From Acidimicrobiales bacterium (GTDB taxonomy: Bacteria > Actinomycetota > Acidimicrobiia > Acidimicrobiales > Aldehydirespiratoraceae): a DNA stretch of 64,000 nt. The translations under genes were made by a program, and so were the position numbers. Shown one piece after another: positions 1-64,000 of this stretch. The stretch is from the NCBI GenBank assembly GCA_033344915.1, contig JAWPML010000001.1, positions 3,738,263 through 3,802,262 of the forward strand. Reading direction: 5' to 3'. The notes beneath the pieces were generated by a model, which was not told where the DNA came from, did no database searches, and saw only the letters and a list, made by a program, of their open reading frames with translations. Each line of letters begins with the position of its first letter. The first letter of the stretch is position 1.

Positions 1-36
1 CAGGTGATCGATTTCCTGCGCGACAACGTCAGCTGA
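1..36 (+). CDS. 3' end of an unidentified gene (partial)
   Basis: Only the last eleven codons and the TGA are inside the window, reading QVIDFLRDNVS. This resembles the end of an alpha/beta hydrolase or similar enzyme, but eleven residues cannot identify a family. It converges with the P450 gene on the other strand and the two stop regions overlap by 8 bases. Confidence 0.5.
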   Translation, partial: QVIDFLRDNVS

Positions 37-1246
37 CGTCGTAGCGGATCCGCATCTCCTTGATCCCGTTGATCAGGTTGGAGTGCAGACGGCGAGGCGG
101 CGCTTCGAGTTCGACGTTCTCGATCGTCCCCAGCAGTTCGGTGAAGAGCAGCCGGAGCGAGAGCCGGGCCAGGTTCGCGCCGAGGCAGAAGTGCTCGCCG
201 ATGCCGAACGACTGCTGCGGGTTCGGCGAGCGGTCGATGCGGAACGTGTGGGGGTCGTCGAACACGGCCGGGTCACGGTTCGACCCGGCGTACCACATCA
301 GCACCTTGTCGCCCTCGGCGATCGCCTGATCCCCGATCGTGGTGTCGGCCGTCGCGGTGCGGCGGAAATGGTGGATCGGTGGCTCCCAGCGGAGGATCTC
401 CTCGACGGCGCCCGGCATCAGTCCGGGGTCGGCGACCAGACGGTTCCACGCGTCCGGGTGTTGGAGCAGCGTGTGGAGCCCGTGGGAGCTCGCCGTGCGG
501 GTCGTCTCGTTGCCGGCGACGATGAGGAACATGAAGAACAGCGTGTACTCCATGTCGGTGAGCTTCTGCCCGTCGACCTCGGCTTCGAGCAGCATGCTGG
601 TGAGACTGCCCGTCGGGTTGGCCCGCTCCCGCGCCGCCATCTCGTTCGCGTAGCCGAAGATCTCGACCGAGGCGTTCATCGATGTCTCCGCGGTCGGGGC
701 GACCTCGGGATCCTGGTCGTCGATCAGGGCGTGGCTGAGCTCGTAGAGCCGGAAACGGTCGGACTCGGGCACGCCCATGAGCTCGCTGATCGACCACATC
801 GGGATGAGCGCGGCGACATCGGTCACGAAGTCGCAGCTGTTGCGGTCGCGGAGCTCGCCGACCACTCGGGCGGTCTCGGCCCGCAGTGACTCCTCGAGCT
901 GGCCGATCATCTTGGGCGTGAAGGCCTTGGCCACGATGTTGCGGAACGCCCGATGCTCCGGCGGATCCATCCCGATGATGATCATCCGCACCTGATCCAT
1001 GCTCTCCGGCTCGAGCCGTGTCGGCCCGCCGACCCAGTTCGAGAACTCGAGCGGCGACGTGGAAACACGGCGGACGTCCTCGTGGCGGACGATCGTCCAG
1101 AAGCCCGGTCCGTCGGACTCCTCGTGCCAGTGCACGGGCGAGTGGGTCCGCAGCCGATCGAGCCATTCGTGGGGTGCGGCCTGCTCCCACACGGAGGCAT
1201 CGGTGAGGTCGATGTCGCTGAGGTCCCGGATGTCGGTGGTGGTCAT
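29..1246 (-). CDS. Cytochrome P450
   Basis: A 405-residue soluble bacterial P450 that would hydroxylate a hydrophobic substrate with electrons from a ferredoxin. Visible signatures are the I-helix motif AGNETTR near residue 242, the K-helix ExxR in EEILRWEPP, and the heme loop FGIGEHFCLG with the thiolate Cys at about residue 354. Length is normal for a bacterial class I P450. The ATG at 1246 is chosen because it follows the TetR stop by 4 bases; the frame stays open further upstream but that part overlaps the TetR gene and is Arg/Ser-rich shadow sequence. It forms an operon with the TetR gene and faces a crotonase and a CoA-transferase, so a role in oxidising an aliphatic or terpenoid/steroid-like acid before beta-oxidation is plausible, though the substrate is not readable. 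No ferredoxin gene is adjacent. Confidence 0.95.
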   Translation of the reverse strand: MTTTDIRDLSDIDLTDASVWEQAAPHEWLDRLRTHSPVHWHEESDGPGFWTIVRHEDVRRVSTSPLEFSNWVGGPTRLEPESMDQVRMIIIGMDPPEHRAFRNIVAKAFTPKMIGQLEESLRAETARVVGELRDRNSCDFVTDVAALIPMWSISELMGVPESDRFRLYELSHALIDDQDPEVAPTAETSMNASVEIFGYANEMAARERANPTGSLTSMLLEAEVDGQKLTDMEYTLFFMFLIVAGNETTRTASSHGLHTLLQHPDAWNRLVADPGLMPGAVEEILRWEPPIHHFRRTATADTTIGDQAIAEGDKVLMWYAGSNRDPAVFDDPHTFRIDRSPNPQQSFGIGEHFCLGANLARLSLRLLFTELLGTIENVELEAPPRRLHSNLINGIKEMRIRYDVS

Positions 1247-1250
1247 GGGG

Positions 1251-1850
1251 TCACGCTTTCGAGTGTGAGTCGGCGAGAAGGACAGGGACGAGGAACGACT
1301 CGACCATCGCCCGTTCCGACGCGGCGTCGCGTCCGGGCATGGCGAGCAGGGAGATGATCGATCGCAGGAGCCATTCGGCTCGGCGCTCGAGCTCCTCCTG
1401 GTCGAGGTGGGTCGGGCCGAGCTCGGTGAGCAGGCCGGCGGACATCGTCCGCAGCAGCTCGGAGTTCTGGCTGACCTTGATCGGGACGGCCATGTTCTCC
1501 GGCTCGAACCACTCCGACATGGCCGGGTCGTCTCGGACCGACGCGACACCGGCGATCACCCGGTCGGCGAGAGAGTTCGGCGCGCCGGCGCGGCGCTCCC
1601 CGGCGAGGTAGGCGGCGGTGCGTAGCGTCGCCCGGTGGACGAACGCGAGGTGCAGCGCTTCCTGGTTGGGGAAGTAGCGGTAGAGCGTGGCCCGCGAGCA
1701 ACCGGCCGCGGCGGCGACGTCCACCATGGTGGCCTTGGCCACGCCGAGTTCGGCGAAGGCACGCCCGGCGGCGTCGAGCAGGCGGTCGACGGCGACGTCC
1801 TCGTCCGCATGGCGAGGCCAGTGGCTGTCGGTGGTGCGCTTGTTGGACAC
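1251..1850 (-). CDS. TetR family transcriptional regulator
   Basis: A 199-residue TetR-type repressor. The N-terminal helix-turn-helix reads through AELGVAKATMVDVAAAAG and CSRATLYRYFPNQEAL, a textbook TetR recognition helix; the C-terminal helical part is the ligand-binding domain and is not conserved enough to predict a ligand. The likely start is GTG at 1850. It is co-transcribed with the P450 (4-base gap) and divergent from the enoyl-CoA hydratase gene with only 22 bases between start codons, so it probably controls both directions. By family habit the inducer would be a pathway intermediate, often an acyl-CoA, but this is inference. Confidence 0.92.
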   Translation of the reverse strand: MSNKRTTDSHWPRHADEDVAVDRLLDAAGRAFAELGVAKATMVDVAAAAGCSRATLYRYFPNQEALHLAFVHRATLRTAAYLAGERRAGAPNSLADRVIAGVASVRDDPAMSEWFEPENMAVPIKVSQNSELLRTMSAGLLTELGPTHLDQEELERRAEWLLRSIISLLAMPGRDAASERAMVESFLVPVLLADSHSKA

Positions 1851-1871
1851 TTCGCCTATTGTGCCTCACAA
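1840..1871. promoter_or_regulatory. Divergent promoter/operator between TetR and enoyl-CoA hydratase genes
   Basis: An imperfect inverted repeat (TTGTTGGACAC at 1840-1850 and GTGCCTCACAA at 1861-1871, 8 of 11 positions matching, 10-base spacer) covers the TetR start codon and nearly reaches the hydratase ATG. Inside it TATTGT (1857-1862) can be a -10 box rightward and its complement CACAAT a -10 box leftward, 7 bases from the GTG. One TetR dimer here would block both. The promoter assignment is inference. Confidence 0.35.
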
Positions 1872-1872
1872 C

Positions 1873-2694
1873 ATGACTGACGCAAGAACCGACCTCATCC
1901 TGATCGACAAACCGCGGCCCCACACCACGGTCATCACCATGAATCGGCCCGAGCGGATGAACTCGATGGCGTTCGAGTTGATGGTGCCCCTGCACGAGGC
2001 CTTCGAGGAAGTGGGCGCCGACAACGACACCCACACGGTCGTGCTCACCGGCACCGGCCGCGGCTTCTGCTCCGGCGCCGACACGAGCAACGAGGGCGGC
2101 CCTCCCCCCAACATCGCCGGGTTGACGATGACCCGCATCGCGACGAAGGCGATGTCGGTGCTCGCCGACCTCGTCCCCGCGATGCAGCGGATGCCGCAGC
2201 CGGTCATCTGTGCGATCAACGGGGCGGCGATCGGCGGCGGGATGTGTCTCACGCTCGGCGCCGACATCCGCCTCGCCGGCGAGGGCGCCTACTTCCGCGC
2301 CGCCGGCATCAACAACGGCCTCACCGCCACCGAGCTCGGTCTCAGCTTCCTGCTCCCCAAGGCGATCGGCTCGTCGCGGGCGATGGAGATCATGCTGTCG
2401 GGTCGTGACGTCGACGCCCACGAGGCGGCGAACATCGGCCTCGTGTCGCGCGTCGTCCCCGACGAGGACCTGCTGACCGAAGCCCTCGACCTCGCGGACC
2501 AGATCAACGGCTGGAGCACCCAGGGCACCCAGCTCACGAAGCGCACGATGTGGGCCGGCCTGGAGATGGGCAGCCTCCGGGCCGCCATCGAGATGGAGAC
2601 CCACACCCAGCTCTACGTGCGGCTGACCACCAAGAACTTCGAGGAAGCCGTGCGAGCCCGCAAGGAAGGCCGTCCCCCGGCCTTCGAGGACTGA
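1873..2694 (+). CDS. Enoyl-CoA hydratase/isomerase family protein (crotonase)
   Basis: A 273-residue crotonase-fold protein that hydrates or isomerises an acyl-CoA. The first oxyanion-hole segment is GRGFCSGADTSN, and the second lies around AINGAAIGGGMCLTLGADI, where GGG supplies the backbone NH. The usual catalytic Glu positions fall in GINNGLTATELGLSF. The start ATG at 1873 is used; an in-frame GTG at 1861 is possible but lies in the putative operator. It is followed after 7 bases by the CoA-transferase gene and is divergent from TetR/P450. The cluster looks like a small acid-degradation module: CoA activation by transfer, oxidation, hydration. The exact substrate and whether it is hydratase, isomerase or hydrolase cannot be told. 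Confidence 0.93.
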   Translation: MTDARTDLILIDKPRPHTTVITMNRPERMNSMAFELMVPLHEAFEEVGADNDTHTVVLTGTGRGFCSGADTSNEGGPPPNIAGLTMTRIATKAMSVLADLVPAMQRMPQPVICAINGAAIGGGMCLTLGADIRLAGEGAYFRAAGINNGLTATELGLSFLLPKAIGSSRAMEIMLSGRDVDAHEAANIGLVSRVVPDEDLLTEALDLADQINGWSTQGTQLTKRTMWAGLEMGSLRAAIEMETHTQLYVRLTTKNFEEAVRARKEGRPPAFED

Positions 2695-2701
2695 GGAAGC
2701 C

Positions 2702-3888
2702 ATGTCCGACGGACCGATGCAGGGGATCAAGATCCTCGACCTCTCGATCGCGCTCACGGGTCCCTATGCGGCCTCGCTGCTCGCCGATCAGGGCGCGGAC
2801 GTCATCAAGGTCGAGCGCCCCGGGATCGGTGACATCGCCCGCTTCGTCGGCGTGATGGTCAACGGGATGAGCGCGCTCTACCTCGTCTGCAACCGGGGCA
2901 AGCGGTCGATCGCCGTCGACATGCAGACGCCCGAGGGTGTCGAGATCGTGCGCCAGCTGGCCGCCGAAGCCGACATCGTGATGGAGAACTTCCGACCCGG
3001 GGTCATGGATCGACTCGGCGTCGGCTACGACGACGTGAAGGCCGACAACCCCGACGTGATCTACGCCTCGCTGTCCGGGTTCGGTGACGAGGGCCCCTAC
3101 CGCGACCGCAGCGCCTACGACACGGTGATGCAGGCCTACGGCGGTGTCGCGGCCAACCAGGCGGACCCCGAGGACGGGGTGCCCACGTTCCTGCGTCAGA
3201 CCGTGGCCGACAAGGTCACCGCCCTCTACGCCACGCAGGCCATCACCGCCGCACTCTTCGCCCGCGAGCGGGGCCGCGGCGGGCAACACGTGAAGATGTC
3301 GATGGCCGACGCGGTCGTGTCGTTCCTCTGGGCCGACGCCGCGGGCAACGAGGTGATGCTGGACGCCGACGGCTCGCAGGCCTCGAGCTTCGTCGCCGGG
3401 TTCCAGCCGATGCGCTTCCTCGACGGGTGGGGGATCGTCACCCCGACGTCGGACCACGATTTCGCCGGCATGTGCAAGGCCCTCGATGTGGAGGGGTGGG
3501 ACGACCCCCGCATCGCGACGGTCGGCGAGCGGATCAAGAACCGCGACGTGCTCTCCCCGGTGATGGACATGGTCTACGCGAAGGCCGCCAACGTCACGAT
3601 GGAGGAGGCGACGGTGCGCTTCGAGCGTGAACGGGTGCCGTTCTCGATGATCCTCACGCCGGACCAACTCACCCGCGACGCCCACGCCGTCGCCGTCGGC
3701 ATGTTCGTGGAAGCCGACCACCACGTCGCCGGCCGCACCCGCATGCCGCGGCACCCGGCGAACTTCACCCGCACCCCGGCCTCGCTGACCGGGGGTTCGC
3801 CGGCGCTCGGTGAACACACCGATGAGATCTTGACCGAACTCGGTCGGGGCGACGAGATCGCCGCCCTCCGAGAGAAAGCAGTCGTGAC

Positions 3889-3892
<4 letters not shown>
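2702..3892 (+). CDS. CaiB/BaiF (class III) CoA-transferase
   Basis: A 396-residue family III CoA-transferase, full length for the family. It moves CoA from one acyl-CoA to another acid via a mixed anhydride on a conserved Asp; Asp170 in RQTVADKVTALYA aligns with the catalytic Asp169 of formyl-CoA transferase. The N-terminal ILDLSIALTGPYAASLLADQ and GADVIKVERP, and the later ENFRPGVMDRLG, are family hallmarks. The ATG lies 7 bases after the hydratase stop and its end overlaps the next ATG by 4 bases (ATGA), so the genes are one operon and probably translationally coupled. Likely role: CoA activation of a carboxylic acid that the P450 and hydratase also handle. Confidence 0.94.
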
Positions 3893-5316
<1,424 letters not shown>

Positions 5317-5321
5317 CCGCC

Positions 5322-6020
5322 GTGACAATCGGCGATGCTGTGCTCGTGCACGGGTCGTTCTCGTCCGAACGCTCGTGGGACCCGGTGCTGCCGGGCCTGC
5401 GGGCGGGCGGACTGACGCCCCATCCGGTGTGTCTGCCGGGCCACGGTCGGCGGGGCGCCGAGGCCGGTCCCGACGTGGACCTGCATCGCCACGCGGCCGC
5501 CGTCATCGATCATGTGGTCGACAACGATCTCCACGACGTCATGCTCGTCGGCCACAGCTACGGCGGCATGCCGGTGACCCAGGCCTGGAACGGCCTCCGT
5601 GACCAGGTCGCCTCCGTCGTCTATGTCGACGCCGGCGTCGCCGAGGACGGGCAGTGCCAGCTCGACCTGCTCCCCGCCGACATCGCAGCGGCGACCCGTG
5701 ATCTCGCCGCGGCGAACGGCGACATGCTCGCGCCGCCCGTGCGCGACACGCCCACCTTCCCGCTGGCCCTGGCTGCGCTGGCCACACCGATCCGCCTCGA
5801 CGGGCCGCTCCCGAGCGGCGTGCCCCGCACCCTCATCCTGGCGACCGACAACCCGGGGTATCACCATGATCAGGCCGCGGCCCTCCGCGAGCGCCCCGAC
5901 TGGACCGTCATCGAGATCGACTCCGGCCACAACGTGATCGGCGAACGAACCGACGAACTCGTCGCCGTGCTGCTCGACCTCGCCGGCCTCACGGGCCGTC
6001 CGAGTTCGTCGACGAGTTAG
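5322..6020 (+). CDS. Alpha/beta hydrolase
   Basis: A 232-residue alpha/beta hydrolase without signal peptide. The HGSF oxyanion segment is at residues 10-13, the nucleophile elbow GHSYGG puts Ser79 in place, and the catalytic His is probably His203 in SGHNVIGERTDEL. The sequence is compact, like the esterase/carboxylesterase-type members around 230-240 residues. It starts with GTG 5 bases after the lipoprotein stop, so it is the last gene of the CoA operon. It may hydrolyse an ester, lactone or thioester made by the pathway. Its stop overlaps that of the convergent oxygenase-like gene by 4 bases. Confidence 0.88.
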   Translation: MTIGDAVLVHGSFSSERSWDPVLPGLRAGGLTPHPVCLPGHGRRGAEAGPDVDLHRHAAAVIDHVVDNDLHDVMLVGHSYGGMPVTQAWNGLRDQVASVVYVDAGVAEDGQCQLDLLPADIAAATRDLAAANGDMLAPPVRDTPTFPLALAALATPIRLDGPLPSGVPRTLILATDNPGYHHDQAAALRERPDWTVIEIDSGHNVIGERTDELVAVLLDLAGLTGRPSSSTS

Positions 6021-7087
6021 TCGACGAGCGTCGCGATCACCCGCATCTCGATCGACCGTCGAATTGCGGCGTCGGCGGCTGCCTCGGCTTGCGCCGTCCA
6101 CGCCGCATCCTCGCGATCGGCCGCCAGGACCTCGCTCATGCGTGCCCACAGGGCCCGAACCGCGGGCGGGGCATCGGCCGGCAGCGGCGTGCGGGCCGGA
6201 TCCGGCGCTCGCCCGGCCGCGGCCTCGCGGAGGGCGACGAACAGCTCCGCAACCGCGGCTTCCCCGGGAAGGATCGCCGCGCCGTGGGGCGTGCCGAGCG
6301 TGTTGAAGACGTAGGCCTCACCGTTGCCCATGTCCGTCCGGACGTACCAGTGTTGCCCCTCGTCGTAGAGGAAGTTCCAGATGTCGTTGACCGTCGCGTC
6401 CTCGTCGCGTTCGAGGAACCCGTCGACGGGAAGTCCGTAGCGCAGCTGGTGGCGTCGGGCATCGAGTGTGCGCACGTCCATCAGCGCCAACGGCTGCACC
6501 GGTGCGTGGAGCGGCATCCACAGGTTGAGCAGGAAGGTCGACGCATCGTCGTTGCGGCCGTCCGGGGTGATATGGCGGAACATGTCCGGCGCCGCACCGT
6601 GCATCAACTGGCGAAGCGGCGTGCCGTAGACGTCCTGGTCGCCGTGGACGAAGGCGGCGCCGCCGTGGCCGTTGATGCCCTCGATCCCTCGAGCGTTCAC
6701 GTCGATCCCGTTTGGCCCGGACCGGCGGTGGAAGAGCCCGTCGTCGGCGACGAGATCGACCTTCAGTGTCCGCCCGTTCGCCAGCGAAATCGTGATGCCG
6801 GCGACGGCCTCCCGCAGCGCCGCAGCCGTGTCGCCGGTGAGACGGTCACGCTCGCGCACGTCGTCGAGCGCAAGCTGGAGTTCGACATTGCCCGACAGGT
6901 CGACGGTCTCGAACCCGGCCTCCTCGAGCCCGGGTTCGGCGACATCGGGTGCGCCCAGATCTCGCAGTTCGCAGACACGGACGTCGCCGATGTCGTCACC
7001 CTCGCCGACCGGAGCCCGCAGCAGACCCGGGCGTTCCTCGTCCGGGACGACATCGTCCGGCCTCGTGAACATCAGGGTTCCCTGCAC
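6017..7087 (-). CDS. CmcJ/NvfI-like oxidoreductase
   Basis: A 356-residue protein whose central and C-terminal parts resemble the CmcJ/NvfI group of non-heme-iron oxidoreductases (named after the cephamycin methoxylation protein CmcJ and a fungal endoperoxidase). The matching stretches are LLNLWMPLHAPVQPLALMD, close to the family's NVWRP-x-GPVQ-PLA pattern, and GQHWYVRTDMGNGEAYVFN followed by TLGTPHGAA, which carries candidate iron-ligand histidines. I see no signal peptide or membrane segment. The reaction is unknown; family members act on small hydrophobic metabolites with 2-oxoglutarate or related cofactors. It is divergent from the small VOC gene with 63 bases between starts. Confidence 0.6.
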   Translation of the reverse strand: MQGTLMFTRPDDVVPDEERPGLLRAPVGEGDDIGDVRVCELRDLGAPDVAEPGLEEAGFETVDLSGNVELQLALDDVRERDRLTGDTAAALREAVAGITISLANGRTLKVDLVADDGLFHRRSGPNGIDVNARGIEGINGHGGAAFVHGDQDVYGTPLRQLMHGAAPDMFRHITPDGRNDDASTFLLNLWMPLHAPVQPLALMDVRTLDARRHQLRYGLPVDGFLERDEDATVNDIWNFLYDEGQHWYVRTDMGNGEAYVFNTLGTPHGAAILPGEAAVAELFVALREAAAGRAPDPARTPLPADAPPAVRALWARMSEVLAADREDAAWTAQAEAAADAAIRRSIEMRVIATLVD

Positions 7088-7150
7088 ACCCGCACGGTAC
7101 CCGCCGACGTTTCGGTGCCGCCAAGCGCTCGGTCGTGCGACGATGGATCG

Positions 7151-7525
7151 ATGTCACCCCGCCTCACCCACTTCGCCATCAACACCGACGACGTCGCGGC
7201 AACCCAGGCGTTCTACGCCGACGTGTTCGGCTGGACGTTTCACGAGTACGGCCCGCCCGGTTTCGTCCAGATCATCGACGAGACCACCGGCGCACCGATG
7301 GGAGCGATCCAGGAGCGTCGTCAGCTGGCCGACGCACCGACGGTGGGCTTCGAGTGCAGCTTCGGCGTCGACGACGTGGACGACATCCGCAGCCGGGTCA
7401 TCAGTGCCGGCGGCGCCATCCTGATGGAGCGGTCCACCATCCCCGGTGTCGGTCACCTCATCGCGTTTCGGGACCCGGGCGGCAACCCGGTGCTGGCGAT
7501 GCAGTACGACACCGAGGCCACCTAG
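7151..7525 (+). CDS. VOC family (glyoxalase/bleomycin-resistance) protein
   Basis: A 124-residue single-domain vicinal-oxygen-chelate protein. It opens LTHFAINTDDVAATQAFYAD, followed by VFGWTF, and ends in LIAFRDPGGNPVLAMQYD, the common two-beta-alpha-beta-beta-beta pattern of this family. The GxPMGAIQERR middle is typical of actinobacterial VOC proteins of unknown substrate. The ATG at 7151 is used because the frame upstream overlaps the divergent gene. Enzyme versus binding protein cannot be decided. Confidence 0.88.
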   Translation: MSPRLTHFAINTDDVAATQAFYADVFGWTFHEYGPPGFVQIIDETTGAPMGAIQERRQLADAPTVGFECSFGVDDVDDIRSRVISAGGAILMERSTIPGVGHLIAFRDPGGNPVLAMQYDTEAT

Positions 7526-7604
7526 CTCCCGGCGAGGCGCTTCGTCCGGGCGTCCGGTCTTCAGTTGTCAAGGTGCAGGACGACGGTCAGGTCCGTGCCT
7601 GTGG

Positions 7605-8837
7605 TCAGGCCGCGTGGGGCGTGATGTGGGCGGGTTCTGGTGTCGTGGGGAAGTCGCGAATGGGTGCGTCGGCGGTGGTGTCGGGTGGTGGTGCGCCGGG
7701 TGGTCGGATGGTCCAGCGGCCGTTTGTCCGGTGGAGGGTGTGGCCGCGGTCGTGGATGTTGTGGTGGCAGCGGGTGCAGACGAGGACGAGGTTGTCGATG
7801 TCGGTGTCGCCGTGGTGTTCCCAGTGGTCGATGTGGTGGGCTTCGCAGCGGTCGGGGGTGGCGCCGCAGCCGATGCAGCCGCGGTCGCGGGCGATGAGGG
7901 CGCGCCATTGGGTGAGGGTGGCGTGGCGGTGGTCGCGGCCGACCCAGATCGGGTTGGCTGGTCCGTTGAACAGGATCGGGGTGATGCTGGAGACGCAGGT
8001 GAGCCGGTCGAGCACGGATGCCGGCAGCGGCTGTCCGTCCTGGACGCATGTGGCGAGCGGGTTCCCGTCCTCGGAAGTCATGGCGGCGATGTCGATGAGG
8101 ACGGTGACGTTGGACTTGGGATGGGGTGGCCGGTCGGTGTCGCGCCGGGCGCCGGTGATGAGTTGGGTGACGGCGTCGGCGAGGCGTTGGTCGTGGGTGC
8201 GGGCGGTTGTGGGGTCGGCGTTGCGGCCGCCGTCGTCGTTCCAGAGGGTTTGTTCGAGTCGGTTGATGTCGGCGTCGAGGAGTGCCCCGGTGGTTTGGTC
8301 GACGCCGAGGAGGAACATGCGCAGCCCGGTCGCCTTGTCGTCCCAGCGCTTCAGGGTGCGGGCGCGTCGTTGGGCGTCGTGATCAGGCTTCGGGTCGGAC
8401 TTCTTCCGCTTGCTGATCCATTCGGTGGTGCGCTTGGCGAACAGGTCCGCCGGCGACGCCTCCGCGATCTCGACCAACTCCGCGTCAGCCGATGAGGGGT
8501 CGATCTCACGACCGGCTTTGGTGAGCGAATGGGCGTGCTCGAAAGTGATCCGCCCGTCGCGCAGCGCGGCCTCGGCCTTGGGCATGTCCGCCAGCCCGTG
8601 CGCGGTCTGCGCGGCGCGATGCGCGGTGCGACCTGACACCCGCCCGTGCGAGCGCAGCACACCGCGCCCGTCGAGCCCGTTGTCGTCCAACGCGTCGATC
8701 GCCCGCACCAGCCGGGCCTCATAGTCGGCGACCGCGCCGCGGAACCGCCGGAGCTCCTCGACCCGGCCGACGAGCTCGGCACGCGGGAGACCGTCGAGTC
8801 GGTCCTCTCGCATCGCCGTGATCGTCGCCGTGAACAT
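7605..8837 (-). CDS. DUF222 / HNH endonuclease domain protein (13E12-type)
   Basis: A 410-residue protein with an N-terminal DUF222 helical region (about 20-230) and a C-terminal HNH nuclease motif: the CxxC at 321-324, AHHIDHWEHHGDTD at 333-346, then a second CxxC at 354-357 with trailing histidines. This is the architecture of the 13E12 repeat family, which is amplified in mycobacteria and other actinobacteria. The tail from about 375 is Pro/Thr-rich. A perfect LexA box lies 12 bases upstream of the ATG, so the gene is very probably SOS-induced; several mycobacterial 13E12 genes are known LexA targets. Its function, DNA repair accessory nuclease or selfish element, is unsettled. It has no neighbours in an operon. 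Confidence 0.9.
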   Translation of the reverse strand: MFTATITAMREDRLDGLPRAELVGRVEELRRFRGAVADYEARLVRAIDALDDNGLDGRGVLRSHGRVSGRTAHRAAQTAHGLADMPKAEAALRDGRITFEHAHSLTKAGREIDPSSADAELVEIAEASPADLFAKRTTEWISKRKKSDPKPDHDAQRRARTLKRWDDKATGLRMFLLGVDQTTGALLDADINRLEQTLWNDDGGRNADPTTARTHDQRLADAVTQLITGARRDTDRPPHPKSNVTVLIDIAAMTSEDGNPLATCVQDGQPLPASVLDRLTCVSSITPILFNGPANPIWVGRDHRHATLTQWRALIARDRGCIGCGATPDRCEAHHIDHWEHHGDTDIDNLVLVCTRCHHNIHDRGHTLHRTNGRWTIRPPGAPPPDTTADAPIRDFPTTPEPAHITPHAA

Positions 8838-8843
8838 ACGATC

Positions 8844-8872
8844 ACCATAGCGAACATATGTTCGCTTTGAAA
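8844..8872 (-). promoter_or_regulatory. LexA/SOS box inside the promoter of the DUF222-HNH gene
   Basis: Positions 8849-8866 are a perfect 18-bp palindrome whose core CGAACATATGTTCG (8851-8864) fits the Gram-positive/actinobacterial LexA box CGAAC-N4-GTTCG. Reading leftward, TTTCAA (8872-8867) and TATGGT (8849-8844) are spaced 17 bases and can be the -35 and -10 boxes, so the LexA box fills the spacer. The -10 ends 6 bases before the ATG, suggesting a leaderless mRNA. The palindrome is direct observation; LexA control is inference from the consensus. Confidence 0.85.
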
Positions 8873-8891
8873 CCCCTGAGCAGGAAAACGA

Positions 8892-9452
8892 TCAGGCGGT
8901 CCGAGAAGCACTCATCCGCACCGGCGGATCGAGGATCTCGCCGGCGAGATGACTCACCAGCGCCACCCCGGTCGTCGCGCCGGCGGCGAGCCCGGCGCGG
9001 ACGCTGCCGAACGCCGGGAATCCGCGCTCGTCGGGTTCGGTCCGTCCACCGGCATCGAGCTCCGGATAGTCGTCGAGGCACAGGAAGATCTCGGGGATCA
9101 CCGCGCCGGTGTCGAGGAGGTCGCGGGCGAACGACACGGTGCCCCGGACGTGGCGCAGGCCGGTCCGGTCGGTTGTGTCGAACTCCGGCGGGAACGTCAG
9201 CCCGGTCGGAATCGACCCGGTCGCCGCGTCGGTGAAGCGCGGCCCGAGCGGTCCGGCCTGGATCAACGGACCACGGTCCGGGTCACCGAGCCGAGTGGAT
9301 CGGTAGATGAAGACATCGGTCATCGCCCCAGCCTCGACGAGCGCGAGGAAGTAGGTGGCCGCCCGAGGAGCACTGGCGACGTCGACCTCGATCACGATCT
9401 CGCCTTCGGGTGTGGCGATCGTGACGACCGGGTTCGACATCGCGTGACTCAT
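8892..9452 (-). CDS. Cyclophilin-like peptidyl-prolyl isomerase
   Basis: A 186-residue cytosolic protein with a diverged cyclophilin core. It begins NPVVTIATPEGEIVIEVDV and SAPRAATYFLALVEAG, as in bacterial PpiA/PpiB; the segments DVFIYRSTR, GTVSFARDL, EIFLCLDDYPELD and FPAFGSVRAG line up with the family's FHR, G-x-SMA, FFI and FG-x-V blocks. The catalytic Arg would be in IYRSTR. The ATG at 9452 is preferred over the internal one at 9440 because GGAGGT lies 6 bases before it. It is divergent from the ArsR operon and may share the operator at 9511-9522. The active-site drift means it could be a fold relative rather than an active isomerase. Confidence 0.75.
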   Translation of the reverse strand: MSHAMSNPVVTIATPEGEIVIEVDVASAPRAATYFLALVEAGAMTDVFIYRSTRLGDPDRGPLIQAGPLGPRFTDAATGSIPTGLTFPPEFDTTDRTGLRHVRGTVSFARDLLDTGAVIPEIFLCLDDYPELDAGGRTEPDERGFPAFGSVRAGLAAGATTGVALVSHLAGEILDPPVRMSASRTA

Positions 9453-9505
9453 GGCTCGACCTCCGCGGCGACGCTACGGGACGACCGCGGTCAGCCCTGT
9501 ATAGG

Positions 9506-9535
9506 TTGACCGTTATATAACGAACAGCGTATAGT
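9506..9535 (+). promoter_or_regulatory. Promoter with palindromic operator for the first ArsR operon
   Basis: TTGACC (9506-9511) and TATAGT (9530-9535) are separated by 18 bases and form a good sigma-70-type promoter; the -10 ends 8 bases before the ATG, so the mRNA is probably leaderless. The spacer contains a perfect 12-bp palindrome CGTTATATAACG (9511-9522). ArsR-type repressors bind such sites, so autoregulation is likely. A leftward TATACA (9503-9498) could serve the divergent isomerase gene from the same operator. Confidence 0.65.
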
Positions 9536-9543
9536 CGCGACGC

Positions 9544-9870
9544 ATGGACGCCCTGCACGCGCTCGCCGACCCGACTCGGCGACACATGATCGAACTTCTG
9601 TCCGAGGGCGAGCGGACGGCCGGCGAGCTCGGCGAAGCGTTCCCGATCAGCCAGCCGGCCGTGAGCCGCCACCTCCGGGTGCTGCGCGAGGTCGGGCTCG
9701 TCACGTCGACGGTCGACGCGCAGCGGCGGATCTACCGGCTCGCGCCCGATCCGTTCGACGAACTGGCCGACTGGGTCGACGACATCCGTCAGACCTGGAC
9801 CAACCGACTCGATGCTCTCGGCACCGAACTGCAGCGCGGCGCCCGCGCCGCGCGAAAGGACACTGCATGA
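9544..9870 (+). CDS. ArsR family transcriptional regulator
   Basis: A 108-residue winged-helix regulator of the ArsR type. ALADPTRRHMIELLSEGERT is the standard opening helix, and ISQPAVSRHLRVLREVGLV is the recognition helix and wing entrance. The metal-binding ELCVCDL-type motif is absent, which places it with the non-metal ArsR regulators that partner SRPBCC genes. Its stop overlaps the ATG of the SRPBCC gene by 4 bases. Such ArsR/SRPBCC pairs are common in actinobacteria; the effector is unknown. Confidence 0.92.
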   Translation: MDALHALADPTRRHMIELLSEGERTAGELGEAFPISQPAVSRHLRVLREVGLVTSTVDAQRRIYRLAPDPFDELADWVDDIRQTWTNRLDALGTELQRGARAARKDTA

Positions 9871-10391
9871 CCTCCGACCCTTCGACGGCCGACGGCGTCG
9901 TCCTCACCGACGGCGATGCGCCCCGGCTGCGTTTCGAACGTCACTATCCGTTCCCCATCGCCGATGTCTGGGATGCCATCACGGATCGCGATCGGCTCGG
10001 GCGGTGGCTGTTCCCGACGACGTTCGAGCCGAGGGTCGGCGGCTCGGTCGAGGTGGACATGGGCGAGTACGGGACGGCGCGGGGACAGGTGCTTGCCTGG
10101 GCCGAACCCCGCGAGCTCGAGTACGAGTGGCAGCAGCCGGACTCGATCGGCGGCGGCGCCGACGGCACGTGGCACATCCGGCTCGAGCTCACGGCGGTCG
10201 GCGACGATCACACCAAGCTCGTCTTCGAGCACCTCCTCCCCGAGCCGGGGCGCCCGGAGTTCGCCGCCGGCTGGCACTGGTATCTCGATCGGCTGGCCCT
10301 ACTGCTGGGAGGTGGTCATCCCGCGGCGGTCGAGTCCGACGAGGACTTCGACCGACTGCTCGCCCACTACGGCGGGTCGCTCGACGGGTAG
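9867..10391 (+). CDS. SRPBCC (AHSA1-like) domain protein
   Basis: A 174-residue START/Bet-v-1-like protein of the AHSA1 subgroup. The diagnostic pieces are FERHYPFPIADVWDAITD, RLGRWLFPTTFEPRVGGSVE and the long C-terminal helix EFAAGWHWYLDRLALLLGG. These proteins form a deep hydrophobic pocket and bind lipids, polyketides or other small molecules; some are enzymes. It is translationally coupled to the preceding ArsR gene (ATGA overlap), so the regulator and pocket protein probably respond to the same compound. The ligand cannot be inferred. Confidence 0.88.
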   Translation: MTSDPSTADGVVLTDGDAPRLRFERHYPFPIADVWDAITDRDRLGRWLFPTTFEPRVGGSVEVDMGEYGTARGQVLAWAEPRELEYEWQQPDSIGGGADGTWHIRLELTAVGDDHTKLVFEHLLPEPGRPEFAAGWHWYLDRLALLLGGGHPAAVESDEDFDRLLAHYGGSLDG

Positions 10392-10404
10392 CCGGCGGCG
10401 AAGC

Positions 10405-10465
10405 TGCAACAAAAGGTTGCATGTTGGTGCCCAACGGCTAGGGTGATCTGCAACGTATGGTTGCA
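10405..10465 (+). promoter_or_regulatory. Twin operators before the second SRPBCC-ArsR operon
   Basis: Two copies of the palindrome TGCAAC-N5-GTTGCA lie at 10405-10421 and 10449-10465, with centres 44 bases apart (about four helical turns). Between them GTTGG-TGC-CCAAC (10423-10435) is a third small inverted repeat. TTGCAT (10417-10422) and TAGGGT (10439-10444), spaced 16, can be the promoter. The second copy contains the ATG at 10457. The obvious candidate binder is the ArsR protein encoded in this operon; that is inference. Confidence 0.6.
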
Positions 10466-10945
10466 CAACACGAAGCCCAGGAAGAGTACGGAACGATCGA
10501 GCGATCGATCCAGATCGACGCGTCGCCCGAGACGGTGTTCGAGGTGATCACCAGTCCCGCGCACCTCGAGCGCTGGTGGCCGGACGAGGCGCGCTTCGAG
10601 CCAGTCGTCGGCGCGACGGGTCAGCTCGTGTTCGGCGATCCGTCGACCGGCGATGCGACCGTGCCGAACATCACGGTCCTGTCGCTGGAGCCGCCCGAGC
10701 GGTTCACGTTCCGGTGGATCCACCCGGACGACACAGAAGCCGGGGAGCACAACTCCCTGCTCGTCGTCTTCGAACTGGCGCCGTCGGACGGCGGCACGAT
10801 GCTGCGGATGTCGGAAACCGGCTTCCGCGAGCAGGGATGGGAAGTCGCCGTGCTGGAGGAGAACTTCCGGCTCCACGAGGCGGGATGGGACCGGCATCTC
10901 GCTCGCCTCGTCGCCTACGCCCCCACGGTTCGGACGCCGGCATGA
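10457..10945 (+). CDS. SRPBCC (AHSA1-like) domain protein
   Basis: A 162-residue AHSA1-type protein related in fold to the one at 9867. It reads TIERSIQIDASPETVFEVIT, SPAHLERWWPDEARFEP and FTFRWIHPDD, and ends with a long amphipathic helix near AGWDRHLARLVAYA. It is the first gene of a three-gene operon (SRPBCC, ArsR, DUF899), the reverse order of the neighbouring ArsR-SRPBCC pair. The start codon lies inside an operator copy, so the mRNA must be leaderless or nearly so. Function is unknown beyond likely binding of a hydrophobic small molecule. Confidence 0.87.
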   Translation: MVAQHEAQEEYGTIERSIQIDASPETVFEVITSPAHLERWWPDEARFEPVVGATGQLVFGDPSTGDATVPNITVLSLEPPERFTFRWIHPDDTEAGEHNSLLVVFELAPSDGGTMLRMSETGFREQGWEVAVLEENFRLHEAGWDRHLARLVAYAPTVRTPA

Positions 10946-11322
10946 GCATCGCCACCGACGACGAGCTGTGGTTCGCGATCGGCGACCCGACCCGCCGCCA
11001 CATGATCGACCTCCTCGTCGAGCAGGGTCGGGGAACCGCGAGCTCGCTCGGCAGCGCGTTGCCCGTGTCGCGCCAGGCCGTGGCGAAGCATCTCGCCGTG
11101 CTCGAGCGCGTCGAGCTCGTCCACTCGACCAGAGACGGCCGCGAACGCGTGTACCGACCTGGCCACGCCCAGCTCGCGCGGGCGGCGAAGCAGCTCGCCG
11201 CCGTCGGCTCGGGCTGGGACCGCCGCCTCGCCCGCATCGCGCGGATCGCCGAAGACATCGAGCGCGACAAGCGCGCCTCGAAGCCGAAAACCACTCGCGA
11301 ATCCCGGGAGGGTTCACCATGA
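10942..11322 (+). CDS. ArsR family transcriptional regulator
   Basis: A 126-residue ArsR-type regulator. WFAIGDPTRRHMIDLLVEQG is the opening helix, and PVSRQAVAKHLAVLERVELV is the recognition helix. No metal-ligand motif is seen. The C-terminal 40 residues are long and basic (RIAEDIERDKRASKPK), longer than in the first ArsR. The ATG overlaps the SRPBCC stop by 4 bases and its own stop overlaps the DUF899 ATG, so the three proteins are made together. It likely binds the TGCAAC-N5-GTTGCA sites upstream. Confidence 0.92.
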   Translation: MSIATDDELWFAIGDPTRRHMIDLLVEQGRGTASSLGSALPVSRQAVAKHLAVLERVELVHSTRDGRERVYRPGHAQLARAAKQLAAVGSGWDRRLARIARIAEDIERDKRASKPKTTRESREGSP

Positions 11323-11987
11323 TCACTACGCCGATCGTCTCGGAAGAGGCCTGGCACGAAGCCCGCGAGCAGCTGCTCGTCACCGAGAAGGAGGTCACGC
11401 GGGCCCGCGACGCGCTCGCCGCGGCTCGGCGCCGCATGCCCCGCATGGCCGTCGAACGGGACTATCGCTTCGAAGGGCCCGACGGGTCAGTGAGCCTGCT
11501 CGACATGTTCGAGGGCCGACGCCAGCTCATCGTCTACCGGTTCTTCTACGAGCCGGGCGTGCACGGGTGGCCCGACGCCGGCTGCACCGGCTGCTCGCTC
11601 ATGGCCGACCAGGTGGGTCACCTCGCTCACCTCAACGCCCGCGACATCACCTATGCGCGCGTGTCGCGTGCGCCCCAGGCGAACATCGCCACGCTGAAGG
11701 CGCGGATGGGTTGGGACGCGCCCTGGTACACGATCACCGACGACTTCGATCGCGACTTCGGCGTCGACGAATGGCACGGCACCAACGTGTTCGTGCGCGA
11801 GGGGTCGGAGATCACCCGTACCTACTTCGTCAACCTCCGCGGCGACGAGGCGCTGGGGAGCACCTGGAGCTATCTCGATCTCGCGCCCCTCGGTCGCCAG
11901 GAGGCGTGGGAGTCGTCGCCCGACGGCTACCCGCAGGACCCTCCGTACTCGTGGTGGCAGCGCCACGACGAGTACCCCTCGGCCTAG
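11319..11987 (+). CDS. DUF899 (thioredoxin-fold) family protein
   Basis: A 222-residue DUF899 protein. It starts IVSEEAWHEAREQLLVTEKE, then RARDALAAARRRMPRMAVE, and contains LLDMFEGRRQLIVYRFFYEP and DAGCTGCSLMADQVGHLAHL, where CTGC replaces the thioredoxin CxxC. The RNLRGDE-like TYFVNLRGDEALGSTWSYLD and a WWQRHDEY tail complete the family pattern. DUF899 proteins are common in soil and marine actinobacteria and are thought to be redox-related, but no reaction is established. Coupling to ArsR and SRPBCC suggests a response to a reactive or aromatic compound. It converges with the WYL regulator with a 4-base overlap of stops. Confidence 0.88.
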   Translation: MITTPIVSEEAWHEAREQLLVTEKEVTRARDALAAARRRMPRMAVERDYRFEGPDGSVSLLDMFEGRRQLIVYRFFYEPGVHGWPDAGCTGCSLMADQVGHLAHLNARDITYARVSRAPQANIATLKARMGWDAPWYTITDDFDRDFGVDEWHGTNVFVREGSEITRTYFVNLRGDEALGSTWSYLDLAPLGRQEAWESSPDGYPQDPPYSWWQRHDEYPSA

Positions 11988-12946
11988 CCCGCGAGCCGCG
12001 CGGCCAGGCGCCGGACCGCATCGGCGACGTCGGCCGGCTCGACGACGTTCACCGGTGCGACGAGGGCGACGCGGGCGATCGCGAGCACGAGCCAGTCGAG
12101 GTTGTCGGACCGGATGCGGACCACGCACGAGTCGGCCGTGGCCTCGACCACGTGGTGGTCGGTGTGGCGGAGCACGTCGTCCAGCTGCGCGGGGGCGGCG
12201 CCGATCGTGACGAGCGCCTCGAGGTCGCGGGGGACCGACGAGAGCGACGCGGCGACGAACGCGGCTGCGTCGCCGCCGGGGATCTCGCGGGGCGTGAACC
12301 GTCGCCCGGCTCGGGCCGCGTCGGCGAGTCGATCGAGACGGAAGGTGCGCCAATCGTCGCGGCGCAGATCCCACGCGACGAGATACCAGCGGCGCCCGGC
12401 GGTGACCATCTGGTGGGGTTCGACCAGACGACTGCTGTCCTCGCCGTCGCGCCGTCGATAGTCGAAGCGCACCTCTTCGTGATCGCGGCAGGCGCCGGCG
12501 AGCACGGCGAGTGCGTCGGCGTCGATGACCTCCGCCTCGCTCGATGACCAGCGCATCGCGGTGACGCTGGCGTCGAGGGCGGACACCCGTCGCTGGAGTC
12601 GGTCGGGGAGGAGTTGCTGGATCTTGGCGAGGGCCTGGAGCGACGTCTCCTCCATGCCGCTGATCGCGGCATGGGCCGCGGCCCGCAGACCGATCGCGAC
12701 GGCGACCGCCTCGTCGTCGTCGAGCACCAGGGGCGGCAGGTGCGAGCCGGCGGCGAGGCGGTAGCCGCCCTCGGTTCCGGGCGTCGCATCGACGGGATAA
12801 CCGAGATCGCGGAGCCGGTCGACGTCGCGCCGCACCGTCCGTTCGGTGACCTCGAGTCGCTCGGCGAGCTCCGAGCCGCGCCACATCCGGTGGGTCTGCA
12901 GGAGCGAGAGCAGCTGGAGGGCCCGTCCGGTCGGGTCGTTTCGCAT
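11984..12946 (-). CDS. WYL-domain transcriptional regulator (YafY-like)
   Basis: A 320-residue regulator with an N-terminal HTH (RALQLLSLLQTHRMWRGSEL and RLEVTERTVRRDVDRLRDLG) and a C-terminal WYL domain centred on RRWYLVAWDLRRDDWRTFRL, followed by the WCX-type extension. WYL proteins sense nucleic-acid or other ligands and act as repressors or activators. The gene is divergent from the ABC exporter operon, and the 88-base gap contains several repeats, so the exporter is the likely target. This matches common actinobacterial YafY-ABC pairs. Confidence 0.92.
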   Translation of the reverse strand: MRNDPTGRALQLLSLLQTHRMWRGSELAERLEVTERTVRRDVDRLRDLGYPVDATPGTEGGYRLAAGSHLPPLVLDDDEAVAVAIGLRAAAHAAISGMEETSLQALAKIQQLLPDRLQRRVSALDASVTAMRWSSSEAEVIDADALAVLAGACRDHEEVRFDYRRRDGEDSSRLVEPHQMVTAGRRWYLVAWDLRRDDWRTFRLDRLADAARAGRRFTPREIPGGDAAAFVAASLSSVPRDLEALVTIGAAPAQLDDVLRHTDHHVVEATADSCVVRIRSDNLDWLVLAIARVALVAPVNVVEPADVADAVRRLAARLAG

Positions 12947-13034
12947 GTTCCGAGCATTTCACACGTTCCGGACCGATTCTGTCCGCAATCGCTTCTAGGG
13001 TTCTCGAACCAAGAACCTCACGAAGGACATGCGA
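12947..13034. promoter_or_regulatory. Intergenic operator region between WYL regulator and ABC exporter
   Basis: The gap holds a direct repeat GTTCCG (12947-12952 and 12965-12970), an inverted repeat CGGAC-N7-GTCCG (12969-12985), and GGTTCT-N7-AGAACC (12999-13017). TAGGGT at 12996-13001 may be a rightward -10 box. Equal 7-base spacers suggest two sites of similar geometry. GAAGGA (13022-13027) is the ribosome-binding site; it is 1 base from the ATG at 13029 but 7 from the ATG at 13035, which decides the start of the ATPase gene. Confidence 0.4.
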
Positions 13035-14054
13035 ATGCCTCCCACTTCCTCTGACCAGCCGGCGCGGCGTGGTCTCGCGATCTCGGCCCAGGGACTGAGC
13101 CGCACGTTCGACGCCAACGACGCGGTGCGCGGACTCGACCTCGCCATCGCGCCGGGTGAGATCTACGGCTTCCTCGGACCGAACGGGGCCGGCAAGTCGA
13201 CCACCGTGCGCATGCTCTGCACCCTCCTCGCGCCCACCTCGGGCACGGCCCGCGTCGCCGGCTACGACATCGTCGAGCACCCCCAGCAGGTGCGGCTGCG
13301 GATCGGCGCCGCCTTGCAGGAGATCTCCCTCGACCCGCGCCAGACCGGCACCGAACTCCTTCGCCTCCAGGGTCGCTTCTACGGGCTGAAGCACTCCGTC
13401 ATCGACGAGCGGATGCGTGCGCTCACGAACCTGGTCGACATCGGCGACGCGCTCGACCGTCGCATCGACACCTACTCCGGTGGCATGCGCCGCCGTCTCG
13501 ACCTCGCGGCTGCGCTGCTCCACGAGCCCGAGGTGCTCTTTCTCGACGAGCCGACCACAGGGCTCGATCCCGCCAGCCGGGCCCGGGTCTGGGAGGAGGT
13601 GCGCACCCTCAACGAGCGACTCGGTATGACGATCCTGCTGACGACCCAGTATCTCGAGGAGGCCGGCGCGCTGGCCCACCGGGTCGGCATCATCAACGAC
13701 GGGCAGCTCGTCGCCGAAGGCACGCCGGACGAACTGAAGCGCCAGGTCGGCCGCGACATCGTGATCGCGGAGATCGCCGGCGATGCCAGCGTCGCGCGTG
13801 ATGCGCTCATCAACGTCGCGGGTGTCGATTCGATCGACGTCGACGGCGATGTCCTGCGCATCTCGACCGCGGACGGCGCCAAGACGATCGGGCCCGTCGC
13901 GATCGCGCTCGACACCGCCGGCATCGAGTTCGACGGGCTCAGCCTCCGGTCGACCTCGCTCGACGACGTGTTCCTCGAGTTGACCGGCACCGGTCTCCAC
14001 GCCGACGCCGACCCACACACCAGTACCAACACCACCATGGAGGGTGTCCGATGA
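13035..14054 (+). CDS. ABC transporter ATP-binding protein (DrrA-like)
   Basis: A 339-residue ATPase of the daunorubicin-resistance (DrrA) class. Walker A is GPNGAGKST, the signature YSGGMRRRLDLAAAL, Walker B VLFLDEPTTGLDP, and the switch His region TTQYLEEAGALAHR. The C-terminal extension after about residue 225 is typical of DrrA proteins. Start at 13035 is preferred over 13029 by ribosome-binding-site spacing. Together with the overlapping permease gene it forms a multidrug or lipid exporter, probably controlled by the WYL regulator opposite. Confidence 0.93.
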   Translation: MPPTSSDQPARRGLAISAQGLSRTFDANDAVRGLDLAIAPGEIYGFLGPNGAGKSTTVRMLCTLLAPTSGTARVAGYDIVEHPQQVRLRIGAALQEISLDPRQTGTELLRLQGRFYGLKHSVIDERMRALTNLVDIGDALDRRIDTYSGGMRRRLDLAAALLHEPEVLFLDEPTTGLDPASRARVWEEVRTLNERLGMTILLTTQYLEEAGALAHRVGIINDGQLVAEGTPDELKRQVGRDIVIAEIAGDASVARDALINVAGVDSIDVDGDVLRISTADGAKTIGPVAIALDTAGIEFDGLSLRSTSLDDVFLELTGTGLHADADPHTSTNTTMEGVR

Positions 14055-14863
14055 CCGCCACCGACATCGCCGAGCCCATCGGCCAGACCCTCGCCGCGCC
14101 GAGCGGCTTCGTGCGGGACACGCTGACCGTCGCCGGTCGTGCGCTGCGAGCCGTGCCCCGTGACCTCGAGGCGGTCGTGCCCCCGGTGCTCATCGCGATC
14201 TTCTTCTTCGTCGTGAACATCGCCACCTTCGAGCGGCTCACCGAGGCCGCTGCCGGCGGGTTCGACTACACCGCGTTCCAGATGCCGACCGCGATCCTCC
14301 TCGGGGTCACCGGCGTGTCACGAGCGCCCGCCGTCGTGCTCGACGTGCAGCACAAGTATCTCGACCGGATGCTGCTCACGCCGGTGCGCCGCACGTCGAT
14401 CCTCGTCGGCCACATGATCGCCGACATCGCCGTGGCCGCCGCGCTCACGCTCCCGATCGTCGGCCTGGGGTTCGCCCTCGGTGTCCGCTTCGAGACCGGC
14501 GTGATCGGGTTCGTGGCGTACCTCGCGATCGTGGCCTTCTGGGCCCTGGCGTTCGCCGGCTTCGGTTACGCCATCGCCCTCAAGACCGGGAACCCGGCCG
14601 CTGTGAATTCGAGCTTCATGCTGTTCTTCCCGTTCCTGTTCCTCACGACGTCGTACGTGCCGCGCGATCAGCTGACCGGCTGGCTGGACACGGTTGCCGG
14701 GTTGAACCCCGTCACCTACATCCTCGAGGGCATGCGCTCGCTCGGCCAGCGGGGCTGGGAGTGGGACACGCTCGCCGAGACGGTGATCGCGATCGGGCTC
14801 GTCGCCGCGCTCAGCATGTGGATGTGCTTCGCTGCGCTCCGGGGGCGCGTCAACCAGAACTGA
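14051..14863 (+). CDS. ABC-2 type permease
   Basis: A 270-residue six-helix ABC-2 permease that pairs with the ATPase (ATGA overlap). The hydrophobic segments begin at VVPPVLIAIFFFVVNIATF, and LLTPVRRTSILVGHMIAD is the usual cytoplasmic coupling region. NPAAVNSSFMLFFPFLFLTT and PVTYILEGMRSL are conserved in DrrB-like permeases. Substrate unknown; DrrAB-type exporters move hydrophobic drugs or lipids. Confidence 0.92.
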   Translation: MTATDIAEPIGQTLAAPSGFVRDTLTVAGRALRAVPRDLEAVVPPVLIAIFFFVVNIATFERLTEAAAGGFDYTAFQMPTAILLGVTGVSRAPAVVLDVQHKYLDRMLLTPVRRTSILVGHMIADIAVAAALTLPIVGLGFALGVRFETGVIGFVAYLAIVAFWALAFAGFGYAIALKTGNPAAVNSSFMLFFPFLFLTTSYVPRDQLTGWLDTVAGLNPVTYILEGMRSLGQRGWEWDTLAETVIAIGLVAALSMWMCFAALRGRVNQN

Positions 14864-14872
14864 CGGGTCCCC

Positions 14873-14894
14873 GTCGCCACAACGGCGGCCTTTT
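14873..14894 (+). terminator. Intrinsic terminator after the ABC exporter
   Basis: GTCGCC (14873-14878) can pair with GGCGGC (14884-14889) around an ACAAC loop, followed by C and TTTT. It lies 10 bases after the permease stop. Confidence 0.55.
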
Positions 14895-14926
14895 GTCATC
14901 CGACCGGATTTCCTACTGTGGGAGCC

Positions 14927-15829
14927 GTGGAGGCTTTCGACTTCCCCGGCGAGGATCCGTTCAAGCGCCGCCCGGGTTGTCTCCTGTCGCGTATGTTCCT
15001 CGCGTTCGCCTTCATGGCGATGGCCGCCGTACTCGGCGTCTACTGGATCGTCTTCATCGACGAGTCCGATGACGGTGAGGGCGACGCGTCGACGGCCACC
15101 GACACCAGCGACGAGATCGTCGGTACGGTCCCGCCCTCGATCACGCAGGTCGAACCCCTCACCGTCGACGAGACCGGCGGGTTGTCGTGCACCACGGAGT
15201 CCTTCAGCGCCACCGTCAGCTCGGGAGATGTGCGGGCTGCTCCCGAGGGGACGGGGGAGATCCTGCTGGGTCTCACCGGCACCGCCGAGGACTTCGACTT
15301 CGCCCTCGCCGGCGACGAGGAGCTCCTGGCCGGTCTCGAGCTGCTCGACCAGTTCGCCGGGCCCGATCTGCATCAGCTGATCCTCGAGCGCGACGAGCCC
15401 TTCCCGGAAGGACCCCGTGACCTCGTCCTCACCGTCAGTGCCGCCGAGAATCAGTGCAGCATCTCGCTCACGTTCGAGGCCTACGAGTCGAGCTCGACCT
15501 CTGACGATCCCTTCGGCGACCTGACCGGACTCCGCTGCACGACCGCGGGTCATCAAACCCTCTTCAACGGCAACTACTTCGAGATGACGCCGGACGAGAT
15601 CTTCGATCGCGAGCTGTACGTCGAACCCGACCGCGACGAGACACCGGTCAGCCTGAGCGGCGATCCCGAGTTCGTCGGCGCGGCCGTGGCCGCCCACACC
15701 GGCGACCTGCTCACGATCCGGGCCCGCGACGGTGCGTTGCTGCCGGTGGGGCAGTGGAGCATCACGGTGTCCCTCGCGCTTCCCGATGGCGAATGCGCCT
15801 ACGACCTCACGATGGTGGTCGAGCCCTGA
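14927..15829 (+). CDS. Single-pass membrane protein of unknown function
   Basis: A 300-residue protein that I do not recognise. An N-terminal cytoplasmic stretch with FPGEDPFKRRPGCLL is followed by one transmembrane segment (about 26-48), then an acidic Thr/Asp linker and an extracellular domain with four or more cysteines (SCTTESF, NQCSISL, LRCTTAG, GECAYDL), probably disulfide-bonded. It appears to be two related halves of about 110 residues. GTG at 14927 is preferred to GTG at 14918 because TACTGT (14914-14919) looks like a -10 box whose transcript would begin at 14927. Confidence 0.7.
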   Translation: MEAFDFPGEDPFKRRPGCLLSRMFLAFAFMAMAAVLGVYWIVFIDESDDGEGDASTATDTSDEIVGTVPPSITQVEPLTVDETGGLSCTTESFSATVSSGDVRAAPEGTGEILLGLTGTAEDFDFALAGDEELLAGLELLDQFAGPDLHQLILERDEPFPEGPRDLVLTVSAAENQCSISLTFEAYESSSTSDDPFGDLTGLRCTTAGHQTLFNGNYFEMTPDEIFDRELYVEPDRDETPVSLSGDPEFVGAAVAAHTGDLLTIRARDGALLPVGQWSITVSLALPDGECAYDLTMVVEP

Positions 15830-15861
15830 ACACGAGGGCGCAGCGGCCCGGACGCGAAGAA

Positions 15862-15879
15862 TCCCGGCCGAGGCCGGGA
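15862..15879 (-). terminator. Hairpin downstream of tRNA-Ser(CGA)
   Basis: TCCCGGCC and GGCCGGGA (15862-15869, 15872-15879) form a perfect 8-bp inverted repeat. On the minus strand it follows the tRNA and is trailed by TTCTTC, so it is a likely terminator for the tRNA; on the plus strand it may end the membrane-protein transcript. Confidence 0.55.
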
Positions 15880-15885
15880 CACTTC

Positions 15886-15975
15886 TGGCGGAAGGTATGG
15901 GATTCGAACCCATGGTGACCCGGAGGCCACAACGGCTTTCGAGGCCGCCCCATTCGTCCGCTCTGGCAACCTTCC
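15886..15975 (-). tRNA. serU: tRNA-Ser (anticodon CGA)
   Basis: The minus strand folds into a class II tRNA with a long variable arm. The acceptor stem pairs GGAAGGT (from 15975) with ACCTTCC (to 15890). The anticodon loop is CTCGAAA, giving anticodon CGA for UCG codons, and the T arm contains GGTTCGAATCC. The discriminator base is G and CCA is encoded at 15888-15886. The identity is serine by the long arm and G73. The gene symbol is only the conventional one for this anticodon. Confidence 0.95.
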
Positions 15976-16044
15976 GCCGACGAGGTTACCGGTCCGACCG
16001 GGGTGGCAACACCGATTCGGGGATCGGCCGAGCTCGGCGGATGG

Positions 16045-17322
16045 TCATCCCGCGGGTGGGAGGAAGGCCTCGACTTCGACGCCGTGCTCCCGGCCGAGAT
16101 CCTCGAGGACGCTCGGGTCGATCAGCTGGAGGAGCGTCAGCAACTGAACCTGCGCGACCGCGTCGAGCCCGGCGGGACTCAGGTCGAGGTTCTCGTCGAT
16201 GAAGTCGATGAGATCGGACGTCATCCGGATGTCTCGACCGGTCGGAACGTCGACCCCCGGCGACACCACATCGGTGAGCATCTCGTGGAGCCGCGGTTCG
16301 AGCGCGTCCGAGACGATGCTCACGCCCAGGTTCGAGTGGCCGTAGACCTTCTCCAGGACCGAGATGTAGTCGGGCGCGTCGTCGAGCCGGGGATCGGCGC
16401 CCGGGAAGAGGGGATCGCCTCCGTCGACGCGGAGACGGAGCCCTTCGTCGTCACGAGACAGAAGGAGGGCGGCCAGCCCGGCATTGTTGATCTGGGAGAC
16501 CGCCGTGCCCTCGTAGGCGAGCGACGGATCGCGCAGCAACAGCTGTCCGTGGGACACGGCGCTCAGGACGTTCGCGACGATCTCCTCCGCGAGTTGGCCC
16601 GTTCCGTCGTCGTGGAGGACTTCGTGTCCCATCGAGGGGATCAGCAGCTCGAGCCGCTCCCCCCGGAGTCGCTCGTTGACCGTCAGGGTGCGCGGCCCCG
16701 CGCCGAACCCTTCACCCTCGGAGGTGGCGATCGCACCGTCCCAACGCGTCTCGCCGTAGTCGAATCCGGTGAAGTCCGTCTCGGGATCCGCGAGATGGTC
16801 GATCATCGGCTCCCAGATGGTCCCGACCGAACCGGCGAGCGCGGCGCGAAGACGTGGCGCGGGGAGGATGGCGGCGTAGGTCGGGTCGTCGAAGATCTCG
16901 AGCGCGCGGTCGACGAGCCCGGGGCGGCTGTTCATGAACTCGACCAACCGGGCTCGCTCGGCGTCCTCGTCATGGGGCGCGTCATCGGGCGCGGGCGGAA
17001 GCGGATCGCCGTACAGCGTCTCGCCCCGCTGGAAGTTCAGCGAGAAGAGTGAGCGGCGGGCCGGTTCGAGATCGGCCGCCCGGAGCGCCGCGTCAGCTGC
17101 GTCGATCGCCTCCTGATCGTTGGCGACGGGCTCGGTCGTCGACGGTGTGGTGCCGGGACCGGCCGTGGTGGAGGTGGTCGTGGCCGCGCCCGGTTGGGTG
17201 GTCGAGCTGGGCACGTTCTCCGTGGTCTCCGGGCTGTCGTTGCTGCACCCGGCAACGGCAAGCGCGAGCGTGACGAGCGCGGCGGTCAGTCGCCGGTTGG
17301 TCAACGGACGCGAGGTCCACAT
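16045..17322 (-). CDS. Lipoprotein with HExxH motif, possible metallopeptidase
   Basis: A 425-residue exported lipoprotein. The signal peptide ends LALAVAGC (Cys26), followed by a Thr/Ser/Pro-rich linker to about residue 68. The mature domain is mostly helical and unknown to me. It contains SMGHEVLHDDG, where His233-Glu234-x-x-His237 fits the zincin HExxH motif, and acidic residues at 246-247 could be the third ligand. If real, it is a cell-surface zinc peptidase. Against this, the surrounding sequence matches no peptidase family I recognise, so HExxH may be chance. It stands alone, next to tRNA-Ser on one side and an unknown gene on the other. Confidence 0.7.
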   Translation of the reverse strand: MWTSRPLTNRRLTAALVTLALAVAGCSNDSPETTENVPSSTTQPGAATTTSTTAGPGTTPSTTEPVANDQEAIDAADAALRAADLEPARRSLFSLNFQRGETLYGDPLPPAPDDAPHDEDAERARLVEFMNSRPGLVDRALEIFDDPTYAAILPAPRLRAALAGSVGTIWEPMIDHLADPETDFTGFDYGETRWDGAIATSEGEGFGAGPRTLTVNERLRGERLELLIPSMGHEVLHDDGTGQLAEEIVANVLSAVSHGQLLLRDPSLAYEGTAVSQINNAGLAALLLSRDDEGLRLRVDGGDPLFPGADPRLDDAPDYISVLEKVYGHSNLGVSIVSDALEPRLHEMLTDVVSPGVDVPTGRDIRMTSDLIDFIDENLDLSPAGLDAVAQVQLLTLLQLIDPSVLEDLGREHGVEVEAFLPPAG

Positions 17323-17367
17323 TCGTTCGACAGTACCCGCGCCGCCGCGGTCTCGTCGGAGCGCCGA

Positions 17368-18180
17368 TCAGGAGGCGAGGAGCGGGTCGGGTCCGATTGG
17401 AGACAGGAACTCGTCAGCGAGATGCGTCAGGAAACGGCGGGCGGCGTGGATGCGTTCGGCGATGTCGCTGACGACGGGCGGGACGGCCGCGGTGTCGCGG
17501 CGCGCCTGCTGATACGAGCGGGCGCCGACGAGCTCCAGCGCATCGAGCCCCGGGGTCGACGACCCGGGATCGCACAGCTCGAGGATCTCGTCGCTGTTCA
17601 TGCCGAGGGCGATGCCGACCTTCTCCGCCTTGTCCTGCGACAGCACGCCGTTCCCGATGGCATCGGCGTGCACGCCGGCGATGTAGAGCGAAAGGTCGCC
17701 GACCCGGCGCAACACGAGGACGCGCTCGTGCTCGGACACGGCGGCGAGCCAGTCGACGAGGTCCCACGGGTCGCAGCCGCCCTCGGGTACGGGTGCGGCG
17801 GCGGGGTCCACCATCGACGCGAGGAGCCTCGCGATGAACAGGACTCGGCCGGGCGCGGCGACGAACTCCTGGACCGGTTCGACGTCGAACACGGGGAGGC
17901 GCGACCGCGGCCCGATCCAGTCGTTCACGTAGGTGCTCGCGAGGAGGTCGTCGGCGGCGACGCGGGCCATCACCGCGAACAGGACGAACGGGGCGGGCGC
18001 GTCGGCGAGCGTTTCCGCCTCGAGGACCGATGCGACGAGCTCCGGGTCGGTCAGCAGGTCGTGGATGGCCCACGGGCGACGGGCGAGTTCCGCGGCCAGG
18101 TCATCGGCGTCGCGATCGCAGGCCGCGGCGAGGGAGGTGATCTCCGTCTCCGTGAGCCCGATCTGTGAGGCCATGTACAC
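17368..18180 (-). CDS. Hypothetical protein, alpha-helical
   Basis: A 270-residue protein without signal peptide or membrane segment. It begins QIGLTETEITSLAAACDRDA and is rich in Ala, Leu and Asp, probably all helical. A GWx-type motif is absent and no catalytic pattern stands out. Start may be the first ATG (18180) or the ATG two codons later. Its coding character (third-position GC, no long low-complexity tract) agrees with a real gene. It lies between a TCTGACCCC element and the HExxH lipoprotein. Confidence 0.7.
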   Translation of the reverse strand: MYMASQIGLTETEITSLAAACDRDADDLAAELARRPWAIHDLLTDPELVASVLEAETLADAPAPFVLFAVMARVAADDLLASTYVNDWIGPRSRLPVFDVEPVQEFVAAPGRVLFIARLLASMVDPAAAPVPEGGCDPWDLVDWLAAVSEHERVLVLRRVGDLSLYIAGVHADAIGNGVLSQDKAEKVGIALGMNSDEILELCDPGSSTPGLDALELVGARSYQQARRDTAAVPPVVSDIAERIHAARRFLTHLADEFLSPIGPDPLLAS

Positions 18181-18211
18181 CGATCGGCGTCGGTTCAGCG
18201 GTCATGAGGAG

Positions 18212-18246
18212 AAGGTGGGACGGGACTCTGACCCCGGCGTCTCAAC
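18212..18246 (+). repeat. TCTGACCCC palindromic element, copy R1
   Basis: This 35-bp unit is identical at 23646-23680 (reverse) and 25239-25273. The core TCTGACCCC is at 18227-18235, flanked by GGGACG and CGTCTC, which can pair with one wobble. It starts 8 bases after the stop of the haloalkane dehalogenase gene, read on the minus strand. Confidence 0.9.
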
Positions 18247-18254
18247 CTTGCTTC

Positions 18255-19301
18255 TCAGGGCTGGGGGGTGGCGGCGATCCAGGTGGCGATCTCGGCAGCG
18301 AGGTCGGGGCCTACGTCCTCCTGGATGAAGTGGCCGGCGTCGGGATAGTCCTTGTGGGGCTGTCCGGCGGCACCGGCGATCTGCACGCGGGTGGCGTCGC
18401 GGGTCGCCTGGTCGCCGAAGATGGGGTCCATCAGGCCGAACATGCCGAGCACCGGACGGGGGAACGCGTCGAGCGCGGCGCGGGCGGCCTCGTTGGTCGG
18501 CACGTCGCCCAGCGTGTTCACCAGCGACGGGAACATGCGGGTGCCGGCCATGAAGATCCGGCTCGGATACGGCGCGTCGTAGGCGGCGAGCTCCTCGGCG
18601 CTGATGTCGCGGCGGATGGAGGCCTCCATGACGACGGACGGCACGAAGTCCCGGCCGACCATCGCGTAGGCGATCCAGTCACCGAAGACGCTCATGCCCC
18701 CTTCGCCGCCCTCGCCGCCGGTCACGAAGGGGAACGCGAGGTCCTGCGGCTCGTGCGTCTCCGGCTCGGGGAACGGGGCGAACCCCTCGGGGATCACGGC
18801 CAGCTGACCGTTGGCGACCACGACGCGGGCGAAGCGGTCCGGGTTGTTGCCCACGCACCGGAGACCGATCAGCGACCCCCAGTCCTGCACCACCGGCGTG
18901 ATCGCGTCCAGGCCGAGCACGTCCATGAACTCCTCGATCCAGGCGACGTGTTGCAGGAACCGGTAGTCCGCCATCTGCACCGGCTTGTCGGACTTGCCGA
19001 AGCCGATGTGGTCGGGGGCGATCACCCGCAGGCCGGCGTCGGCCAGCACCGGGATCATCCGGCGGTAGAGGTAGCTCCAGTCGGGCTGGCCGTGGAGGAG
19101 CAGGACGACCTCGCCGTCCGGGTCGCCGGCGTCGACATAGTGCATGCGCATGCCGTCGACGTCCGCGTAGTTCGGGGCCCACGGGTAGTCGGGGAGGTCG
19201 TCGAAGCACTCGTCGGGCGTGCGCACGAACGGCCGGCCGCTCGCCGTCCGGTGGATCTCGGCCTCGTCGGCGGAAACGTCCGGCGGAAGCAGAATGGACA
19301 T
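18255..19301 (-). CDS. dhmA: Haloalkane dehalogenase (alpha/beta hydrolase)
   Basis: A 348-residue alpha/beta hydrolase of the haloalkane dehalogenase type, subfamily HLD-I by length. LLLHGQPDWSYLYRRMIPVL carries the oxyanion and halide-binding Trp region. VVQDWGSLIGL is the nucleophile elbow with Asp followed by the halide-stabilising Trp, the acidic member is in MFGLMDPIFG and the base His in DAGHFIQEDVG. The reaction would replace a terminal halogen by hydroxyl, though many relatives have unknown natural substrates; epoxide hydrolase is less likely because of the DW pair. The ATG at 19301 is used; a GTG at 19313 lies in frame but within a palindromic element. Confidence 0.88.
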   Translation of the reverse strand: MSILLPPDVSADEAEIHRTASGRPFVRTPDECFDDLPDYPWAPNYADVDGMRMHYVDAGDPDGEVVLLLHGQPDWSYLYRRMIPVLADAGLRVIAPDHIGFGKSDKPVQMADYRFLQHVAWIEEFMDVLGLDAITPVVQDWGSLIGLRCVGNNPDRFARVVVANGQLAVIPEGFAPFPEPETHEPQDLAFPFVTGGEGGEGGMSVFGDWIAYAMVGRDFVPSVVMEASIRRDISAEELAAYDAPYPSRIFMAGTRMFPSLVNTLGDVPTNEAARAALDAFPRPVLGMFGLMDPIFGDQATRDATRVQIAGAAGQPHKDYPDAGHFIQEDVGPDLAAEIATWIAATPQP

Positions 19302-19324
19302 GGGGTCAGTCACCTGTCCGTTCT
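19291..19324 (-). repeat. Palindromic element, copy R5 (variant core)
   Basis: Arms AGAATGGACA (19291-19300) and TGTCCGTTCT (19315-19324) pair with one wobble. On the minus strand the core reads ACTGACCCC, one base off the usual TCTGACCCC. It begins at the stop codon of the META lipoprotein and runs into the start of the dehalogenase gene, so it contains both candidate start codons. Confidence 0.65.
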
Positions 19325-19908
19325 CACGCGGGCACGGCGGCGATCATGACGTTGCCGTTGCGCCACAGGGTGAGGACCCCGTCGGCGAGGTCGAAACTCG
19401 CCGCCGCTCGAACCGCGCCGGGGATGGCGAGGTCCTGGTCCGTGTACTCGGGCTCGCAGTCGATCTCGGTGCGGCTGAGCGGTTCGAAGTCGATGCCCTG
19501 GCCTTCGGGCGGCCCGTTGTCGTCCTCCGGCACGTAGTAGGCGCCCCATGTCGCGTACTCGCCCTCCGCGGTGTTGCACCCGGTGTCGACTGTGACGGTG
19601 GTGCCGTCGAACGTGATCGTCGGCGAACCGGCCGGCGTCGCCTCACCTTCGGCGCCGGCGAGCTGGAACGTCGTGATCGACCAGGTGCCGACGAGTTCGG
19701 GACCACGATCGCCGGGAACGTCGGACCCGTCGTCGCCACTGCTGTCGTCGCCGCTGGCGTCGTCGGCACTGTTGTCATCGCCGCTGTCATCAGCCGAGCT
19801 GTCGTCGGAGGGGTCGGCCGTGGATCCGCTGTCGTCACCGCACGCCGCCGCGATCAGGCTGAGCCCGCCGGCGAGCAACACGACCCGAAGGAGAAGGTTG
19901 AATCGCAT
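19324..19908 (-). CDS. META-domain lipoprotein (HslJ-like)
   Basis: A 194-residue lipoprotein: signal peptide with LSLIAAACGDD (Cys23), a Ser/Asp linker to about residue 68, then a META domain with LVGTWSITTFQLAG and TVTVDTGCNTAEGEY, where GCNxxxGxY is the family motif. META proteins such as E. coli HslJ are envelope stress proteins of unclear biochemistry. It is a paralogue of the next upstream gene (19979-20587): the two share signal peptide, linker and motif order and are separated by a palindromic element, which points to tandem duplication. Confidence 0.85.
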   Translation of the reverse strand: MRFNLLLRVVLLAGGLSLIAAACGDDSGSTADPSDDSSADDSGDDNSADDASGDDSSGDDGSDVPGDRGPELVGTWSITTFQLAGAEGEATPAGSPTITFDGTTVTVDTGCNTAEGEYATWGAYYVPEDDNGPPEGQGIDFEPLSRTEIDCEPEYTDQDLAIPGAVRAAASFDLADGVLTLWRNGNVMIAAVPA

Positions 19909-19944
19909 GCCCACGACGCTAGTCGGGGTCCACCGCCTCGGGTC

Positions 19945-19980
19945 GAGAAGGGACAGGTGTCTGACCCCCTGTCCCTTCTC
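19945..19980 (+). repeat. TCTGACCCC palindromic element, copy R4
   Basis: Perfect 13-bp arms GAGAAGGGACAGG (19945-19957) and CCTGTCCCTTCTC (19968-19980) enclose TGTCTGACCC. The stop codon of the upstream META lipoprotein (19981-19979) overlaps the arm. Confidence 0.9.
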
Positions 19981-20587
19981 AGGCGGGGACGGTGGACACG
20001 AGGAGGAACTCGTCGAGCAGCGAGATGCTGCCGTCGTCGGCGATGCGGAATCGGGTGGCCGCGGCGAAGTTGGCCGGGAGGTCGACGTCCTGTTCGCCGA
20101 GGAACCCGTCACAGCCGATCTCCGTCTGGCGGAGGTCGGTGATGGCGATCGACTGGCCCTCCGGTTCGTCGTCGAGGGCCGAGGACGGGACGTAGTAGGT
20201 GCCGCTCGTGGACCACTGCCCGGAACCCGAGTTGCAGCCCGTGTGGTAGGCGAGGGAGCCGTCGCCGTTGAACTCGATGAACGCGGGCGTCTCGCCGACC
20301 ACGTTCGTGAGGCCGGCACCGTCGGGCAGTGAGTAGTTGTCGATCGTCCACCGCCCCACGAGGTCGGCCGAACGATCGACACTCGGCTCGTCGTCGCCGA
20401 ACAGGTCGATGTCGCCGCCGTCGTCGCCGCTGTCGTCGGCGTTGTCACCGGCGTCGTCGGACGGGGCGTCGGTCGGCAGGGGCTGTCCGCCGGGGAGCGG
20501 CCCGTCAGCGTCGTCGCCACAGGCTGCGACCAGGAGGCAGAGGGCACCGGCGAGCAGCACCATACGCAGGAGCGGGTTGGACCGCAT
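19979..20587 (-). CDS. META-domain lipoprotein (HslJ-like), paralogue
   Basis: A 202-residue lipoprotein with signal peptide ending LVAACGDD (Cys23), a linker rich in Asp and Gly, and a META domain whose motif is YHTGCNSGSGQW. It matches its neighbour at 19324 in layout but differs in much of the domain, so the duplication is old. A conserved pair of cysteines (GCN and IGCDGF) could form a disulfide in both. Likely located on the outer face of the cytoplasmic membrane. Confidence 0.85.
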   Translation of the reverse strand: MRSNPLLRMVLLAGALCLLVAACGDDADGPLPGGQPLPTDAPSDDAGDNADDSGDDGGDIDLFGDDEPSVDRSADLVGRWTIDNYSLPDGAGLTNVVGETPAFIEFNGDGSLAYHTGCNSGSGQWSTSGTYYVPSSALDDEPEGQSIAITDLRQTEIGCDGFLGEQDVDLPANFAAATRFRIADDGSISLLDEFLLVSTVPA

Positions 20588-20621
20588 GGCCGCGACGCTA
20601 GTCGCAGCCGCTCGCGTCGGC

Positions 20622-21092
20622 TCAGGTCGCTCGGCGGGCGGCGAAGAAGTCGGTGAGCAGGGCCGCGCATTCGTCGGCCCGAACGCCGTGCACGGTCTCG
20701 AACTCGTGGTTCAGCCGGGGGTCGCTGCCGAGCGAGTACAGCGAACCACAGGCGCCGGCCTTCATGTCCGCCGCGCCGTAGACCACCCGGGCGACCCGCG
20801 CCTGTTGCAGGGCGCCGGCGCACATCGGGCACGGCTCGAGGGTGACGACGACCGTCGCGCCCTCCAGTCGCCACGAGCCGAGCGCCTCGGCCGCGTCGCG
20901 AACCGCCAGCAGCTCGGCGTGGGCGGTGGGGTCGTTCGTGGCTTCCCGTTCGTTGTGACGGCGGGCGACCACGGTGCCGTCGATGACGACGATCGCGCCG
21001 ACGGGCACGTCGCCGTGCTCCTCGGCTCGCCGGGCCTCGTCGATGGCCAGGCCCATCAGGGCATCATCAGTTGGATACGGCGACTCGCTCAC
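20622..21092 (-). CDS. tadA: tRNA-specific adenosine deaminase
   Basis: A 156-residue cytidine-deaminase-fold enzyme that converts A34 to inosine in tRNA-Arg(ACG). The zinc site is HAE (His58, Glu60) and PCPMC (Cys88, Cys91), with EEHGDVPVGAIVV and GACGSLYSLGSDPRLNHE as the usual TadA segments. It is the essential housekeeping version in length and motif. Its GTG start lies inside the end of the preceding membrane-protein gene (26-base overlap), so the two are co-transcribed. Confidence 0.95.
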   Translation of the reverse strand: MSESPYPTDDALMGLAIDEARRAEEHGDVPVGAIVVIDGTVVARRHNEREATNDPTAHAELLAVRDAAEALGSWRLEGATVVVTLEPCPMCAGALQQARVARVVYGAADMKAGACGSLYSLGSDPRLNHEFETVHGVRADECAALLTDFFAARRAT

Positions 21093-21507
21093 GGGCCTGA
21101 CCGTATCCGGCTGTCGGCTGGGTCGCCTTCGCCCGAAGCCAGGCCTGCGCGGTGCCGAAGTCGGCCACGGCGAGCCCGATCACGACGGCGACGATCACGC
21201 CGGTGGTCGAGAGCACGCCGGCCGCCACGACGATCACGGTGCCGATCACCCACGCCGCGTCCGCCGCAGACACGGCGAGCGCAGCCGGCAGGAGTCGCTG
21301 CTCGGTGGTACGGGCGGCGAGGGCGACGTCGATGCCGAACACCACGAGCCCGGCCCCGAGCAGGCGGGTCAGCGCGACATGGTCGATGCCGAGCTCGCGT
21401 GAGACCCAGGAGCCGGCGGCGAGGGCGATCACCCCGCCGACTACGGAGAACGCGGCGTTGGTGGCGAGGACGAGACGGAGACGATGGATGGCAGTGGTGG
21501 GAGTCAT
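21067..21507 (-). CDS. Four-helix membrane protein of unknown function
   Basis: A 146-residue protein made of four hydrophobic helices, starting RLVLATNAAFSVVGGVIALA and ending in a short basic tail. No motif I can name. The ATG at 21507 is used. It overlaps tadA downstream by 26 bases and is divergent from the XRE regulator, which may control it. Confidence 0.75.
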   Translation of the reverse strand: MTPTTAIHRLRLVLATNAAFSVVGGVIALAAGSWVSRELGIDHVALTRLLGAGLVVFGIDVALAARTTEQRLLPAALAVSAADAAWVIGTVIVVAAGVLSTTGVIVAVVIGLAVADFGTAQAWLRAKATQPTAGYGQARERVAVSN

Positions 21508-21543
21508 GCCCCGACCGTCGCGCCGTCGCGCCCCCACGGGCGA

Positions 21544-21579
21544 TGACGTGGGAGGTACAACGCCATGACCCGGGAGGTA
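21544..21579. promoter_or_regulatory. Direct repeats between membrane protein and XRE regulator
   Basis: TGACGTGGGAGGTA (21544-21557) and TGACCCGGGAGGTA (21566-21579) match at 12 of 14 positions and repeat every 22 bases, two helical turns. They lie upstream of TACGAT (21605-21610), a possible -10 six bases before the regulator ATG. Confidence 0.4.
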
Positions 21580-21616
21580 ATCGTGAGCGTGACCTCGTTG
21601 TCCCTACGATGCGGTC

Positions 21617-22423
21617 ATGATTCCCTCCGCGACGGCGACGATCACGTTCGGCGACGAGCTGCGCCGCTGGCGCGAGGCGCGCCGGCTGAGCCAGCTCGCC
21701 CTCGCGTCGGAGGCGGACGTGTCGCAGCGTCACCTCAGCTTCCTCGAGAACGGCAAATCCAAGCCGAGCCGCGAGATGGTGCTGCACCTCGGTCGATCGC
21801 TGGACCTGTCGCTGCGCGACCAGAACGCGCTGCTGACCGCGGCCGGGTTCTCGCCCGAGTACGCCGAGCGCGGCCTGGACGACCCGGACCTCGACGAGGT
21901 GCGTCACACCCTCGAGGCCGTCATCGCCGCCCACGGTCACATCCCGGCGTATGTGATCGACCGGGGCTGGGACCTCGTGATGGCCAACCCCGCCGCGATC
22001 GGGCTCAGCGCGCTCGCCGGGATCACCCCGCCCCTCGACGTCGCCGCCAACGTGATGCGCACCTGCTTTCACCCCGACGGGATCCGGACGAAGGTCGTGG
22101 ACTGGGAGCGGTTCGCGACGGCGCTGATCCATCGCCTCGAACGCGAGATGGTCCATCGTCCGTTCGACGATCGGCTCGCCGAGCTCCTCGCCGAGGCCCG
22201 CAGCTACCCCGGTGTCGCCAAGCTCCCCGAGCGCGCCCCGCTCCCGACGGGCAACGACCTGATGCTGCCGATGCAGGTCCGCACCGACCACGGCGTCCTC
22301 CGGTTCATCTCGATGATCGCCACGATCGGCGAGCCGTTCGACGTCACCCTCGAGGAGCTGCGCATCGAGACCCTCCTCCCCGCCGACCGATTCACCGAAG
22401 ACGCCCTCAGGAGCGTGACATGA
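21617..22423 (+). CDS. XRE family regulator with MmyB-like ligand domain
   Basis: A 268-residue regulator: N-terminal HTH_3 (FGDELRRWREARRLSQLALA, then EADVSQRHLSFLENGKSKPS) and a C-terminal PAS-like ligand domain of the MmyB type, seen in HGHIPAYVIDRGWDLVMANP and ETLLPADRFTEDALRS. Such regulators sense fatty acids or other small molecules and usually control a neighbouring oxidoreductase gene. Its stop overlaps the start of the SnoaL-like gene by 4 bases. Confidence 0.93.
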   Translation: MIPSATATITFGDELRRWREARRLSQLALASEADVSQRHLSFLENGKSKPSREMVLHLGRSLDLSLRDQNALLTAAGFSPEYAERGLDDPDLDEVRHTLEAVIAAHGHIPAYVIDRGWDLVMANPAAIGLSALAGITPPLDVAANVMRTCFHPDGIRTKVVDWERFATALIHRLEREMVHRPFDDRLAELLAEARSYPGVAKLPERAPLPTGNDLMLPMQVRTDHGVLRFISMIATIGEPFDVTLEELRIETLLPADRFTEDALRSVT

Positions 22424-22815
22424 CCGAACTCGTGATCCCCGACGACGCCCCGCCTCCCCTCGTCCACTACCTGCACATGTGGAACGAGCGAGACCCGGAC
22501 GTGATCCGCCCCCACCTCGACCGGTGTGTGGCCGACGACTGCCTGTGGGTCGATCCGCTGCACCAGCACGTCGGGCGCGACGCGCTGGAGGAGAACGTGC
22601 GGACGTTCCGCACCGAGTTCCCGGACGCCGTGCTGGCGCTCGGCAGCAACATCGACAGCCACAACGGACGCCATCGCTACGAGTGGGTCATCACGGTGGA
22701 GGGCGGGGAGACGTTGCTGATGCGCGGCTTCGACGTCGCCACCGTGAACGACGCCGGCATGATCGACCGAGTCGACGGGTTCTTCGGGATGCTGCAACGA
22801 TTCGGACCCGAGTAG
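22420..22815 (+). CDS. SnoaL-like (NTF2-fold) protein
   Basis: A 131-residue single-domain protein of the NTF2/SnoaL superfamily: PPLVHYLHMWNERDPDVIRP, HLDRCVADDCLWVDPLHQHV, GRDALEENVRTFRTEFPDA and a final RVDGFFGMLQRF. These small cones bind or isomerise hydrophobic molecules. Translationally coupled to the XRE regulator, so it is the most likely target function of that regulator. Enzyme activity is not inferable. Confidence 0.85.
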   Translation: MTELVIPDDAPPPLVHYLHMWNERDPDVIRPHLDRCVADDCLWVDPLHQHVGRDALEENVRTFRTEFPDAVLALGSNIDSHNGRHRYEWVITVEGGETLLMRGFDVATVNDAGMIDRVDGFFGMLQRFGPE

Positions 22816-22837
22816 CAGCGCAAGGAGTGTGGTCGCC

Positions 22838-23650
22838 GTGGCCGGCCTGGAGAACGACTGGCAAGCGAAGCTGAAACGGGTGTTCATCCTCCCGCTGATC
22901 CTCGGCAACATCGCCTTCGTGGTGGTGGGCATCGTGACGGGCTGGTGGGGTGTCGCGATCACCGCCTCCGGCCAGCTGCTGTTGTTCGCCCTGATCTCGA
23001 TGAAGTTCTCGCGCCGAGTCAACGCCGCGCCGGCGGTTGTCATCGGTGGTGCCGGGGTCGCGATCTCGTTCACGCAGGGCACGGGTGCGGCCGTGCTCGC
23101 CCTGCTGTGCTTCGCGCTCCTGCTGTCTTATGTCTTCTGGTATTCGACCAACGGGCGCACACCGAGTGCGGCGCTCGCGGTCGGGTCGCCGCTGCCCGAG
23201 CTGACGTTCACGGATCTCGACGGCAACCGGGTGAGCAGTACGGAGTGGATGGGCTCGCCGACGGTGCTGCTCTTCTACCGGGGCACGTGGTGCCCGCTGT
23301 GCACGGTGCAGGTCCGGGAGGTCGCGTCCGAGTACCGCGACATCGAGGCGCTCGGGGCCCGGGTCGTCCTCGTGAGCCCCCAGCCGGCCACGGAGTCGGC
23401 CAAGCTCGCCCAGCAGTTCGACGCGCCGATGACGTTCCTGGTCGACGAGGACAATGCGGCGGCGCGCGTCCTCGGCATCCAGCATCCCGGCGGCGCTCCG
23501 CTGGGGGTCGCGACGCAGCCGGAGTCGGTGTTGCCGACGGCGGTCGTGCTCGACGCCGACGGTGTCGTCCGCTTCGCCCACGAGACCGACAACTACCGAA
23601 TCCGCCCCGACCCCGAGCTCTTCCTCGACACCCTCCGCACCCTGAGTTGA
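22838..23650 (+). CDS. Membrane-anchored peroxiredoxin/thioredoxin-like protein
   Basis: A 270-residue protein with three or four N-terminal transmembrane helices (to about residue 100), followed by an AhpC/TSA-type thioredoxin fold: LPELTFTDLDGNRVSSTEWM, VLLFYRGTWCPLCTVQVRE with a WCPLC redox centre, and PTAVVLDADGVVRFAHETDN. It probably reduces peroxides or disulfides at the inner face of the membrane. GTG at 22838 is preferred to GTG at 22829 because AAGGAG (22822-22827) leaves only one base before the latter. The stop codon is inside palindromic element R2. Confidence 0.85.
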   Translation: MAGLENDWQAKLKRVFILPLILGNIAFVVVGIVTGWWGVAITASGQLLLFALISMKFSRRVNAAPAVVIGGAGVAISFTQGTGAAVLALLCFALLLSYVFWYSTNGRTPSAALAVGSPLPELTFTDLDGNRVSSTEWMGSPTVLLFYRGTWCPLCTVQVREVASEYRDIEALGARVVLVSPQPATESAKLAQQFDAPMTFLVDEDNAAARVLGIQHPGGAPLGVATQPESVLPTAVVLDADGVVRFAHETDNYRIRPDPELFLDTLRTLS

Positions 23651-23680
23651 GACGCCGGGGTCAGAGTCCCGTCCCACCTT
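23646..23680 (-). repeat. TCTGACCCC palindromic element, copy R2
   Basis: Reverse-strand copy of the 35-bp unit at 18212-18246, identical at every base. The TGA stop of the peroxiredoxin-like gene (23648-23650) is part of it. Confidence 0.9.
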
Positions 23681-23697
23681 TGCGTTCGGAAACTCGG

Positions 23698-24462
23698 CTA
23701 GAGGCCGGCGTAGTAGTCGTAGCCGCGTTCGCCCCAGTAGTCGCGGCCCTGTTCGCGGCGGAAGTGGATCTCGCCGATGCGCTTGATCTGCTTGATCCCG
23801 TACTTGAGCGGCGTGGCGAGGCGGAGGGGCGCGCCGTTGCGCTCGCTGATCGGCACGCCCAGGTTCTCGTAGGCGAGCAGGGTCTGGCGGTGACGCATCG
23901 TCTCGATGTCGACGGTGACGTAGTACCGGCGGTCGGGGGTCTCCAGGTAGACGTCGCTGATGTCGTCCGGCAGCTGGTCCTCGTAGAGCGCCATGAAGTC
24001 CGAGAACCGGGCCCCGCCCCAGTTCGTCACCTGGGCCCAGCCCTCGATGCACTTGTGTTCGATCGTCATCTCGTGGTGCGGGAGCGCCCTGATGTCGTCG
24101 AGGGTGTGGGTGCCGAGGAGATCGCCGTCGGGGCCGAAGACCTGCAGCTCCCAGCCGTCGAGATCGAGGTCGGTGCGGATCCCGAGCGTCCCGTTGACCC
24201 GCAGGATCGACGCGTCGCTGCGGGGGAACTCCTTGGCGTCGTGGCCCTCCCGGAACAACGAGGACCAGATGCGTTCGTTGAGCTCGTGGCCGTCCCGCAA
24301 CACCTGCGGGATGCCGTCCGCCTTCGGCTGGTCCTGCACCCAGCGCCACCCGCGATAGCCGAGGAAGCTCGCCGCGCCGCCGACGAGCAACGACCGGCGC
24401 AGCCGCCGACGGTACTCCTCCTCCGTCAGCTCCTCCTTCTCGCGAAAGCCCGGATCAGTCAT
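23698..24462 (-). CDS. Molybdopterin-dependent oxidoreductase (sulfite oxidase/YedY-like)
   Basis: A 254-residue molybdenum-cofactor domain protein. TIEHKCIEGWAQVTNWGGAR contains the molybdenum-ligating Cys138 and the family GW-x-x-x-x-W-G-G pattern. A basic stretch RRRLRRSLLVGGAASFLG near residues 18-34 resembles a weak twin-arginine signal or membrane anchor. It overlaps the start of the adjacent cytochrome gene by 8 bases, so the pair forms one redox unit in which the cytochrome exchanges electrons with the molybdenum site. Substrate unknown; relatives include methionine-sulfoxide reductase MsrP. Confidence 0.85.
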   Translation of the reverse strand: MTDPGFREKEELTEEEYRRRLRRSLLVGGAASFLGYRGWRWVQDQPKADGIPQVLRDGHELNERIWSSLFREGHDAKEFPRSDASILRVNGTLGIRTDLDLDGWELQVFGPDGDLLGTHTLDDIRALPHHEMTIEHKCIEGWAQVTNWGGARFSDFMALYEDQLPDDISDVYLETPDRRYYVTVDIETMRHRQTLLAYENLGVPISERNGAPLRLATPLKYGIKQIKRIGEIHFRREQGRDYWGERGYDYYAGL

Positions 24463-25183
24463 GGGACTCGACCTTCCGATCGACGACCTCGTAGCCGGTG
24501 ACCATGCTCATGAAGTTGCGGAACCCGGCCCGGGCGACCTGGAGGATGTGGACGACGAAGAAGAGGCAGAAGAGGATCGTCACGGTGAAGTGGATCACCC
24601 GGGCGGACGTGTAGCCGCCCAGCATCCATGTGAGGAACGACAGCTGCGTCGGCTTGAAGATCGCGAACCCCGAGAGGATCGCGAGGAAGCCGAGGAGGAG
24701 CACGAACGAGTAGGTCAGCCGCTGCGCCTCGTTGTAGCGGCCTCGGTTCGGCGGCGCGTCCTTGCGGAGATGGAGGTCGTGCAGGAGCACGTGCCACGCG
24801 TCCTTGAGGTGCCGTCGGCGGGGGACGAGCTGGCGCCACTCGCCGGTCCGCCAGGTGTAGATCGCGTAGGCCAGCCCGTTGATGGTGAAGAGCCAGGCGA
24901 AGTTGAAGTGGAACGCGAGACCGCGGGCGAGTCGGCGTTCGAGCTGGAGCGACTCGTAGACCGGATCCGGGAAGAAGGCGAACCACTCCCAGCCGAGGAT
25001 CCCGAACGCATAGATGTCCTCCGCCCAGTAGATGCGCAGGCCGCTGTAGATCATGATCGTGATCAGCGGGAAGTTGATCCAGTGCATCCAGCGCGAGCCG
25101 CGGCGGTGCTTGAGCACGGCGACGCGCTCGCTCGTGGGTGGCGCAGCGTCGTCCCCCGGTGGCGCTTCCAGCGTGTCGGTCAC
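24455..25183 (-). CDS. Cytochrome b561-like membrane protein
   Basis: A 242-residue membrane cytochrome with four core helices. Candidate heme ligands are His in RWMHWINFPLITIMIYSGL, FHFNFAWLFTINGL and the paired RVIHFTVTILFCLFFVVHIL. This is the typical partner of YedY/sulfite-oxidase-like enzymes and of Ni/Fe hydrogenases. It is upstream of, and overlaps, the molybdopterin oxidoreductase gene. It probably connects that enzyme to the quinone pool. Confidence 0.88.
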   Translation of the reverse strand: MTDTLEAPPGDDAAPPTSERVAVLKHRRGSRWMHWINFPLITIMIYSGLRIYWAEDIYAFGILGWEWFAFFPDPVYESLQLERRLARGLAFHFNFAWLFTINGLAYAIYTWRTGEWRQLVPRRRHLKDAWHVLLHDLHLRKDAPPNRGRYNEAQRLTYSFVLLLGFLAILSGFAIFKPTQLSFLTWMLGGYTSARVIHFTVTILFCLFFVVHILQVARAGFRNFMSMVTGYEVVDRKVESHD

Positions 25184-25238
25184 GTGTCGTCAACGACGGG
25201 GCGCCGCGGATCGTTCCCGAGCGGATCGATCCGGCGCG

Positions 25239-25273
25239 AAGGTGGGACGGGACTCTGACCCCGGCGTCTCAAC
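25239..25273 (+). repeat. TCTGACCCC palindromic element, copy R3
   Basis: Third identical copy of the 35-bp unit. The stop codon of lspA (25271-25269, minus strand) is inside it, as in R2. Confidence 0.9.
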
Positions 25274-25757
25274 TGGGTGGGGCGTCCGTCTGGCGGTGTT
25301 CGACGAGTTCGTCGATGACGAAGGCGATGCAGCCGCAGACGACGAAGATGTCGGCGATGTTGAACACGGCGTACCAGCTGACGTCGATGAAGTCGATCAC
25401 CTTGCCGGAGAGGAAACCGTCGTCGGCTCGGAAGATGCGGTCGAGCAGGTTGCCGATCGCGCCGCCGAGGATGATCGCGTAGAGGGTCATGCGACGGGTC
25501 CGGGTCTCCCGCACGATCTGCCAGGCGAGGAAGGCGCACAACGCGATGACCACCAGGCCGACGATGTTGCCGCTCCCGCTGCCCGTGCTGAACGAGAACC
25601 CGGAGTTGTAGGCGAGATCGAATTCGAGGCTCGGCAGCACGTCGACGGTGCGGTTGCCGCTGAGGCGATTCAGCGCCCACTCCTTCGTCACCTGGTCCAG
25701 ACCGACGGCACCGAGGACGATCAGGGCTGCGTAGGTGAGTCGCCGGCCACGAGACAT
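25269..25757 (-). CDS. lspA: Lipoprotein signal peptidase (signal peptidase II)
   Basis: A 162-residue four-helix membrane aspartyl protease that removes signal peptides from prolipoproteins. The catalytic aspartates are in GGAIGNLLDRI (Asp106) and FNIADIFV (Asp136), and LDQVTKEWALNRL opens the family pattern. The ATG at 25757 is chosen; an upstream in-frame ATG at 25796 would add 13 uncharacteristic residues. It would process the many lipoproteins in this window. Its stop codon is within palindromic element R3. Confidence 0.95.
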   Translation of the reverse strand: MSRGRRLTYAALIVLGAVGLDQVTKEWALNRLSGNRTVDVLPSLEFDLAYNSGFSFSTGSGSGNIVGLVVIALCAFLAWQIVRETRTRRMTLYAIILGGAIGNLLDRIFRADDGFLSGKVIDFIDVSWYAVFNIADIFVVCGCIAFVIDELVEHRQTDAPPS

Positions 25758-25816
25758 GGCGGTCACGGTACCGGCAGCCTCGGAATGCGCGAGCATGTCG
25801 CGGCGTTGGGAGGCAT

Positions 25817-26374
25817 GTGCCCGACCTGACGATCGCCGCGGTCATCGGCAGCCTCAAGGCCGCCTCCGTGAACCGAGCGGTGTTCGAGGCAGCCGGCGAG
25901 CTGATGCCCCACGGGGTGGAACTCGTGGAGGCGCCGATCGCGGCGGTGCCACTCTTCAACGAGGACGTCGAGGCCGTCGGCGATCCCGCGCCGGTCGTCG
26001 CCCTGAAGGACAGTGTCGCCGCGGCGGACGGCTTGATCATCTTCACCCCCGAGTACAACGGCTCGATGCCGGGCGTGACGAAGAACGCCGTCGACTGGCT
26101 CTCCCGCCCGTTCCTCACCGGGCCGATCGCCGGCACGCCCGTCGGCCTGGTCGCGGCCACCCCGGGACGTCGGGCGGGCGTCGGCGTCCGCGAGCACCTC
26201 GCGCTGACGGTCGCCATGACCGGCGGCTCGGTCCACGAGGAGACGCACGGCGTGGGCGGCATCCACGGATTGCTCACCGACGGCGCGCTGACGGACGAGG
26301 AGGCACGCACCGCGCTGCGCACGTGGATCAAGGGCTTCGTCGCCTTCGTCCACCGCCAGCCCGTCGAAGGTTGA
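25817..26374 (+). CDS. NADPH-dependent FMN reductase family protein
   Basis: A 185-residue flavodoxin-like reductase: AAVIGSLKAASVNRAVFEAA is the FMN-phosphate loop and LIIFTPEYNGSMPGVTKNAV with DWLSRP is the flavin-binding PEYNxxxPG motif. It reduces FMN, quinones or azo compounds with NAD(P)H. The start is GTG at 25817, closely preceded by GGGAGG. It is divergent from lspA and ends before the tRNA-Ser terminator hairpin. Confidence 0.93.
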   Translation: MPDLTIAAVIGSLKAASVNRAVFEAAGELMPHGVELVEAPIAAVPLFNEDVEAVGDPAPVVALKDSVAAADGLIIFTPEYNGSMPGVTKNAVDWLSRPFLTGPIAGTPVGLVAATPGRRAGVGVREHLALTVAMTGGSVHEETHGVGGIHGLLTDGALTDEEARTALRTWIKGFVAFVHRQPVEG

Positions 26375-26390
26375 CGGCCCCGGACGCGAC

Positions 26391-26416
26391 GAGCCCCGGC
26401 TCGCAGGCCGGGGCTC
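26391..26416 (-). terminator. Hairpin downstream of tRNA-Ser(GGA)
   Basis: GAGCCCCGGC (26391-26400) and GCCGGGGCTC (26407-26416) form a perfect 10-bp stem with a six-base loop. There is no T run on either side, so it would be a U-less terminator for the convergent tRNA and FMN-reductase transcripts. Confidence 0.5.
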
Positions 26417-26423
26417 GATCGGA

Positions 26424-26511
26424 TGGCGGAGGGTGTGGGATTTGAACCCACGGAGGCTTGCACCTCACACGCTTTCCAAGCGTGCCCATTCGGCCGCTCT
26501 GGCAACCCTCC
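26424..26511 (-). tRNA. serW: tRNA-Ser (anticodon GGA)
   Basis: The minus strand gives a class II tRNA with acceptor GGAGGGT paired with ACCCTCC, a long variable arm and encoded CCA (26426-26424) after G73. The anticodon loop is TTGGAAA within stem CACGC/GCGTG, so the anticodon is GGA, reading UCC and UCU. The T arm reads GTGGGTTCAAATCCCAC. The position just before ffs and dnaX is the common bacterial arrangement. The symbol is conventional only. Confidence 0.95.
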
Positions 26512-26601
26512 CGGACCCGCCGGAGCGGGCATGTGTGTGGTCCCCGCGGTGCGGGTTCCAGGGCGAAAGGGTAGCGTGAAACCTGCAACGCCCGTTTCGG
26601 G

Positions 26602-26711
26602 GTGTGGCGGTCGGGTCCTGTGCAACAGGCGCCTGTGAACCGAGTCAGGGCCGGAAGGCAGCAGCTCTCAGCGGAGCCGCTTGTGTGCCGCAGATCGCCT
26701 GGCCGCCACTC
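26602..26711 (+). ncRNA. ffs: Signal recognition particle RNA (4.5S-type)
   Basis: The segment contains the SRP RNA apical motif GTCAGGGCCGGAAGGCAGCA (from about 26644), with the GGAA tetraloop and the internal-loop bases bound by Ffh. The ends pair GTGGCGG (26604-26610) with CCGCCAC (26703-26709), giving the short bacterial form of about 110 nt. It lies directly before dnaX, as in many Gram-positives. A 13-bp inverted repeat at 26586-26598 and 26715-26727 extends the terminal stem, probably in the precursor. TAGCGT (26572-26577) is a plausible -10 box. Confidence 0.93.
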
Positions 26712-26753
26712 CCGGAAACGGGCGTTGTCGCGTGTCGCTAGAGTCGGACGGAC

Positions 26754-28721
26754 ATGGCCTACCAGTCGCTCTATCGCAGGTACCGTCCGCAGAAGTTCTC
26801 GGAGATCCGCGGCCAGCATCATGTCGTGAGCGCGCTCCAGAACGCGGTCGCGAAGGGCGAGGTCGGCCACGCCTATCTGCTGCACGGACCGCGGGGCACG
26901 GGCAAGACCACCTCGGCCCGCGTGCTCGCGAAGGCGTTGAACTGCACCAACCTCGGCGACGATTCCGAGCCGTGCGGCGAGTGCGAGAGCTGTGTCGCGA
27001 TCGAGGAGGGACGCTCGTTCGATCTGCACGAGCTCGACGCGGCGTCGAACAACGGTGTCGAGGACATGCGTGACCTGTTGGCGAAGGTCAACCTCGGCAC
27101 GCCGGGCAACGCGAAGGTCTACATCCTCGACGAGGTCCACATGCTCACGCGGGGCGCGGAGAACGCCCTGCTGAAGACGCTCGAGGAGCCACCGGACCAC
27201 GTGATCTGGGTGCTGGCGACGACCGAGCCGCACAAGGTCGTGCAGACGATCCGCAGTCGCTGCCAGGTGTTCGAGCTGAGCCTGCTCGGGGCCGACGAGC
27301 TCACGGACCACGTCCGCTCTGTGATCGACGATGCCGGGCTCGATGTGGACGAGGCCGCGATCGACTATGTCGTGTCGGTGGGCGGCGGCTCGGTGCGCGA
27401 CACCTTGAGCGCACTCGATCGGGTCGTCGCGGCCGGCGGTGTCGTGGAGATCGACGAGTCCACGGATCTCCTGCTCTCGTCGCTCGCGGACCGCGACGCG
27501 ACGATCGCGCTGGCCTCGGTCGGCGATGCGATGGGTCGGGGCAAGGATCCCCGCACGATCGGTGAGGCGATCCTCGCCGGCCTGCGCGACGCTTTCCTCA
27601 CCGCGATGGGTTCGCCGCCACCCCGGCTCACGCCGAGCGAGACCCTGCGGGCGGAGGAGATCGCCGGACGGATGTCGCCCGCTGCGATGACGCGGGCCCT
27701 CGAGGTCATCGGCACAGCCCTCGTCGACATGCGTGCCGCGCCGGACCCGCGTGTCGACCTCGAGGTCGCCCTGGTCCGCCTCTGTCGCGCCGACGCGGAC
27801 CGCTCGGTCGACTCACTCGTCGAACGCGTCGACCAGCTCGAAGCGCGCCTCGCCGGCGGCCCCGCCCCCGCTCCTGCACAGACCCCGCCCCCCGCGCCCG
27901 CTCCGACCCCTGCGCCGGCCCCAGCGGCCGAACCGCGACCGGCACCCGTCGCCGCCGCGCCGGAACCCGAGGCCGCGCCCGAACCCGAACCCGAGCCGGC
28001 CCCGGCGAGCTCCACCGATGCGCTGCCGCCCCCGCCGTCCGTCGCGTCGAACGAACCCGACGAGCCGGAGGCGGACAAGTCGACGGGTCCCGCAGCGGCG
28101 GCGCGGGCGGCGCTCGCCGCGAAGATCGGACGGGCGGCGCCGGCGATCGAGTCGGTCACCGACCCGGATCCGCCGGCCGCACCCCCGCCGCCTCCCGTTG
28201 CCGCGGTCCCCGATCCGGTCGCCTCGCCCGAGTCGGCCGCGGAGTCCGCGGCCGAGGCGTTGCTCGCCCTACGCCCCGAGTCGCCGCGTGAGGTCGTGCA
28301 GTTGGCCGGTGAGCATCTGGGCATCGACAAGGACGTCGTGGTGGCCGCGGCCAACGAGCTGCTCGGCCCGGCCGACGGGCCGCGGTCGGCCGGTGAACTG
28401 GCCGGGCTCTGGCACGCCCTCGTCGGCCAGTACGCCGGCCCGGACGCGGCCGACGAGCCCCCGGCCGACGAGCCCGTGGCGCCGCCACCCGCACCGCTGG
28501 CCGCCGTGCCCGACCCGGAACCCGAGCCGGAGCCGCAGCCGGAGCCGCCGAGCGCGCCGGACGATCCGTTCGCCGATGCCGCGCCGCCGGTGTCCGACGA
28601 GGACATCGACCTCCACGATCTGGTCGATGCGCCGGCCCACACCGAACAGATCATCGAGAAGGTGACCGAGGCGTTCCCCGGTGCCGAACTCCACGTCCCC
28701 GAGGAGCCCCCGAATGAGTGA
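26754..28721 (+). CDS. dnaX: DNA polymerase III subunit gamma/tau
   Basis: A 655-residue clamp-loader ATPase. Walker A is GPRGTGKT (45-52), the zinc module Cys64, 74, 77, 80 lies in CTNLGDDSEPCGECESC, Walker B/DEAD-like is DEVHM (126-130) and the arginine finger SRC lies in TIRSRCQVFE. The C-terminal half is a Pro/Ala/Glu-rich linker (about 365-480) followed by two short conserved blocks, the tau extension that would contact DnaB and the polymerase. No poly-A or similar slippery site for a programmed frameshift is evident, so only tau is expected. TAGAGT at 26739-26744 may be a -10, 9 bases before ATG. First gene of dnaX-ybaB-recR. Confidence 0.97.
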   Translation: MAYQSLYRRYRPQKFSEIRGQHHVVSALQNAVAKGEVGHAYLLHGPRGTGKTTSARVLAKALNCTNLGDDSEPCGECESCVAIEEGRSFDLHELDAASNNGVEDMRDLLAKVNLGTPGNAKVYILDEVHMLTRGAENALLKTLEEPPDHVIWVLATTEPHKVVQTIRSRCQVFELSLLGADELTDHVRSVIDDAGLDVDEAAIDYVVSVGGGSVRDTLSALDRVVAAGGVVEIDESTDLLLSSLADRDATIALASVGDAMGRGKDPRTIGEAILAGLRDAFLTAMGSPPPRLTPSETLRAEEIAGRMSPAAMTRALEVIGTALVDMRAAPDPRVDLEVALVRLCRADADRSVDSLVERVDQLEARLAGGPAPAPAQTPPPAPAPTPAPAPAAEPRPAPVAAAPEPEAAPEPEPEPAPASSTDALPPPPSVASNEPDEPEADKSTGPAAAARAALAAKIGRAAPAIESVTDPDPPAAPPPPPVAAVPDPVASPESAAESAAEALLALRPESPREVVQLAGEHLGIDKDVVVAAANELLGPADGPRSAGELAGLWHALVGQYAGPDAADEPPADEPVAPPPAPLAAVPDPEPEPEPQPEPPSAPDDPFADAAPPVSDEDIDLHDLVDAPAHTEQIIEKVTEAFPGAELHVPEEPPNE

Positions 28722-29085
28722 CACACCCGACGACGCGAACCCGTTCGGCGGCACCGGCATGCCCGATCTCGGCGGTCTGCTCGAGTCGGCCCAGCAGATG
28801 ATGGCGAACGCTCAGGCGGCCGCGTCCGAGATCGTGGAGGGCGCCGCCGGCGGGGGCCTCGTGAAGGTCGAGGTCGACGGCCACTTCGCGTTTCACTCGG
28901 TGACCATCGATCCGTCGGCGATCGATCCCGATGACCCCCAGCTCCTCGAGGACCTCGTCCTCGCCGCGCTGCGCGACGCGGCGGCGAAGCTCCAGGCCGG
29001 TCAGTCCGGCGCGATGGGCGGCATGGACCTCGGCGGTCTCGACCTGGGCGGCCTCGGTGGCCTGCTCGGCGGCGGAGATCAGTGA
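28714..29085 (+). CDS. ybaB: YbaB/EbfC family nucleoid-associated protein
   Basis: A 123-residue YbaB protein: [40 protein letters not shown] and [20 protein letters not shown] are the family blocks. The N-terminal 20 residues ([10 protein letters not shown]) and the C-terminal glycine-leucine tail ([15 protein letters not shown]) are unusual additions. It overlaps dnaX by 8 bases and recR by 4, the conserved bacterial order. It binds DNA as a dimer, probably assisting replication or recombination. Confidence 0.95.
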
Positions 29086-29696
29086 GCTACTCCGCAACGG
29101 TCCAGGAGCTCATCGACCAACTCGGACGACTTCCCGGCATCGGACCGAAGTCGGCCCAGCGGGTCGCGTTCTACCTCCTGAAGGCCCCGCCGGAGGAGGC
29201 GATGCGCCTCAGCCGGGCGATCACGGAGGCGAAGGAGCGGGTGTCGTTCTGCGCCCGGTGCTTCAACCTCTCCGAAGGCGGTGACGAGTGTGCCATCTGT
29301 CGCGACCCGCGCCGCGAGGAGCGCCTCGTGTGTGTCGTGGAGGACAGCCAGGACATCGTGGCCGTCGAGCGGACCCAGGAGTTCCGCGGTCGGTACCACG
29401 TGCTCCAGGGCGCCTTCAGTCCGATCGACGGTGTCGGTGTCGAACAGCTCCGCGTGAAGGAGCTGATGACCCGCGTCGGCGAGGAGGACATCGAGGAGGT
29501 GATCGTGGCCACGAACCCGAACCTCGAGGGTGAGGCCACGGCGGCGCTGCTCGTGAAGTACCTCAAGCCGATGGGCGTGCGCGTCACCCGGATCGCCAGC
29601 GGGCTCCCGGTAGGCGGCGATCTCGAATACGCCGACGAGCTGACCCTCGGACGGGCGCTCGAGGGCCGGCAGGTCCTCGACGAGGGCGCCGGCTGA
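29082..29696 (+). CDS. recR: Recombination mediator RecR
   Basis: A 204-residue RecR: an N-terminal helix-hairpin-helix ([20 protein letters not shown]), the zinc finger Cys57, 60, 70, 73 (CARC and CAIC), and a TOPRIM domain with [17 protein letters not shown] and [15 protein letters not shown]. It loads RecA at gaps with RecO and RecF. Its GTG start overlaps the ybaB stop by 4 bases. Confidence 0.97.
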
Positions 29697-29721
29697 GCGG
29701 GCGAGCCGGGGATCGGGGGAT

Positions 29722-29750
29722 CGGAAAACGCACGAGGCGCCGTCTCGTGC
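29722..29750 (-). terminator. Intrinsic terminator on the minus strand after recR
   Basis: On the minus strand GCACGAG (29750-29744) and CTCGTGC (29736-29730) form a perfect 7-bp stem with loop ACGGCGC, followed by GTTTTCC. This is the best intrinsic terminator in the region and points leftward, toward the recR 3' end. Confidence 0.65.
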
Positions 29751-29875
29751 CTGCCGGGCGCGGGCGGTATGGATTGACCGGCAGATCCGAGACGACGCCT
29801 CGTGGTAGTCCACGTTGGTCGGGGGGAGGAAGGGGATTGGGTTGGCAATCCACGAACCGATCCGGCCGCTGTGTT
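29722..29875 (-). ncRNA. Candidate small RNA downstream of recR
   Basis: A strong minus-strand promoter, TTGTCA (29910-29905) with TAATGT (29887-29882) and a 17-base spacer, faces the terminator at 29722, and no convincing gene lies between. The predicted transcript of about 155 nt folds into hairpin GGATTG/CAATCC (29834-29851) and a stem CTGCCGG/CCGGCAG (29751-29784). A segment at 29788-29804 can pair 16 of 17 bases with 29731-29747, which would break the terminator hairpin. This competing fold suggests an attenuator or riboregulator. The stretch to 29988 otherwise holds nothing coding that I can support. Confidence 0.4.
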
Positions 29876-29881
29876 GCGGTT

Positions 29882-29910
29882 ACATTACGATAATGACAGC
29901 CCAATGACAA
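29882..29910 (-). promoter_or_regulatory. Promoter of the candidate small RNA
   Basis: TTGTCA and TAATGT on the minus strand are spaced 17 bases in the only AT-rich stretch of the region. No open reading frame with good codon use begins downstream, so it most likely drives the small RNA. Confidence 0.5.
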
Positions 29911-29988
29911 GCCCTGTTTGAACATTTCTTTTCGTCATGTTCGGGGACGCGTCGAAGCCGGCGGCCCATGCTCGGTTCGGCCGAGGTT

Positions 29989-30603
29989 TCAGGCGGACTT
30001 GCGCCCGGCTTCGTCGTCGTCTTCGGCCCACGCCACGTCGTCGTCCGGGTCCGCGACCGTCAGGGCGAGTTCGGCGGCCTGGTTCACGCCGACACGGGAG
30101 ACCGATGTCTGGATGTCGGCCATCGCGGCCTGGAGCCGGTCGTGGACGTCGCGCTCGGCGGCGAGGAGCCGGTCGAGTCGCTGCTGCGCCTCGTTGATGA
30201 CCTTGGTCGATCGTTGGCGGGCGTCCGCTTCGGCCGCCGAGAGGATCTCCTCCACCTGGGTGTCGGCCCCCTCGACGAGTTCGGCCGCGGCCTTCTCGCC
30301 CTCGGCGACGGTCTTGGCGGCAACGGCGGCGGCGTCCTTCGTGATCCGTTCGGCATCGCTGTCGGCGGCGGCGCGCACCGCGTCAGCGTCCTTGGTCGCC
30401 GACGCGATGAGTTCCTCACCACTCTTCACCGCCTGGTCGAGGACGGCACTCACCGACTCCGACACACTTTTCACGCCGTCGCGCTCGAGCGTGCGGATGC
30501 GTTCCGCGGCCTTGCGCAACAGCTCCCGCACGGCCTCGGGGTCGTAGCCCGTATCGGTGCTGTCGAACTCGGCCCGTTCGAGGTCTTCCGGCGTCAGTTC
30601 CAC
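29989..30603 (-). CDS. DivIVA-like coiled-coil protein
   Basis: A 204-residue protein. The first 40 residues (VELTPEDLERAEFDSTDTGY, DPEAVRELLRKAAERI) resemble a DivIVA/Wag31 N-terminal membrane-curvature domain, followed by a long Ala/Glu/Lys coiled coil (about 50-170) and an acidic tail. Proteins of this type mark poles or septa and recruit wall-synthesis enzymes. The GTG at 30603 is chosen: GATACT lies 8 bases before it as a likely -10, and the frame upstream is Arg-rich without conservation. It is divergent from the epimerase gene. Confidence 0.8.
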   Translation of the reverse strand: MELTPEDLERAEFDSTDTGYDPEAVRELLRKAAERIRTLERDGVKSVSESVSAVLDQAVKSGEELIASATKDADAVRAAADSDAERITKDAAAVAAKTVAEGEKAAAELVEGADTQVEEILSAAEADARQRSTKVINEAQQRLDRLLAAERDVHDRLQAAMADIQTSVSRVGVNQAAELALTVADPDDDVAWAEDDDEAGRKSA

Positions 30604-30706
30604 GCTGTCGAGTATCGCACCACGGCCGACTCGGGTGGTGGCAGACGAACGCGCACCGTGACCCCGCACCGGTTGTCGGACGCCCCACCCCCGGTTCTAC
30701 GATGCG

Positions 30707-31111
30707 ATGGTGCAGCTCACCGAGATCGACCACATCGCCATCGCCGTCCACGACCTCGAGGCCGCGATCGCCTACTACGGCGAAGCCTTCGGCGCGGAGG
30801 TCCACCATCGCGAGATCGTGGACTCCGACGGCGTCGAGGAGGCGTTGATCAAGGTCGCGGACAGCTACATCCAGCTGACCGCCGCCACCCGTGACGACTC
30901 GCCGATCGCCAAGTATCTCGAGAAGCGGGGCGAGGGTCTGCACCACGTGGGCTATCGGGTCGACGACTGCGCGGCCGCGCTCGCCCGGATGGTCGAGGCC
31001 GGCGCCACCCCGATCGACCAGGCCCCCCGGCCGGGATCGCGGGGCACCACCGTCGCCTTCGTCCACCCCAAGGGCAGCTTCGGCACGCTGATCGAGCTCG
31101 TCCAGGAGTAG
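30707..31111 (+). CDS. mce: Methylmalonyl-CoA epimerase
   Basis: A 134-residue VOC enzyme that interconverts (S)- and (R)-methylmalonyl-CoA in propionate metabolism. IDHIAIAVHDLEAAIAYYGE is the family opening, EALIKVADSYIQLTAATRDD and KRGEGLHHVGYRVDDCAAAL carry the metal-ligand Gln/His/Glu set, and HPKGSFGTLIELVQ is the usual ending. It fits with the acyl-CoA carboxylase genes at 43.2 kb, which would make methylmalonyl-CoA. The next gene on the other strand ends 9 bases away. Confidence 0.93.
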   Translation: MVQLTEIDHIAIAVHDLEAAIAYYGEAFGAEVHHREIVDSDGVEEALIKVADSYIQLTAATRDDSPIAKYLEKRGEGLHHVGYRVDDCAAALARMVEAGATPIDQAPRPGSRGTTVAFVHPKGSFGTLIELVQE

Positions 31112-31120
31112 GGCGCCGGG

Positions 31121-33496
31121 TCAGCCCTCGAGGGTGACGGTTCCCTCCGGCGTGATGAGGGTGGCCGTCAATCCCGGCGGGCCGGTGGCCACGTCGATCG
31201 GCACGGCGTACTCCCGCAGCCGCGATCCGATCGCCGGGTCGTCGTGGCGGAGGTCGAGCGACAGCAGCGAGCAGCCCTGCGCCGACGTCGCCGCCGGGGT
31301 GATGCCGGGCCACTCGATCAGGAAGGGCAGGACGCCGTCGCCGTCCGCGGGCGGAACGGTCAGCCGCCACTGGAGGACGGCGCCCTGTGGCGTCGTGCGT
31401 TGCATCGCGAACGCGTCGCCGGGGTCGACACCGCGCGTCCGGGCCCACGCGATCCACACGTCGATCGACGCGACGCCGGCGGCCCAGGTGACGAGCCGAG
31501 GCTGGTCGAGGTCGTCGATACCGAACGGGCGGGACGCCGGCGGCTCGGGCTGGCCCGCATCGGGTCCGACGACCTCGAGGTAGGTGGACCCGCCGAGGGC
31601 GAGCAGGACATTGCGTGAGCCCATCCCGTCGTGGCGCCCCCCGTCGGTCGGCTCGACCCCCCAGGTCTGACGGATCTCGGCCAGCGTCGCGTCGAGGTCG
31701 GGTGTCGCGTAGACGAGATGGTCGATCGTCGCCTCGAGTCGCGCCGCCCGGTTCACGACGGGCTCCTTCGGCCGCCCACCCAGATCGACGGCGACCAGAC
31801 CGCGCGCCTCCGCCAGGGGGTCGGCCCGATCGATCTTGGCGTTGCGGCCGTCGATCAGTTGCAGGTGGCCCCGCACCCCGGCCTTCGGGCGGGCGATCCG
31901 ATCCGGGAAGCCGGTGGCGAGCACCGCCCCCATCGCGTTCGGGTCGAGCGCGTCCGGATCGATGTCGGTCGTCGCGATGCCCTGGCGCCGGGCGAGATCC
32001 GCGGCGCGGTCGCGTACCTGACGCAGTGCCCGCCCGTCGGCCGCCGGGTGGTGACGGTCGCGGTCGAGGACGAGGGCCAACCGCTCGTGCAGGTCGACGG
32101 GGAGTTCGGTCGGGCGGCCCCGGAGCACGTCGCGGTCCTCGAGCAGGGCCGTCAACAGGCAGGCGAGCCACGGATCGCGGGACTCCACCACCATGCGGGC
32201 GAGACGGGGATGGGCGGGCACCCGGGCCATCCAGAGGCCGCGCTCGGTCGGGGTGCCGTCGTCGTCGAGCGCGCCGAGCCGCTGGAGCAGAGCCACCCCG
32301 TCGGCCCACGCCTGCTCGCCGGGAGGATCGAGGAAGGGCACCTCCGCCGGGTCGGTGATGCCGCGCTGGGCGAGATCCAGGACGAGATCGGACAGCTCCA
32401 CCTCCGCGATCGCCGGGGGAAGGAACGGCGGTCGGGCCGCGTGCTCCATCTTCGACCAGAGCCGGAAGGCGATGCCGGGGCCCGTCCGCCCGGCCCGTCC
32501 GGCCCGCTGGTCCGCCGAGGCGCGCGACGTGGACACCGTGTGCAGCGCGGTCATGCCGGTGCCGGAGTCGTGGCGGGGGACGCGGGCGAGTCCGCTGTCG
32601 ACGACCGAGCCGATCCCCTCCACCGTCAGGCTCGTCTCCGCCAGGTCGGTGGCCAGGACGATGCGCCGGTTCGCCCGCGGAAAAAGGGCGGCGTCCTGTT
32701 CGGCCGCGGGCAGCGAGCCGTGGAGCGGGAGAACGGCCGGACCGTCGGGCCCGAGCACGTTGTGCAGCTCGCGTTCGGCGCCGCGGATCTCGCCGACGCC
32801 GGGCAGGAACACGAGCACATCGTCGTGGCCCCGTAGCGCCTCCTGCACGACGGACACGACCGCGGGAACGATCGGCGCCCGCCGTTTGCGCGGCCGCCAC
32901 CGCACCTCGATCGGGTGGGTCCGCCCGCCGGAGGTGATGATCGGCGCGGGCCCCGCGTCGCCGCCGAGCAACGCGGCGACGGCGGCACCGTCGAGCGTCG
33001 CGGACATGACGAGCAGCCGGGCGCGCAGTCCGTGGTGGAGCCGTGAGTGCAGAGCGAGCGCCAGCCCGGTGTCGCCAGGGAGCGAGCGTTCGTGGAACTC
33101 GTCGAACACGACGAGGCCGACGCCGTGCAGGGTCGCGTCGTTCACCAACCGCGCGGTGAGGACGCCCTCGGTCACCACCTCGATGCGGGTGGTCGGGCCG
33201 ACCCGTCGGTCGTCCCTGGTCACCCAGCCGACCGTCTGGCCCGGCTCCTCACCGAGCATCGCCGCCATGCGCCGGGCGGCCGCCCGGGCCGCGACGCGGC
33301 GGGGTTCGAGCAGGACGATCCGGTCGGTCCCGAGCCACGGCTCGTCGAGCAGGCGGAGCGGGACGAGCGTGGTCTTGCCGGCACCCGGCTCGGCCTGGAG
33401 GACGGCATGGCCCGCGCCGGCCAGTGCGTCGCGGAGCTCGGGAACGACCTCTTCGACCGGCAGGTCGGTGGTGGGAAGCGGCATCGGCTGCATCAT
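31121..33496 (-). CDS. HrpB-like ATP-dependent helicase fused to a VOC (glyoxalase-3-like) domain
   Basis: A 791-residue fusion. Residues 1 to about 580 are a DExH helicase of the HrpB type: Walker A AEPGAGKTT (35-43), DEFH (132-135), SAT (165-167), the ATDLAETSLTVEG segment with SADQRAGRAGR, then the helical bundle and OB-like part ending FPDRIARPKAGVRGHL. The usual HrpB C-terminal domain is absent. From about residue 589 (IDHLVYATPDLDATLAEI) to the end it is a glyoxalase-3-like VOC domain with LLALGGSTYLEVVGPD. The join is in frame with no stop. A GTG at 31756 could give the VOC domain alone. I take this as a genuine fusion of two neighbouring genes; a sequencing deletion is the alternative. 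Confidence 0.85.
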   Translation of the reverse strand: MMQPMPLPTTDLPVEEVVPELRDALAGAGHAVLQAEPGAGKTTLVPLRLLDEPWLGTDRIVLLEPRRVAARAAARRMAAMLGEEPGQTVGWVTRDDRRVGPTTRIEVVTEGVLTARLVNDATLHGVGLVVFDEFHERSLPGDTGLALALHSRLHHGLRARLLVMSATLDGAAVAALLGGDAGPAPIITSGGRTHPIEVRWRPRKRRAPIVPAVVSVVQEALRGHDDVLVFLPGVGEIRGAERELHNVLGPDGPAVLPLHGSLPAAEQDAALFPRANRRIVLATDLAETSLTVEGIGSVVDSGLARVPRHDSGTGMTALHTVSTSRASADQRAGRAGRTGPGIAFRLWSKMEHAARPPFLPPAIAEVELSDLVLDLAQRGITDPAEVPFLDPPGEQAWADGVALLQRLGALDDDGTPTERGLWMARVPAHPRLARMVVESRDPWLACLLTALLEDRDVLRGRPTELPVDLHERLALVLDRDRHHPAADGRALRQVRDRAADLARRQGIATTDIDPDALDPNAMGAVLATGFPDRIARPKAGVRGHLQLIDGRNAKIDRADPLAEARGLVAVDLGGRPKEPVVNRAARLEATIDHLVYATPDLDATLAEIRQTWGVEPTDGGRHDGMGSRNVLLALGGSTYLEVVGPDAGQPEPPASRPFGIDDLDQPRLVTWAAGVASIDVWIAWARTRGVDPGDAFAMQRTTPQGAVLQWRLTVPPADGDGVLPFLIEWPGITPAATSAQGCSLLSLDLRHDDPAIGSRLREYAVPIDVATGPPGLTATLITPEGTVTLEG

Positions 33497-33549
33497 GCCG
33501 CGTGAGCGCGGCGGGTGTGCGAGGCTCCGGCGATGGAGGATGTCCCCGC

Positions 33550-34422
33550 ATGAAGGTCCATCTCGTCGACGGCACCTACGAGCTGTTTCGCTACCACTAT
33601 TCGCCGGCCAACAAGGACACGCGGCACGGCGCTCAGCGGGGCGTGCTGAGCACGGTGCTCGACCTCGTCGCCGACGGGGCCACGCACATCGGGATCGCCA
33701 CCGACACGGTGATCGAGTCGTTCCGCAACGATCTGTACGACGGCTACAAGGACGGCAGCGGTGTCGAGCCGGACCTGCTCGCCCAGTTCCCCGAGGTCGA
33801 GGAACTGCTCGAACTCGCCGGCTTCGCGGTGTGGCCGCAGATCACCCACGAGGCCGACGACGGCATGGCGGCCGGCGCCGCGATGGCCGCGGCCGACGAC
33901 CGGGTCGAACAGGTGATCATCTGCACGCCCGACAAGGACCTCGCCCAGTGCGTGACGGCCGACGGTCGCGTGATCCAGCTCGATCGGCGTCGCGAGATCA
34001 TCTACGACCGGGCTGGTGTGATCGAGAAGTTCGGCGTTCCGCCCGAGTCGATTCCGGACTATCTCGGCGTGGTCGGCGACACCGCCGATGGCTTCCCCGG
34101 GCTCCCGGGCTGGGGGGCGAAGTCCGCCGCGAAGATCCTCTCGCGGTTCGGCCACATCGACGAGGTGCCGTTCGACGTGGCGGAATGGGACGGCGTCGAT
34201 GTGCGCGGCGCGGCGAAGCTGGCGATGACCCTGCGCGAGAACTTCGAGGACGCCTTGCTGTTCCGCCGGATCGCCACCGTCGATCTCGACGCACCGGTGA
34301 GCGCGAAGGTGGACGACATGATCTGGAAGGGGCCGAGCGCGGGCTTCGACGAGCGTTGTGCCGCGCTCGGTGCCGAACGGGTGGCCAAGCGGGCGCACGA
34401 GTTGTTCTGGAAGTACGCCTGA
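33550..34422 (+). CDS. 5'-3' exonuclease (flap endonuclease family)
   Basis: A 290-residue stand-alone PIN/FEN nuclease similar to the 5' nuclease domain of DNA polymerase I. MKVHLVDGTYELFRYHYSP opens it, ICTPDKDLAQCVTADGRVIQ carries the acidic metal ligands, and GDTADGFPGLPGWGAKSAAK is the helix-three-turn-helix DNA clamp. It would remove RNA primers or flaps. GGAGGA lies 9 bases before the ATG at 33550, which decides that start over upstream in-frame codons. It overlaps the next gene by one base. Confidence 0.92.
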   Translation: MKVHLVDGTYELFRYHYSPANKDTRHGAQRGVLSTVLDLVADGATHIGIATDTVIESFRNDLYDGYKDGSGVEPDLLAQFPEVEELLELAGFAVWPQITHEADDGMAAGAAMAAADDRVEQVIICTPDKDLAQCVTADGRVIQLDRRREIIYDRAGVIEKFGVPPESIPDYLGVVGDTADGFPGLPGWGAKSAAKILSRFGHIDEVPFDVAEWDGVDVRGAAKLAMTLRENFEDALLFRRIATVDLDAPVSAKVDDMIWKGPSAGFDERCAALGAERVAKRAHELFWKYA

Positions 34423-35048
34423 TGGATCAGGACGACGCCGTCGCGCTCGCCGCCGAGTTCGACCCGGAACTCGCCGAACGGATCCGGTTCATCTACGAGC
34501 TCGACAAGCTGAAGAGCGAACTCCGCCAGACGCTGCTGGCCGACGGGAGCCGCCGGGAGAACTCCGGCGAGCACTCCTGGCATCTCGCGATGCTGGCGAT
34601 GGTGATGGCGCCGCACGCGAAGGAGCCTCTCGACATCGACCGGGCGATCCGCATCCTCCTCGTCCACGACATCGTCGAGATCGACGCGGGGGACGTCGAC
34701 ATCTACGACTACGAGGCGCGCAAGGCGAAGGAGGCGGAGGAGATCGCCGCCGCCGACCGGATCTTCGGCCTGCTCCCGGAACCGGAGTCCTCGGAGCTGC
34801 GGGCGCTGTGGGACGAGTACGAGGCCCGTGAGACGCCGGAGGCTCGCTTCGCCTACGCCTGTGATCGGTTGCAGCCGTTCCTGCTCAACCTCGCGATCGG
34901 CGGCGAGTCGTGGACCCGGCGGGGCGTGACCGGATCCGAGGTCAAGGCGATCAACTCGAAGATGGCGGACGGCCTCGACGGTGTCTGGGAGGTCGTCGAG
35001 AAGCTCATCGACCGCGCCGTGGACGAAGGCACGATCCTCGACCCCTGA
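34422..35048 (+). CDS. HD-domain phosphohydrolase (YfbR/HDDC2-like)
   Basis: A 208-residue HD protein: NSGEHSWHLAMLAMVMA supplies His51, VHDIVEIDAGD the His82-Asp83 pair and further acids, and FAYACDRLQPFLLNL the final Asp. The family includes 5'-deoxynucleotidases that act on dNMPs. Placement one base after a flap exonuclease gene suggests shared nucleotide metabolism. Its TGA begins palindromic element R6. Confidence 0.88.
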   Translation: MDQDDAVALAAEFDPELAERIRFIYELDKLKSELRQTLLADGSRRENSGEHSWHLAMLAMVMAPHAKEPLDIDRAIRILLVHDIVEIDAGDVDIYDYEARKAKEAEEIAAADRIFGLLPEPESSELRALWDEYEARETPEARFAYACDRLQPFLLNLAIGGESWTRRGVTGSEVKAINSKMADGLDGVWEVVEKLIDRAVDEGTILDP

Positions 35049-35082
35049 GTTGGGACAGGGGGTCAGACACCTGTCCCAACTC
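35047..35082 (-). repeat. TCTGACCCC palindromic element, copy R6
   Basis: Perfect 13-bp arms GAGTTGGGACAGG (35047-35059) and CCTGTCCCAACTC (35070-35082). Same core and inner arm as R4, but the outer AA/TT pairs of R4 are TT/AA here, so pairing is kept. It fills the gap between two convergent genes. Confidence 0.9.
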
Positions 35083-35091
35083 CGCCCCGGT

Positions 35092-35580
35092 TCAGCCCAG
35101 CGGTCGGTCGGCGACGAGTACGCCGTCGAGATCCGCGCAGATCCAGTCGCCGGGACGGATCGTCGCGCCGCCGAACGTCACCGCCACGTCGCGGTCGCCG
35201 AGTCCGCGTTTCTCGGTCTTGCGGGGGTTCGTGCCGAGCGCATGGATGGCGAGGTCGGTCGTCGCCAGGATCGCGGCGTCGCGCACCGCGCCATAGACGA
35301 GGATGCCGGACCAGCCGTTGGCGCTCGCCTTCGCCGCGAGTTGATCGCCCACCACGGCTCGACGCCGCGACCCGCCGGCATCGACGACGAGGACCTTGCC
35401 GTGTCCGTCCTCTGCGACGGCTTCGCGTACGAGCGAGTTGTCCTCGAAGATCTTCAGCGTGACCGCCTCGCCGGCCATCCGATCCCGACCGCCGAGCGAA
35501 CGGAAGTCGTTGTCGAGCACCGTGACCTCGTCGTCGTGGTCGTCGCACAGGTCGGCCGTTGCCGGAAGATCAGCGTCCAT
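35092..35580 (-). CDS. RraA-like protein (regulator of RNase E / HMG aldolase family)
   Basis: A 162-residue protein of the RraA/demethylmenaquinone-methyltransferase-like fold: VLVVDAGGSRRRAVVGDQLA, AKASANGWSGILVYGAVRD and RPGDWICADLDGVLVAD are the family blocks. The active-site GGSxRRAxxGD and GxxRD patterns suit 4-hydroxy-4-methyl-2-oxoglutarate aldolase or oxaloacetate decarboxylase activity rather than RNase E binding. It lies between palindromes R6 and R7. Confidence 0.9.
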   Translation of the reverse strand: MDADLPATADLCDDHDDEVTVLDNDFRSLGGRDRMAGEAVTLKIFEDNSLVREAVAEDGHGKVLVVDAGGSRRRAVVGDQLAAKASANGWSGILVYGAVRDAAILATTDLAIHALGTNPRKTEKRGLGDRDVAVTFGGATIRPGDWICADLDGVLVADRPLG

Positions 35581-35584
35581 CCCC

Positions 35585-35622
35585 CGAGTTTGGACACGGG
35601 GTCAGACACCTGTCCAAACTCG
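35585..35622 (-). repeat. TCTGACCCC palindromic element, copy R7
   Basis: Arms CGAGTTTGGACA (35585-35596) and TGTCCAAACTCG (35611-35622) are perfect; the loop on the minus strand includes TCTGACCCC. It sits 13 bases after the stop of the lipoprotein gene and 4 bases before the start of the rraA-like gene. Confidence 0.88.
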
Positions 35623-35635
35623 CCATGTCCGAACG

Positions 35636-36115
35636 TCAGTCGCAGATGATCGCGTCCTCGGTGTCGAGGAGGTAGCGGTCGGTCTGGTCGCCGCGAACGA
35701 GGTAGACGTGTCGCTCGTCGGTCGGGTCGAGCCACAACACCTCGTCGCCTCGCCGCCAGCCGGAGTCCGTGAGGTCGTCGATCACGTCGGCGGTGCGGAA
35801 CGTGCGGTTGCGAACCTGCTGGTCGACGTAGGCGAGCAGGTTGACCGGGTCCCAGTGGTACGCCCCGAGGTCACCGATGACGATCTCGTCGACGAGCTCC
35901 CAGCCGCACGTCGAATCACCGGCCCGGGAGAAGATCTCGTGCGGCGGGACCGGACACCCGCGCTCGTCGGTCCAGACGTCCACGCCGTCCGCGGTCACGA
36001 CCTCGGGGCACGCGGCGGTCGATTCGTCGGCGACCGTGCACGCGCCGCCGAAGAGCGCAGCCAGTGCCAACGCCAGCATGGGAGCGGCGGAGATGGACCG
36101 CATCCGGCGGCTCAC
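35636..36115 (-). CDS. Small lipoprotein of unknown function
   Basis: A 159-residue exported protein. The signal peptide SRRMRSISAAPMLALALAAL ends with GGAC (Cys26) and is followed by five further cysteines (ACPEV, RGCPV, STCGWEL, IICD), so a disulfide-stabilised domain is likely. I do not recognise it. The GTG at 36115 is used since it overlaps the ligase stop by 4 bases (GTGA), which implies coupling; ATG at 36103 is the alternative. Confidence 0.65.
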   Translation of the reverse strand: MSRRMRSISAAPMLALALAALFGGACTVADESTAACPEVVTADGVDVWTDERGCPVPPHEIFSRAGDSTCGWELVDEIVIGDLGAYHWDPVNLLAYVDQQVRNRTFRTADVIDDLTDSGWRRGDEVLWLDPTDERHVYLVRGDQTDRYLLDTEDAIICD

Positions 36116-37188
36116 CCGTCGGCGCTGAGGACTTCGCTGATGCCGACCGGCGCGGCGACCTCGAGCTGGTCGTACGCACACGACGCGGCGTCGCGGTCCG
36201 GTCGCCAACGCACGAACCGCGTCGTCCCGCGGAATCGTCCGTTCAGCACGGCTTCGTACTTGACCTCGGCGACGAGCTCGCAGGTGAGCGGCACCCACAT
36301 CGCCGTGTCGCGACCGGCGCTCCAGCGGTTCGGCCCGCCGGGCATCAGCCCCTCCTCGTGTGCCTCCGGGTTCATCCATTCCGACCACGGGTGGTCGGCC
36401 GGATCGTCGATGATGAAGGGCGCGAGTGTCTCGACCAGCTCCGCTCGCAGGCTCGCCTTGAACGACGAGGCGACGCCCATGTGTTGCAGGCGACCCTCCT
36501 CGTCGTGCAGTCCGACGAGCATCGAACCGACGCCCTCGCCGTCCTTGTGCAGCCGATAGCCGGCGATGACGACGTCGGCCGTGCGCGTGTGCTTGACCTT
36601 GTACTGGACGCGCTTGTTCGGCTGGTAGGTGCCGTCGCGGGGCTTGGCGATCAGCCCGTCGAGCCCCGCCCCCTCGAAGCGGACGTACCAGTCCTGCGCG
36701 ATCTCCCGGTCGAGTGTCGACGGCACGAGATGGATCGGCGCGGCGAACGACGCGCCGAGCGCCTCGAGGATCTGGCGCCGATCGCGGAACGGCTCATCGG
36801 TGAGATCCGTGTCGTTCACGGCGAGCACGTCGAACGCCACGAACTCCGCGGGCGTCTCCTCGGCGAGGCGGTTGACCCGTGACTCGGCGGGGTGGATCCG
36901 TTGCTGGAGCGCGTCGAATCCGAGGTGGTCCTCGACCGTCACGATGATCTCGCCGTCGACGACGCAGCGATCGGGGAGACAGTCGCGCAGCGGTTGGAGG
37001 AGCTCGGGGAAGTAGCGGGTCAGTGGTTTCTCGTTGCGTGACCCGAGGTGGACCTCGTCGCCGTCACGGAACACGATGCAGCGGAAGCCGTCCCACTTCG
37101 GCTCGAACGCGAGGTCGCCGATCTCGGGGATGCCGTCGACGGCCTTCGCCAGCATCGGCTTGACGGGCGGTGCAACCGGGAGGTCCAT
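36112..37188 (-). CDS. ATP-dependent DNA ligase (LigC type)
   Basis: A 358-residue ligase. The adenylation motif EPKWDGFRCIVFRD has the nucleophile Lys31 (KxDG), with DGEIIV, LDGLIAKPRDGTY and QYKVKHTRTADVVIAGYRL as motifs III, IV and V. The C-terminal OB domain follows. There is no NHEJ polymerase or nuclease domain, matching mycobacterial LigC rather than LigD. It would act in short-patch or base-excision repair. It is divergent from epoxide hydrolase and coupled to a small lipoprotein gene. Confidence 0.93.
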   Translation of the reverse strand: MDLPVAPPVKPMLAKAVDGIPEIGDLAFEPKWDGFRCIVFRDGDEVHLGSRNEKPLTRYFPELLQPLRDCLPDRCVVDGEIIVTVEDHLGFDALQQRIHPAESRVNRLAEETPAEFVAFDVLAVNDTDLTDEPFRDRRQILEALGASFAAPIHLVPSTLDREIAQDWYVRFEGAGLDGLIAKPRDGTYQPNKRVQYKVKHTRTADVVIAGYRLHKDGEGVGSMLVGLHDEEGRLQHMGVASSFKASLRAELVETLAPFIIDDPADHPWSEWMNPEAHEEGLMPGGPNRWSAGRDTAMWVPLTCELVAEVKYEAVLNGRFRGTTRFVRWRPDRDAASCAYDQLEVAAPVGISEVLSADG

Positions 37189-37256
37189 CGGCGGCGAGCT
37201 TAGGCGCCGGCGTCGGCGAGTTGCCCTGGTTGCTCCGGCGCGGCGAGCATGCGGGC

Positions 37257-38393
37257 ATGAGCGACGAGATCCGCCCCTTCACCATCGACGTCCCCGACGC
37301 CGCCATCGACGACCTGCGCGACCGGCTGGCCCGGGCTCGCTGGCCGGAGAAGGAGGCCGTCGATGACTGGAGCCAGGGCATCCCCCTCGCCTACACGCAG
37401 GAGCTCTGCGACTACTGGGCGACGGACTACGACTGGCGGCGCTTCGAGTCCGCGATCAACGCGTACGACAACTTCATCACCGAGATCGACGGCGTCGACA
37501 TCCACTTCATCCACATCCGGTCGCCCCACGAGGACGCCACTCCGATGGTGCTCACCCACGGCTGGCCCGGATCGGTCGCCGAGTTCATGGGCGTCATCGA
37601 GCCGCTCACGAATCCGACCGAGCACGGCGGCAGCGCCGACGACGCGTTCCATCTCGTGATCCCGTCGTTGCCCGGCTACGGCTGGAGCGCCAAGCCGGCG
37701 TCCTCCGGCTGTGGTGTCGCGTGGATCGCGACCGCGTGGAACACGCTGATGGTCCGGCTCGGCTACGACTCCTACGTCGCCCAGGGCGGCGACTGGGGCA
37801 GCGCGGTCACGACCTACATCGGCATGCAGAACCTCGGCAACGTGCGGGCCATCCACACGAACATGCCGGTGGCCGGGCCGACGCCGGAGTCGCTGGCCGA
37901 GCCGACACCGCAGGAGGCGAGCGCGCTCGAGGGGCTCGCCCATTACGACAAGTGGGACTCGGGGTACTCGAAGCAGCAGTCCAGCCGCCCGCAGACGCTC
38001 GGCTACGGGCTGGTCGACTCGGCGGCCGGTCAGTGCGCGTGGATCGCCGAGAAGATGTGGGCGTGGACCGACAACGACGGCCACCCCGAGTCGGCGCTCA
38101 CCAAGGACCAGATGCTCGACAACATCTCGATCTACTGGTTCACCGCGACCGGCGCGTCGTCAGCCCGTCTCTACTGGGAGAGCTTTGCCGACTTCGGCGG
38201 CGGTGCGGTCGAGGTGCCGACGGGTTGCTCGATCTATCCCAAGGAGATCATCCGGTGCTCGCGCCGCTGGGCCGAGCAGCGCTACGAGAACATCCAGTAC
38301 TGGAACGAACTCGACCAGGGCGGCCACTTCGCCGCCTGGGAACAACCCGCCCTCTTCGTCGGCGAGATGCGCGCCGCCTTCGCCGTTCTGTGA
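37257..38393 (+). CDS. Epoxide hydrolase (EHN-type)
   Basis: A 378-residue epoxide hydrolase. It has the N-terminal EHN domain (PFTIDVPDAAIDDLRDRLAR, WPEKEAVDDWSQG) seen in juvenile-hormone and microsomal-type hydrolases, HGWPGS as oxyanion loop, the nucleophile Asp179 in AQGGDWGSAV, and GGHFAAWEQP with the catalytic His. It opens epoxides via an ester intermediate. The last codons and TGA lie in the perfect palindrome R8. Confidence 0.93.
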   Translation: MSDEIRPFTIDVPDAAIDDLRDRLARARWPEKEAVDDWSQGIPLAYTQELCDYWATDYDWRRFESAINAYDNFITEIDGVDIHFIHIRSPHEDATPMVLTHGWPGSVAEFMGVIEPLTNPTEHGGSADDAFHLVIPSLPGYGWSAKPASSGCGVAWIATAWNTLMVRLGYDSYVAQGGDWGSAVTTYIGMQNLGNVRAIHTNMPVAGPTPESLAEPTPQEASALEGLAHYDKWDSGYSKQQSSRPQTLGYGLVDSAAGQCAWIAEKMWAWTDNDGHPESALTKDQMLDNISIYWFTATGASSARLYWESFADFGGGAVEVPTGCSIYPKEIIRCSRRWAEQRYENIQYWNELDQGGHFAAWEQPALFVGEMRAAFAVL

Positions 38394-38434
38394 GTAGTAG
38401 TCAGCACCCGGTGCTGACTACTACTCACAGAACG
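38384..38434. repeat. Perfect 51-bp palindrome over two convergent stops, R8
   Basis: Two 25-bp arms (38384-38408 and 38410-38434) are exact reverse complements around a single C. The TGA of the epoxide hydrolase (38391-38393) and the TGA of the pyridoxamine-oxidase-like gene (38427-38425) are both inside, as are the last codons GTTCTG of each gene. It lacks the TCTGACCCC core. Probably a bidirectional terminator. Confidence 0.9.
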
Positions 38435-39075
38435 TGGCCGTCGAGGGCCGTGTACTCCTCGGGCACCGGGCGGTCGCCGGTGAGGTCGGCTGCGGGGTAG
38501 GGCGTGCCGATGCGGGTCTCGACCGGGATGACGCCGGCCCACCAGGGGCCGGCCATGTCGTCGGGCTCGTCGATGGGGTCGCCGGCGCGCACCTTGGCCG
38601 ACGCCTCGGCGAGCGGCATCTCGAGGACCAGCGTCTTGCGTTCGTCGATGTCGCTGGCCGGCCGGCCGATGTCCCAGTTCGCGACGACATGATCCGTGAT
38701 GATCTTGAGCGCCCGCAGCTTGGCGTCCTTCTCCTCGATCTTCGTCGCCCGGCCCCGTACCACCACCGACCGGTAGTTCATCGAGTTGTGGAACGGCGTG
38801 CGGGCCATCACCAGGCCGTCGACATGGGTGACGGTCGCGCAGATCTCGTGGCCATCGCCCGTGCCGAGGAGATGGTTCGCGGCCGCGCCGTGGAGGTAGA
38901 GCGTGTCGTCGTCACGCCCGTAGGCCATCGGCAGCACGAGGGGGCCATCGGGGGTCTGGACGCCGACGTGGGCGATCATCCCGGTATCGAGGATCGCGCG
39001 TACCCGGTCGCCTTCGTAGACGGCGCGGTTCGCGCCGCGCCGGACGGTGGTGCGGGTTGACGGAGCTTCGGGCAT
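38425..39075 (-). CDS. Pyridoxamine 5'-phosphate oxidase family protein
   Basis: A 216-residue split-barrel flavoprotein: RAVYEGDRVRAILDTGMIAH, PLVLPMAYGRDDDTLYLHGA and HNSMNYRSVVVRGRATKIEE match the Pyridox_ox_2/nitroreductase-like subgroup that binds FMN, F420 or heme. The residues HNSMNYRS are a hallmark of this subgroup. Function unknown. The ATG at 39075 is used. Its stop is inside the palindrome R8. Confidence 0.9.
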   Translation of the reverse strand: MPEAPSTRTTVRRGANRAVYEGDRVRAILDTGMIAHVGVQTPDGPLVLPMAYGRDDDTLYLHGAAANHLLGTGDGHEICATVTHVDGLVMARTPFHNSMNYRSVVVRGRATKIEEKDAKLRALKIITDHVVANWDIGRPASDIDERKTLVLEMPLAEASAKVRAGDPIDEPDDMAGPWWAGVIPVETRIGTPYPAADLTGDRPVPEEYTALDGHVL

Positions 39076-39151
39076 GACGGCGAGGATAGAGCGCCTCGCC
39101 GTCATGCCCGGAGCGAATTCGCCAGCGTCCTCGCCCGCGACCACCCCCTCG

Positions 39152-39216
39152 CAATCTCTGGTCACGAAAGGGTCGGATTTCCCGCGATTCGTGCGACCTT
39201 TCGTGACCAGAGATTG
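39152..39216. repeat. Palindromic element of a second family, R9
   Basis: A 20-bp arm CAATCTCTGGTCACGAAAGG (39152-39171) is repeated in exact reverse complement at 39197-39216. A related element is at 48053-48127. Located upstream of one gene and downstream of the next, both on the minus strand. Confidence 0.9.
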
Positions 39217-39234
39217 TTATGGGGGGAGGTCCGG

Positions 39235-40566
39235 CTACGCCTCGCTCGGCACCCAGTTCCCGTGGAAGCCGTAGGGCACGCGCTGGGGGAGGTGGACAAC
39301 GGCCTGCGGTTCGCCGCTGAAGTCCTGCGCGTTGAGGATCACGACGTCGGCCGTGTTGGTGTTCGCGTCGTGGACGTAGCTGAGGCACCAGCCGTCGTCC
39401 TCGTCCGCATCGGGCGCGCGGGGCACGAACACCATCTCCTGGCTCGATCGACCCGGGCCGAAGTCGTGGATCTCGGTCGTATTCGCGTGCAGGTCACGTT
39501 TGTACGCGGGGCCCTCCTCGCCGACGAAGCCGACCGTGTAGCCGTAGCGCGCGTCCTTGCCGACCTTGCGCTCGTCGACCCGGGGGAACTCCTGGTTGCG
39601 GTCGTCGAGGAGTTCCTCGGAGACCGTGCCCTTCGCCGGGTCGAGGATCCATCGGTAGAGCTGGGGTGGGCCCTCGGCCGGCCCGTTGGTGACGGTGTCG
39701 AACACCCGTTGGTGCTTCGCGACGTCGAGTTGGATCGTGCCGTCCGGCCGGTCGAACGAGTTGAGCGGGTGGAACACGAAACACGGATCGAGCTCACACC
39801 ACTGCACGGCGTCGCCGGGCGCGTCGAACGGCAGCACGCCGATGCGGCTCGGTGCGTCGGCCTGCCAGCGGTAGGGCAGGCCGGAGCCGGCCATGGCTTC
39901 GTTCAGGTCGAAGTGCACGGGGAAGTCGAGGACGAGCACGGCCGATTCGGTGATCGAGCAGTCGTGGATCATCGGGCTGTGGCCGACCGGCACGTCGACC
40001 TGGTGACGCACGCGGCCGTCGGTGCCGACGACCACGTACCGGACGTGGTCCTCCCAGCCGAAGAAGTAGGTGACGGCGTGGAGTTCGCCGGTGTCGGGGT
40101 GGCGCTTCGGGTGGGCGGTGAACGTCCCGTCGAGCGTGTCGTCGAAGTTCGACGGCGCGACCGACTCGAGCTCCTCGGTCAGCTCGACCGGCCAGTTGAA
40201 TCCCTCGACGATGGCGTAGGTCTTGCCGCCGTGGCCGATGATGTTCGTATTGGCGCCGCCGTCGCCGTCCATGTGGCGCGGGCCGGGCATGCGCGGCCGC
40301 CCGAGGGCGTCGGCGACGCTGTCGCCGTTGATGTAGCGGTTGCGGTACCACTCGGCCTTCCCGCCGCGCAGCCGCAGGCCGTGAGCCATGCCGGTTCCGG
40401 TGAACCAGTGGTCCGTCGGTTTGGGATCGAGGACCGGGTTCGGGCCGATCCGCAGGAGGCGTCCGTCCAACTCCTCGGGGATCGTGCCGGTGACGTCGAG
40501 GTCGAGCGACGTGAGCTCTTCGCGCACCGGCGCGTAGTTGTCCTGGAAGAAGTCGACGGTAGTCAT
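39235..40566 (-). CDS. Carotenoid oxygenase family protein
   Basis: A 443-residue seven-bladed-propeller dioxygenase. The four iron-ligand histidines are in FTAHPKRHP (His152), PMIHDCS (His201), FVFHPLNS (His266) and YGFHGNW near residue 436. It would cleave a carotenoid, apocarotenoid or stilbene-type double bond. No carotenoid biosynthesis genes are in the window. The ATG at 40566 is used; upstream open frame is shadow of the LOG gene. Confidence 0.93.
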   Translation of the reverse strand: MTTVDFFQDNYAPVREELTSLDLDVTGTIPEELDGRLLRIGPNPVLDPKPTDHWFTGTGMAHGLRLRGGKAEWYRNRYINGDSVADALGRPRMPGPRHMDGDGGANTNIIGHGGKTYAIVEGFNWPVELTEELESVAPSNFDDTLDGTFTAHPKRHPDTGELHAVTYFFGWEDHVRYVVVGTDGRVRHQVDVPVGHSPMIHDCSITESAVLVLDFPVHFDLNEAMAGSGLPYRWQADAPSRIGVLPFDAPGDAVQWCELDPCFVFHPLNSFDRPDGTIQLDVAKHQRVFDTVTNGPAEGPPQLYRWILDPAKGTVSEELLDDRNQEFPRVDERKVGKDARYGYTVGFVGEEGPAYKRDLHANTTEIHDFGPGRSSQEMVFVPRAPDADEDDGWCLSYVHDANTNTADVVILNAQDFSGEPQAVVHLPQRVPYGFHGNWVPSEA

Positions 40567-40621
40567 GGACACAGTCTGCGCGCGTCCACCGGACCTTCGC
40601 ATCCTCCCCAGGTCGGATTCG

Positions 40622-40650
40622 TACTTTCTGGGGTCTGACCCCAGAAAGTA
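40622..40650 (+). repeat. TCTGACCCC palindromic element, copy R11
   Basis: Perfect 29-bp palindrome: TACTTTCTGGGGTC (40622-40635), centre T, GACCCCAGAAAGTA (40637-40650). The arms are those of R13 but exchanged in order. It lies 8 bases downstream of the LOG-family stop. Confidence 0.9.
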
Positions 40651-40658
40651 TGCGGGGA

Positions 40659-41246
40659 TCAGACGGCGTCGTCGCCGATCCACTTGGGGACGTAGGTGAG
40701 GTCCTGGGCGGCGAGGGCGTCGAGGAGGCCGGCGGGGGAGTCGTCCGCGAGGAGGACGCCGCGGTTGGCGGGCTTGAGGATCGCCCTGTCGACCATGCCG
40801 TCCAGCAACTCGAGGAGGGGCTGCCAGAACCCACCCACGTCGAGCACGCCGACCGGCTTGGTGAGCAGCCCGATCTGGTTCCACGTGAGCGTCTCGGCGA
40901 GCTCCTCGAGGGTGCCGAACCCGCCGGGGAGGGCGATGAAGGCGTCGGCGAGCTCGTACATGCGCGCCTTGCGGACATGCATCGTGTCGACCTCTTCCAG
41001 TCGCGTCAGTTCGCGGTGGCCGACCTCGCGGGAGAAGAGGTTCTTCGGGATCACGCCGGTGACGGTGCCACCCCCGTCCATCACCGTGTCGGCGATGAGC
41101 CCCATCAGACCGACCGCGCCGCCGCCGTAAACCAGTTCGATGCCGCGGGCGACGAGCTCCTCACCCAGCGCCACGGTCGCCTCGGTGATCGCCGGGTCGG
41201 AACCGGGCGACGAGGCACAGAAGACGCACACGCGTTCGAACGACAT
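40659..41246 (-). CDS. LOG family protein (TIGR00730)
   Basis: A 195-residue protein with VCVFCASSPGSDPAITEATV, YGGGAVGLMGLIADTVMDGG and the signature PGGFGTLEEL, all typical of the cytokinin-activating phosphoribohydrolase/LOG family. It hydrolyses nucleoside 5'-monophosphates to free base and ribose phosphate. Bacterial members are widespread with roles in purine salvage or cytokinin-like compound release. Next upstream is the 2-oxoglutarate oxygenase gene 26 bases away. Confidence 0.93.
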   Translation of the reverse strand: MSFERVCVFCASSPGSDPAITEATVALGEELVARGIELVYGGGAVGLMGLIADTVMDGGGTVTGVIPKNLFSREVGHRELTRLEEVDTMHVRKARMYELADAFIALPGGFGTLEELAETLTWNQIGLLTKPVGVLDVGGFWQPLLELLDGMVDRAILKPANRGVLLADDSPAGLLDALAAQDLTYVPKWIGDDAV

Positions 41247-41272
41247 CGCCAGGACTCTACGACTCGGCGCCG

Positions 41273-42277
41273 TCACTCCCCCTGGACGGCGGCCTGGCTC
41301 TGGCGGTAGCTCACCGGCGCGTAGCGGGCCGGCGCGTCCGGCGAGACACAGGTCGGCAGCGGATGCATCACATGGTCGGCGTTGGCGTTGAAGAAGAACG
41401 GGATCGAGTAGCGGGAGGTGGACGTCCTGTTGTCGGCGAAGTGGCGCACGCTGAGGAACCGGTCGTTGCTCCACTGGCGCAGGAGCTCCCCGGTGTTCAC
41501 CACGTAGGCCCCGTCGATGACGGGCACCGTGATCCAGGCATCGCGCGGGGTGCTGTAGATCGTGAGGCCCGGCCCGTTCTGACGGAGCAGCGTGAAGAAC
41601 GTCGTGTCGACATGGGGAGCGATGCCGTAGGCGCCGGTGGGCCGGGCCGTGTCGACGCCGGGGTAGTGGCTCAGCCGCAGCCGCCAGAACGGGTCGGCGA
41701 ACGCATCGGCGAAGAAGTCGGGATCCAGCTCGAGCGCGGCGGCGTAGACGGGCACGAGGCGTAGCGCCAGCGCCTCGACCGCGGCCGCATACGCCTCCAC
41801 GGTGGCGCGGAACCCCCGCAGCTCGGGCTCCGGCGGCCACTGGTTGTCGTCGAATCCGATCCCGGTGTCCTGCTTGATCAGGAAGGCCTCGTTCAGGTTG
41901 CCGACGGCCCGACGGGGCAGCAGGCGTTCGCCGACGCGCAGGTAGCCGACACCGCGGACCGGCCACTCGGCACGGTCCATCGCGATCGATTCCTTCGTCG
42001 CGTCGTCGAGATCGTGGAAGGCGCGGGTGGCGGCGAACGTGCGCTCGACCAGTGTCTCGTCGACCCCGTGCCCGACCAGTTGGAAGAACCCGACGGTCTC
42101 GCACGCGGCGCGCAACTCGGTGGCGACGGTGACCGGATCGTGCCCCAGATCGATCACCGGGATGTCGCCGGGCCCGGCCGGGACCGGCGTGCTCGTGTCC
42201 CAACTCTCCGCCTGGTCGCGCAGCTCCTGCTCGCGGGCCGCGGGATCGAACGAACCAGCGTCGGTCGGGTCGGTCAT
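41273..42277 (-). CDS. 2-oxoglutarate/Fe(II) oxygenase (isopenicillin N synthase-like)
   Basis: A 334-residue oxygenase. DIPVIDLGHDPVTVATELRA opens the DIOX_N domain, and GIAPHVDTTFFTLL gives His222 and Asp224, SVRHF gives His279, and SRYSIPFF the 2-oxoglutarate Arg289. All three iron ligands are present. It is a stand-alone member of the plant-type/GA-oxidase-like bacterial group; substrate unknown. The ATG at 42277 is taken; the frame upstream is antisense shadow of the flavin reductase gene. Confidence 0.92.
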   Translation of the reverse strand: MTDPTDAGSFDPAAREQELRDQAESWDTSTPVPAGPGDIPVIDLGHDPVTVATELRAACETVGFFQLVGHGVDETLVERTFAATRAFHDLDDATKESIAMDRAEWPVRGVGYLRVGERLLPRRAVGNLNEAFLIKQDTGIGFDDNQWPPEPELRGFRATVEAYAAAVEALALRLVPVYAAALELDPDFFADAFADPFWRLRLSHYPGVDTARPTGAYGIAPHVDTTFFTLLRQNGPGLTIYSTPRDAWITVPVIDGAYVVNTGELLRQWSNDRFLSVRHFADNRTSTSRYSIPFFFNANADHVMHPLPTCVSPDAPARYAPVSYRQSQAAVQGE

Positions 42278-42337
42278 CGAAAGCGAGCCTAGGGCCGCCG
42301 CCCGCGGCTGTTCCGGCGGTCGACCTACCATCACGGC

Positions 42338-43129
42338 GTGAAGCATGGTGTCTTCGTCGCTCCGTTCGGTCCGTTGGCCGATCCGCACAAGCTCGTCGAC
42401 CTCGCCGCGATCGCCGAGGAGTCCGGGTGGGACGGCATCTTCCTGTGGGATCACGTGCTGCGGCCCGAGAGCAACGAGATCGTCGACACATGGGTCGCGC
42501 TCGGCGCGATGGCGGCCGCCACGGACCGCATCCGGCTCGGCCCGATGGTCACCCCGGTGCCGCGGCGCCGGCCGATCAAGCTCGCCCGCGAGATCCTCAC
42601 TGTCGACCTGATGAGCGATGGCCGGCTGACGGTCGGCGTCGGCTCGGGCACGGACTCCGGCGGCGAACTGTCCCGCTTCGACGAGATCGTGGACGGGCGG
42701 GCCCGGGGCGCTCGGCTCGAGGAGGGTCTCGACATCATCGCCCGGCTGCTCGAGGGCGAGACGCTCGCCCACGTCGGCGAGCACTTCCGGGTGGACGGTG
42801 TCTCCCTCGAGCCCCGGCCGGCCCAGCAGCCCCGTCCGCCGATCTGGTGTGCGGCGCGCGGCTCGGCGACGAAGCCCGTCCGCCGGGCCGCCCGCTACGA
42901 CGGCATGTTCCCGATCGATGTCGACGAGGCGAGCTTCCATCGGATGCTGGAGACGGTGGCGGACGAGCGCGGCTCGCTCGACGGCTTCGACGTCTGCCTC
43001 CGCACGGACTACGACGGCACGGCCCCGCCGTTCGCCGACGACGGCGCGACCTGGCTGCTGCGGGCGTTCCGACCGGTCGTCGAACACAAGACCGTCTTCG
43101 ACGCGGTCGTCCACGGACCGCCTGGCTGA
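42338..43129 (+). CDS. LLM class flavin-dependent oxidoreductase (F420-type)
   Basis: A 263-residue luciferase-like monooxygenase fold: [29 protein letters not shown] and [30 protein letters not shown] are typical of actinobacterial F420-binding members. It would reduce or oxidise a substrate with F420 or FMN. GTG at 42338; TACCAT (42326-42331) six bases upstream is a likely -10, giving a leaderless start. A degraded TCTGACCCC element lies just after the stop. Confidence 0.88.
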
Positions 43130-43136
43130 CGCGCAA

Positions 43137-43168
43137 GGTGAAGCGGGGGTCAGACCCCGGTTGAAGCG
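43137..43168 (-). repeat. TCTGACCCC element with degenerate arms, R12
   Basis: The 13-bp palindrome GGGGTCAGACCCC (43146-43158) is intact, but the flanks GGTGAAGC and GGTTGAAGC are direct, not inverted, repeats. It lies 8 bases after a stop codon. Confidence 0.75.
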
Positions 43169-43211
43169 CCCGTTTCGGGGACCACGACCGCCGACAGGTA
43201 GATTGCCTGCC

Positions 43212-44768
43212 GTGGTTGATCAGTCGATGAAGGCCAAGCTCGAAGACCTGCGCGAGCGCAAGGAACAGGCGCTGCACGCCGGGTCCGAGCGTTCCGTGCA
43301 GCGTCAGCACGACAAGGGCAAGATGCTCGCCCGCGAGCGGATCGAGTACCTGCTCGACGAGGGCTCGTTCAACGAGTTGGACATGCTCGCGCGGCATCGT
43401 GCCGCGGAAGGCGTGCTCGACGAGCGGCCCTACACCGACGGTGTCATCACCGGCTGGGGCACGGTCGACGGCCGCAAGGTGTTCGTCTTCAGCCAGGACT
43501 TCACCGTCATGGGCGGCGCTCTCGGCGAGGTCTTCGCCGAGAAGCTCCACAAGGTGATGGACCTCGCCCTCGCCACCGGCGCGCCGATGATCGGGCTGAA
43601 CGACGGTGCCGGCGCCCGCATCCAGGAAGGCGTCGTGTCGCTCGACGGCTACGGCGGCATCTTCCATCGCAACGTGCAGGCGTCCGGTGTCATCCCGCAG
43701 ATCTCCGTCATCCTCGGCCCCTGCGCCGGCGGTGCGGTCTACAGCCCGGCCATGACCGACTTCATCTTCATGGTGCGCGAGAAGTCCCACATGTTCATCA
43801 CCGGTCCCGACGTGGTGAAGACGGTCACCGGTGAGGAGGTCACGCTCGAGGAACTCGGCGGGGCCGGCTCGCACAGCTCGAAGTCCGGCGTGGCGACCTT
43901 CGTGGCCGACAGTGAGGAGGACGTGCTCGACGAGGTGAAGTACCTCCTCAGCTTCCTCCCGTCGAACAACCTCGAGCAGACCCCGAGGCTGGACTCCGCC
44001 GACGACCCGGATCGCCTGTGCCCGGAGCTGGACGAGATCCTGCCCGAGAGCCCGAACGTCCCGTACGACATGAAGCAGGTCATCGGCGCCGTGGTCGACG
44101 ACGGCGACTATCTCGAGTACCACTCGGCCTGGGGTAGGAGCATCACGTGCGGCTTCGCCCGGGTCGACGGTCGCGCCGTCGGCGTGGTCGGCAACCAGCC
44201 GATGATGCTGGCCGGCGTGCTCGACATCGAGTCGGCCGAGAAGGCCGCCCGGTTCGTGCGCACCTGCGATGCGTTCAACATCCCGCTGCTCACGTTCGTG
44301 GACGTCCCCGGCTTCCTGCCCGGCGTCGACCAGGAGTACGGCGGCATCATCCGCCACGGCGCCAAGCTGCTCTACGCCTACTGCGAGGCCACCGTGCCCC
44401 GCATCCAGATCATCACCCGCAAGGCCTATGGCGGCGCGTACGTGGTGATGGACTCCAAGTCCGTCGGCTCGGATCTCGCCTTCGCATGGCCCACCGCGGA
44501 GCTCGCGGTGATGGGGTCACAGGGCGCGGTGGAGATCCTCTATCGCCGTGAACTCGCCGACGCCGCCGATCCCGAAGCCCGCCGGGCCGAGCTGATCGAG
44601 GACTACACCGATCGCCTCGCGAACCCCTACATCGCGGCCGAGCGGGGCTACGTCGACGACGTGATCGAGCCGAGCGAGACCCGCCGCAAGGTGGTCGCCG
44701 GTCTGCGGTTGCTCGAGTCGAAGCGCGAGGAGATGCCCCAGCGCAAGCACGGGAACGTGCCGCTGTGA
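43212..44768 (+). CDS. pccB: Acyl-CoA carboxylase beta subunit (carboxyltransferase)
   Basis: A 518-residue carboxyltransferase that moves CO2 from biotin to propionyl- or acetyl-CoA. [56 protein letters not shown] and [14 protein letters not shown] are the family blocks. Length and order fit the actinobacterial PccB/AccD5 group. TAGATT at 43199-43204 ends 7 bases before the GTG, so the transcript may be leaderless. Overlaps the accE gene by 4 bases. The alpha (biotin-carrier) subunit is not in this window. Confidence 0.93.
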
Positions 44769-44953
44769 GCGACCCGATCGACGCCGTCTCGGTGTCGCCG
44801 GCTCCCTCCGAGGAGGAGATGGCCGCGATCCTCGCCGCCTACGAGGCACTCTGGCCGCGCCCTTCCGGGGCGACCGAGCCCGACGCCCTGCCCCGGTGGC
44901 GTTTCGCCGGCCGGTGGTGGTCGGCCCGTCCCCGCTACGGCGGCTGGACCTGA
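44765..44953 (+). CDS. accE: Acyl-CoA carboxylase epsilon subunit
   Basis: A 62-residue protein with the short family pattern: an N-terminal acidic helix [19 protein letters not shown] and a C-terminal [18 protein letters not shown] rich in Trp and Arg. Epsilon subunits are found in actinobacteria and stabilise the alpha-beta carboxylase complex. GTG start overlaps pccB by 4 bases, so the two are coupled. Easily missed because of its size. Confidence 0.85.
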
Positions 44954-44955
44954 GC

Positions 44956-45684
44956 GTGGCCGACTCGGACGGGTTCCGGGTCCATCTCGAGTGGGGACCG
45001 ATGGGGTTGCGCACCCTCGCGCCCCTGGTCGACGTCGTGATCGTCGTGGACGTGCTGTCGTTCACGACCTGTGTCGACATCGCCCTCGGCCGGGGCGCGG
45101 CCGTCCACCCCTACAAGTGGCACGACGGCTCCGAGGCAGACTTTGCGGCGTCGCTCGGTGCGACGCTGGCCGGGCCCCGCGATGGGGACGCGCCCTACTC
45201 GCTCGCTCCCTCGTCGCTCGCGGACGTCCCCGCGGGGACGTCCATCGTGCTGCCGTCGCCCAACGGCTCGGCCCTCGCGTTCGGCGCGGTCGACGCTGGT
45301 GCCGACGACGTGGTCGCCGCGTGCATCCGCAACGGTGCTGCCGTCGGCTCCGCGTTCGCCGACGAGGATGTGCGGGTCGGCGTGGTCGCGGCCGGCGAGC
45401 GCTGGCGCGGCGACACCGGACCGATGCGCGTCGCGGTGGAGGACCTCCTCGGCGCGGGTGCCGTGCTCTCGATGTTCGACCGCCTCGACCTGAGCCCCGA
45501 GGCTCGCGTGGCGGCCGCCGCCTGGCACGACGCGGAGGGCGACATCGTCGAGCGCCTCCGGGCCTGCACCTCCGGCCGGGAACTCATCGAGCGGGGCTGG
45601 CCGGACGACGTCGACCTCGCGGCCCAGGCGCACGTCAGTGATCTCGTGCCGGTCCTGCGCGACGGTCGGTTCGTCGATCGCTGA
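44956..45684 (+). CDS. 2-phosphosulfolactate phosphatase family (ComB-like)
   Basis: A 242-residue protein resembling ComB: VDVVIVVDVLSFTTCVDIAL, then GSALAFGAVDAGADDVVAAC and RVGVVAAGERWRGDTGPMRV. In methanogens ComB acts in coenzyme M synthesis; in actinobacteria the family occurs without that pathway and its role is unknown. GTG at 44956, two bases after the accE stop, is chosen; an ATG at 44896 would overlap accE. Its position in the operon is the only hint at function. Confidence 0.85.
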   Translation: MADSDGFRVHLEWGPMGLRTLAPLVDVVIVVDVLSFTTCVDIALGRGAAVHPYKWHDGSEADFAASLGATLAGPRDGDAPYSLAPSSLADVPAGTSIVLPSPNGSALAFGAVDAGADDVVAACIRNGAAVGSAFADEDVRVGVVAAGERWRGDTGPMRVAVEDLLGAGAVLSMFDRLDLSPEARVAAAAWHDAEGDIVERLRACTSGRELIERGWPDDVDLAAQAHVSDLVPVLRDGRFVDR

Positions 45685-45690
45685 GCCGGG

Positions 45691-46629
45691 TCAGCGAATC
45701 TGGTCCCGCAGACCTTCGAGCCAGTCGTCGGCCTCGTGGACGCCGGCGCGGTTCGTCGCCTGTTCCTCCTCGGTCCCGTAGGCGGACGGGTAGGACCCGA
45801 GGAACTTCACGATGCCGTGCTTCATCTGGATGTTGCGCAGGGCGTCGCCGAGCACCTGGTCGGCGATGTGGCCCTCGGCGTCGATCAGGAAGCAGTAGTC
45901 GCCGAGCCCGGTGCGGGTCGGGCGGCTCTCGAGCTTGGTGAGGTTGATGTTGCGGGCCGCGAACTCCTGGAGGATGGCGACCAGCGAGCCCGGTTCGTCC
46001 TCGCGCTGGTAGATCACGATCGAGGTCTTGTCGTGGCCGGACGGTGGCGTGATCCCTTCGCGACCGACGAGGACGAACCGGGTCTGGTTCTCCGGATGGT
46101 CCTCGATGTCGGCGGCGAGGATCTCGAGCCCGTAGACCTCGGCGCTGCGCCGCGGCGCGATCGCGGCAGTGTCGCGGCGACCCGATTCGGCGAGCTCGCG
46201 GGCCGCGTCGGCCGTGGAGTTGGTCGCCTCGACCGCGGCCTTGGGGAGCTCGTCGGCGAGGTAGCGGCGACACTGGGCGTACGCGACCGGCATCGAGCGG
46301 ACATGTTCGATGTCGTCGAGGGTGACCCCGGGGTGCACGAGGAGGTTCAGGTTGACGTTCATGACGACCTCCCGCTGGATCAGCAGGTCGGCATCGAAGG
46401 CGAGCGTGTCGATGGTCGCGTTGACGGCGCCCTCGATCATGTTCTCGATCGCGGCGAACCCGTAGTCCACGGCGCCGTTCTCGGTCGCCCGCAACACCTC
46501 GACGATGCTCGGGAAGCGCACCAACTCCATCGCTGCGAGGTCGGGCTGGGTCAGCACGGCCTGCTCGGTGAAGGTGCCGACCGGTCCGAGATAGGCGACG
46601 GTCGGCGGAGTCGATACGGAGTTGCTCAC
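45691..46629 (-). CDS. pheA: Prephenate dehydratase
   Basis: A 312-residue monofunctional prephenate dehydratase with a C-terminal ACT domain. AYLGPVGTFTEQAV opens it, NGAVDYGFAAIENMIEGAVN carries substrate contacts, NQTRFVLVG is the catalytic TRF motif, and LTKLESRPTRTGLGDYCFLI is the ACT phenylalanine-binding part. It converts prephenate to phenylpyruvate and is feedback-inhibited by Phe. The last residues are not conserved. It converges with comB and is divergent from the MFS gene. Confidence 0.95.
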   Translation of the reverse strand: MSNSVSTPPTVAYLGPVGTFTEQAVLTQPDLAAMELVRFPSIVEVLRATENGAVDYGFAAIENMIEGAVNATIDTLAFDADLLIQREVVMNVNLNLLVHPGVTLDDIEHVRSMPVAYAQCRRYLADELPKAAVEATNSTADAARELAESGRRDTAAIAPRRSAEVYGLEILAADIEDHPENQTRFVLVGREGITPPSGHDKTSIVIYQREDEPGSLVAILQEFAARNINLTKLESRPTRTGLGDYCFLIDAEGHIADQVLGDALRNIQMKHGIVKFLGSYPSAYGTEEEQATNRAGVHEADDWLEGLRDQIR

Positions 46630-46679
46630 GAACCGCGAGGATAGGGCGGACCATTCGCTCCCGTGTTCGGATTCACCGC

Positions 46680-48017
46680 ATGACCTCCGCCCGGATCATC
46701 CGGAACTACCAACTGCTCGCCGGGCTCTACACGCTCGCGGCGTCCCTGATCTGGGGCGTGAACACGCTGTTCCTGCTCGATGCCGGCCTCTCGATCGGGG
46801 AGGTCTTCGTGGCGAACGCGGTCTTCTCGGCCGGCATGGTGCTGTTCGAGATCCCGACCGGCGTGGTCGCGGACACGGTCGGTCGCCGGGTGTCCTATCT
46901 GCTCTCGATCGCCGTGCTCGGGGTCACGACGGTCCTCTATCTGCTCGCCGCGCAGGCCGAGGCGGGCGTCGGCGTGTTCGCCGCGGTGTCGCTCGTGATG
47001 GGACTCGGCTTCACCTTCTACTCGGGAGCGCTCGAGGCGTGGCTGGTCGACGCGCTGCACTCCGTGGGCATGGAGGAGGATCTCGACCACGTCTTCGCCC
47101 GGTCGCAGCAGATCACGGGCGCGGCGATGTTGGTCGGCACGACCACCGGTGGCTTCCTCGGCCAGGTCGACCTCGGCGTGCCCTTCGGCGTGCGGGCTGC
47201 GCTGCTCGGCGCCCTCTTCGTGTACTCGTGGCGGGTCATGCACGATCTCGGGTTCACGCCGCGGCCGCTCGAGCTCAGCCACATCGGCACCGAGCTCAAG
47301 GAACAGACGCGGGTCGGCATCACCTACGGCTGGCGTCAGCCGGGGCTGCGTCTCCTCATGGTGTCGGGGGTCGTGCGAGGCTCGTTTCTCGGGTGGGCGT
47401 TCTATTCCGCACAGCCGTACCTGCTCGGTCTGCTGAAGGACGACAAGATCTGGGTGGTGGGGGTGATCACCGCGGCGATGTCGCTGTCGACCATCGCCGG
47501 CAACCAGGTCGTCGAGTGGCTGACGCGGCGCTGTGGTCGACGCAGCACGATCATCCTCGGCGGCTCGATCGTCACGACGGTCGGATCGCTCGTCATGGGG
47601 CTGACCGACTCGTTCTGGGTCGCGGTGCCGGCGTTCCTGCTCGTGACCGGATCGCTCGGGGTGATCTCGCCCGTGCGCCAGGCCTATGTCCACCACGTGG
47701 CCCCGAGCGAACACCGGGCGACGGTCATCAGCTTCGACGCGATGCTGGCATCGGTCGGCGGCACCGGCGGCCAGCTCGGGCTCGGACGCCTGAGCGGCGC
47801 CGCCGACGACCTCACGGTCGGCCTCGGCCGCGGCTATGTCGTCGGCGGCCTCACGTCCGTGCTCGTGTGGCCCCTCGTCTGGGCCGTGCGCAAGCGAGGC
47901 GACGAGGCGGACGTGATCGTCGGATCCGCTGCCCGCGCCGGCACCTGCGCCGCCCAGGGCCTGCCCCGAGACACCCACGTCACCTCCCACCCCCGCGAGG
48001 TCCTCACATCCCGCTGA
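46680..48017 (+). CDS. Major facilitator superfamily transporter
   Basis: A 445-residue twelve-helix carrier. The A-motif equivalent is GVVADTVGRRVSYLLSIAVL between helices 2 and 3, and WLTRRCGRRSTIILGGSIV is the second-half counterpart. The PTGVVAD signature and general layout match drug:H+ antiporter-like proteins (EmrB/TetA-type). Substrate unknown. It has its own promoter region opposite pheA, with no operon partner. The C-terminus is long and hydrophilic. Confidence 0.9.
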   Translation: MTSARIIRNYQLLAGLYTLAASLIWGVNTLFLLDAGLSIGEVFVANAVFSAGMVLFEIPTGVVADTVGRRVSYLLSIAVLGVTTVLYLLAAQAEAGVGVFAAVSLVMGLGFTFYSGALEAWLVDALHSVGMEEDLDHVFARSQQITGAAMLVGTTTGGFLGQVDLGVPFGVRAALLGALFVYSWRVMHDLGFTPRPLELSHIGTELKEQTRVGITYGWRQPGLRLLMVSGVVRGSFLGWAFYSAQPYLLGLLKDDKIWVVGVITAAMSLSTIAGNQVVEWLTRRCGRRSTIILGGSIVTTVGSLVMGLTDSFWVAVPAFLLVTGSLGVISPVRQAYVHHVAPSEHRATVISFDAMLASVGGTGGQLGLGRLSGAADDLTVGLGRGYVVGGLTSVLVWPLVWAVRKRGDEADVIVGSAARAGTCAAQGLPRDTHVTSHPREVLTSR

Positions 48018-48052
48018 CTCACACCCCACCCGCCCCAACCCACCCACCCACA

Positions 48053-48127
48053 CCCTGCAATCTCTGGTCACCAAAGGGTCGAAATCGCCGGGTCTCGGCC
48101 CGCCTTTCGTGCCCAGAGATTGCAGGG
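48053..48127. repeat. Palindromic element of the second family, R10
   Basis: Two 25-bp arms (48053-48077 and 48103-48127) match with two mismatches. The segment from 48058 onward parallels R9 (39152-39216) over both arms and part of the loop. It follows the MFS gene and precedes the desaturase promoter. Confidence 0.88.
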
Positions 48128-48153
48128 GTGGGGCGGGGAACGTTACGTCGGAG

Positions 48154-48181
48154 TGGACATCTGTGTCGCTATCTGTAACAT
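48154..48181 (+). promoter_or_regulatory. Promoter of the desaturase gene
   Basis: TGGACA (48154-48159) and TAACAT (48176-48181) are spaced 16 bases and the -10 ends 6 bases before the ATG, consistent with a leaderless start. GTTAC (48142-48146) and GTAAC (48175-48179) form a wide inverted repeat that could be an operator. Confidence 0.5.
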
Positions 48182-48187
48182 GGGTAC

Positions 48188-49177
48188 ATGGCCGGTACGA
48201 TGACGCACGACGAGGCGGTTGCCGCCTTCACGGGTGGGCTGGCGCCGCGTGACGAGGTGGCGCCGTTCGCCGGGTCGGATCGGCTGCGACCGGACGGGCG
48301 GCCGAAGCCCGAGTTCCGGGCCGAGCTACGCCGGATCCCGAACCTGCGCAACGCCGGACTGTGTGTGATCGCGGTGCTCTATCCGTTCGTCACCATCGGC
48401 GTGGCGGTGCGGCTCGATCATCCGGTTGCGTGGGTCGCTGCCTTCTTCGTGATGGGCGCCTACTTCCAGCGCTCCGCCACCCTGTTCCACGAGGCGGCCC
48501 ACCGGTTGCTCTTCAGCAATCGCACGCTGAACGACTGGGTCGGCGAACGCTTCTTCGGCTGGCTGCCGTTCGGCACCGGTGACAACGGCTACCGCAAGTC
48601 CCACTCCCAGCACCATCGCGACGAGTTCGGGGACAAGGAACCGGACTTCCTCCTCTACGCCAACTATCCGATCAGCCGGGCGTCGCTGCGGCGCAAGCTC
48701 GTACGTGACGCCGTCGGCATCTCCGGATGGAAGAACCTCAAGCCGACCATCGTCGGACTCGTCACCCCCGGTCGCCGGCTCCGGGCCCTGCGCTTCTGGT
48801 CCGGTCAGTTGGTCGTGTTCGGCATCTTCCTCGCCTTCGGCCATCCGTGGCTCTACCTCTTCCTCTGGTTCCTCCCGTGGATGACCTACTGGCGGGTGGC
48901 GAACCGGCTGCGGGCGCTCGCCGAGCACGCGGGAATGACCCGCTCGTCGGACCGGCGCCTCACGTCACACCACATCCGCCAGGGCTTCCTCTCGAAGCAC
49001 GTCTTCCTCTCCCAGTCGATCGGGTTCCATCTCGCCCACCATGTCGATTCGGGCGTGCCGATGGCGAACCTCCCGACGCTCCAGCGAGCTCTGGAGGAGG
49101 ACGGCTACGTGACGGACGCGATCACCCACGACGGGTACTGGGCGTTCTGGCGCACGCTCGTGCGTTCCGCCGACTGA
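48188..49177 (+). CDS. Fatty acid desaturase
   Basis: A 329-residue membrane desaturase with three histidine boxes: HEAAH (101-105), HSQHH (139-143) and HLAHH near 285. Two hydrophobic pairs flank them. The spacing matches FAD-type lipid desaturases or fatty-acid hydroxylases of bacteria. It would introduce a double bond into membrane acyl chains or a related lipid. It is followed after 3 bases by a PaaX regulator gene. Confidence 0.92.
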   Translation: MAGTMTHDEAVAAFTGGLAPRDEVAPFAGSDRLRPDGRPKPEFRAELRRIPNLRNAGLCVIAVLYPFVTIGVAVRLDHPVAWVAAFFVMGAYFQRSATLFHEAAHRLLFSNRTLNDWVGERFFGWLPFGTGDNGYRKSHSQHHRDEFGDKEPDFLLYANYPISRASLRRKLVRDAVGISGWKNLKPTIVGLVTPGRRLRALRFWSGQLVVFGIFLAFGHPWLYLFLWFLPWMTYWRVANRLRALAEHAGMTRSSDRRLTSHHIRQGFLSKHVFLSQSIGFHLAHHVDSGVPMANLPTLQRALEEDGYVTDAITHDGYWAFWRTLVRSAD

Positions 49178-49180
49178 TCC

Positions 49181-49957
49181 GTGCCGTCCCTCTCCGCCCG
49201 CAGCGTCGTCGCCTCGACCCTGCTCGGCACCCTTCCCCCTCGGCTGCCGGGTCGACTCCTCGTCGCGTTCGCGGAGGAGTTCGGCATCAATCCCGGCACC
49301 ACACGGGTCGCCCTGAGTCGCATGGTCGACCGGGGCGAGCTGACCCGAGACGACGACAGCGTGTACCACCTCGCCGGCGATCTGCTCGACCGGCAGGGGC
49401 GCCAGGAGGCGGGCCTCGCGGCGGTGACCCGCGCCTGGGACGGCGACTGGGAGATCCACGTCGTCCGTACCGGCGGGCGAGATGCCGGCGACCGGGCCGC
49501 GCTGCGCCGGGCCGCCGTCCATCTGGGGTTGGCGGAGCATCGTGACGGCGTGTGGATGCGCCCGGCGAACCTCGACCCGCAGCGGTTGCCGTCGGCTCGG
49601 ATGGTCGTGGCCGAGCAGGCCGACCGTTTCGTCGGCCGGCCCGACGGCTCGCCGGCCGAACTCGCCGCCGCCCTGTTCGACCTCGACGCGTGGTCGGCCG
49701 CCACCCGCCGCCTCGTCGCCTCGATGGAAGCGACGTCGGCACTGCTGGAGGCCGACGGCGACGTGTCGCTCGCGGATGGCTTCGAGCTCGCGGCCTCGTC
49801 GCTGCGCCACCTCGTCGCGGATCCCCTCCTGCCGCCCTCACTGACGCCGTCCGGTTGGCCCGCCTCCGACCTGCGCGCGGCCTACGACCGGTACAACCGG
49901 GCCTACCGCGCCCGCTTGTCCGCCTTCTTCCGCGCCCGCTCTAGGGTGGCCGGATGA
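49181..49957 (+). CDS. PaaX-like transcriptional regulator
   Basis: A 258-residue PaaX-type protein: SARSVVASTLLGTLPPRLPG opens it, GINPGTTRVALSRMVDRGEL is the HTH and RRAAVHLGLAEHRDGVWMRP the middle domain. PaaX proteins respond to phenylacetyl-CoA-like ligands. It is co-transcribed with the desaturase and overlaps the following MBL-fold gene by 4 bases. Regulation target is not obvious. Confidence 0.85.
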   Translation: MPSLSARSVVASTLLGTLPPRLPGRLLVAFAEEFGINPGTTRVALSRMVDRGELTRDDDSVYHLAGDLLDRQGRQEAGLAAVTRAWDGDWEIHVVRTGGRDAGDRAALRRAAVHLGLAEHRDGVWMRPANLDPQRLPSARMVVAEQADRFVGRPDGSPAELAAALFDLDAWSAATRRLVASMEATSALLEADGDVSLADGFELAASSLRHLVADPLLPPSLTPSGWPASDLRAAYDRYNRAYRARLSAFFRARSRVAG

Positions 49958-50667
49958 GCGACCGCTTCTACTTCCGTCAGCTGCTGTCCGGCCGCGACTT
50001 CGCCACGGACGACCCGATGGCGGCGCAGATGGTCAACTTCGTCTATGCGATCGGCGACCGCGAGACCGGTGACGCCCTGCTCGTAGATCCCGCCTACGAC
50101 GTCAACGGCCTCGTCGACACGCTCGAGAACGACGGCATGCGCTGCTCCGGTGTGCTCGCGACGCACTACCACCCCGACCATGTGGGCGGCTCCATGATGG
50201 GCATGAAGCTCGAGGGTGTCGCCGAGCTGATGGAACGGGTCGAGGTGCCGATCCACGTGCAGGCCGACGAGGCCGAGTTCGTCGAGAAGGTCACGGGGGT
50301 CACGAAGGCGTCGCTCGTCGAACACCGCTCCGGCGACAAGGTGTCGGTCGGCGCGGTCGAGATCGAGCTGATCCACACCCCCGGGCACACCCCGGGCAGT
50401 CAGTGCTTTTTCGTCGACGGCCGTCTCGTCGCCGGCGACACGCTCTTCCTCGACGGCTGCGGCCGCACCGACTTCCCCGGGTCGAGCCCCGAGGAGATGT
50501 ACGAGAGCCTGACCCAGCGGCTCGCCCGGGTGCCCGACGACGCGGTGCTCTACCCGGGCCACCAGTACTCGATCGAGTCGTCGGCGACGATGGGCATCAC
50601 CCGCGAGCGCAACATCGTGTTCCGGCCTCAGACCCGCGAGCAGTGGCTCGCGGTCTTCGGCAACTGA
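49954..50667 (+). CDS. MBL-fold hydrolase (glyoxalase II / persulfide dioxygenase-like)
   Basis: A 237-residue metallo-beta-lactamase-fold enzyme. THYHPDH gives His71, His73, Asp75 and His76; HTPGHTPGSQC and GDTLFLDGCGRTDFPGS, then YPGHQYS, complete the metal site. The CGRTDFPGSS pattern is typical of ETHE1/persulfide dioxygenase-like and glyoxalase II-like members. TAGGGT (49942-49947) may be an internal promoter with the -10 ending 6 bases before its ATG. Substrate is probably a thioester or persulfide. Confidence 0.9.
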   Translation: MSDRFYFRQLLSGRDFATDDPMAAQMVNFVYAIGDRETGDALLVDPAYDVNGLVDTLENDGMRCSGVLATHYHPDHVGGSMMGMKLEGVAELMERVEVPIHVQADEAEFVEKVTGVTKASLVEHRSGDKVSVGAVEIELIHTPGHTPGSQCFFVDGRLVAGDTLFLDGCGRTDFPGSSPEEMYESLTQRLARVPDDAVLYPGHQYSIESSATMGITRERNIVFRPQTREQWLAVFGN

Positions 50668-50685
50668 CGTCGGCGGGGCGAGGGC

Positions 50686-51345
50686 TCAGCCGCTGAAGTC
50701 CTGCTGCCACATGTGGTGGCAGTGGTCGCAGCTGTAGAACTCGACCTGGCTGAACCGGTCGAAGAGATCCCGGCGGCCGAGGCCGGCGCACTGGGGACAG
50801 TCGGCGGTCGGGCGTTCCTCGTCCCGGAGATCGATCTCGGGCTCGATGTCCTCCGCGATCGGAGGTGATGCCAGCGGCCGTTCGGCCTTCGGTTCGGCGG
50901 CGCGTTCGGCCAAGGGGTCGGACAGCTCACTCGACAGGGGCACACCTTCGATGCGCGAGAGCGGTGGGAGCTTCGGCGGCCGCCGCGCCGGGGTCACCGG
51001 CGCGGTCTCCGTCACCGGCGGGGTCGGCAGCGGCGTCTCGACGTGACTGCTCGCACCGTGTCGGGCCCGCAGGCCGAGGCGCCAGCGCGGCGCCGGATCC
51101 TCGGACTGGTCGTAGAGGTCCGCCACCTCCGCGGCATCGCCGAACTGGCCACGCATCGTCGCGAGGATCGGCGCGGGATCCGCGACGGACGCGCCGCCGG
51201 TGGAGCGCTCCACCTCGAGGGCGCGGAGGTCGACGACGCCGTCTTCGTCGAGCACGACGTCATCGACGCGTTCGCTCGCGGTTCGCGTCCGCTCGATCGC
51301 GGCATTTCGGAGTCGCCATGCCAGGGGTTCCGTCGGCTGGTTCAT
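50686..51345 (-). CDS. Protein with C-terminal zinc ribbon, unknown function
   Basis: A 219-residue protein with a helical N-terminus (WRLRNAAIERTRTASERVDD), a disordered Pro/Ala-rich middle (about 100-165) and a C-terminal CPQC-x(20)-CDHC zinc ribbon (RRDLFDRFSQVEFYSCDHCH). I do not know the family. The zinc ribbon suggests nucleic-acid or protein binding. The ATG at 51345 is used. A perfect hairpin at 51362-51380 lies 17 bases before it, in the predicted leader. Confidence 0.7.
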   Translation of the reverse strand: MNQPTEPLAWRLRNAAIERTRTASERVDDVVLDEDGVVDLRALEVERSTGGASVADPAPILATMRGQFGDAAEVADLYDQSEDPAPRWRLGLRARHGASSHVETPLPTPPVTETAPVTPARRPPKLPPLSRIEGVPLSSELSDPLAERAAEPKAERPLASPPIAEDIEPEIDLRDEERPTADCPQCAGLGRRDLFDRFSQVEFYSCDHCHHMWQQDFSG

Positions 51346-51361
51346 CGCATCCCATCCTTCC

Positions 51362-51380
51362 CCTCCCGGCCTCCGGGAGG
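51362..51380 (-). other. Hairpin in the leader of the zinc-ribbon gene
   Basis: CCTCCCGG (51362-51369) and CCGGGAGG (51373-51380) form an 8-bp stem with a three-base loop. On the minus strand it includes the GGGAGG that could act as ribosome-binding site, so the stem may limit translation. Confidence 0.35.
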
Positions 51381-51476
51381 CTGGCGGGAGAGCCACTCCC
51401 ACACACCCCAACGTAGGGACGATCGGGATGGTGCAGCATGAGCCGAACGGCCCAAATCCGGCCGTGGACCGTCCGC

Positions 51477-52100
51477 TCAGAGCAGGGCCAGCATCGCCTC
51501 GCGCGTCCACCCGGCGGCGAGGGCGCGATCGTGACGGAGGTGGTCGACGATGGTGTCGCGATCGCCGTCGTGGACCGCGACGAGGCCGCGCAGGATCGTG
51601 CCGAGGTAGGCGGCCGACGGCGGATTCGGCTGGAGGGGGACGTGGGGTTCGGGCGACGTGAATGTCACGACAGGCGTACCGTCGATCGGCTCGAGCACGA
51701 GGAGCCCGTCGTAGAAGCCGTTTCCGATCGGGTGCACGACACCGATCTCGCACTCGTGGAGGGGCGTCGCCACCGTGTCACGGCGGCTCTCCTGGGCGGC
51801 GACGTCGTCGAACTGGCCCTTGGTGATCAGGTACCGGGTGCCGGGGGCGCGCCCGCCCGGTTCGTGACTGAGGTATGCGACTCCGCCACCTCCCCATTTC
51901 GCGGCGTTGCCCAGGAAGCGCACGTCCGAATCGAACCAGATGGGCTCGATCGAGCGGGGTGGTGCCGGATTCCGGGCCCCGCGTTCGTCGCGGGTGGCGC
52001 CGGCGGCCCGCCCTCCGGTGAGGTACATGGTGAACCGCTCGGCGGAGCAGTTCGACCCGTACGACGCGTACCAGATGGGGTCGTCGTCGTGGAACGGCAT
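51477..52100 (-). CDS. Gamma-glutamylcyclotransferase-fold protein (AIG2-like)
   Basis: A 207-residue protein. It starts PIWYASYGSNCSAERFTMYL, the opening of GGCT/AIG2-like proteins (YxSYGSN). The rest, including AKWGGGGVAYLSHEPGGRAP and ATPLHECEIGVVHPIGNGFY, fits this larger GGCT-like group of actinobacteria. The catalytic Glu cannot be assigned with certainty. It lies divergent from the coiled-coil gene. Confidence 0.7.
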   Translation of the reverse strand: MPFHDDDPIWYASYGSNCSAERFTMYLTGGRAAGATRDERGARNPAPPRSIEPIWFDSDVRFLGNAAKWGGGGVAYLSHEPGGRAPGTRYLITKGQFDDVAAQESRRDTVATPLHECEIGVVHPIGNGFYDGLLVLEPIDGTPVVTFTSPEPHVPLQPNPPSAAYLGTILRGLVAVHDGDRDTIVDHLRHDRALAAGWTREAMLALL

Positions 52101-52172
52101 GCCTGCCGAGGTTAGTTCGGGCGTCAGGATGCGGATTCAGGACTCAAGACCCACCGTTTCGGGCCGATTGTC

Positions 52173-52186
52173 AGGGCGTACGCCCT
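52173..52186. promoter_or_regulatory. Perfect 14-bp palindrome before the coiled-coil gene
   Basis: AGGGCGTACGCCCT is a perfect palindrome 21 bases before the ATG of the coiled-coil gene, in a 107-base divergent gap. It could be an operator; nothing more can be said. Confidence 0.3.
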
Positions 52187-52207
52187 TCGACCCAGGAACG
52201 AGTTCAG

Positions 52208-53368
52208 ATGACGGACCATCATCCCCACGCGCCGAGTGCGTCCGCCCGGGAACGGGAACTCGAGATCGAGGTCGCTCGACTCCAGGCGGAACTCGACACC
52301 CTGCGCGGGGAGGACCCGTCGACGACCACCTCGCGTTTCCTCGCGATGGCGGCGGCGACGGTCGACCAGGTGGTCGAGGATGCGCGCCGCGAAGCCGACG
52401 AGATCGTCGAGGAGGTCAGCGGCCAGGCCGAGGCCCGCCGCGACGAGGCGACCCGTGTCGCCGCCGAGGCCGAAGCGATGGCCGAACAACTGCTGGCCGA
52501 CGCCGACCGGGCCCAGGAACGCATCGACGCCGCTCGCGACGAAGCCGACGCGATCAAGGCGGCCGCGAGTGTGGAAGCCGAAGCCCTCGTGCGCAGCGAG
52601 CGGGAGAAGGTCGCCGTCGAGGTCGAGGCGCTCGCCGACGTGCGCAACGCGCTCGAGGACGAGCGAGGTGCGCTCGAGAGCTACCACGAGGAGCTGCGCT
52701 CCCGGGTGCAGGAACTCGCGGAGACGATGGTGTCGTTCATGTCCACCGAGCTGCCCACCGGGGCCGCGTCGGCCATCGGGAACCTCGTCACCCCGCAACT
52801 CGAGAGCGTGATCGCCGCCAACCCGGCACCGGCGGACGCGGCAGGCGAACAGGCCGACGTCTCCGCCGAGGAGCCCGTCGCGGCCGAGTCCGAGGACGAC
52901 ACCTGGACCGACATGCTCGAGTCGGCCATCCCGAGCGACGAGGCGTATCCCGACGTCGTAGACATGCCCGCCGACGCCATCGACGAGATCCCCGACGGAC
53001 CGCCCCGGGAATTCGCGGGGCACGAGATCCTCGAGCCCGAAGACGACGTCGACGAGGACGAGCGGCCGACCAGCGCCGGCCTGTTCTCCCGGGCGACCGG
53101 CGACGAGAGCGGTGTGACGAACCCGCCCGCCTCCGCCGATGCCGCCGTGGCGGACGATGCGATTGAGGACGATGAGGATCCGGATCCGGAGGGCGCCGGC
53201 TTGTTCGGCACCCTCGGCGCTCGGCTGGTGGAGCAGACGCCGCCCGACCGACTGTCCGAGGCACTGGCCGCGGACGAGTCCGAGGACGAAGCGTTCCACG
53301 ACTTCCTCGCCGGCGACGACGAGCCGGACCCGAGCCGCGACTGGTTGCTGCGGCCCGAGAAGAGCTGA
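52208..53368 (+). CDS. Coiled-coil protein with acidic C-terminus (DivIVA-related?)
   Basis: A 386-residue protein. Residues 12-180 are an Ala/Glu/Arg coiled coil (ARERELEIEVARLQAELDTL and onward), similar in style to the DivIVA-like protein at 29989, and the rest is disordered and very acidic. No signal peptide or membrane span. It is 5 bases before a GGDEF-EAL gene, so it may organise or localise cyclic-di-GMP signalling, which is inference from proximity. Confidence 0.75.
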   Translation: MTDHHPHAPSASARERELEIEVARLQAELDTLRGEDPSTTTSRFLAMAAATVDQVVEDARREADEIVEEVSGQAEARRDEATRVAAEAEAMAEQLLADADRAQERIDAARDEADAIKAAASVEAEALVRSEREKVAVEVEALADVRNALEDERGALESYHEELRSRVQELAETMVSFMSTELPTGAASAIGNLVTPQLESVIAANPAPADAAGEQADVSAEEPVAAESEDDTWTDMLESAIPSDEAYPDVVDMPADAIDEIPDGPPREFAGHEILEPEDDVDEDERPTSAGLFSRATGDESGVTNPPASADAAVADDAIEDDEDPDPEGAGLFGTLGARLVEQTPPDRLSEALAADESEDEAFHDFLAGDDEPDPSRDWLLRPEKS

Positions 53369-53373
53369 TCCAC

Positions 53374-55950
53374 ATGGTCGGCTCGTCGCTCTCGTTGTCG
53401 CAGTCCGCGACGTCCGAGCTGGACGAGCTGATCGAACAATGGACCCATGACCGCACCGCGGTACGGGATCGCACGCTCGAGCTGATCCGCGTCGCCCACA
53501 TCGTGATGGGTCCGCTGGTGGTGGCCGGACTCTTCGTCGCGGTGCCCGATCGCACACTCGTGATCGCCGGGATCGTCTACCTCGCGGGAATGGCATCCGT
53601 GTTGCTGGTGCTGCCGCGACGTTGGCAGGCGACGGCGCTCGGTGTCTTCGACCTGCTCCTGATCGGGCATGTGAGCGCATCGGATCCGGCCATGTGGACG
53701 GCGTTGCTCGTGCCTGCGGTCGCCGCCATGACGGTCGGTTGGCTGGTCTCGCCCCGCGCGACCTGGGTGTTGTGGGCGGCGTTGTGTGGGGGAATGGGGG
53801 CCGCGGCCTACGTGGCCGGGGTGCCCGGATGGCTGTACACCGTTCTCGTCATGGCCGGTTCGACCGCCGGTCTCAACTTCAACAACCTCAAGATCCTCGG
53901 TGAGGGCCGCGACAGCGTGTTGCGGGTCGCCGACCTCGTCGACTCGCTGCCCGTCATCGTCTGGGAGGCCGACGTCGACACGTTCGACCTCATCCGCGCC
54001 GTGGGCCGGGTCGAGGAGCTTCTCGGCTTCTCGCCGGCCGACTGGCGAGCCATGTCGGTTTCGCGACGCGTGCACCACGCCGACCTCGACGAGTACCGAC
54101 TCGATCCGGCCACGATGAACGAGGCGGAGGTCCGCGAGGTCCGCCTCCGACGCTTCGACGGCACGCTCCTGCGGGTGCGTGAGGTGGTGCGTCAGGTCGA
54201 GGTCGGTGATCGGCGCTACTTCCGTGGTGTGATCCTCGACATCGCCGAGGAGGCGGCCGTGCGCGAGCAGGTCGACCGGCTCGCGGCCGTCGTGGCCAAC
54301 CAGTCCGAACCGTTGCTGGTCGTCTCCGGGCGCGATGCCGTCGACGCCGAGCCCGAGGTGCTCCAGATGAACCCCGCGTTCGCCGCGCTCGCCGGGATCG
54401 ACGCCGACGACGGGCTCGGGCGTCGCCTCGCCGACGTGGCACCGTGGCTCCCGGCGACCGTGCGGGCGGATCTCGACGACCAGTTGCTCTCGGGCCGGGT
54501 CGCCGATCGGGACGACGTCGAGATCGTCACGCCCACCGGCTCGCGCACGTTCGACTACGAGCTGGTTGCGCTGCCGGACGGCGCCGTGGGCGTGCAGTTC
54601 GCCGATGTGACCGACCGCAAGCACGCCACCGAGCTCATCCGCCATCAGGCGTTCCATGATCCGCTCACCGCCCTGCCGAACCGGTCGCTGCTGTTCGACC
54701 GGCTCGCCCATGCGCTGGCCGGTATGCGACGCGATCGCACGACGGTCGGGCTGCTCCTCCTCGATCTCAACCAGTTCAAGGAGATCAACGACACGCTCGG
54801 TCACGGCTTCGGTGACGAACTGCTCACCACGATCGGTGTCCGGCTCTCGGAGATGATGCGGGACGGCGACACGGTCGCCCGACTCGGCGGTGACGAGTTC
54901 GCCATTGTCCTCAACGGTGCGGACGAGGCGGACCTCCAGGAGATCTCGCAGCGGGTCGCCGACGCGATCAAGCAGCCGGTGCGTCTCGACGGGATCGAGC
55001 TCGAGGTCACGGCCTCGATCGGCGGTTCGGTCGCGCCGACCCATGGCCGCGACGCCCACATCCTCCTCCAGCGGGCCGACATCGCGATGTACGACGCCAA
55101 GCGATCCGGTCTGCCCTACCGGCTCTATGTCGCCGACGACGACCGTCACTCGCTCGACCGGCTCACGCTCATGGGCGAGCTGCGTCATCTGCTCGAGGAC
55201 GGTCTGCGGGTCTGGTTCCAGCCCAAGGTCGACCTCCGTACCGGTCGGGTCCAGGAGATGGAGGCACTCGCCCGCTGGCAACACAGCCGCCTCGGCCTCG
55301 TCGGCCCCGGCCAGTTCATCGAGCTCTGTGAAGTGTCGGGGCTGATCTCGGAGCTGACGTTCGCGGTGCTCGAACGCTCGCTGGAGGTCATCGCCGACTG
55401 GCCCGGCCAGCGGGTCGCCGTGAACGTGCCCGTGCGCAATCTCTACGATCGCCATCTCCCGGACGCGGTCGCCGAACGGCTGGCCGCCGCCGGGGTGTCC
55501 TCGGATCGTCTCATCCTCGAGATCACCGAGCGGGAGATCATGGAGGACCATCGGGCCATCGTCGACGTGCTCGAGGCGCTCCACGAGATGGGCGTGCGGA
55601 TCTCGATCGACGACTTCGGGACCGGCTTCTCGTCGCTGACCCACCTCCGCCGTCTGCCGGTGCAGGAGATCAAGATCGACCAGTCGTTCATCTCCGGCAT
55701 GCTCGACCGGGAAAACGACTACATCATCGCCCGGTCGATCATCGATCTCGCTCACAACCTCGGCCACAGCGTGGTGGCGGAAGGTGTTGAGGACACGGCG
55801 ACGCTCGCCCTGCTGCGCAGCCTCGGCTGCGACGTGGCCCAGGGCTTCCTCTTCGCCCGCCCCGGCCCTCCCGAACGCATCCGGCGTCAGATCGAGGCCG
55901 GCCCCGCGTTGGACGACCACGGCACGCTGGTCTGGAATCGCCCGGACTGA
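53374..55950 (+). CDS. Membrane GGDEF-EAL (cyclic-di-GMP) protein with PAS domains
   Basis: An 858-residue protein with about five N-terminal membrane helices (40-160), two PAS-like segments (about 185-300 and 310-410), a GGDEF domain with intact RLGGDEFAIVL near 505, and an EAL domain with EALARW (about 629), DDFGTGFSS and VVAEGVED. All catalytic motifs are present, so both diguanylate cyclase and phosphodiesterase activity are possible. It lies 5 bases after the coiled-coil gene. Confidence 0.95.
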   Translation: MVGSSLSLSQSATSELDELIEQWTHDRTAVRDRTLELIRVAHIVMGPLVVAGLFVAVPDRTLVIAGIVYLAGMASVLLVLPRRWQATALGVFDLLLIGHVSASDPAMWTALLVPAVAAMTVGWLVSPRATWVLWAALCGGMGAAAYVAGVPGWLYTVLVMAGSTAGLNFNNLKILGEGRDSVLRVADLVDSLPVIVWEADVDTFDLIRAVGRVEELLGFSPADWRAMSVSRRVHHADLDEYRLDPATMNEAEVREVRLRRFDGTLLRVREVVRQVEVGDRRYFRGVILDIAEEAAVREQVDRLAAVVANQSEPLLVVSGRDAVDAEPEVLQMNPAFAALAGIDADDGLGRRLADVAPWLPATVRADLDDQLLSGRVADRDDVEIVTPTGSRTFDYELVALPDGAVGVQFADVTDRKHATELIRHQAFHDPLTALPNRSLLFDRLAHALAGMRRDRTTVGLLLLDLNQFKEINDTLGHGFGDELLTTIGVRLSEMMRDGDTVARLGGDEFAIVLNGADEADLQEISQRVADAIKQPVRLDGIELEVTASIGGSVAPTHGRDAHILLQRADIAMYDAKRSGLPYRLYVADDDRHSLDRLTLMGELRHLLEDGLRVWFQPKVDLRTGRVQEMEALARWQHSRLGLVGPGQFIELCEVSGLISELTFAVLERSLEVIADWPGQRVAVNVPVRNLYDRHLPDAVAERLAAAGVSSDRLILEITEREIMEDHRAIVDVLEALHEMGVRISIDDFGTGFSSLTHLRRLPVQEIKIDQSFISGMLDRENDYIIARSIIDLAHNLGHSVVAEGVEDTATLALLRSLGCDVAQGFLFARPGPPERIRRQIEAGPALDDHGTLVWNRPD

Positions 55951-55997
55951 TCGCGGGGGCCGAGCCGGGGAGGCGGCGGTCCTAGACTCGCTCCCTG

Positions 55998-58586
55998 ATG
56001 GGCGCCGTCACCACACCGCGAGCGTCACTCGACGCGGATCGGGTGCGCGGGCTCGACGGACTGCGCGCGATCGCCGCGTTCGCCATCGTCCTGCACCACG
56101 TCGGGTTCCGGGCCGGCGTGACGACCGGCGGTGAGGGCGGACCGAGCATCTGGGGCTTCTATCTGGCTCGGCTCGACATCGGCGTGCCGGTGTTCTTCGC
56201 CCTCTCCGGCTTCCTGCTCTTCCGGCCGATCGTGAGTTCCGTGCTCGACGACGTGCCCCTGCGGCCCGCCCTCGTGCACCTGTGGCGGCGGGCGATGCGG
56301 ATCTATCCGGCCTACTGGGTCGCGCTGTTTCTGATCGTGGGGTTGACCACCGAGGAGTTCAAGGACGTCGTCGGCGCCGTCACCAATTTCCTGCTGATCC
56401 AGATCCACTGGCCGACCCACGCGATCGGGCCGATCCCGCAGGCGTGGAGTCTCGCGACCGAGGTGAGCTTCTACGTGGCACTGCCGTTGATGGCCCGTCT
56501 GCTCCGGCCCTGGCTGCGCGACGGCGACCGGGCCGCTCGCCGCAACGGCCTCTTCCTCTTCGTGTCGCTCTGCTATCTCGTCTCGGTCTTCTTCCGGATC
56601 CTGGTGCTGACCCTCGACACCCGCTGGACACCGGCCCAGGTGCTCTGGCTGCCCGGCACCCTCGACTACTTCGCGATCGGCATGGCCCTCGCCGTCGCCC
56701 GGGTCGGGTTCCGCGACGGTGCCGTGCGGCAGCGACTCGACGGGCTCGCCGGTCGGGCCGGCGTGTGGTGGTTCGCCGCGGCGATCGCCTTCCATCTCGT
56801 GTCGCAGCACCTGGGTCTCGCGGTCGGCACCGCGACGGCGACATGGCCGCGCGAGATGGGACGCCAGTTCTTCTACGGCCTGATCGGGCTCTTCCTGCTC
56901 TTCCCGCTGGTGTTCGGCGGGGATCGCCGTTCGGTCGTGCGGAGCTTCGTGCGGACTCGCACGATGGAGTGGCTCGGGCTGATCTCGTACTCGGTGTACC
57001 TGTGGCACATGGTGTTCGTGGTCCACCCGTGGGAGCCGCTGGCCGACCTCCTCGGGGCCGAGCGGGCGTCGCTGTTCTGGGACTACAACGGCACGAACTA
57101 CTGGGTCTTCCTGACGATGGTGATCATCCCGACGATGGTCGTGTCGATCATCAGCTACTACGCGATCGAGCGGACCGGGCAGCGGCTCCAGTCGTGGGTC
57201 CGCCGGCCGACGGTCGACCCCACGGCGGGGGAGCGCGCCGTGCGACGGTTCCGGGAGGGATGGATCGCGCTGTCGTTCCGTGCCCAACTCGCGTGGATCG
57301 CGGGACTCGGGTTCGTCGGCCGGGCGCTCTACGTCATCGTCGCGAAGCACGACCAGACCCTCGAGACGACCGACATCTTCCCGGGGGACCAGTTCTTCTA
57401 CACGCGCGCCGCCGACGCCCTGGCCCGGGGGGAGGGGTTCGTGTCGCCGTACCACGACCTCGCGATCCGGGCCGGTCTGGCGGAGCCGGGGTCGGTCGCG
57501 CCGCACGCCGCCGACCACCCGCCGCTGACGGCGATCGTCGCCGCGCCCGCCTCGTTCCTGCCGGGTGGTCGCGGCGAGCATCTCTTCGAGCAGCGCTTCA
57601 TCATGTGTGCCGTCGGCGCGGCGGTGATCGTGATGATCGGCCTGCTCGGTCGGGAGATCGCGGGGCGGGGTGTCGGCCTGACGGCGGCCATCATCGCGGC
57701 GCTCTATCCGGGGTTCTGGATCAACGACGGTCTCGTCATGGCGGAGTCGCTCACGGTGCTCATGGTCACCGGCGCGCTGTGGGCGGCCGTTCGCTATCGA
57801 CGGGCGCCGTCGGTACGGATCGCCGTCGAACTCGGCGTGTGGCTCGCGCTCGCCGGCCTGGCGCGCGCCGAGTCGCTGCTGCTCTGCGTGCTCATCGTGG
57901 TGCCCCTGATGTGGGTGGCCCACGCAGCCTGGCGGGAGCGGGTGATCCGCACGGCGGTCTCTGCGCTGGCGGTGGTGGTCGTGCTCGCGCCCTGGGTCGG
58001 ACCGAACCTGGTGCGCTTCGAGGAGCCCGTGTTCCTCTCGCACGGCGACGGCCTCGTGCTCGCCGGTTCCTACAACGACCTCGTCTTCTCCGGTGGCGGG
58101 CTCGGGTCGTGGGCGGTCTCGTTCGCCGACTTCGACCCGTTCGACACGTCGGACCCCAGCGTCGACTCGGCCGAGGCGCGCGACGAAGCGCTCACCTACG
58201 CCCGCGAGCATCTCGGCGAGCTTCCGAAGGTCGTCGCGGCGCGGGTCGGTCGGCTCTGGAGCGTGTACCGGCCGCTGGCGACGGCACAGTTGAACACGCA
58301 GGAGGGCCGCGAGCCGTGGGCGTCGCATCTCGCCATCGGCGCGCTGTACCTCGTCGTGCCGCTGGCCCTGGTCGGCTGGTGGCGTCTGCGGGACCGGTGG
58401 CACCGCTGGCTGCTCGGTGTGATGGTGCTCCACGTGACGCTGATGGGCGCCGCGTTCTACGGCACGCCGCGGTTCCGGGTGCCGGCCGAGATCGCCCTCG
58501 TGGTCGCAGCGGCGATCGGGATCCACTGGCTGGCTAGCCTCGGAGCATGTCGACCACCGCGCACATCGTCTTCTCCGCCGTCCTGA
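55998..58586 (+). CDS. Acyltransferase-3 fused to a GT-C glycosyltransferase
   Basis: An 862-residue membrane protein. Residues 1 to about 400 are an acyltransferase-3 domain (LDGLRAIAAFAIVLHHVGFR, then FYLARLDIGVPVFFALSGFL), an O-acetyl/acyl transferase for cell-surface sugars. From about 425 to the end it is a GT-C/GT39-like domain: AALYPGFWINDGLVMAESL, GLARAESLLL, VLAPWVGPNLVRFEEP and KVVAARVGRLWSVYRP. The same motifs are in the two glycosyltransferases at 60510 and 61901. TAGACT (55983-55988) may be the -10. The C-terminal 13 residues overlap the next gene in another frame. It probably both glycosylates and acylates an envelope polymer. Confidence 0.88.
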   Translation: MGAVTTPRASLDADRVRGLDGLRAIAAFAIVLHHVGFRAGVTTGGEGGPSIWGFYLARLDIGVPVFFALSGFLLFRPIVSSVLDDVPLRPALVHLWRRAMRIYPAYWVALFLIVGLTTEEFKDVVGAVTNFLLIQIHWPTHAIGPIPQAWSLATEVSFYVALPLMARLLRPWLRDGDRAARRNGLFLFVSLCYLVSVFFRILVLTLDTRWTPAQVLWLPGTLDYFAIGMALAVARVGFRDGAVRQRLDGLAGRAGVWWFAAAIAFHLVSQHLGLAVGTATATWPREMGRQFFYGLIGLFLLFPLVFGGDRRSVVRSFVRTRTMEWLGLISYSVYLWHMVFVVHPWEPLADLLGAERASLFWDYNGTNYWVFLTMVIIPTMVVSIISYYAIERTGQRLQSWVRRPTVDPTAGERAVRRFREGWIALSFRAQLAWIAGLGFVGRALYVIVAKHDQTLETTDIFPGDQFFYTRAADALARGEGFVSPYHDLAIRAGLAEPGSVAPHAADHPPLTAIVAAPASFLPGGRGEHLFEQRFIMCAVGAAVIVMIGLLGREIAGRGVGLTAAIIAALYPGFWINDGLVMAESLTVLMVTGALWAAVRYRRAPSVRIAVELGVWLALAGLARAESLLLCVLIVVPLMWVAHAAWRERVIRTAVSALAVVVVLAPWVGPNLVRFEEPVFLSHGDGLVLAGSYNDLVFSGGGLGSWAVSFADFDPFDTSDPSVDSAEARDEALTYAREHLGELPKVVAARVGRLWSVYRPLATAQLNTQEGREPWASHLAIGALYLVVPLALVGWWRLRDRWHRWLLGVMVLHVTLMGAAFYGTPRFRVPAEIALVVAAAIGIHWLASLGACRPPRTSSSPPS

Positions 58587-58897
58587 TCCTGACGGTGCTC
58601 TTCATCTACTCGCTGGTCCGACAGCGGGTGCTCAAGAGCAAATACGCCCTGCTCTGGTCGGTCGTCGCCGTCGCCCTGCTGCCGATCGCGGCCGTGCCGA
58701 GCCTGGTGGAGAACGTGTCGGACCTGCTCGGGATCGAGACGCCGTCCAACACGATCCTGCTCGCCGCCGTGTCGCTGCTCTTCATGACGACCGTGCAGCT
58801 CACCTACGAGCTGTCCCGCATCGAGGCCCGCACCCAGGACCTCGCCGAAGAATTCGCCCTGCTCCGCGCCCGCCTCGATCTCAACGAACCCGCCTGA
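58547..58897 (+). CDS. DUF2304 family membrane protein
   Basis: A 116-residue protein with three hydrophobic helices (4-20, 34-53, 68-86) and a final short coiled coil ARTQDLAEEFALLRARLDLN. DUF2304 proteins sit next to glycosyltransferases of envelope polysaccharide clusters, as here. The start is ATG at 58547, overlapping the fused glycosyltransferase gene by 40 bases. Its TGA begins palindromic element R13a. Confidence 0.85.
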   Translation: MSTTAHIVFSAVLILTVLFIYSLVRQRVLKSKYALLWSVVAVALLPIAAVPSLVENVSDLLGIETPSNTILLAAVSLLFMTTVQLTYELSRIEARTQDLAEEFALLRARLDLNEPA

Positions 58898-58932
58898 GAA
58901 AGTACGCCGGGGTCAGACCCCCGTACTTTCTC
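58896..58932 (-). repeat. TCTGACCCC palindromic element, copy R13a
   Basis: Perfect 11-bp arms GAGAAAGTACG (58896-58906) and CGTACTTTCTC (58922-58932) around CCGGGGTCAGACCCC. It contains the stop of DUF2304 and the stop of the convergent methyltransferase. Confidence 0.9.
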
Positions 58933-59698
58933 CCCCGCCCGAGAAAGTACTGGGGTCTGACCCCCTCATACTTTCTCGCTGGGCGGTGACGATGAGGCCG
59001 TCGGCGGAATAGGGGCGGCCGAGCTTGCCGAGGAGGCGTTCGGTGCCGGCGACGAGGCGCACGGCGGCGATCTCGAGGCGGGAGCGGTCGCCGCGCTCGC
59101 GTACGGACGGCACGTAGGTGGCGACGTCGACCGGGGTCCATCCCTCGCGCTGCATCAGCTGCGTGAGCGTGCGCCACGTGAACATCACGACATGGTCGGG
59201 ATGGTTGACCTCGATGCGACGGGTGATGTTGGCGACGACATTGACGAGCCCGTAGGCGTTCGGTGTCGTGACGATCAGGGTGCCGCCCGGCGCCGTGAGC
59301 GTGGCCATCGCGGCCAGGAACGGTCCGGGTGCGCCGAGGTGCTCGATCACCTCGCCGGCCAGCACCACGTCGGCCGGCTCGAGCGCCAACGCCGCCACCG
59401 CGGCGGCATCGGTGCAGTCGACCAGGTGCGCCTCGTACCCCGCCTCCACCGCGGCGGCGACGCCCGGCCCGTCGAAGTCGAGCCCCACGAGGCTCGTGGC
59501 GACCTCGTCGATGTGACCGTGGAGCCAGCTGCCCGCCCGGCTCTGCTGTTCGCGGAACCCGGCGTCGGCGAACCCGACGTGGATCACCCGCTTCCCCCGG
59601 CACTGCTCGACCAGCCACTCGACCCGGTCGACGATCGCGGTCTTCGGCAGCGGATGGGCCATCTCGTCCTGGCCGTACTCCGGGATCTCGGTGCTCAT
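58913..59698 (-). CDS. Class I SAM-dependent methyltransferase
   Basis: A 261-residue methyltransferase: KRVIHVGFADAGFREQQ is a glycine-rich SAM segment, LVGLDFDGPGVAAAVEAGYE the acidic loop, VVLAGEVIEHLGAPGPFLAA motif II and GTLIVTTPNAYGL the last strand. The conserved part ends near LIVTAQRES; the final 20 residues are encoded by the two palindromes R13a/b, which also supply the TGA. It overlaps the polysaccharide deacetylase gene by 4 bases, so it belongs to the glycan cluster and probably methylates a sugar or lipid carrier. Confidence 0.85.
   Translation of the reverse strand: MSTEIPEYGQDEMAHPLPKTAIVDRVEWLVEQCRGKRVIHVGFADAGFREQQSRAGSWLHGHIDEVATSLVGLDFDGPGVAAAVEAGYEAHLVDCTDAAAVAALALEPADVVLAGEVIEHLGAPGPFLAAMATLTAPGGTLIVTTPNAYGLVNVVANITRRIEVNHPDHVVMFTWRTLTQLMQREGWTPVDVATYVPSVRERGDRSRLEIAAVRLVAGTERLLGKLGRPYSADGLIVTAQRESMRGSDPSTFSGGGESTGV
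58941..58977 (+). repeat. TCTGACCCC palindromic element, copy R13b
   Basis: Inverted copy of R13a separated by 8 bases; arms GAGAAAGTA (58941-58949) and TACTTTCTC (58969-58977). The pair looks like a REPIN, an inverted doublet of REP elements. Confidence 0.88.
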
Positions 59699-60513
59699 GC
59701 CGCCGCCATCTCGAACACGGGGAGATCGTCGCCCAACGCGTGCACCATGTCGATCATCCGCCGGTCGGTTCCCTTCACGATCGACACGACGCGATCCTTC
59801 ATCCCCGCGCGGCCCCACCACATGACCCGGCTGCCGAGCCGCCCCACCTCGGGGAGCAGCCAGCGCTCCTCCCCCGGGTCGAAGTCGTAGGGATGCGAGT
59901 AGAGCCACGCATGGTCCGGCGCCTTCTTCGCGGCCCAGCGGATCAACGGCATCGGCGCGACACGGAGGTACACGCCGCCGAGCAGGGGCACGTTCGCGGG
60001 ACCGACCCCGAAGATCGGCGACGGGATCTCCACGAGGCCGCTCGGCCACCGGAACGGCTCGGTCGGCGCGCCGGGCCAGCCGTAGAGCGGGTTGCGGGCC
60101 GGGAGCACGGACGACGAATAGGTGAACCCGAGGTCGGTGAGGATCTCCGGCGCCCAGGCGGACTCGGGGACCAGCGAGAAGATCGGCGCCCGGAAACCGA
60201 GGACCGGGGTCTGGATCACCTGGGCGAGCCGATCCATCGCCTCCGCGGTCGCGGTGCGGAACGCGTCGGGCCCGAGGTCGGGCAGCGGGGTGTGCGTGGC
60301 GCCGTGGAGGCCGAGCTCGTGACCGCGGGCCGCCACCCGGGCGACGAGATCCGGCTGGTCACGCACCACCTCGCCGACGACGAAGACCGTGCCGATGACG
60401 CCGGCCTTCTCGAGATCGTCGAGCAGCGCGTCCGTGACCGCGGGGAAGCGGAGCTCGGCCGTGTCGTCGGGCCGATGGTCCTCCAGGTCCAGCGTGAAGA
60501 CGACCGCGCTCAT
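59695..60513 (-). CDS. Polysaccharide deacetylase family protein
   Basis: A 272-residue NodB-type deacetylase: FTLDLEDHRPDDTAEL carries the first catalytic Asp region, VAARGHELGLHGATHTPLPD the metal-ligand His pair, and VLGFRAPIFSLVPES the Arg motif. The closest look is to the PuuE/DUF3473-like group. It removes N-acetyl groups from envelope sugars. Overlaps of 4 bases on both sides (methyltransferase and glycosyltransferase) show one operon. Confidence 0.88.
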   Translation of the reverse strand: MSAVVFTLDLEDHRPDDTAELRFPAVTDALLDDLEKAGVIGTVFVVGEVVRDQPDLVARVAARGHELGLHGATHTPLPDLGPDAFRTATAEAMDRLAQVIQTPVLGFRAPIFSLVPESAWAPEILTDLGFTYSSSVLPARNPLYGWPGAPTEPFRWPSGLVEIPSPIFGVGPANVPLLGGVYLRVAPMPLIRWAAKKAPDHAWLYSHPYDFDPGEERWLLPEVGRLGSRVMWWGRAGMKDRVVSIVKGTDRRMIDMVHALGDDLPVFEMAAA

Positions 60514-61907
60514 CGCAGCACCGCCCGGAACACGCCCTCGGCCCGCAGCCGATGGAAGATCCAGCTCATCGCCACGCTGGCGAGCACGATCATCGCGATG
60601 TCGATCGGCACCCGATAGCGGGTCAGCCCGAACGTGATCGCCGACGCGAACATGATCATCGGCCACATGGCGAGCAGCGGGGTGAGACGGATCCGCCGTC
60701 GCCGCAGGAGCAGGGCGCCGACCACCGAGAAGGGGATCAGCGTGTAGTACACGCCGAGCCCGACCGTGGACGGTTCCTCCCAGCGGCCTTCGACCCGGTA
60801 CTGCATCTGGAGTGTGTGGCTCACCCGGTAGAGCTCGAGCGATCGGCCCATCCGGGCGAGCGCCACCTTCGGGTAGCGCCGCCAGTTGTCGAGGTAGTAC
60901 TCGATCGCCTGTTCGCGGTTCCACTCATCGGTGACCGACTCGTCGTAGTAGACGCGGTCGTCCTCGGTCTCGGGCCACGTGCCCGGCAGGTCCTCCTCGA
61001 GCTGGGCGATGAGCTCCTCGTCGAAGCAGTTGACCCAGTAGCCGAGCGACAGGCCGGTCCACGCGCCGTCGCAGGCGCCGCCCATCATCACCGTGCCGGT
61101 CACCGCGCTGATCGTGACCGGCTTCTCGAAGCGCAGGTTGTTGTAGACGAGCCAGGGCGACATCAACAGGAGCCCGGCGAGCCCGCACAGCACGGTCTGG
61201 CGGACCTTCTCCTTCGTGTCGAGCGCCTTCACGCCCCACCAGATCAGCGGCAGCACCATGAAGCCGTAGAGGCTGAGGGCCTCAGCCCGGATCATGGTCG
61301 CGAGCGCGATCGTCACTCCGAGGATGGCGACGTTGCGGCGGCTCGGTTCGCGGATCCACTCGTAGGCGGCCCAGAACATGAGCACCACGAAGGGCTGGTA
61401 CATGCTTTCGCTCAGCAGCATGATGTCGTTGATCCACATCAGCGGGTGGAGCGCGGCGATGAGGGCGGCGAACGCGCCGGCCACGTTGCCCGCGAGGCGG
61501 CGGGTGAAGAGTCCCACGGCGAGCACGAGGGCGAAGCCCCAGAAGCTGGCGACCACTCGATGGTCGGTGACGCCGTCGAACCCGATCTTCGACCAGGACG
61601 CGAGGTAGGCGGCGAACAGGGGCGGGTCGCCGGCCGAGTCGATGAGCTCGCCGACGCCGGTGCGCTGCTCCGTGGCGAGATGGATGAGCGGGTTGTAGTA
61701 GCCGCCGTGGTCGGCGAGCAGGTTGGCCTGACCGTGGTGGTAGAAGGCGTCGCCCGCGACCGTGTAGCAGTCGACCGCTCCGGTGTCGCACGTCGGCCGG
61801 TAGACGAGGATCGCCCACAGTCGCAGGAGCCAGCCGCCGACCGCGATGCCGACGATCGTCGGGACCGGGCGCAGCTGCTTCGTGAGCGCACGGATGCGGG
61901 TCAACAT
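60510..61907 (-). CDS. GT-C type glycosyltransferase (GT39-like)
   Basis: A 465-residue polytopic glycosyltransferase. IAALHPLMWINDIMLLSESM, MIRAEALSLYG, LLMSPWLVYNNLRFEKPV, RYPKVALARMGRSLELYRV and GLTRYRVPIDIAM are shared with its neighbour at 61901 and with the fused protein at 55998. It would use polyprenyl-phosphate sugars on the outer face of the membrane. The ATG at 61907 is used and overlaps the upstream gene by 7 bases. Confidence 0.88.
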   Translation of the reverse strand: MLTRIRALTKQLRPVPTIVGIAVGGWLLRLWAILVYRPTCDTGAVDCYTVAGDAFYHHGQANLLADHGGYYNPLIHLATEQRTGVGELIDSAGDPPLFAAYLASWSKIGFDGVTDHRVVASFWGFALVLAVGLFTRRLAGNVAGAFAALIAALHPLMWINDIMLLSESMYQPFVVLMFWAAYEWIREPSRRNVAILGVTIALATMIRAEALSLYGFMVLPLIWWGVKALDTKEKVRQTVLCGLAGLLLMSPWLVYNNLRFEKPVTISAVTGTVMMGGACDGAWTGLSLGYWVNCFDEELIAQLEEDLPGTWPETEDDRVYYDESVTDEWNREQAIEYYLDNWRRYPKVALARMGRSLELYRVSHTLQMQYRVEGRWEEPSTVGLGVYYTLIPFSVVGALLLRRRRIRLTPLLAMWPMIMFASAITFGLTRYRVPIDIAMIVLASVAMSWIFHRLRAEGVFRAVLR

Positions 61908-63229
61908 GCCGGGATGGACTCCGGGTCGGGTGCGGCGGGATCGGCGGTGGGGGCTGCCTGGGGTGGACCGTAGCGGTCGATCAGATGGCCGAGCGCGACG
62001 GCGGACAGGATGACGAAGGCCACGTCGGCCCCCACCCGATAGCGGGTCACGCCGAACGTGATGACGGCCGTCAGCAGCGACGTGCCCGCCACCGCGGCGA
62101 TCGGCAGCAGCGATGTGCGGCGCCGCCACACGACCGCGCCGAGCACCGCGCCGGCCATCACGACATAGTTGGCGAGCAGTCCGACCACGACATGGCTGCG
62201 CACCCGGCGCTCGAAGAACACGTCGAAATCGATGCCCTGGATCGGCCGGTAGACGCCGATGATGCGCCCGAACCGGGCCGCACCGACCTTGGGCAGCTGG
62301 GTCCAGTTGTCCCGGATGTAGCGCTGTGCCTTCTCGTACTTGGCCGCCGCGATGCCGGACTCGTCGGCCCCCTCGGGCCATGTCGTGCCGTCGTCGCAGG
62401 ACGCGCTCCAGTAGCCGAGGAACTCGCCGGAATAGGTGTCGTCACAGTTGCCGAGCTCGAGGACGTAGCCGGGGCCGACGGCGAGATAGGTCGGCTCGTC
62501 GAAGATCGTCACGTTGCGCCCCACCCAGGGGGCGAGGATCACCATCGCCAGGACCGCGGCCATCGCCGTGCGCTTCACCCGGTCGCGCCACTCGAGCCGT
62601 GGATGGAACATCAGCAGTGGCGTGAGCAGCAGGAAGAACATGAGGAACGGCTCGCTGCGGGTCAGTGCGCCGAGTGAGAGGACGACCGTCAACTCGACGA
62701 CCCGACGCACGGACGGATCCTCGTAGACCCGCTGGGCGAAGAAGATCGACCAGGCCGCGAGCGGGATCCACATCGACTCCGACAGGATCAGCGCGTCGTT
62801 CATCCACAGCGGCGGATGGATCGCGATGCCGATCATGCCGAGGACCGCGGTCCGGTGGTCGAACAGACGGCGCAGGAGCAGGCCGACCGGGATGACGGCG
62901 CTGGCCGACAGCAGACCGCCGGCGAAGCGATGCCACGTGACGGTGTCCATGCCGAACAACGACCAGATGGCCAGGTACACCGTGTAGCCCGGCGGATGCG
63001 CCGCGGTCGGGATGATCTCGCCGGTGACGTGGTGCTCGAACGGGTTGGCGAAGCCGTGGCCGTCGACGAGCAGGTTCGCCGAGCCGTGGTAGTAGAGGTT
63101 GTCGTTGATCGTCCCCTCTTCGATGAGCGGGACGTCGCCGTACCAGCGCACCATGACGATCCAACGCACGGCGATGGCCAGGGCGAACGCGAGCCCGACG
63201 GCCCACCAGAACTTGTTTCCCCAGCGCAC
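61901..63229 (-). CDS. GT-C type glycosyltransferase (GT39-like)
   Basis: A 442-residue paralogue of the preceding gene. It contains AIHPPLWMNDALILSESMWI, LTRSEPFLMFF, ILAPWVGRNVTIFDEPTYLA and QLPKVGAARFGRIIGVYRPI. Spacing of these motifs equals that in the other two GT-C proteins, so all descend from one ancestor. First gene of the leftward glycan operon (two GTs, deacetylase, methyltransferase). The promoter would be in the 35 bases before the divergent MBL gene. Confidence 0.88.
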   Translation of the reverse strand: MRWGNKFWWAVGLAFALAIAVRWIVMVRWYGDVPLIEEGTINDNLYYHGSANLLVDGHGFANPFEHHVTGEIIPTAAHPPGYTVYLAIWSLFGMDTVTWHRFAGGLLSASAVIPVGLLLRRLFDHRTAVLGMIGIAIHPPLWMNDALILSESMWIPLAAWSIFFAQRVYEDPSVRRVVELTVVLSLGALTRSEPFLMFFLLLTPLLMFHPRLEWRDRVKRTAMAAVLAMVILAPWVGRNVTIFDEPTYLAVGPGYVLELGNCDDTYSGEFLGYWSASCDDGTTWPEGADESGIAAAKYEKAQRYIRDNWTQLPKVGAARFGRIIGVYRPIQGIDFDVFFERRVRSHVVVGLLANYVVMAGAVLGAVVWRRRTSLLPIAAVAGTSLLTAVITFGVTRYRVGADVAFVILSAVALGHLIDRYGPPQAAPTADPAAPDPESIPAC

Positions 63230-63264
63230 CGGGTGATCGTACTTGTGGCGTACCGTGACGACCC

Positions 63265-64000
63265 ATGCGCGTCACGGTGATCGGCCACTCCTGCCTTCGG
63301 GCGGAGACCCGCGCCGGGACGATTCTCGTCGATCCGTGGCTGTTCGGATCCTGCTACTGGCGGTCCTGGTGGCACTTCCCGCCGTCGAAGGAGCCGGACG
63401 AGGAGATGCTCGCGCCGGACTGGGTGTACCTCACCCATCACCACTTCGATCACTTCCACTATCCGTCCATGCGGCGCCTCGACCGGTCGGCGACGGTGCT
63501 GATCCCGCGCTTCGGCGTGGACGTCATGGCCGACGAGGTCGTGTCGCTCGGCTTCGATCGGCCCCAGGAGCTGCGTCACGGTCGGATCCTCGATCTCGGC
63601 GACGGCGTGCGGGTGGCGTCGTACCAGTACGGCTTCGACGACACGGCGTTCGTGATCGCCGAGGACGACCATGTCGTGATCGACATCAACGACTGCAAGA
63701 TCCGCGGTCGCGCCCTCGACCCGATCGTGAAGGAGTTCGGCCGGCCGTCGCTGGCCTGCAAGAGCCATTCGTTCGCCCAGTCCTACCCGGTGCTCTACGA
63801 CAGTGAGGACGAGTCACAGCTCCGGCTCGTGACCCGCGAGAGTTACGTCGACGACTTCCACGACGTGATGGCCCGACTCCAGCCCCGCCATGCCATCCCG
63901 TTCGGCTCGATGGTCGGGTTCCTGCACCCGGACAGCGCGCCACTCAATGCCCATCTCGTCACGCCGCATATGGTCGTCGACGGGGTGGCGAAGCGGGGCG
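63265..64000 (+). CDS. MBL-fold metallohydrolase (UlaG-like), partial
   Basis: The first 245 residues of a metallo-beta-lactamase-fold protein that runs off the window. MRVTVIGHSCLRAETRAGTI opens it; THHHFDHFH gives His58, His60, Asp62 and His63. SHSFAQSYP supplies a later metal-ligand His. The WW-rich segment SCYWRSWWHFPPSKEPDEEM resembles the MBL part of Rieske-linked hydroxylase-like proteins. It is divergent from the glycan operon. Substrate unknown. Confidence 0.85.
   Translation, partial: MRVTVIGHSCLRAETRAGTILVDPWLFGSCYWRSWWHFPPSKEPDEEMLAPDWVYLTHHHFDHFHYPSMRRLDRSATVLIPRFGVDVMADEVVSLGFDRPQELRHGRILDLGDGVRVASYQYGFDDTAFVIAEDDHVVIDINDCKIRGRALDPIVKEFGRPSLACKSHSFAQSYPVLYDSEDESQLRLVTRESYVDDFHDVMARLQPRHAIPFGSMVGFLHPDSAPLNAHLVTPHMVVDGVAKRG

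Follow-up and report, generated by a model that had tools for sequence, protein, structure and literature searches.

An HrpB-type DEAH helicase carrying a VOC domain instead of HrpB_C in one actinobacterial family

We find a gene in which an HrpB-type DEAH helicase runs in one frame into a complete Glyoxalase_3 domain of the VOC superfamily. It lies in a 64,000-nt stretch (hereafter, the window) of an Acidimicrobiales bacterium (GCA_033344915.1, JAWPML010000001.1) whose genome is a single contig of 4.48 Mb. The gene is present end to end in 21 of the 51 genomes of the host's family, Aldehydirespiratoraceae ("the family" below): in the host and in 20 others at 61-84% identity. Because the connector and the HrpB_C region are both gone from the helicase, the sequences point to the replacement of a tail rather than to the joining of neighboring genes. 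The two parts are of known kinds, and their combination in one helicase was not found in the literature searched, which lay mostly outside subscription journals.

Results

Architecture of the fused gene

The fused gene is a single open frame of 791 codons, read from the ATG at 33496 (the earliest start codon of the frame) to the stop at 31121, with no internal stop. The first-pass annotation gave these coordinates correctly but named no strand; the gene is on the minus strand. Its product consists of a helicase (aa 1-586) and an unbroken Glyoxalase_3/VOC domain (aa 587-791), each with the features collected in Table 1. Pfam places DEAD at 26-171, Helicase_C at 221-339, and Glyoxalase_3 at 591-755 (E = 9.1e-37), so the first-pass annotation was right that a glyoxalase-3-like domain follows complete, without stop or frame change. 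The PF13468 score is 127.2 bits against a gathering threshold of 25.1, and all 21 fused proteins match this profile. Glyoxalase_4, in contrast, reaches 18.6 bits on the fused protein, under its cut-off of 27, and 85.6 bits on the neighboring epimerase-like gene. Motor motifs I, II, III, and VI are present, as seen in the sequence and in invariant alignment columns. The names winged helix, helical bundle, and OB-fold for aa 351-586 follow DEAH helicase structures.

The HrpB model TIGR01970 (NCBIfam) aligns its positions 1-572 of 825 to aa 12-589 of the fused protein, at 552.2 bits against a cut-off of 546.15. Automatic annotation will thus probably read 'HrpB', and the architecture is easily overlooked. 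The full-length model NF008662 (PRK11664) gives 443.8 bits, short of its cut-off of 1053, with the order's intact HrpBs left unscored as a control. We file the gene as an HrpB-derived DEAH helicase lacking HrpB_C, not as HrpB proper.

Table 1. Fused gene, its parts, and the genes on either side, in window positions (aa, residues of the fused protein).
Feature	Position	Strand	Basis
Fused gene, HrpB-type DEAH helicase + VOC, 791 aa	31121..33496	-	Translation, Pfam, TIGR01970; end to end in 21/51 family genomes
RecA1 + RecA2 motor domains (aa 1-350); AEPGAGKTT, DEFH, SAT, QRAGRAGR	32447..33496	-	Pfam DEAD, Helicase_C
Helicase auxiliary part (aa 351-586): winged helix, helical bundle, OB-fold (predicted strands 534-587)	31739..32446	-	TIGR01970 match, AF2 strands
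VOC/Glyoxalase_3 domain (aa 587-791) + stop codon	31121..31738	-	PF13468, AF2 model, 3p8a match
In-frame GTG, codon 581, proposed internal start; unconserved	31754..31756	-	Start codon in 7/21 fused genes
IEWPGIT (aa 727-733), at the place of standalone IDWG...H before invariant Pro 734	31298..31318	-	Alignment; His missing
5'-3' exonuclease family gene, divergent, 53 bp from the fused gene's start	33550..34422	+	Pfam 5_3_exonuc
Methylmalonyl-CoA-epimerase-like VOC gene, convergent, other VOC family	30707..31111	+	Glyoxalase_4 top match

Loss of the C-terminal region and the junction

HrpB_C (PF08482) is found in none of the 21 fused proteins, as against all 31 unfused HrpBs scanned. The Pfam connector family CON_HrpB is matched in 4 of these 31, behind the point at which the fused helicase stops. 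The host's second HrpB is ordinary, with ~45% identity to the fused gene and HrpB_C at 680-812. The fused helicase stops at about the end of the OB-fold, ahead of the connector region that precedes HrpB_C; the earlier statement that it ends where the HrpB C-terminal domain begins was thus nearly exact.

Across the fused proteins, the OB part runs continuously into 'LE..(I/V/L)DH' in the alignment. The full-length AF2 model predicts the last OB strand at 578-587 and the first VOC strand at 590-597, with a pLDDT of 70 for residues 571-580, 89 for 581-590, and 94 for 591-600. Taken as a whole, this model has low confidence (mean pLDDT 74, with values below 50 over much of 192-366, in the second RecA domain), so docking of the VOC domain on the helicase is unproved.

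Both halves are under purifying selection: values of dN/dS lie between 0.04 and 0.22 (Nei-Gojobori, eight pairs of relatives) in each of the three segments, motor, auxiliary part, and VOC. Sixty-four columns are at least 97% invariant among 61 unfused HrpBs (31 scanned for HrpB_C and 30 unscanned), and 56 of them are kept in at least 20 of the 21 fused proteins. The eight departing columns are 106, 226, 335, 362, 367, 378, 379, and 538. Position 378 is Trp in 61/61 unfused HrpBs, Arg in 21/21 fused proteins, and Leu in both HrpAs compared. Positions 378 and 538 would, on this pattern, face the lost C-terminal region.

Distribution

The same continuous frame is found in all 21 family genomes. 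In addition, the gene lies in two contig pieces in G040 and is interrupted by a contig end in G037, while in G025 and G018 only 5' helicase pieces (131 and 57 residues) are present; each lies next to the exonuclease gene at a contig end, and the VOC part is unseen. It is missing from 25 of the 51 genomes. The fused assemblies carry many different isolate and project names, and a junction shared by so many separate isolates and projects rules out chance or a read-level frameshift. We therefore regard an assembly or annotation artefact at the junction as practically negligible, given that the same junction recurs end to end in 21 genomes, mostly contigs of separately titled assemblies.

A search of genome contigs with the VOC part only, from which the best 80 of 280 confirmed places were taken, led to the same genes. 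The top 20 have an HrpB helicase upstream in the same frame (one interrupted by a contig end), and around the remaining 60 no HrpB helicase was detected at E 1e-10 within a flank of up to 5 kb. Most of the 20 are titled Acidimicrobiales, Acidimicrobiia, or Acidimicrobiaceae; some go no deeper than Actinomycetes or Actinomycetota, and one is a Candidatus Microthrix. These 20 loci come from the same assemblies as the family survey and are a second route to them, not a second sample.

Outside the family, no full-length match was found among 198 genomes of the order (E 1e-60, up to five candidates per genome scored; six family genomes among the matches listed) or among 396 genomes of the phylum (E 1e-90, up to two candidates per genome scored; two family genomes among the matches listed). 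In the class (296 genomes, E 1e-25), VOC relatives occur in 27 genomes, and the 24 outside the family have frames of 164-344 aa. Plasmids yielded 74 matching records, none with one place covering >80% of the query. In the host genome, PF13468 matches the fused gene, the neighboring epimerase-like gene, and one place below cut-off. The first-pass annotation knew of no common HrpB-VOC architecture. That the fusion is genuine and unusual is supported by its conservation in 21 genomes, its single clade in both trees described below, and its occurrence in one family only: the proposed search for other proteins with both domains gave 20 further family genomes and none outside the family in the genomes searched. 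Relatives with separate ORFs at the junction, which that annotation had named as the refuting case, were not seen.

Origin of the fused gene

In a helicase-core tree of 84 sequences (quick method), the 21 fused helicases group as a single clade (SH-aLRT 100), placed among unfused HrpBs of the order's other families, and the family's canonical HrpBs (14 rows) form a separate clade (SH-aLRT 100). The sister of the fused clade is poorly supported (65), and the unfused L192 and L201 are long-branched. This tree leaves out L191 (internal stop) and L199 (fragment) and keeps L188, which is cut at a contig end; the contig-cut L024, L025, L028, and L030 on the fused side and L054 on the unfused side were left out of the alignments. 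An AU test rejects the grouping of the fused genes with the family's canonical HrpBs (p-AU 0.0007), and with it the idea that the fused gene arose by duplication of this HrpB within the family. Built from 99 rows by the quick method, the VOC tree likewise contains one fused clade (99) and no clear donor. A single fused clade in both trees implies that one HrpB lineage was altered while the other stayed canonical. Most simply, this alteration would have happened once.

The earlier suggestion of a fusion of two neighboring genes gained no support. Among 20 unfused hrpB loci of other families, a related VOC gene was found in none (E 1e-8; flank up to ~9 kb, a few with <2 kb on one side). None of the 60 standalone VOC loci has an HrpB helicase (E 1e-10) in its flank of up to 5 kb either, and on these loci we set this origin aside.

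Canonical HrpB accompanies the whole or partial fused gene in 19 of 25 family genomes by hand count. The six genomes without it (G018, G028, G030, G033, G039, and G042) are 66-94% complete, and one has a possible HrpB fragment. With 6 of 25 lacking canonical HrpB, a division of labor between the two proteins is not strict. Only G043 has canonical HrpB alone (86% complete; the exonuclease gene was likewise not found). Matches to neither were seen in 25 of the 51 family genomes, involving genera g2, g3, g6, and g10, in which both seem absent together.

The locus and its empty site

The window holds a conserved block at 26754-37188 made up of dnaX, ybaB, recR, a DivIVA-like gene, the epimerase-like gene, the fused gene, the exonuclease gene, an HD-domain gene, an RraA-like gene, and an ATP-dependent DNA ligase gene. 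Across 20 fused loci (L060-L079), the exonuclease gene adjoins the fused gene in 18, the epimerase gene in 14, and recR in 18. Contig ends account for misses in L062 (recR), L070 and L078 (exonuclease), and L072 (epimerase and recR), and in L073, L075, L077, L078, and L079 the epimerase gene is absent from the interval that separates the fused gene from recR. The nucleic-acid genes among these neighbors suggest, but do not prove, that the fused protein does nucleic-acid work.

Twelve family genomes were tested for both neighbors. Eight of them (G004, G010, G011, G013, G017, G045, G048, and G049) have the epimerase and exonuclease genes adjoining, 15-42 bp apart, with no fused gene between them; these are all of the tested genomes that have both neighbors and lack the fusion. 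The site there is cleanly empty. A tree built on up to three neighbor genes places g10, a genus without the fusion, within the group of the window's genus (100/94), and thus the fused gene was lost at least in g10. The row for g6 in this tree has less than half of the columns, and L242 was left out as part of the same contig as L167. G018, which has a 5' piece beside its exonuclease gene, is the most basal family row and is long-branched. If that piece is part of a fused gene, the simpler reading adds losses in g3 and in g2 together with g6. A gene that is missing from 25 of 51 genomes and has been lost at least once is dispensable.

Two further arrangements were seen at related places. At three g10 loci, recR and the epimerase, exonuclease, and ligase genes lie close together, and the DivIVA, HD, and RraA genes are not there. 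In L141 (G090), an unfused hrpB from another family sits close to where the fused gene would be, ~4 kb from recR-ybaB-dnaX, but its relative orientation is reversed.

The VOC domain and its pocket

The AF2 model of the VOC domain is confident (mean pLDDT 95.8). Its best solved match is 3p8a (Z 16.1, rmsd 3.2, 195 aligned residues), a protein of unknown function, and methylmalonyl-CoA epimerases come next (Z ~11) over the first 145 residues. Nine residues, D592, H593, H622, N629, Y639, E641, R700, W710, and W729, are invariant in 21/21 fused and 60/60 standalone rows, an invariance partly built in near 593 and 641, where the stretches served as search patterns of the VOC-only search. H593 and E641 align with first-module residues of methylmalonyl-CoA epimerase, which serve there as metal ligands.

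The fused clade also differs from its relatives. A His precedes P734 in 60/60 standalone rows and in 0/21 fused rows, and position 728 is Glu in 21/21 fused rows against Asp in 58/60 standalone rows. A762 is changed to Glu throughout the clade, and invariance of W612, W681, and W684 is confined to the fused rows. Among 18 further standalone rows (17 from a class profile search, plus L162), 16 have HP, one has NP, and one, whose frame holds a stop, has neither; the IDWG...HP motif does not appear in the alignment of the distant 3p8a. Since the His of HP is thus also missing in 3p8a and in 2 of 18 standalone rows, changed chemistry is not proved. The comparison points to a site that has been remodeled and not plainly destroyed. 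L162 (G026:C52) is itself a standalone Glyoxalase_3 gene with ~48% identity and the HP motif kept, in a genome of the window's genus that also has the fused gene.

We also considered the neighbors of standalone VOC genes as a clue to function, and set them aside for want of a widely shared neighborhood. Of the 14 largest neighbor clusters listed, we take the biggest (41 loci) to consist of the VOC proteins; each of the rest has 5-7 loci and is confined to related organisms, e.g., Nonomuraea or Streptomyces.

Discussion

Relation to known proteins

The fused protein shares its RecA1, RecA2, winged helix, helical bundle, and OB parts with HrpB (TIGR01970; solved as 6eud and 6heg), and by phmmer its aa 10-601 match 5-569 of the 812 residues of 6eud. 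The crystal structure of E. coli HrpB has reportedly been solved. Unlike HrpB, the fused protein has no connector or HrpB_C, has a VOC domain instead, and has Arg in place of W378. With standalone Glyoxalase_3 proteins (PF13468; 3p8a), it has in common the complete domain, the fold, and the invariant pocket residues of the standalone rows. These differ in having no HrpB helicase in frame or flank (60/60 other loci) and in the HP His, which the fused clade is without. HrpA has a similar DEAH motor, with ~37-43% identity over the motor only, but its frames are mostly >1200 aa with another C-terminal part. Like the fused protein, HrpA is without HrpB_C. The neighboring methylmalonyl-CoA epimerase (30707-31111) belongs to the same VOC superfamily and has weak first-module similarity to the fused VOC domain, but it represents a different family.

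A possible role for the fused protein

In DEAH helicases, the OB-fold guides nucleic acid. We tentatively favor the view that the fused protein is a stable, tail-swapped DEAH helicase whose VOC module binds a ligand and thereby gates or places the motor. Domain scans and trees support a history in which, early in the family, one of two HrpB lineages would have lost the connector and HrpB_C region, and the same lineage would have gained a whole Glyoxalase_3 VOC protein directly after the OB-fold. The motor would still use NTP to move on or remodel RNA, or possibly DNA. The VOC domain, with almost no linker to the OB-fold, may occupy the place of HrpB_C. There it could bind a small metabolite, a metal complex, or a partner, and so gate or place the motor, a role other than that of an ordinary detoxifying glyoxalase. 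Most of these genomes also have a separate canonical HrpB, which probably retains the original HrpB function. In other bacteria, VOC proteins occur beside regulators as ligand-binding partners, according to one report (PMC7641849). A more doubtful version is a metabolite-gated RNA helicase. Here the VOC domain, in the place of the native C-terminal region, would be a built-in receptor that makes the remodeling of RNA or DNA respond to a small molecule, with compounds of the reactive carbonyl or acyl type as possible candidates.

Less likely than this is that the exchange was structural only, with the VOC domain serving as a passive cap or dimerization module for the OB-fold after the loss of HrpB_C, and with no ligand role. 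The very short predicted OB-VOC junction, the helicase changes at W378 and R538, and the loss of the His of all 60 standalone relatives speak for such a cap. A cap, however, has no need of the pocket-type residues H593, H622, N629, E641, and R700, which are invariant in 21/21 fused proteins. Such a pocket could instead belong to a bifunctional protein, in which a metal enzyme of the glyoxalase/epimerase superfamily is brought to nucleic acid, for example to carbonyl-damaged nucleotides. This accords with the alignment of H593 and E641 to first-module positions of the epimerase and with neighbors such as the exonuclease, recR, dnaX, and ligase genes. Yet the fused clade has lost the His and changed the nearby Asp to Glu, and standalone VOC relatives showed no widely shared neighborhood; we consider an enzyme of this kind improbable. 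Marginally more improbable still is a neutral joining, in which both parts work independently as before and are only translated together. Most family features are indeed retained in both domains, but HrpB_C is missing in exchange, the helicase and the VOC domain alike show clade-specific changes, and a separate start codon is unconserved.

The fused gene also bears on HrpB at large. It is a natural variant without HrpB_C whose motor is still under selection, and it shows that this region is replaceable. The fusion also marks residues that are probably coupled to the HrpB_C region, W378 and R538. It further offers a ligand-binding handle toward what an HrpB-type motor does; a 2016 paper (PMC4804567) gives the function of E. 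coli HrpB as not described. That such a hybrid has been kept in one actinobacterial family suggests a motor controlled by a small molecule.

Other reading frames at the fused gene

The first-pass annotation had also proposed that the VOC part could be made separately from the GTG at 31756. The codon exists, and AGGAG lies upstream of it in the window species. Conserved use is unlikely: its place holds a start codon in only 7 of the 21 fused genes, the nearest relatives being among those without one, and in two of the 21 the stretch from codon 532 to codon 601 offers no in-frame start codon. We therefore reject the internal start as a conserved feature; weak initiation may occur in the window species. 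On the opposite strand, a 951-codon open frame (32193-35048, +) crosses the fused gene in antisense and extends into the real HD-domain gene; it is probably a high-GC artefact.
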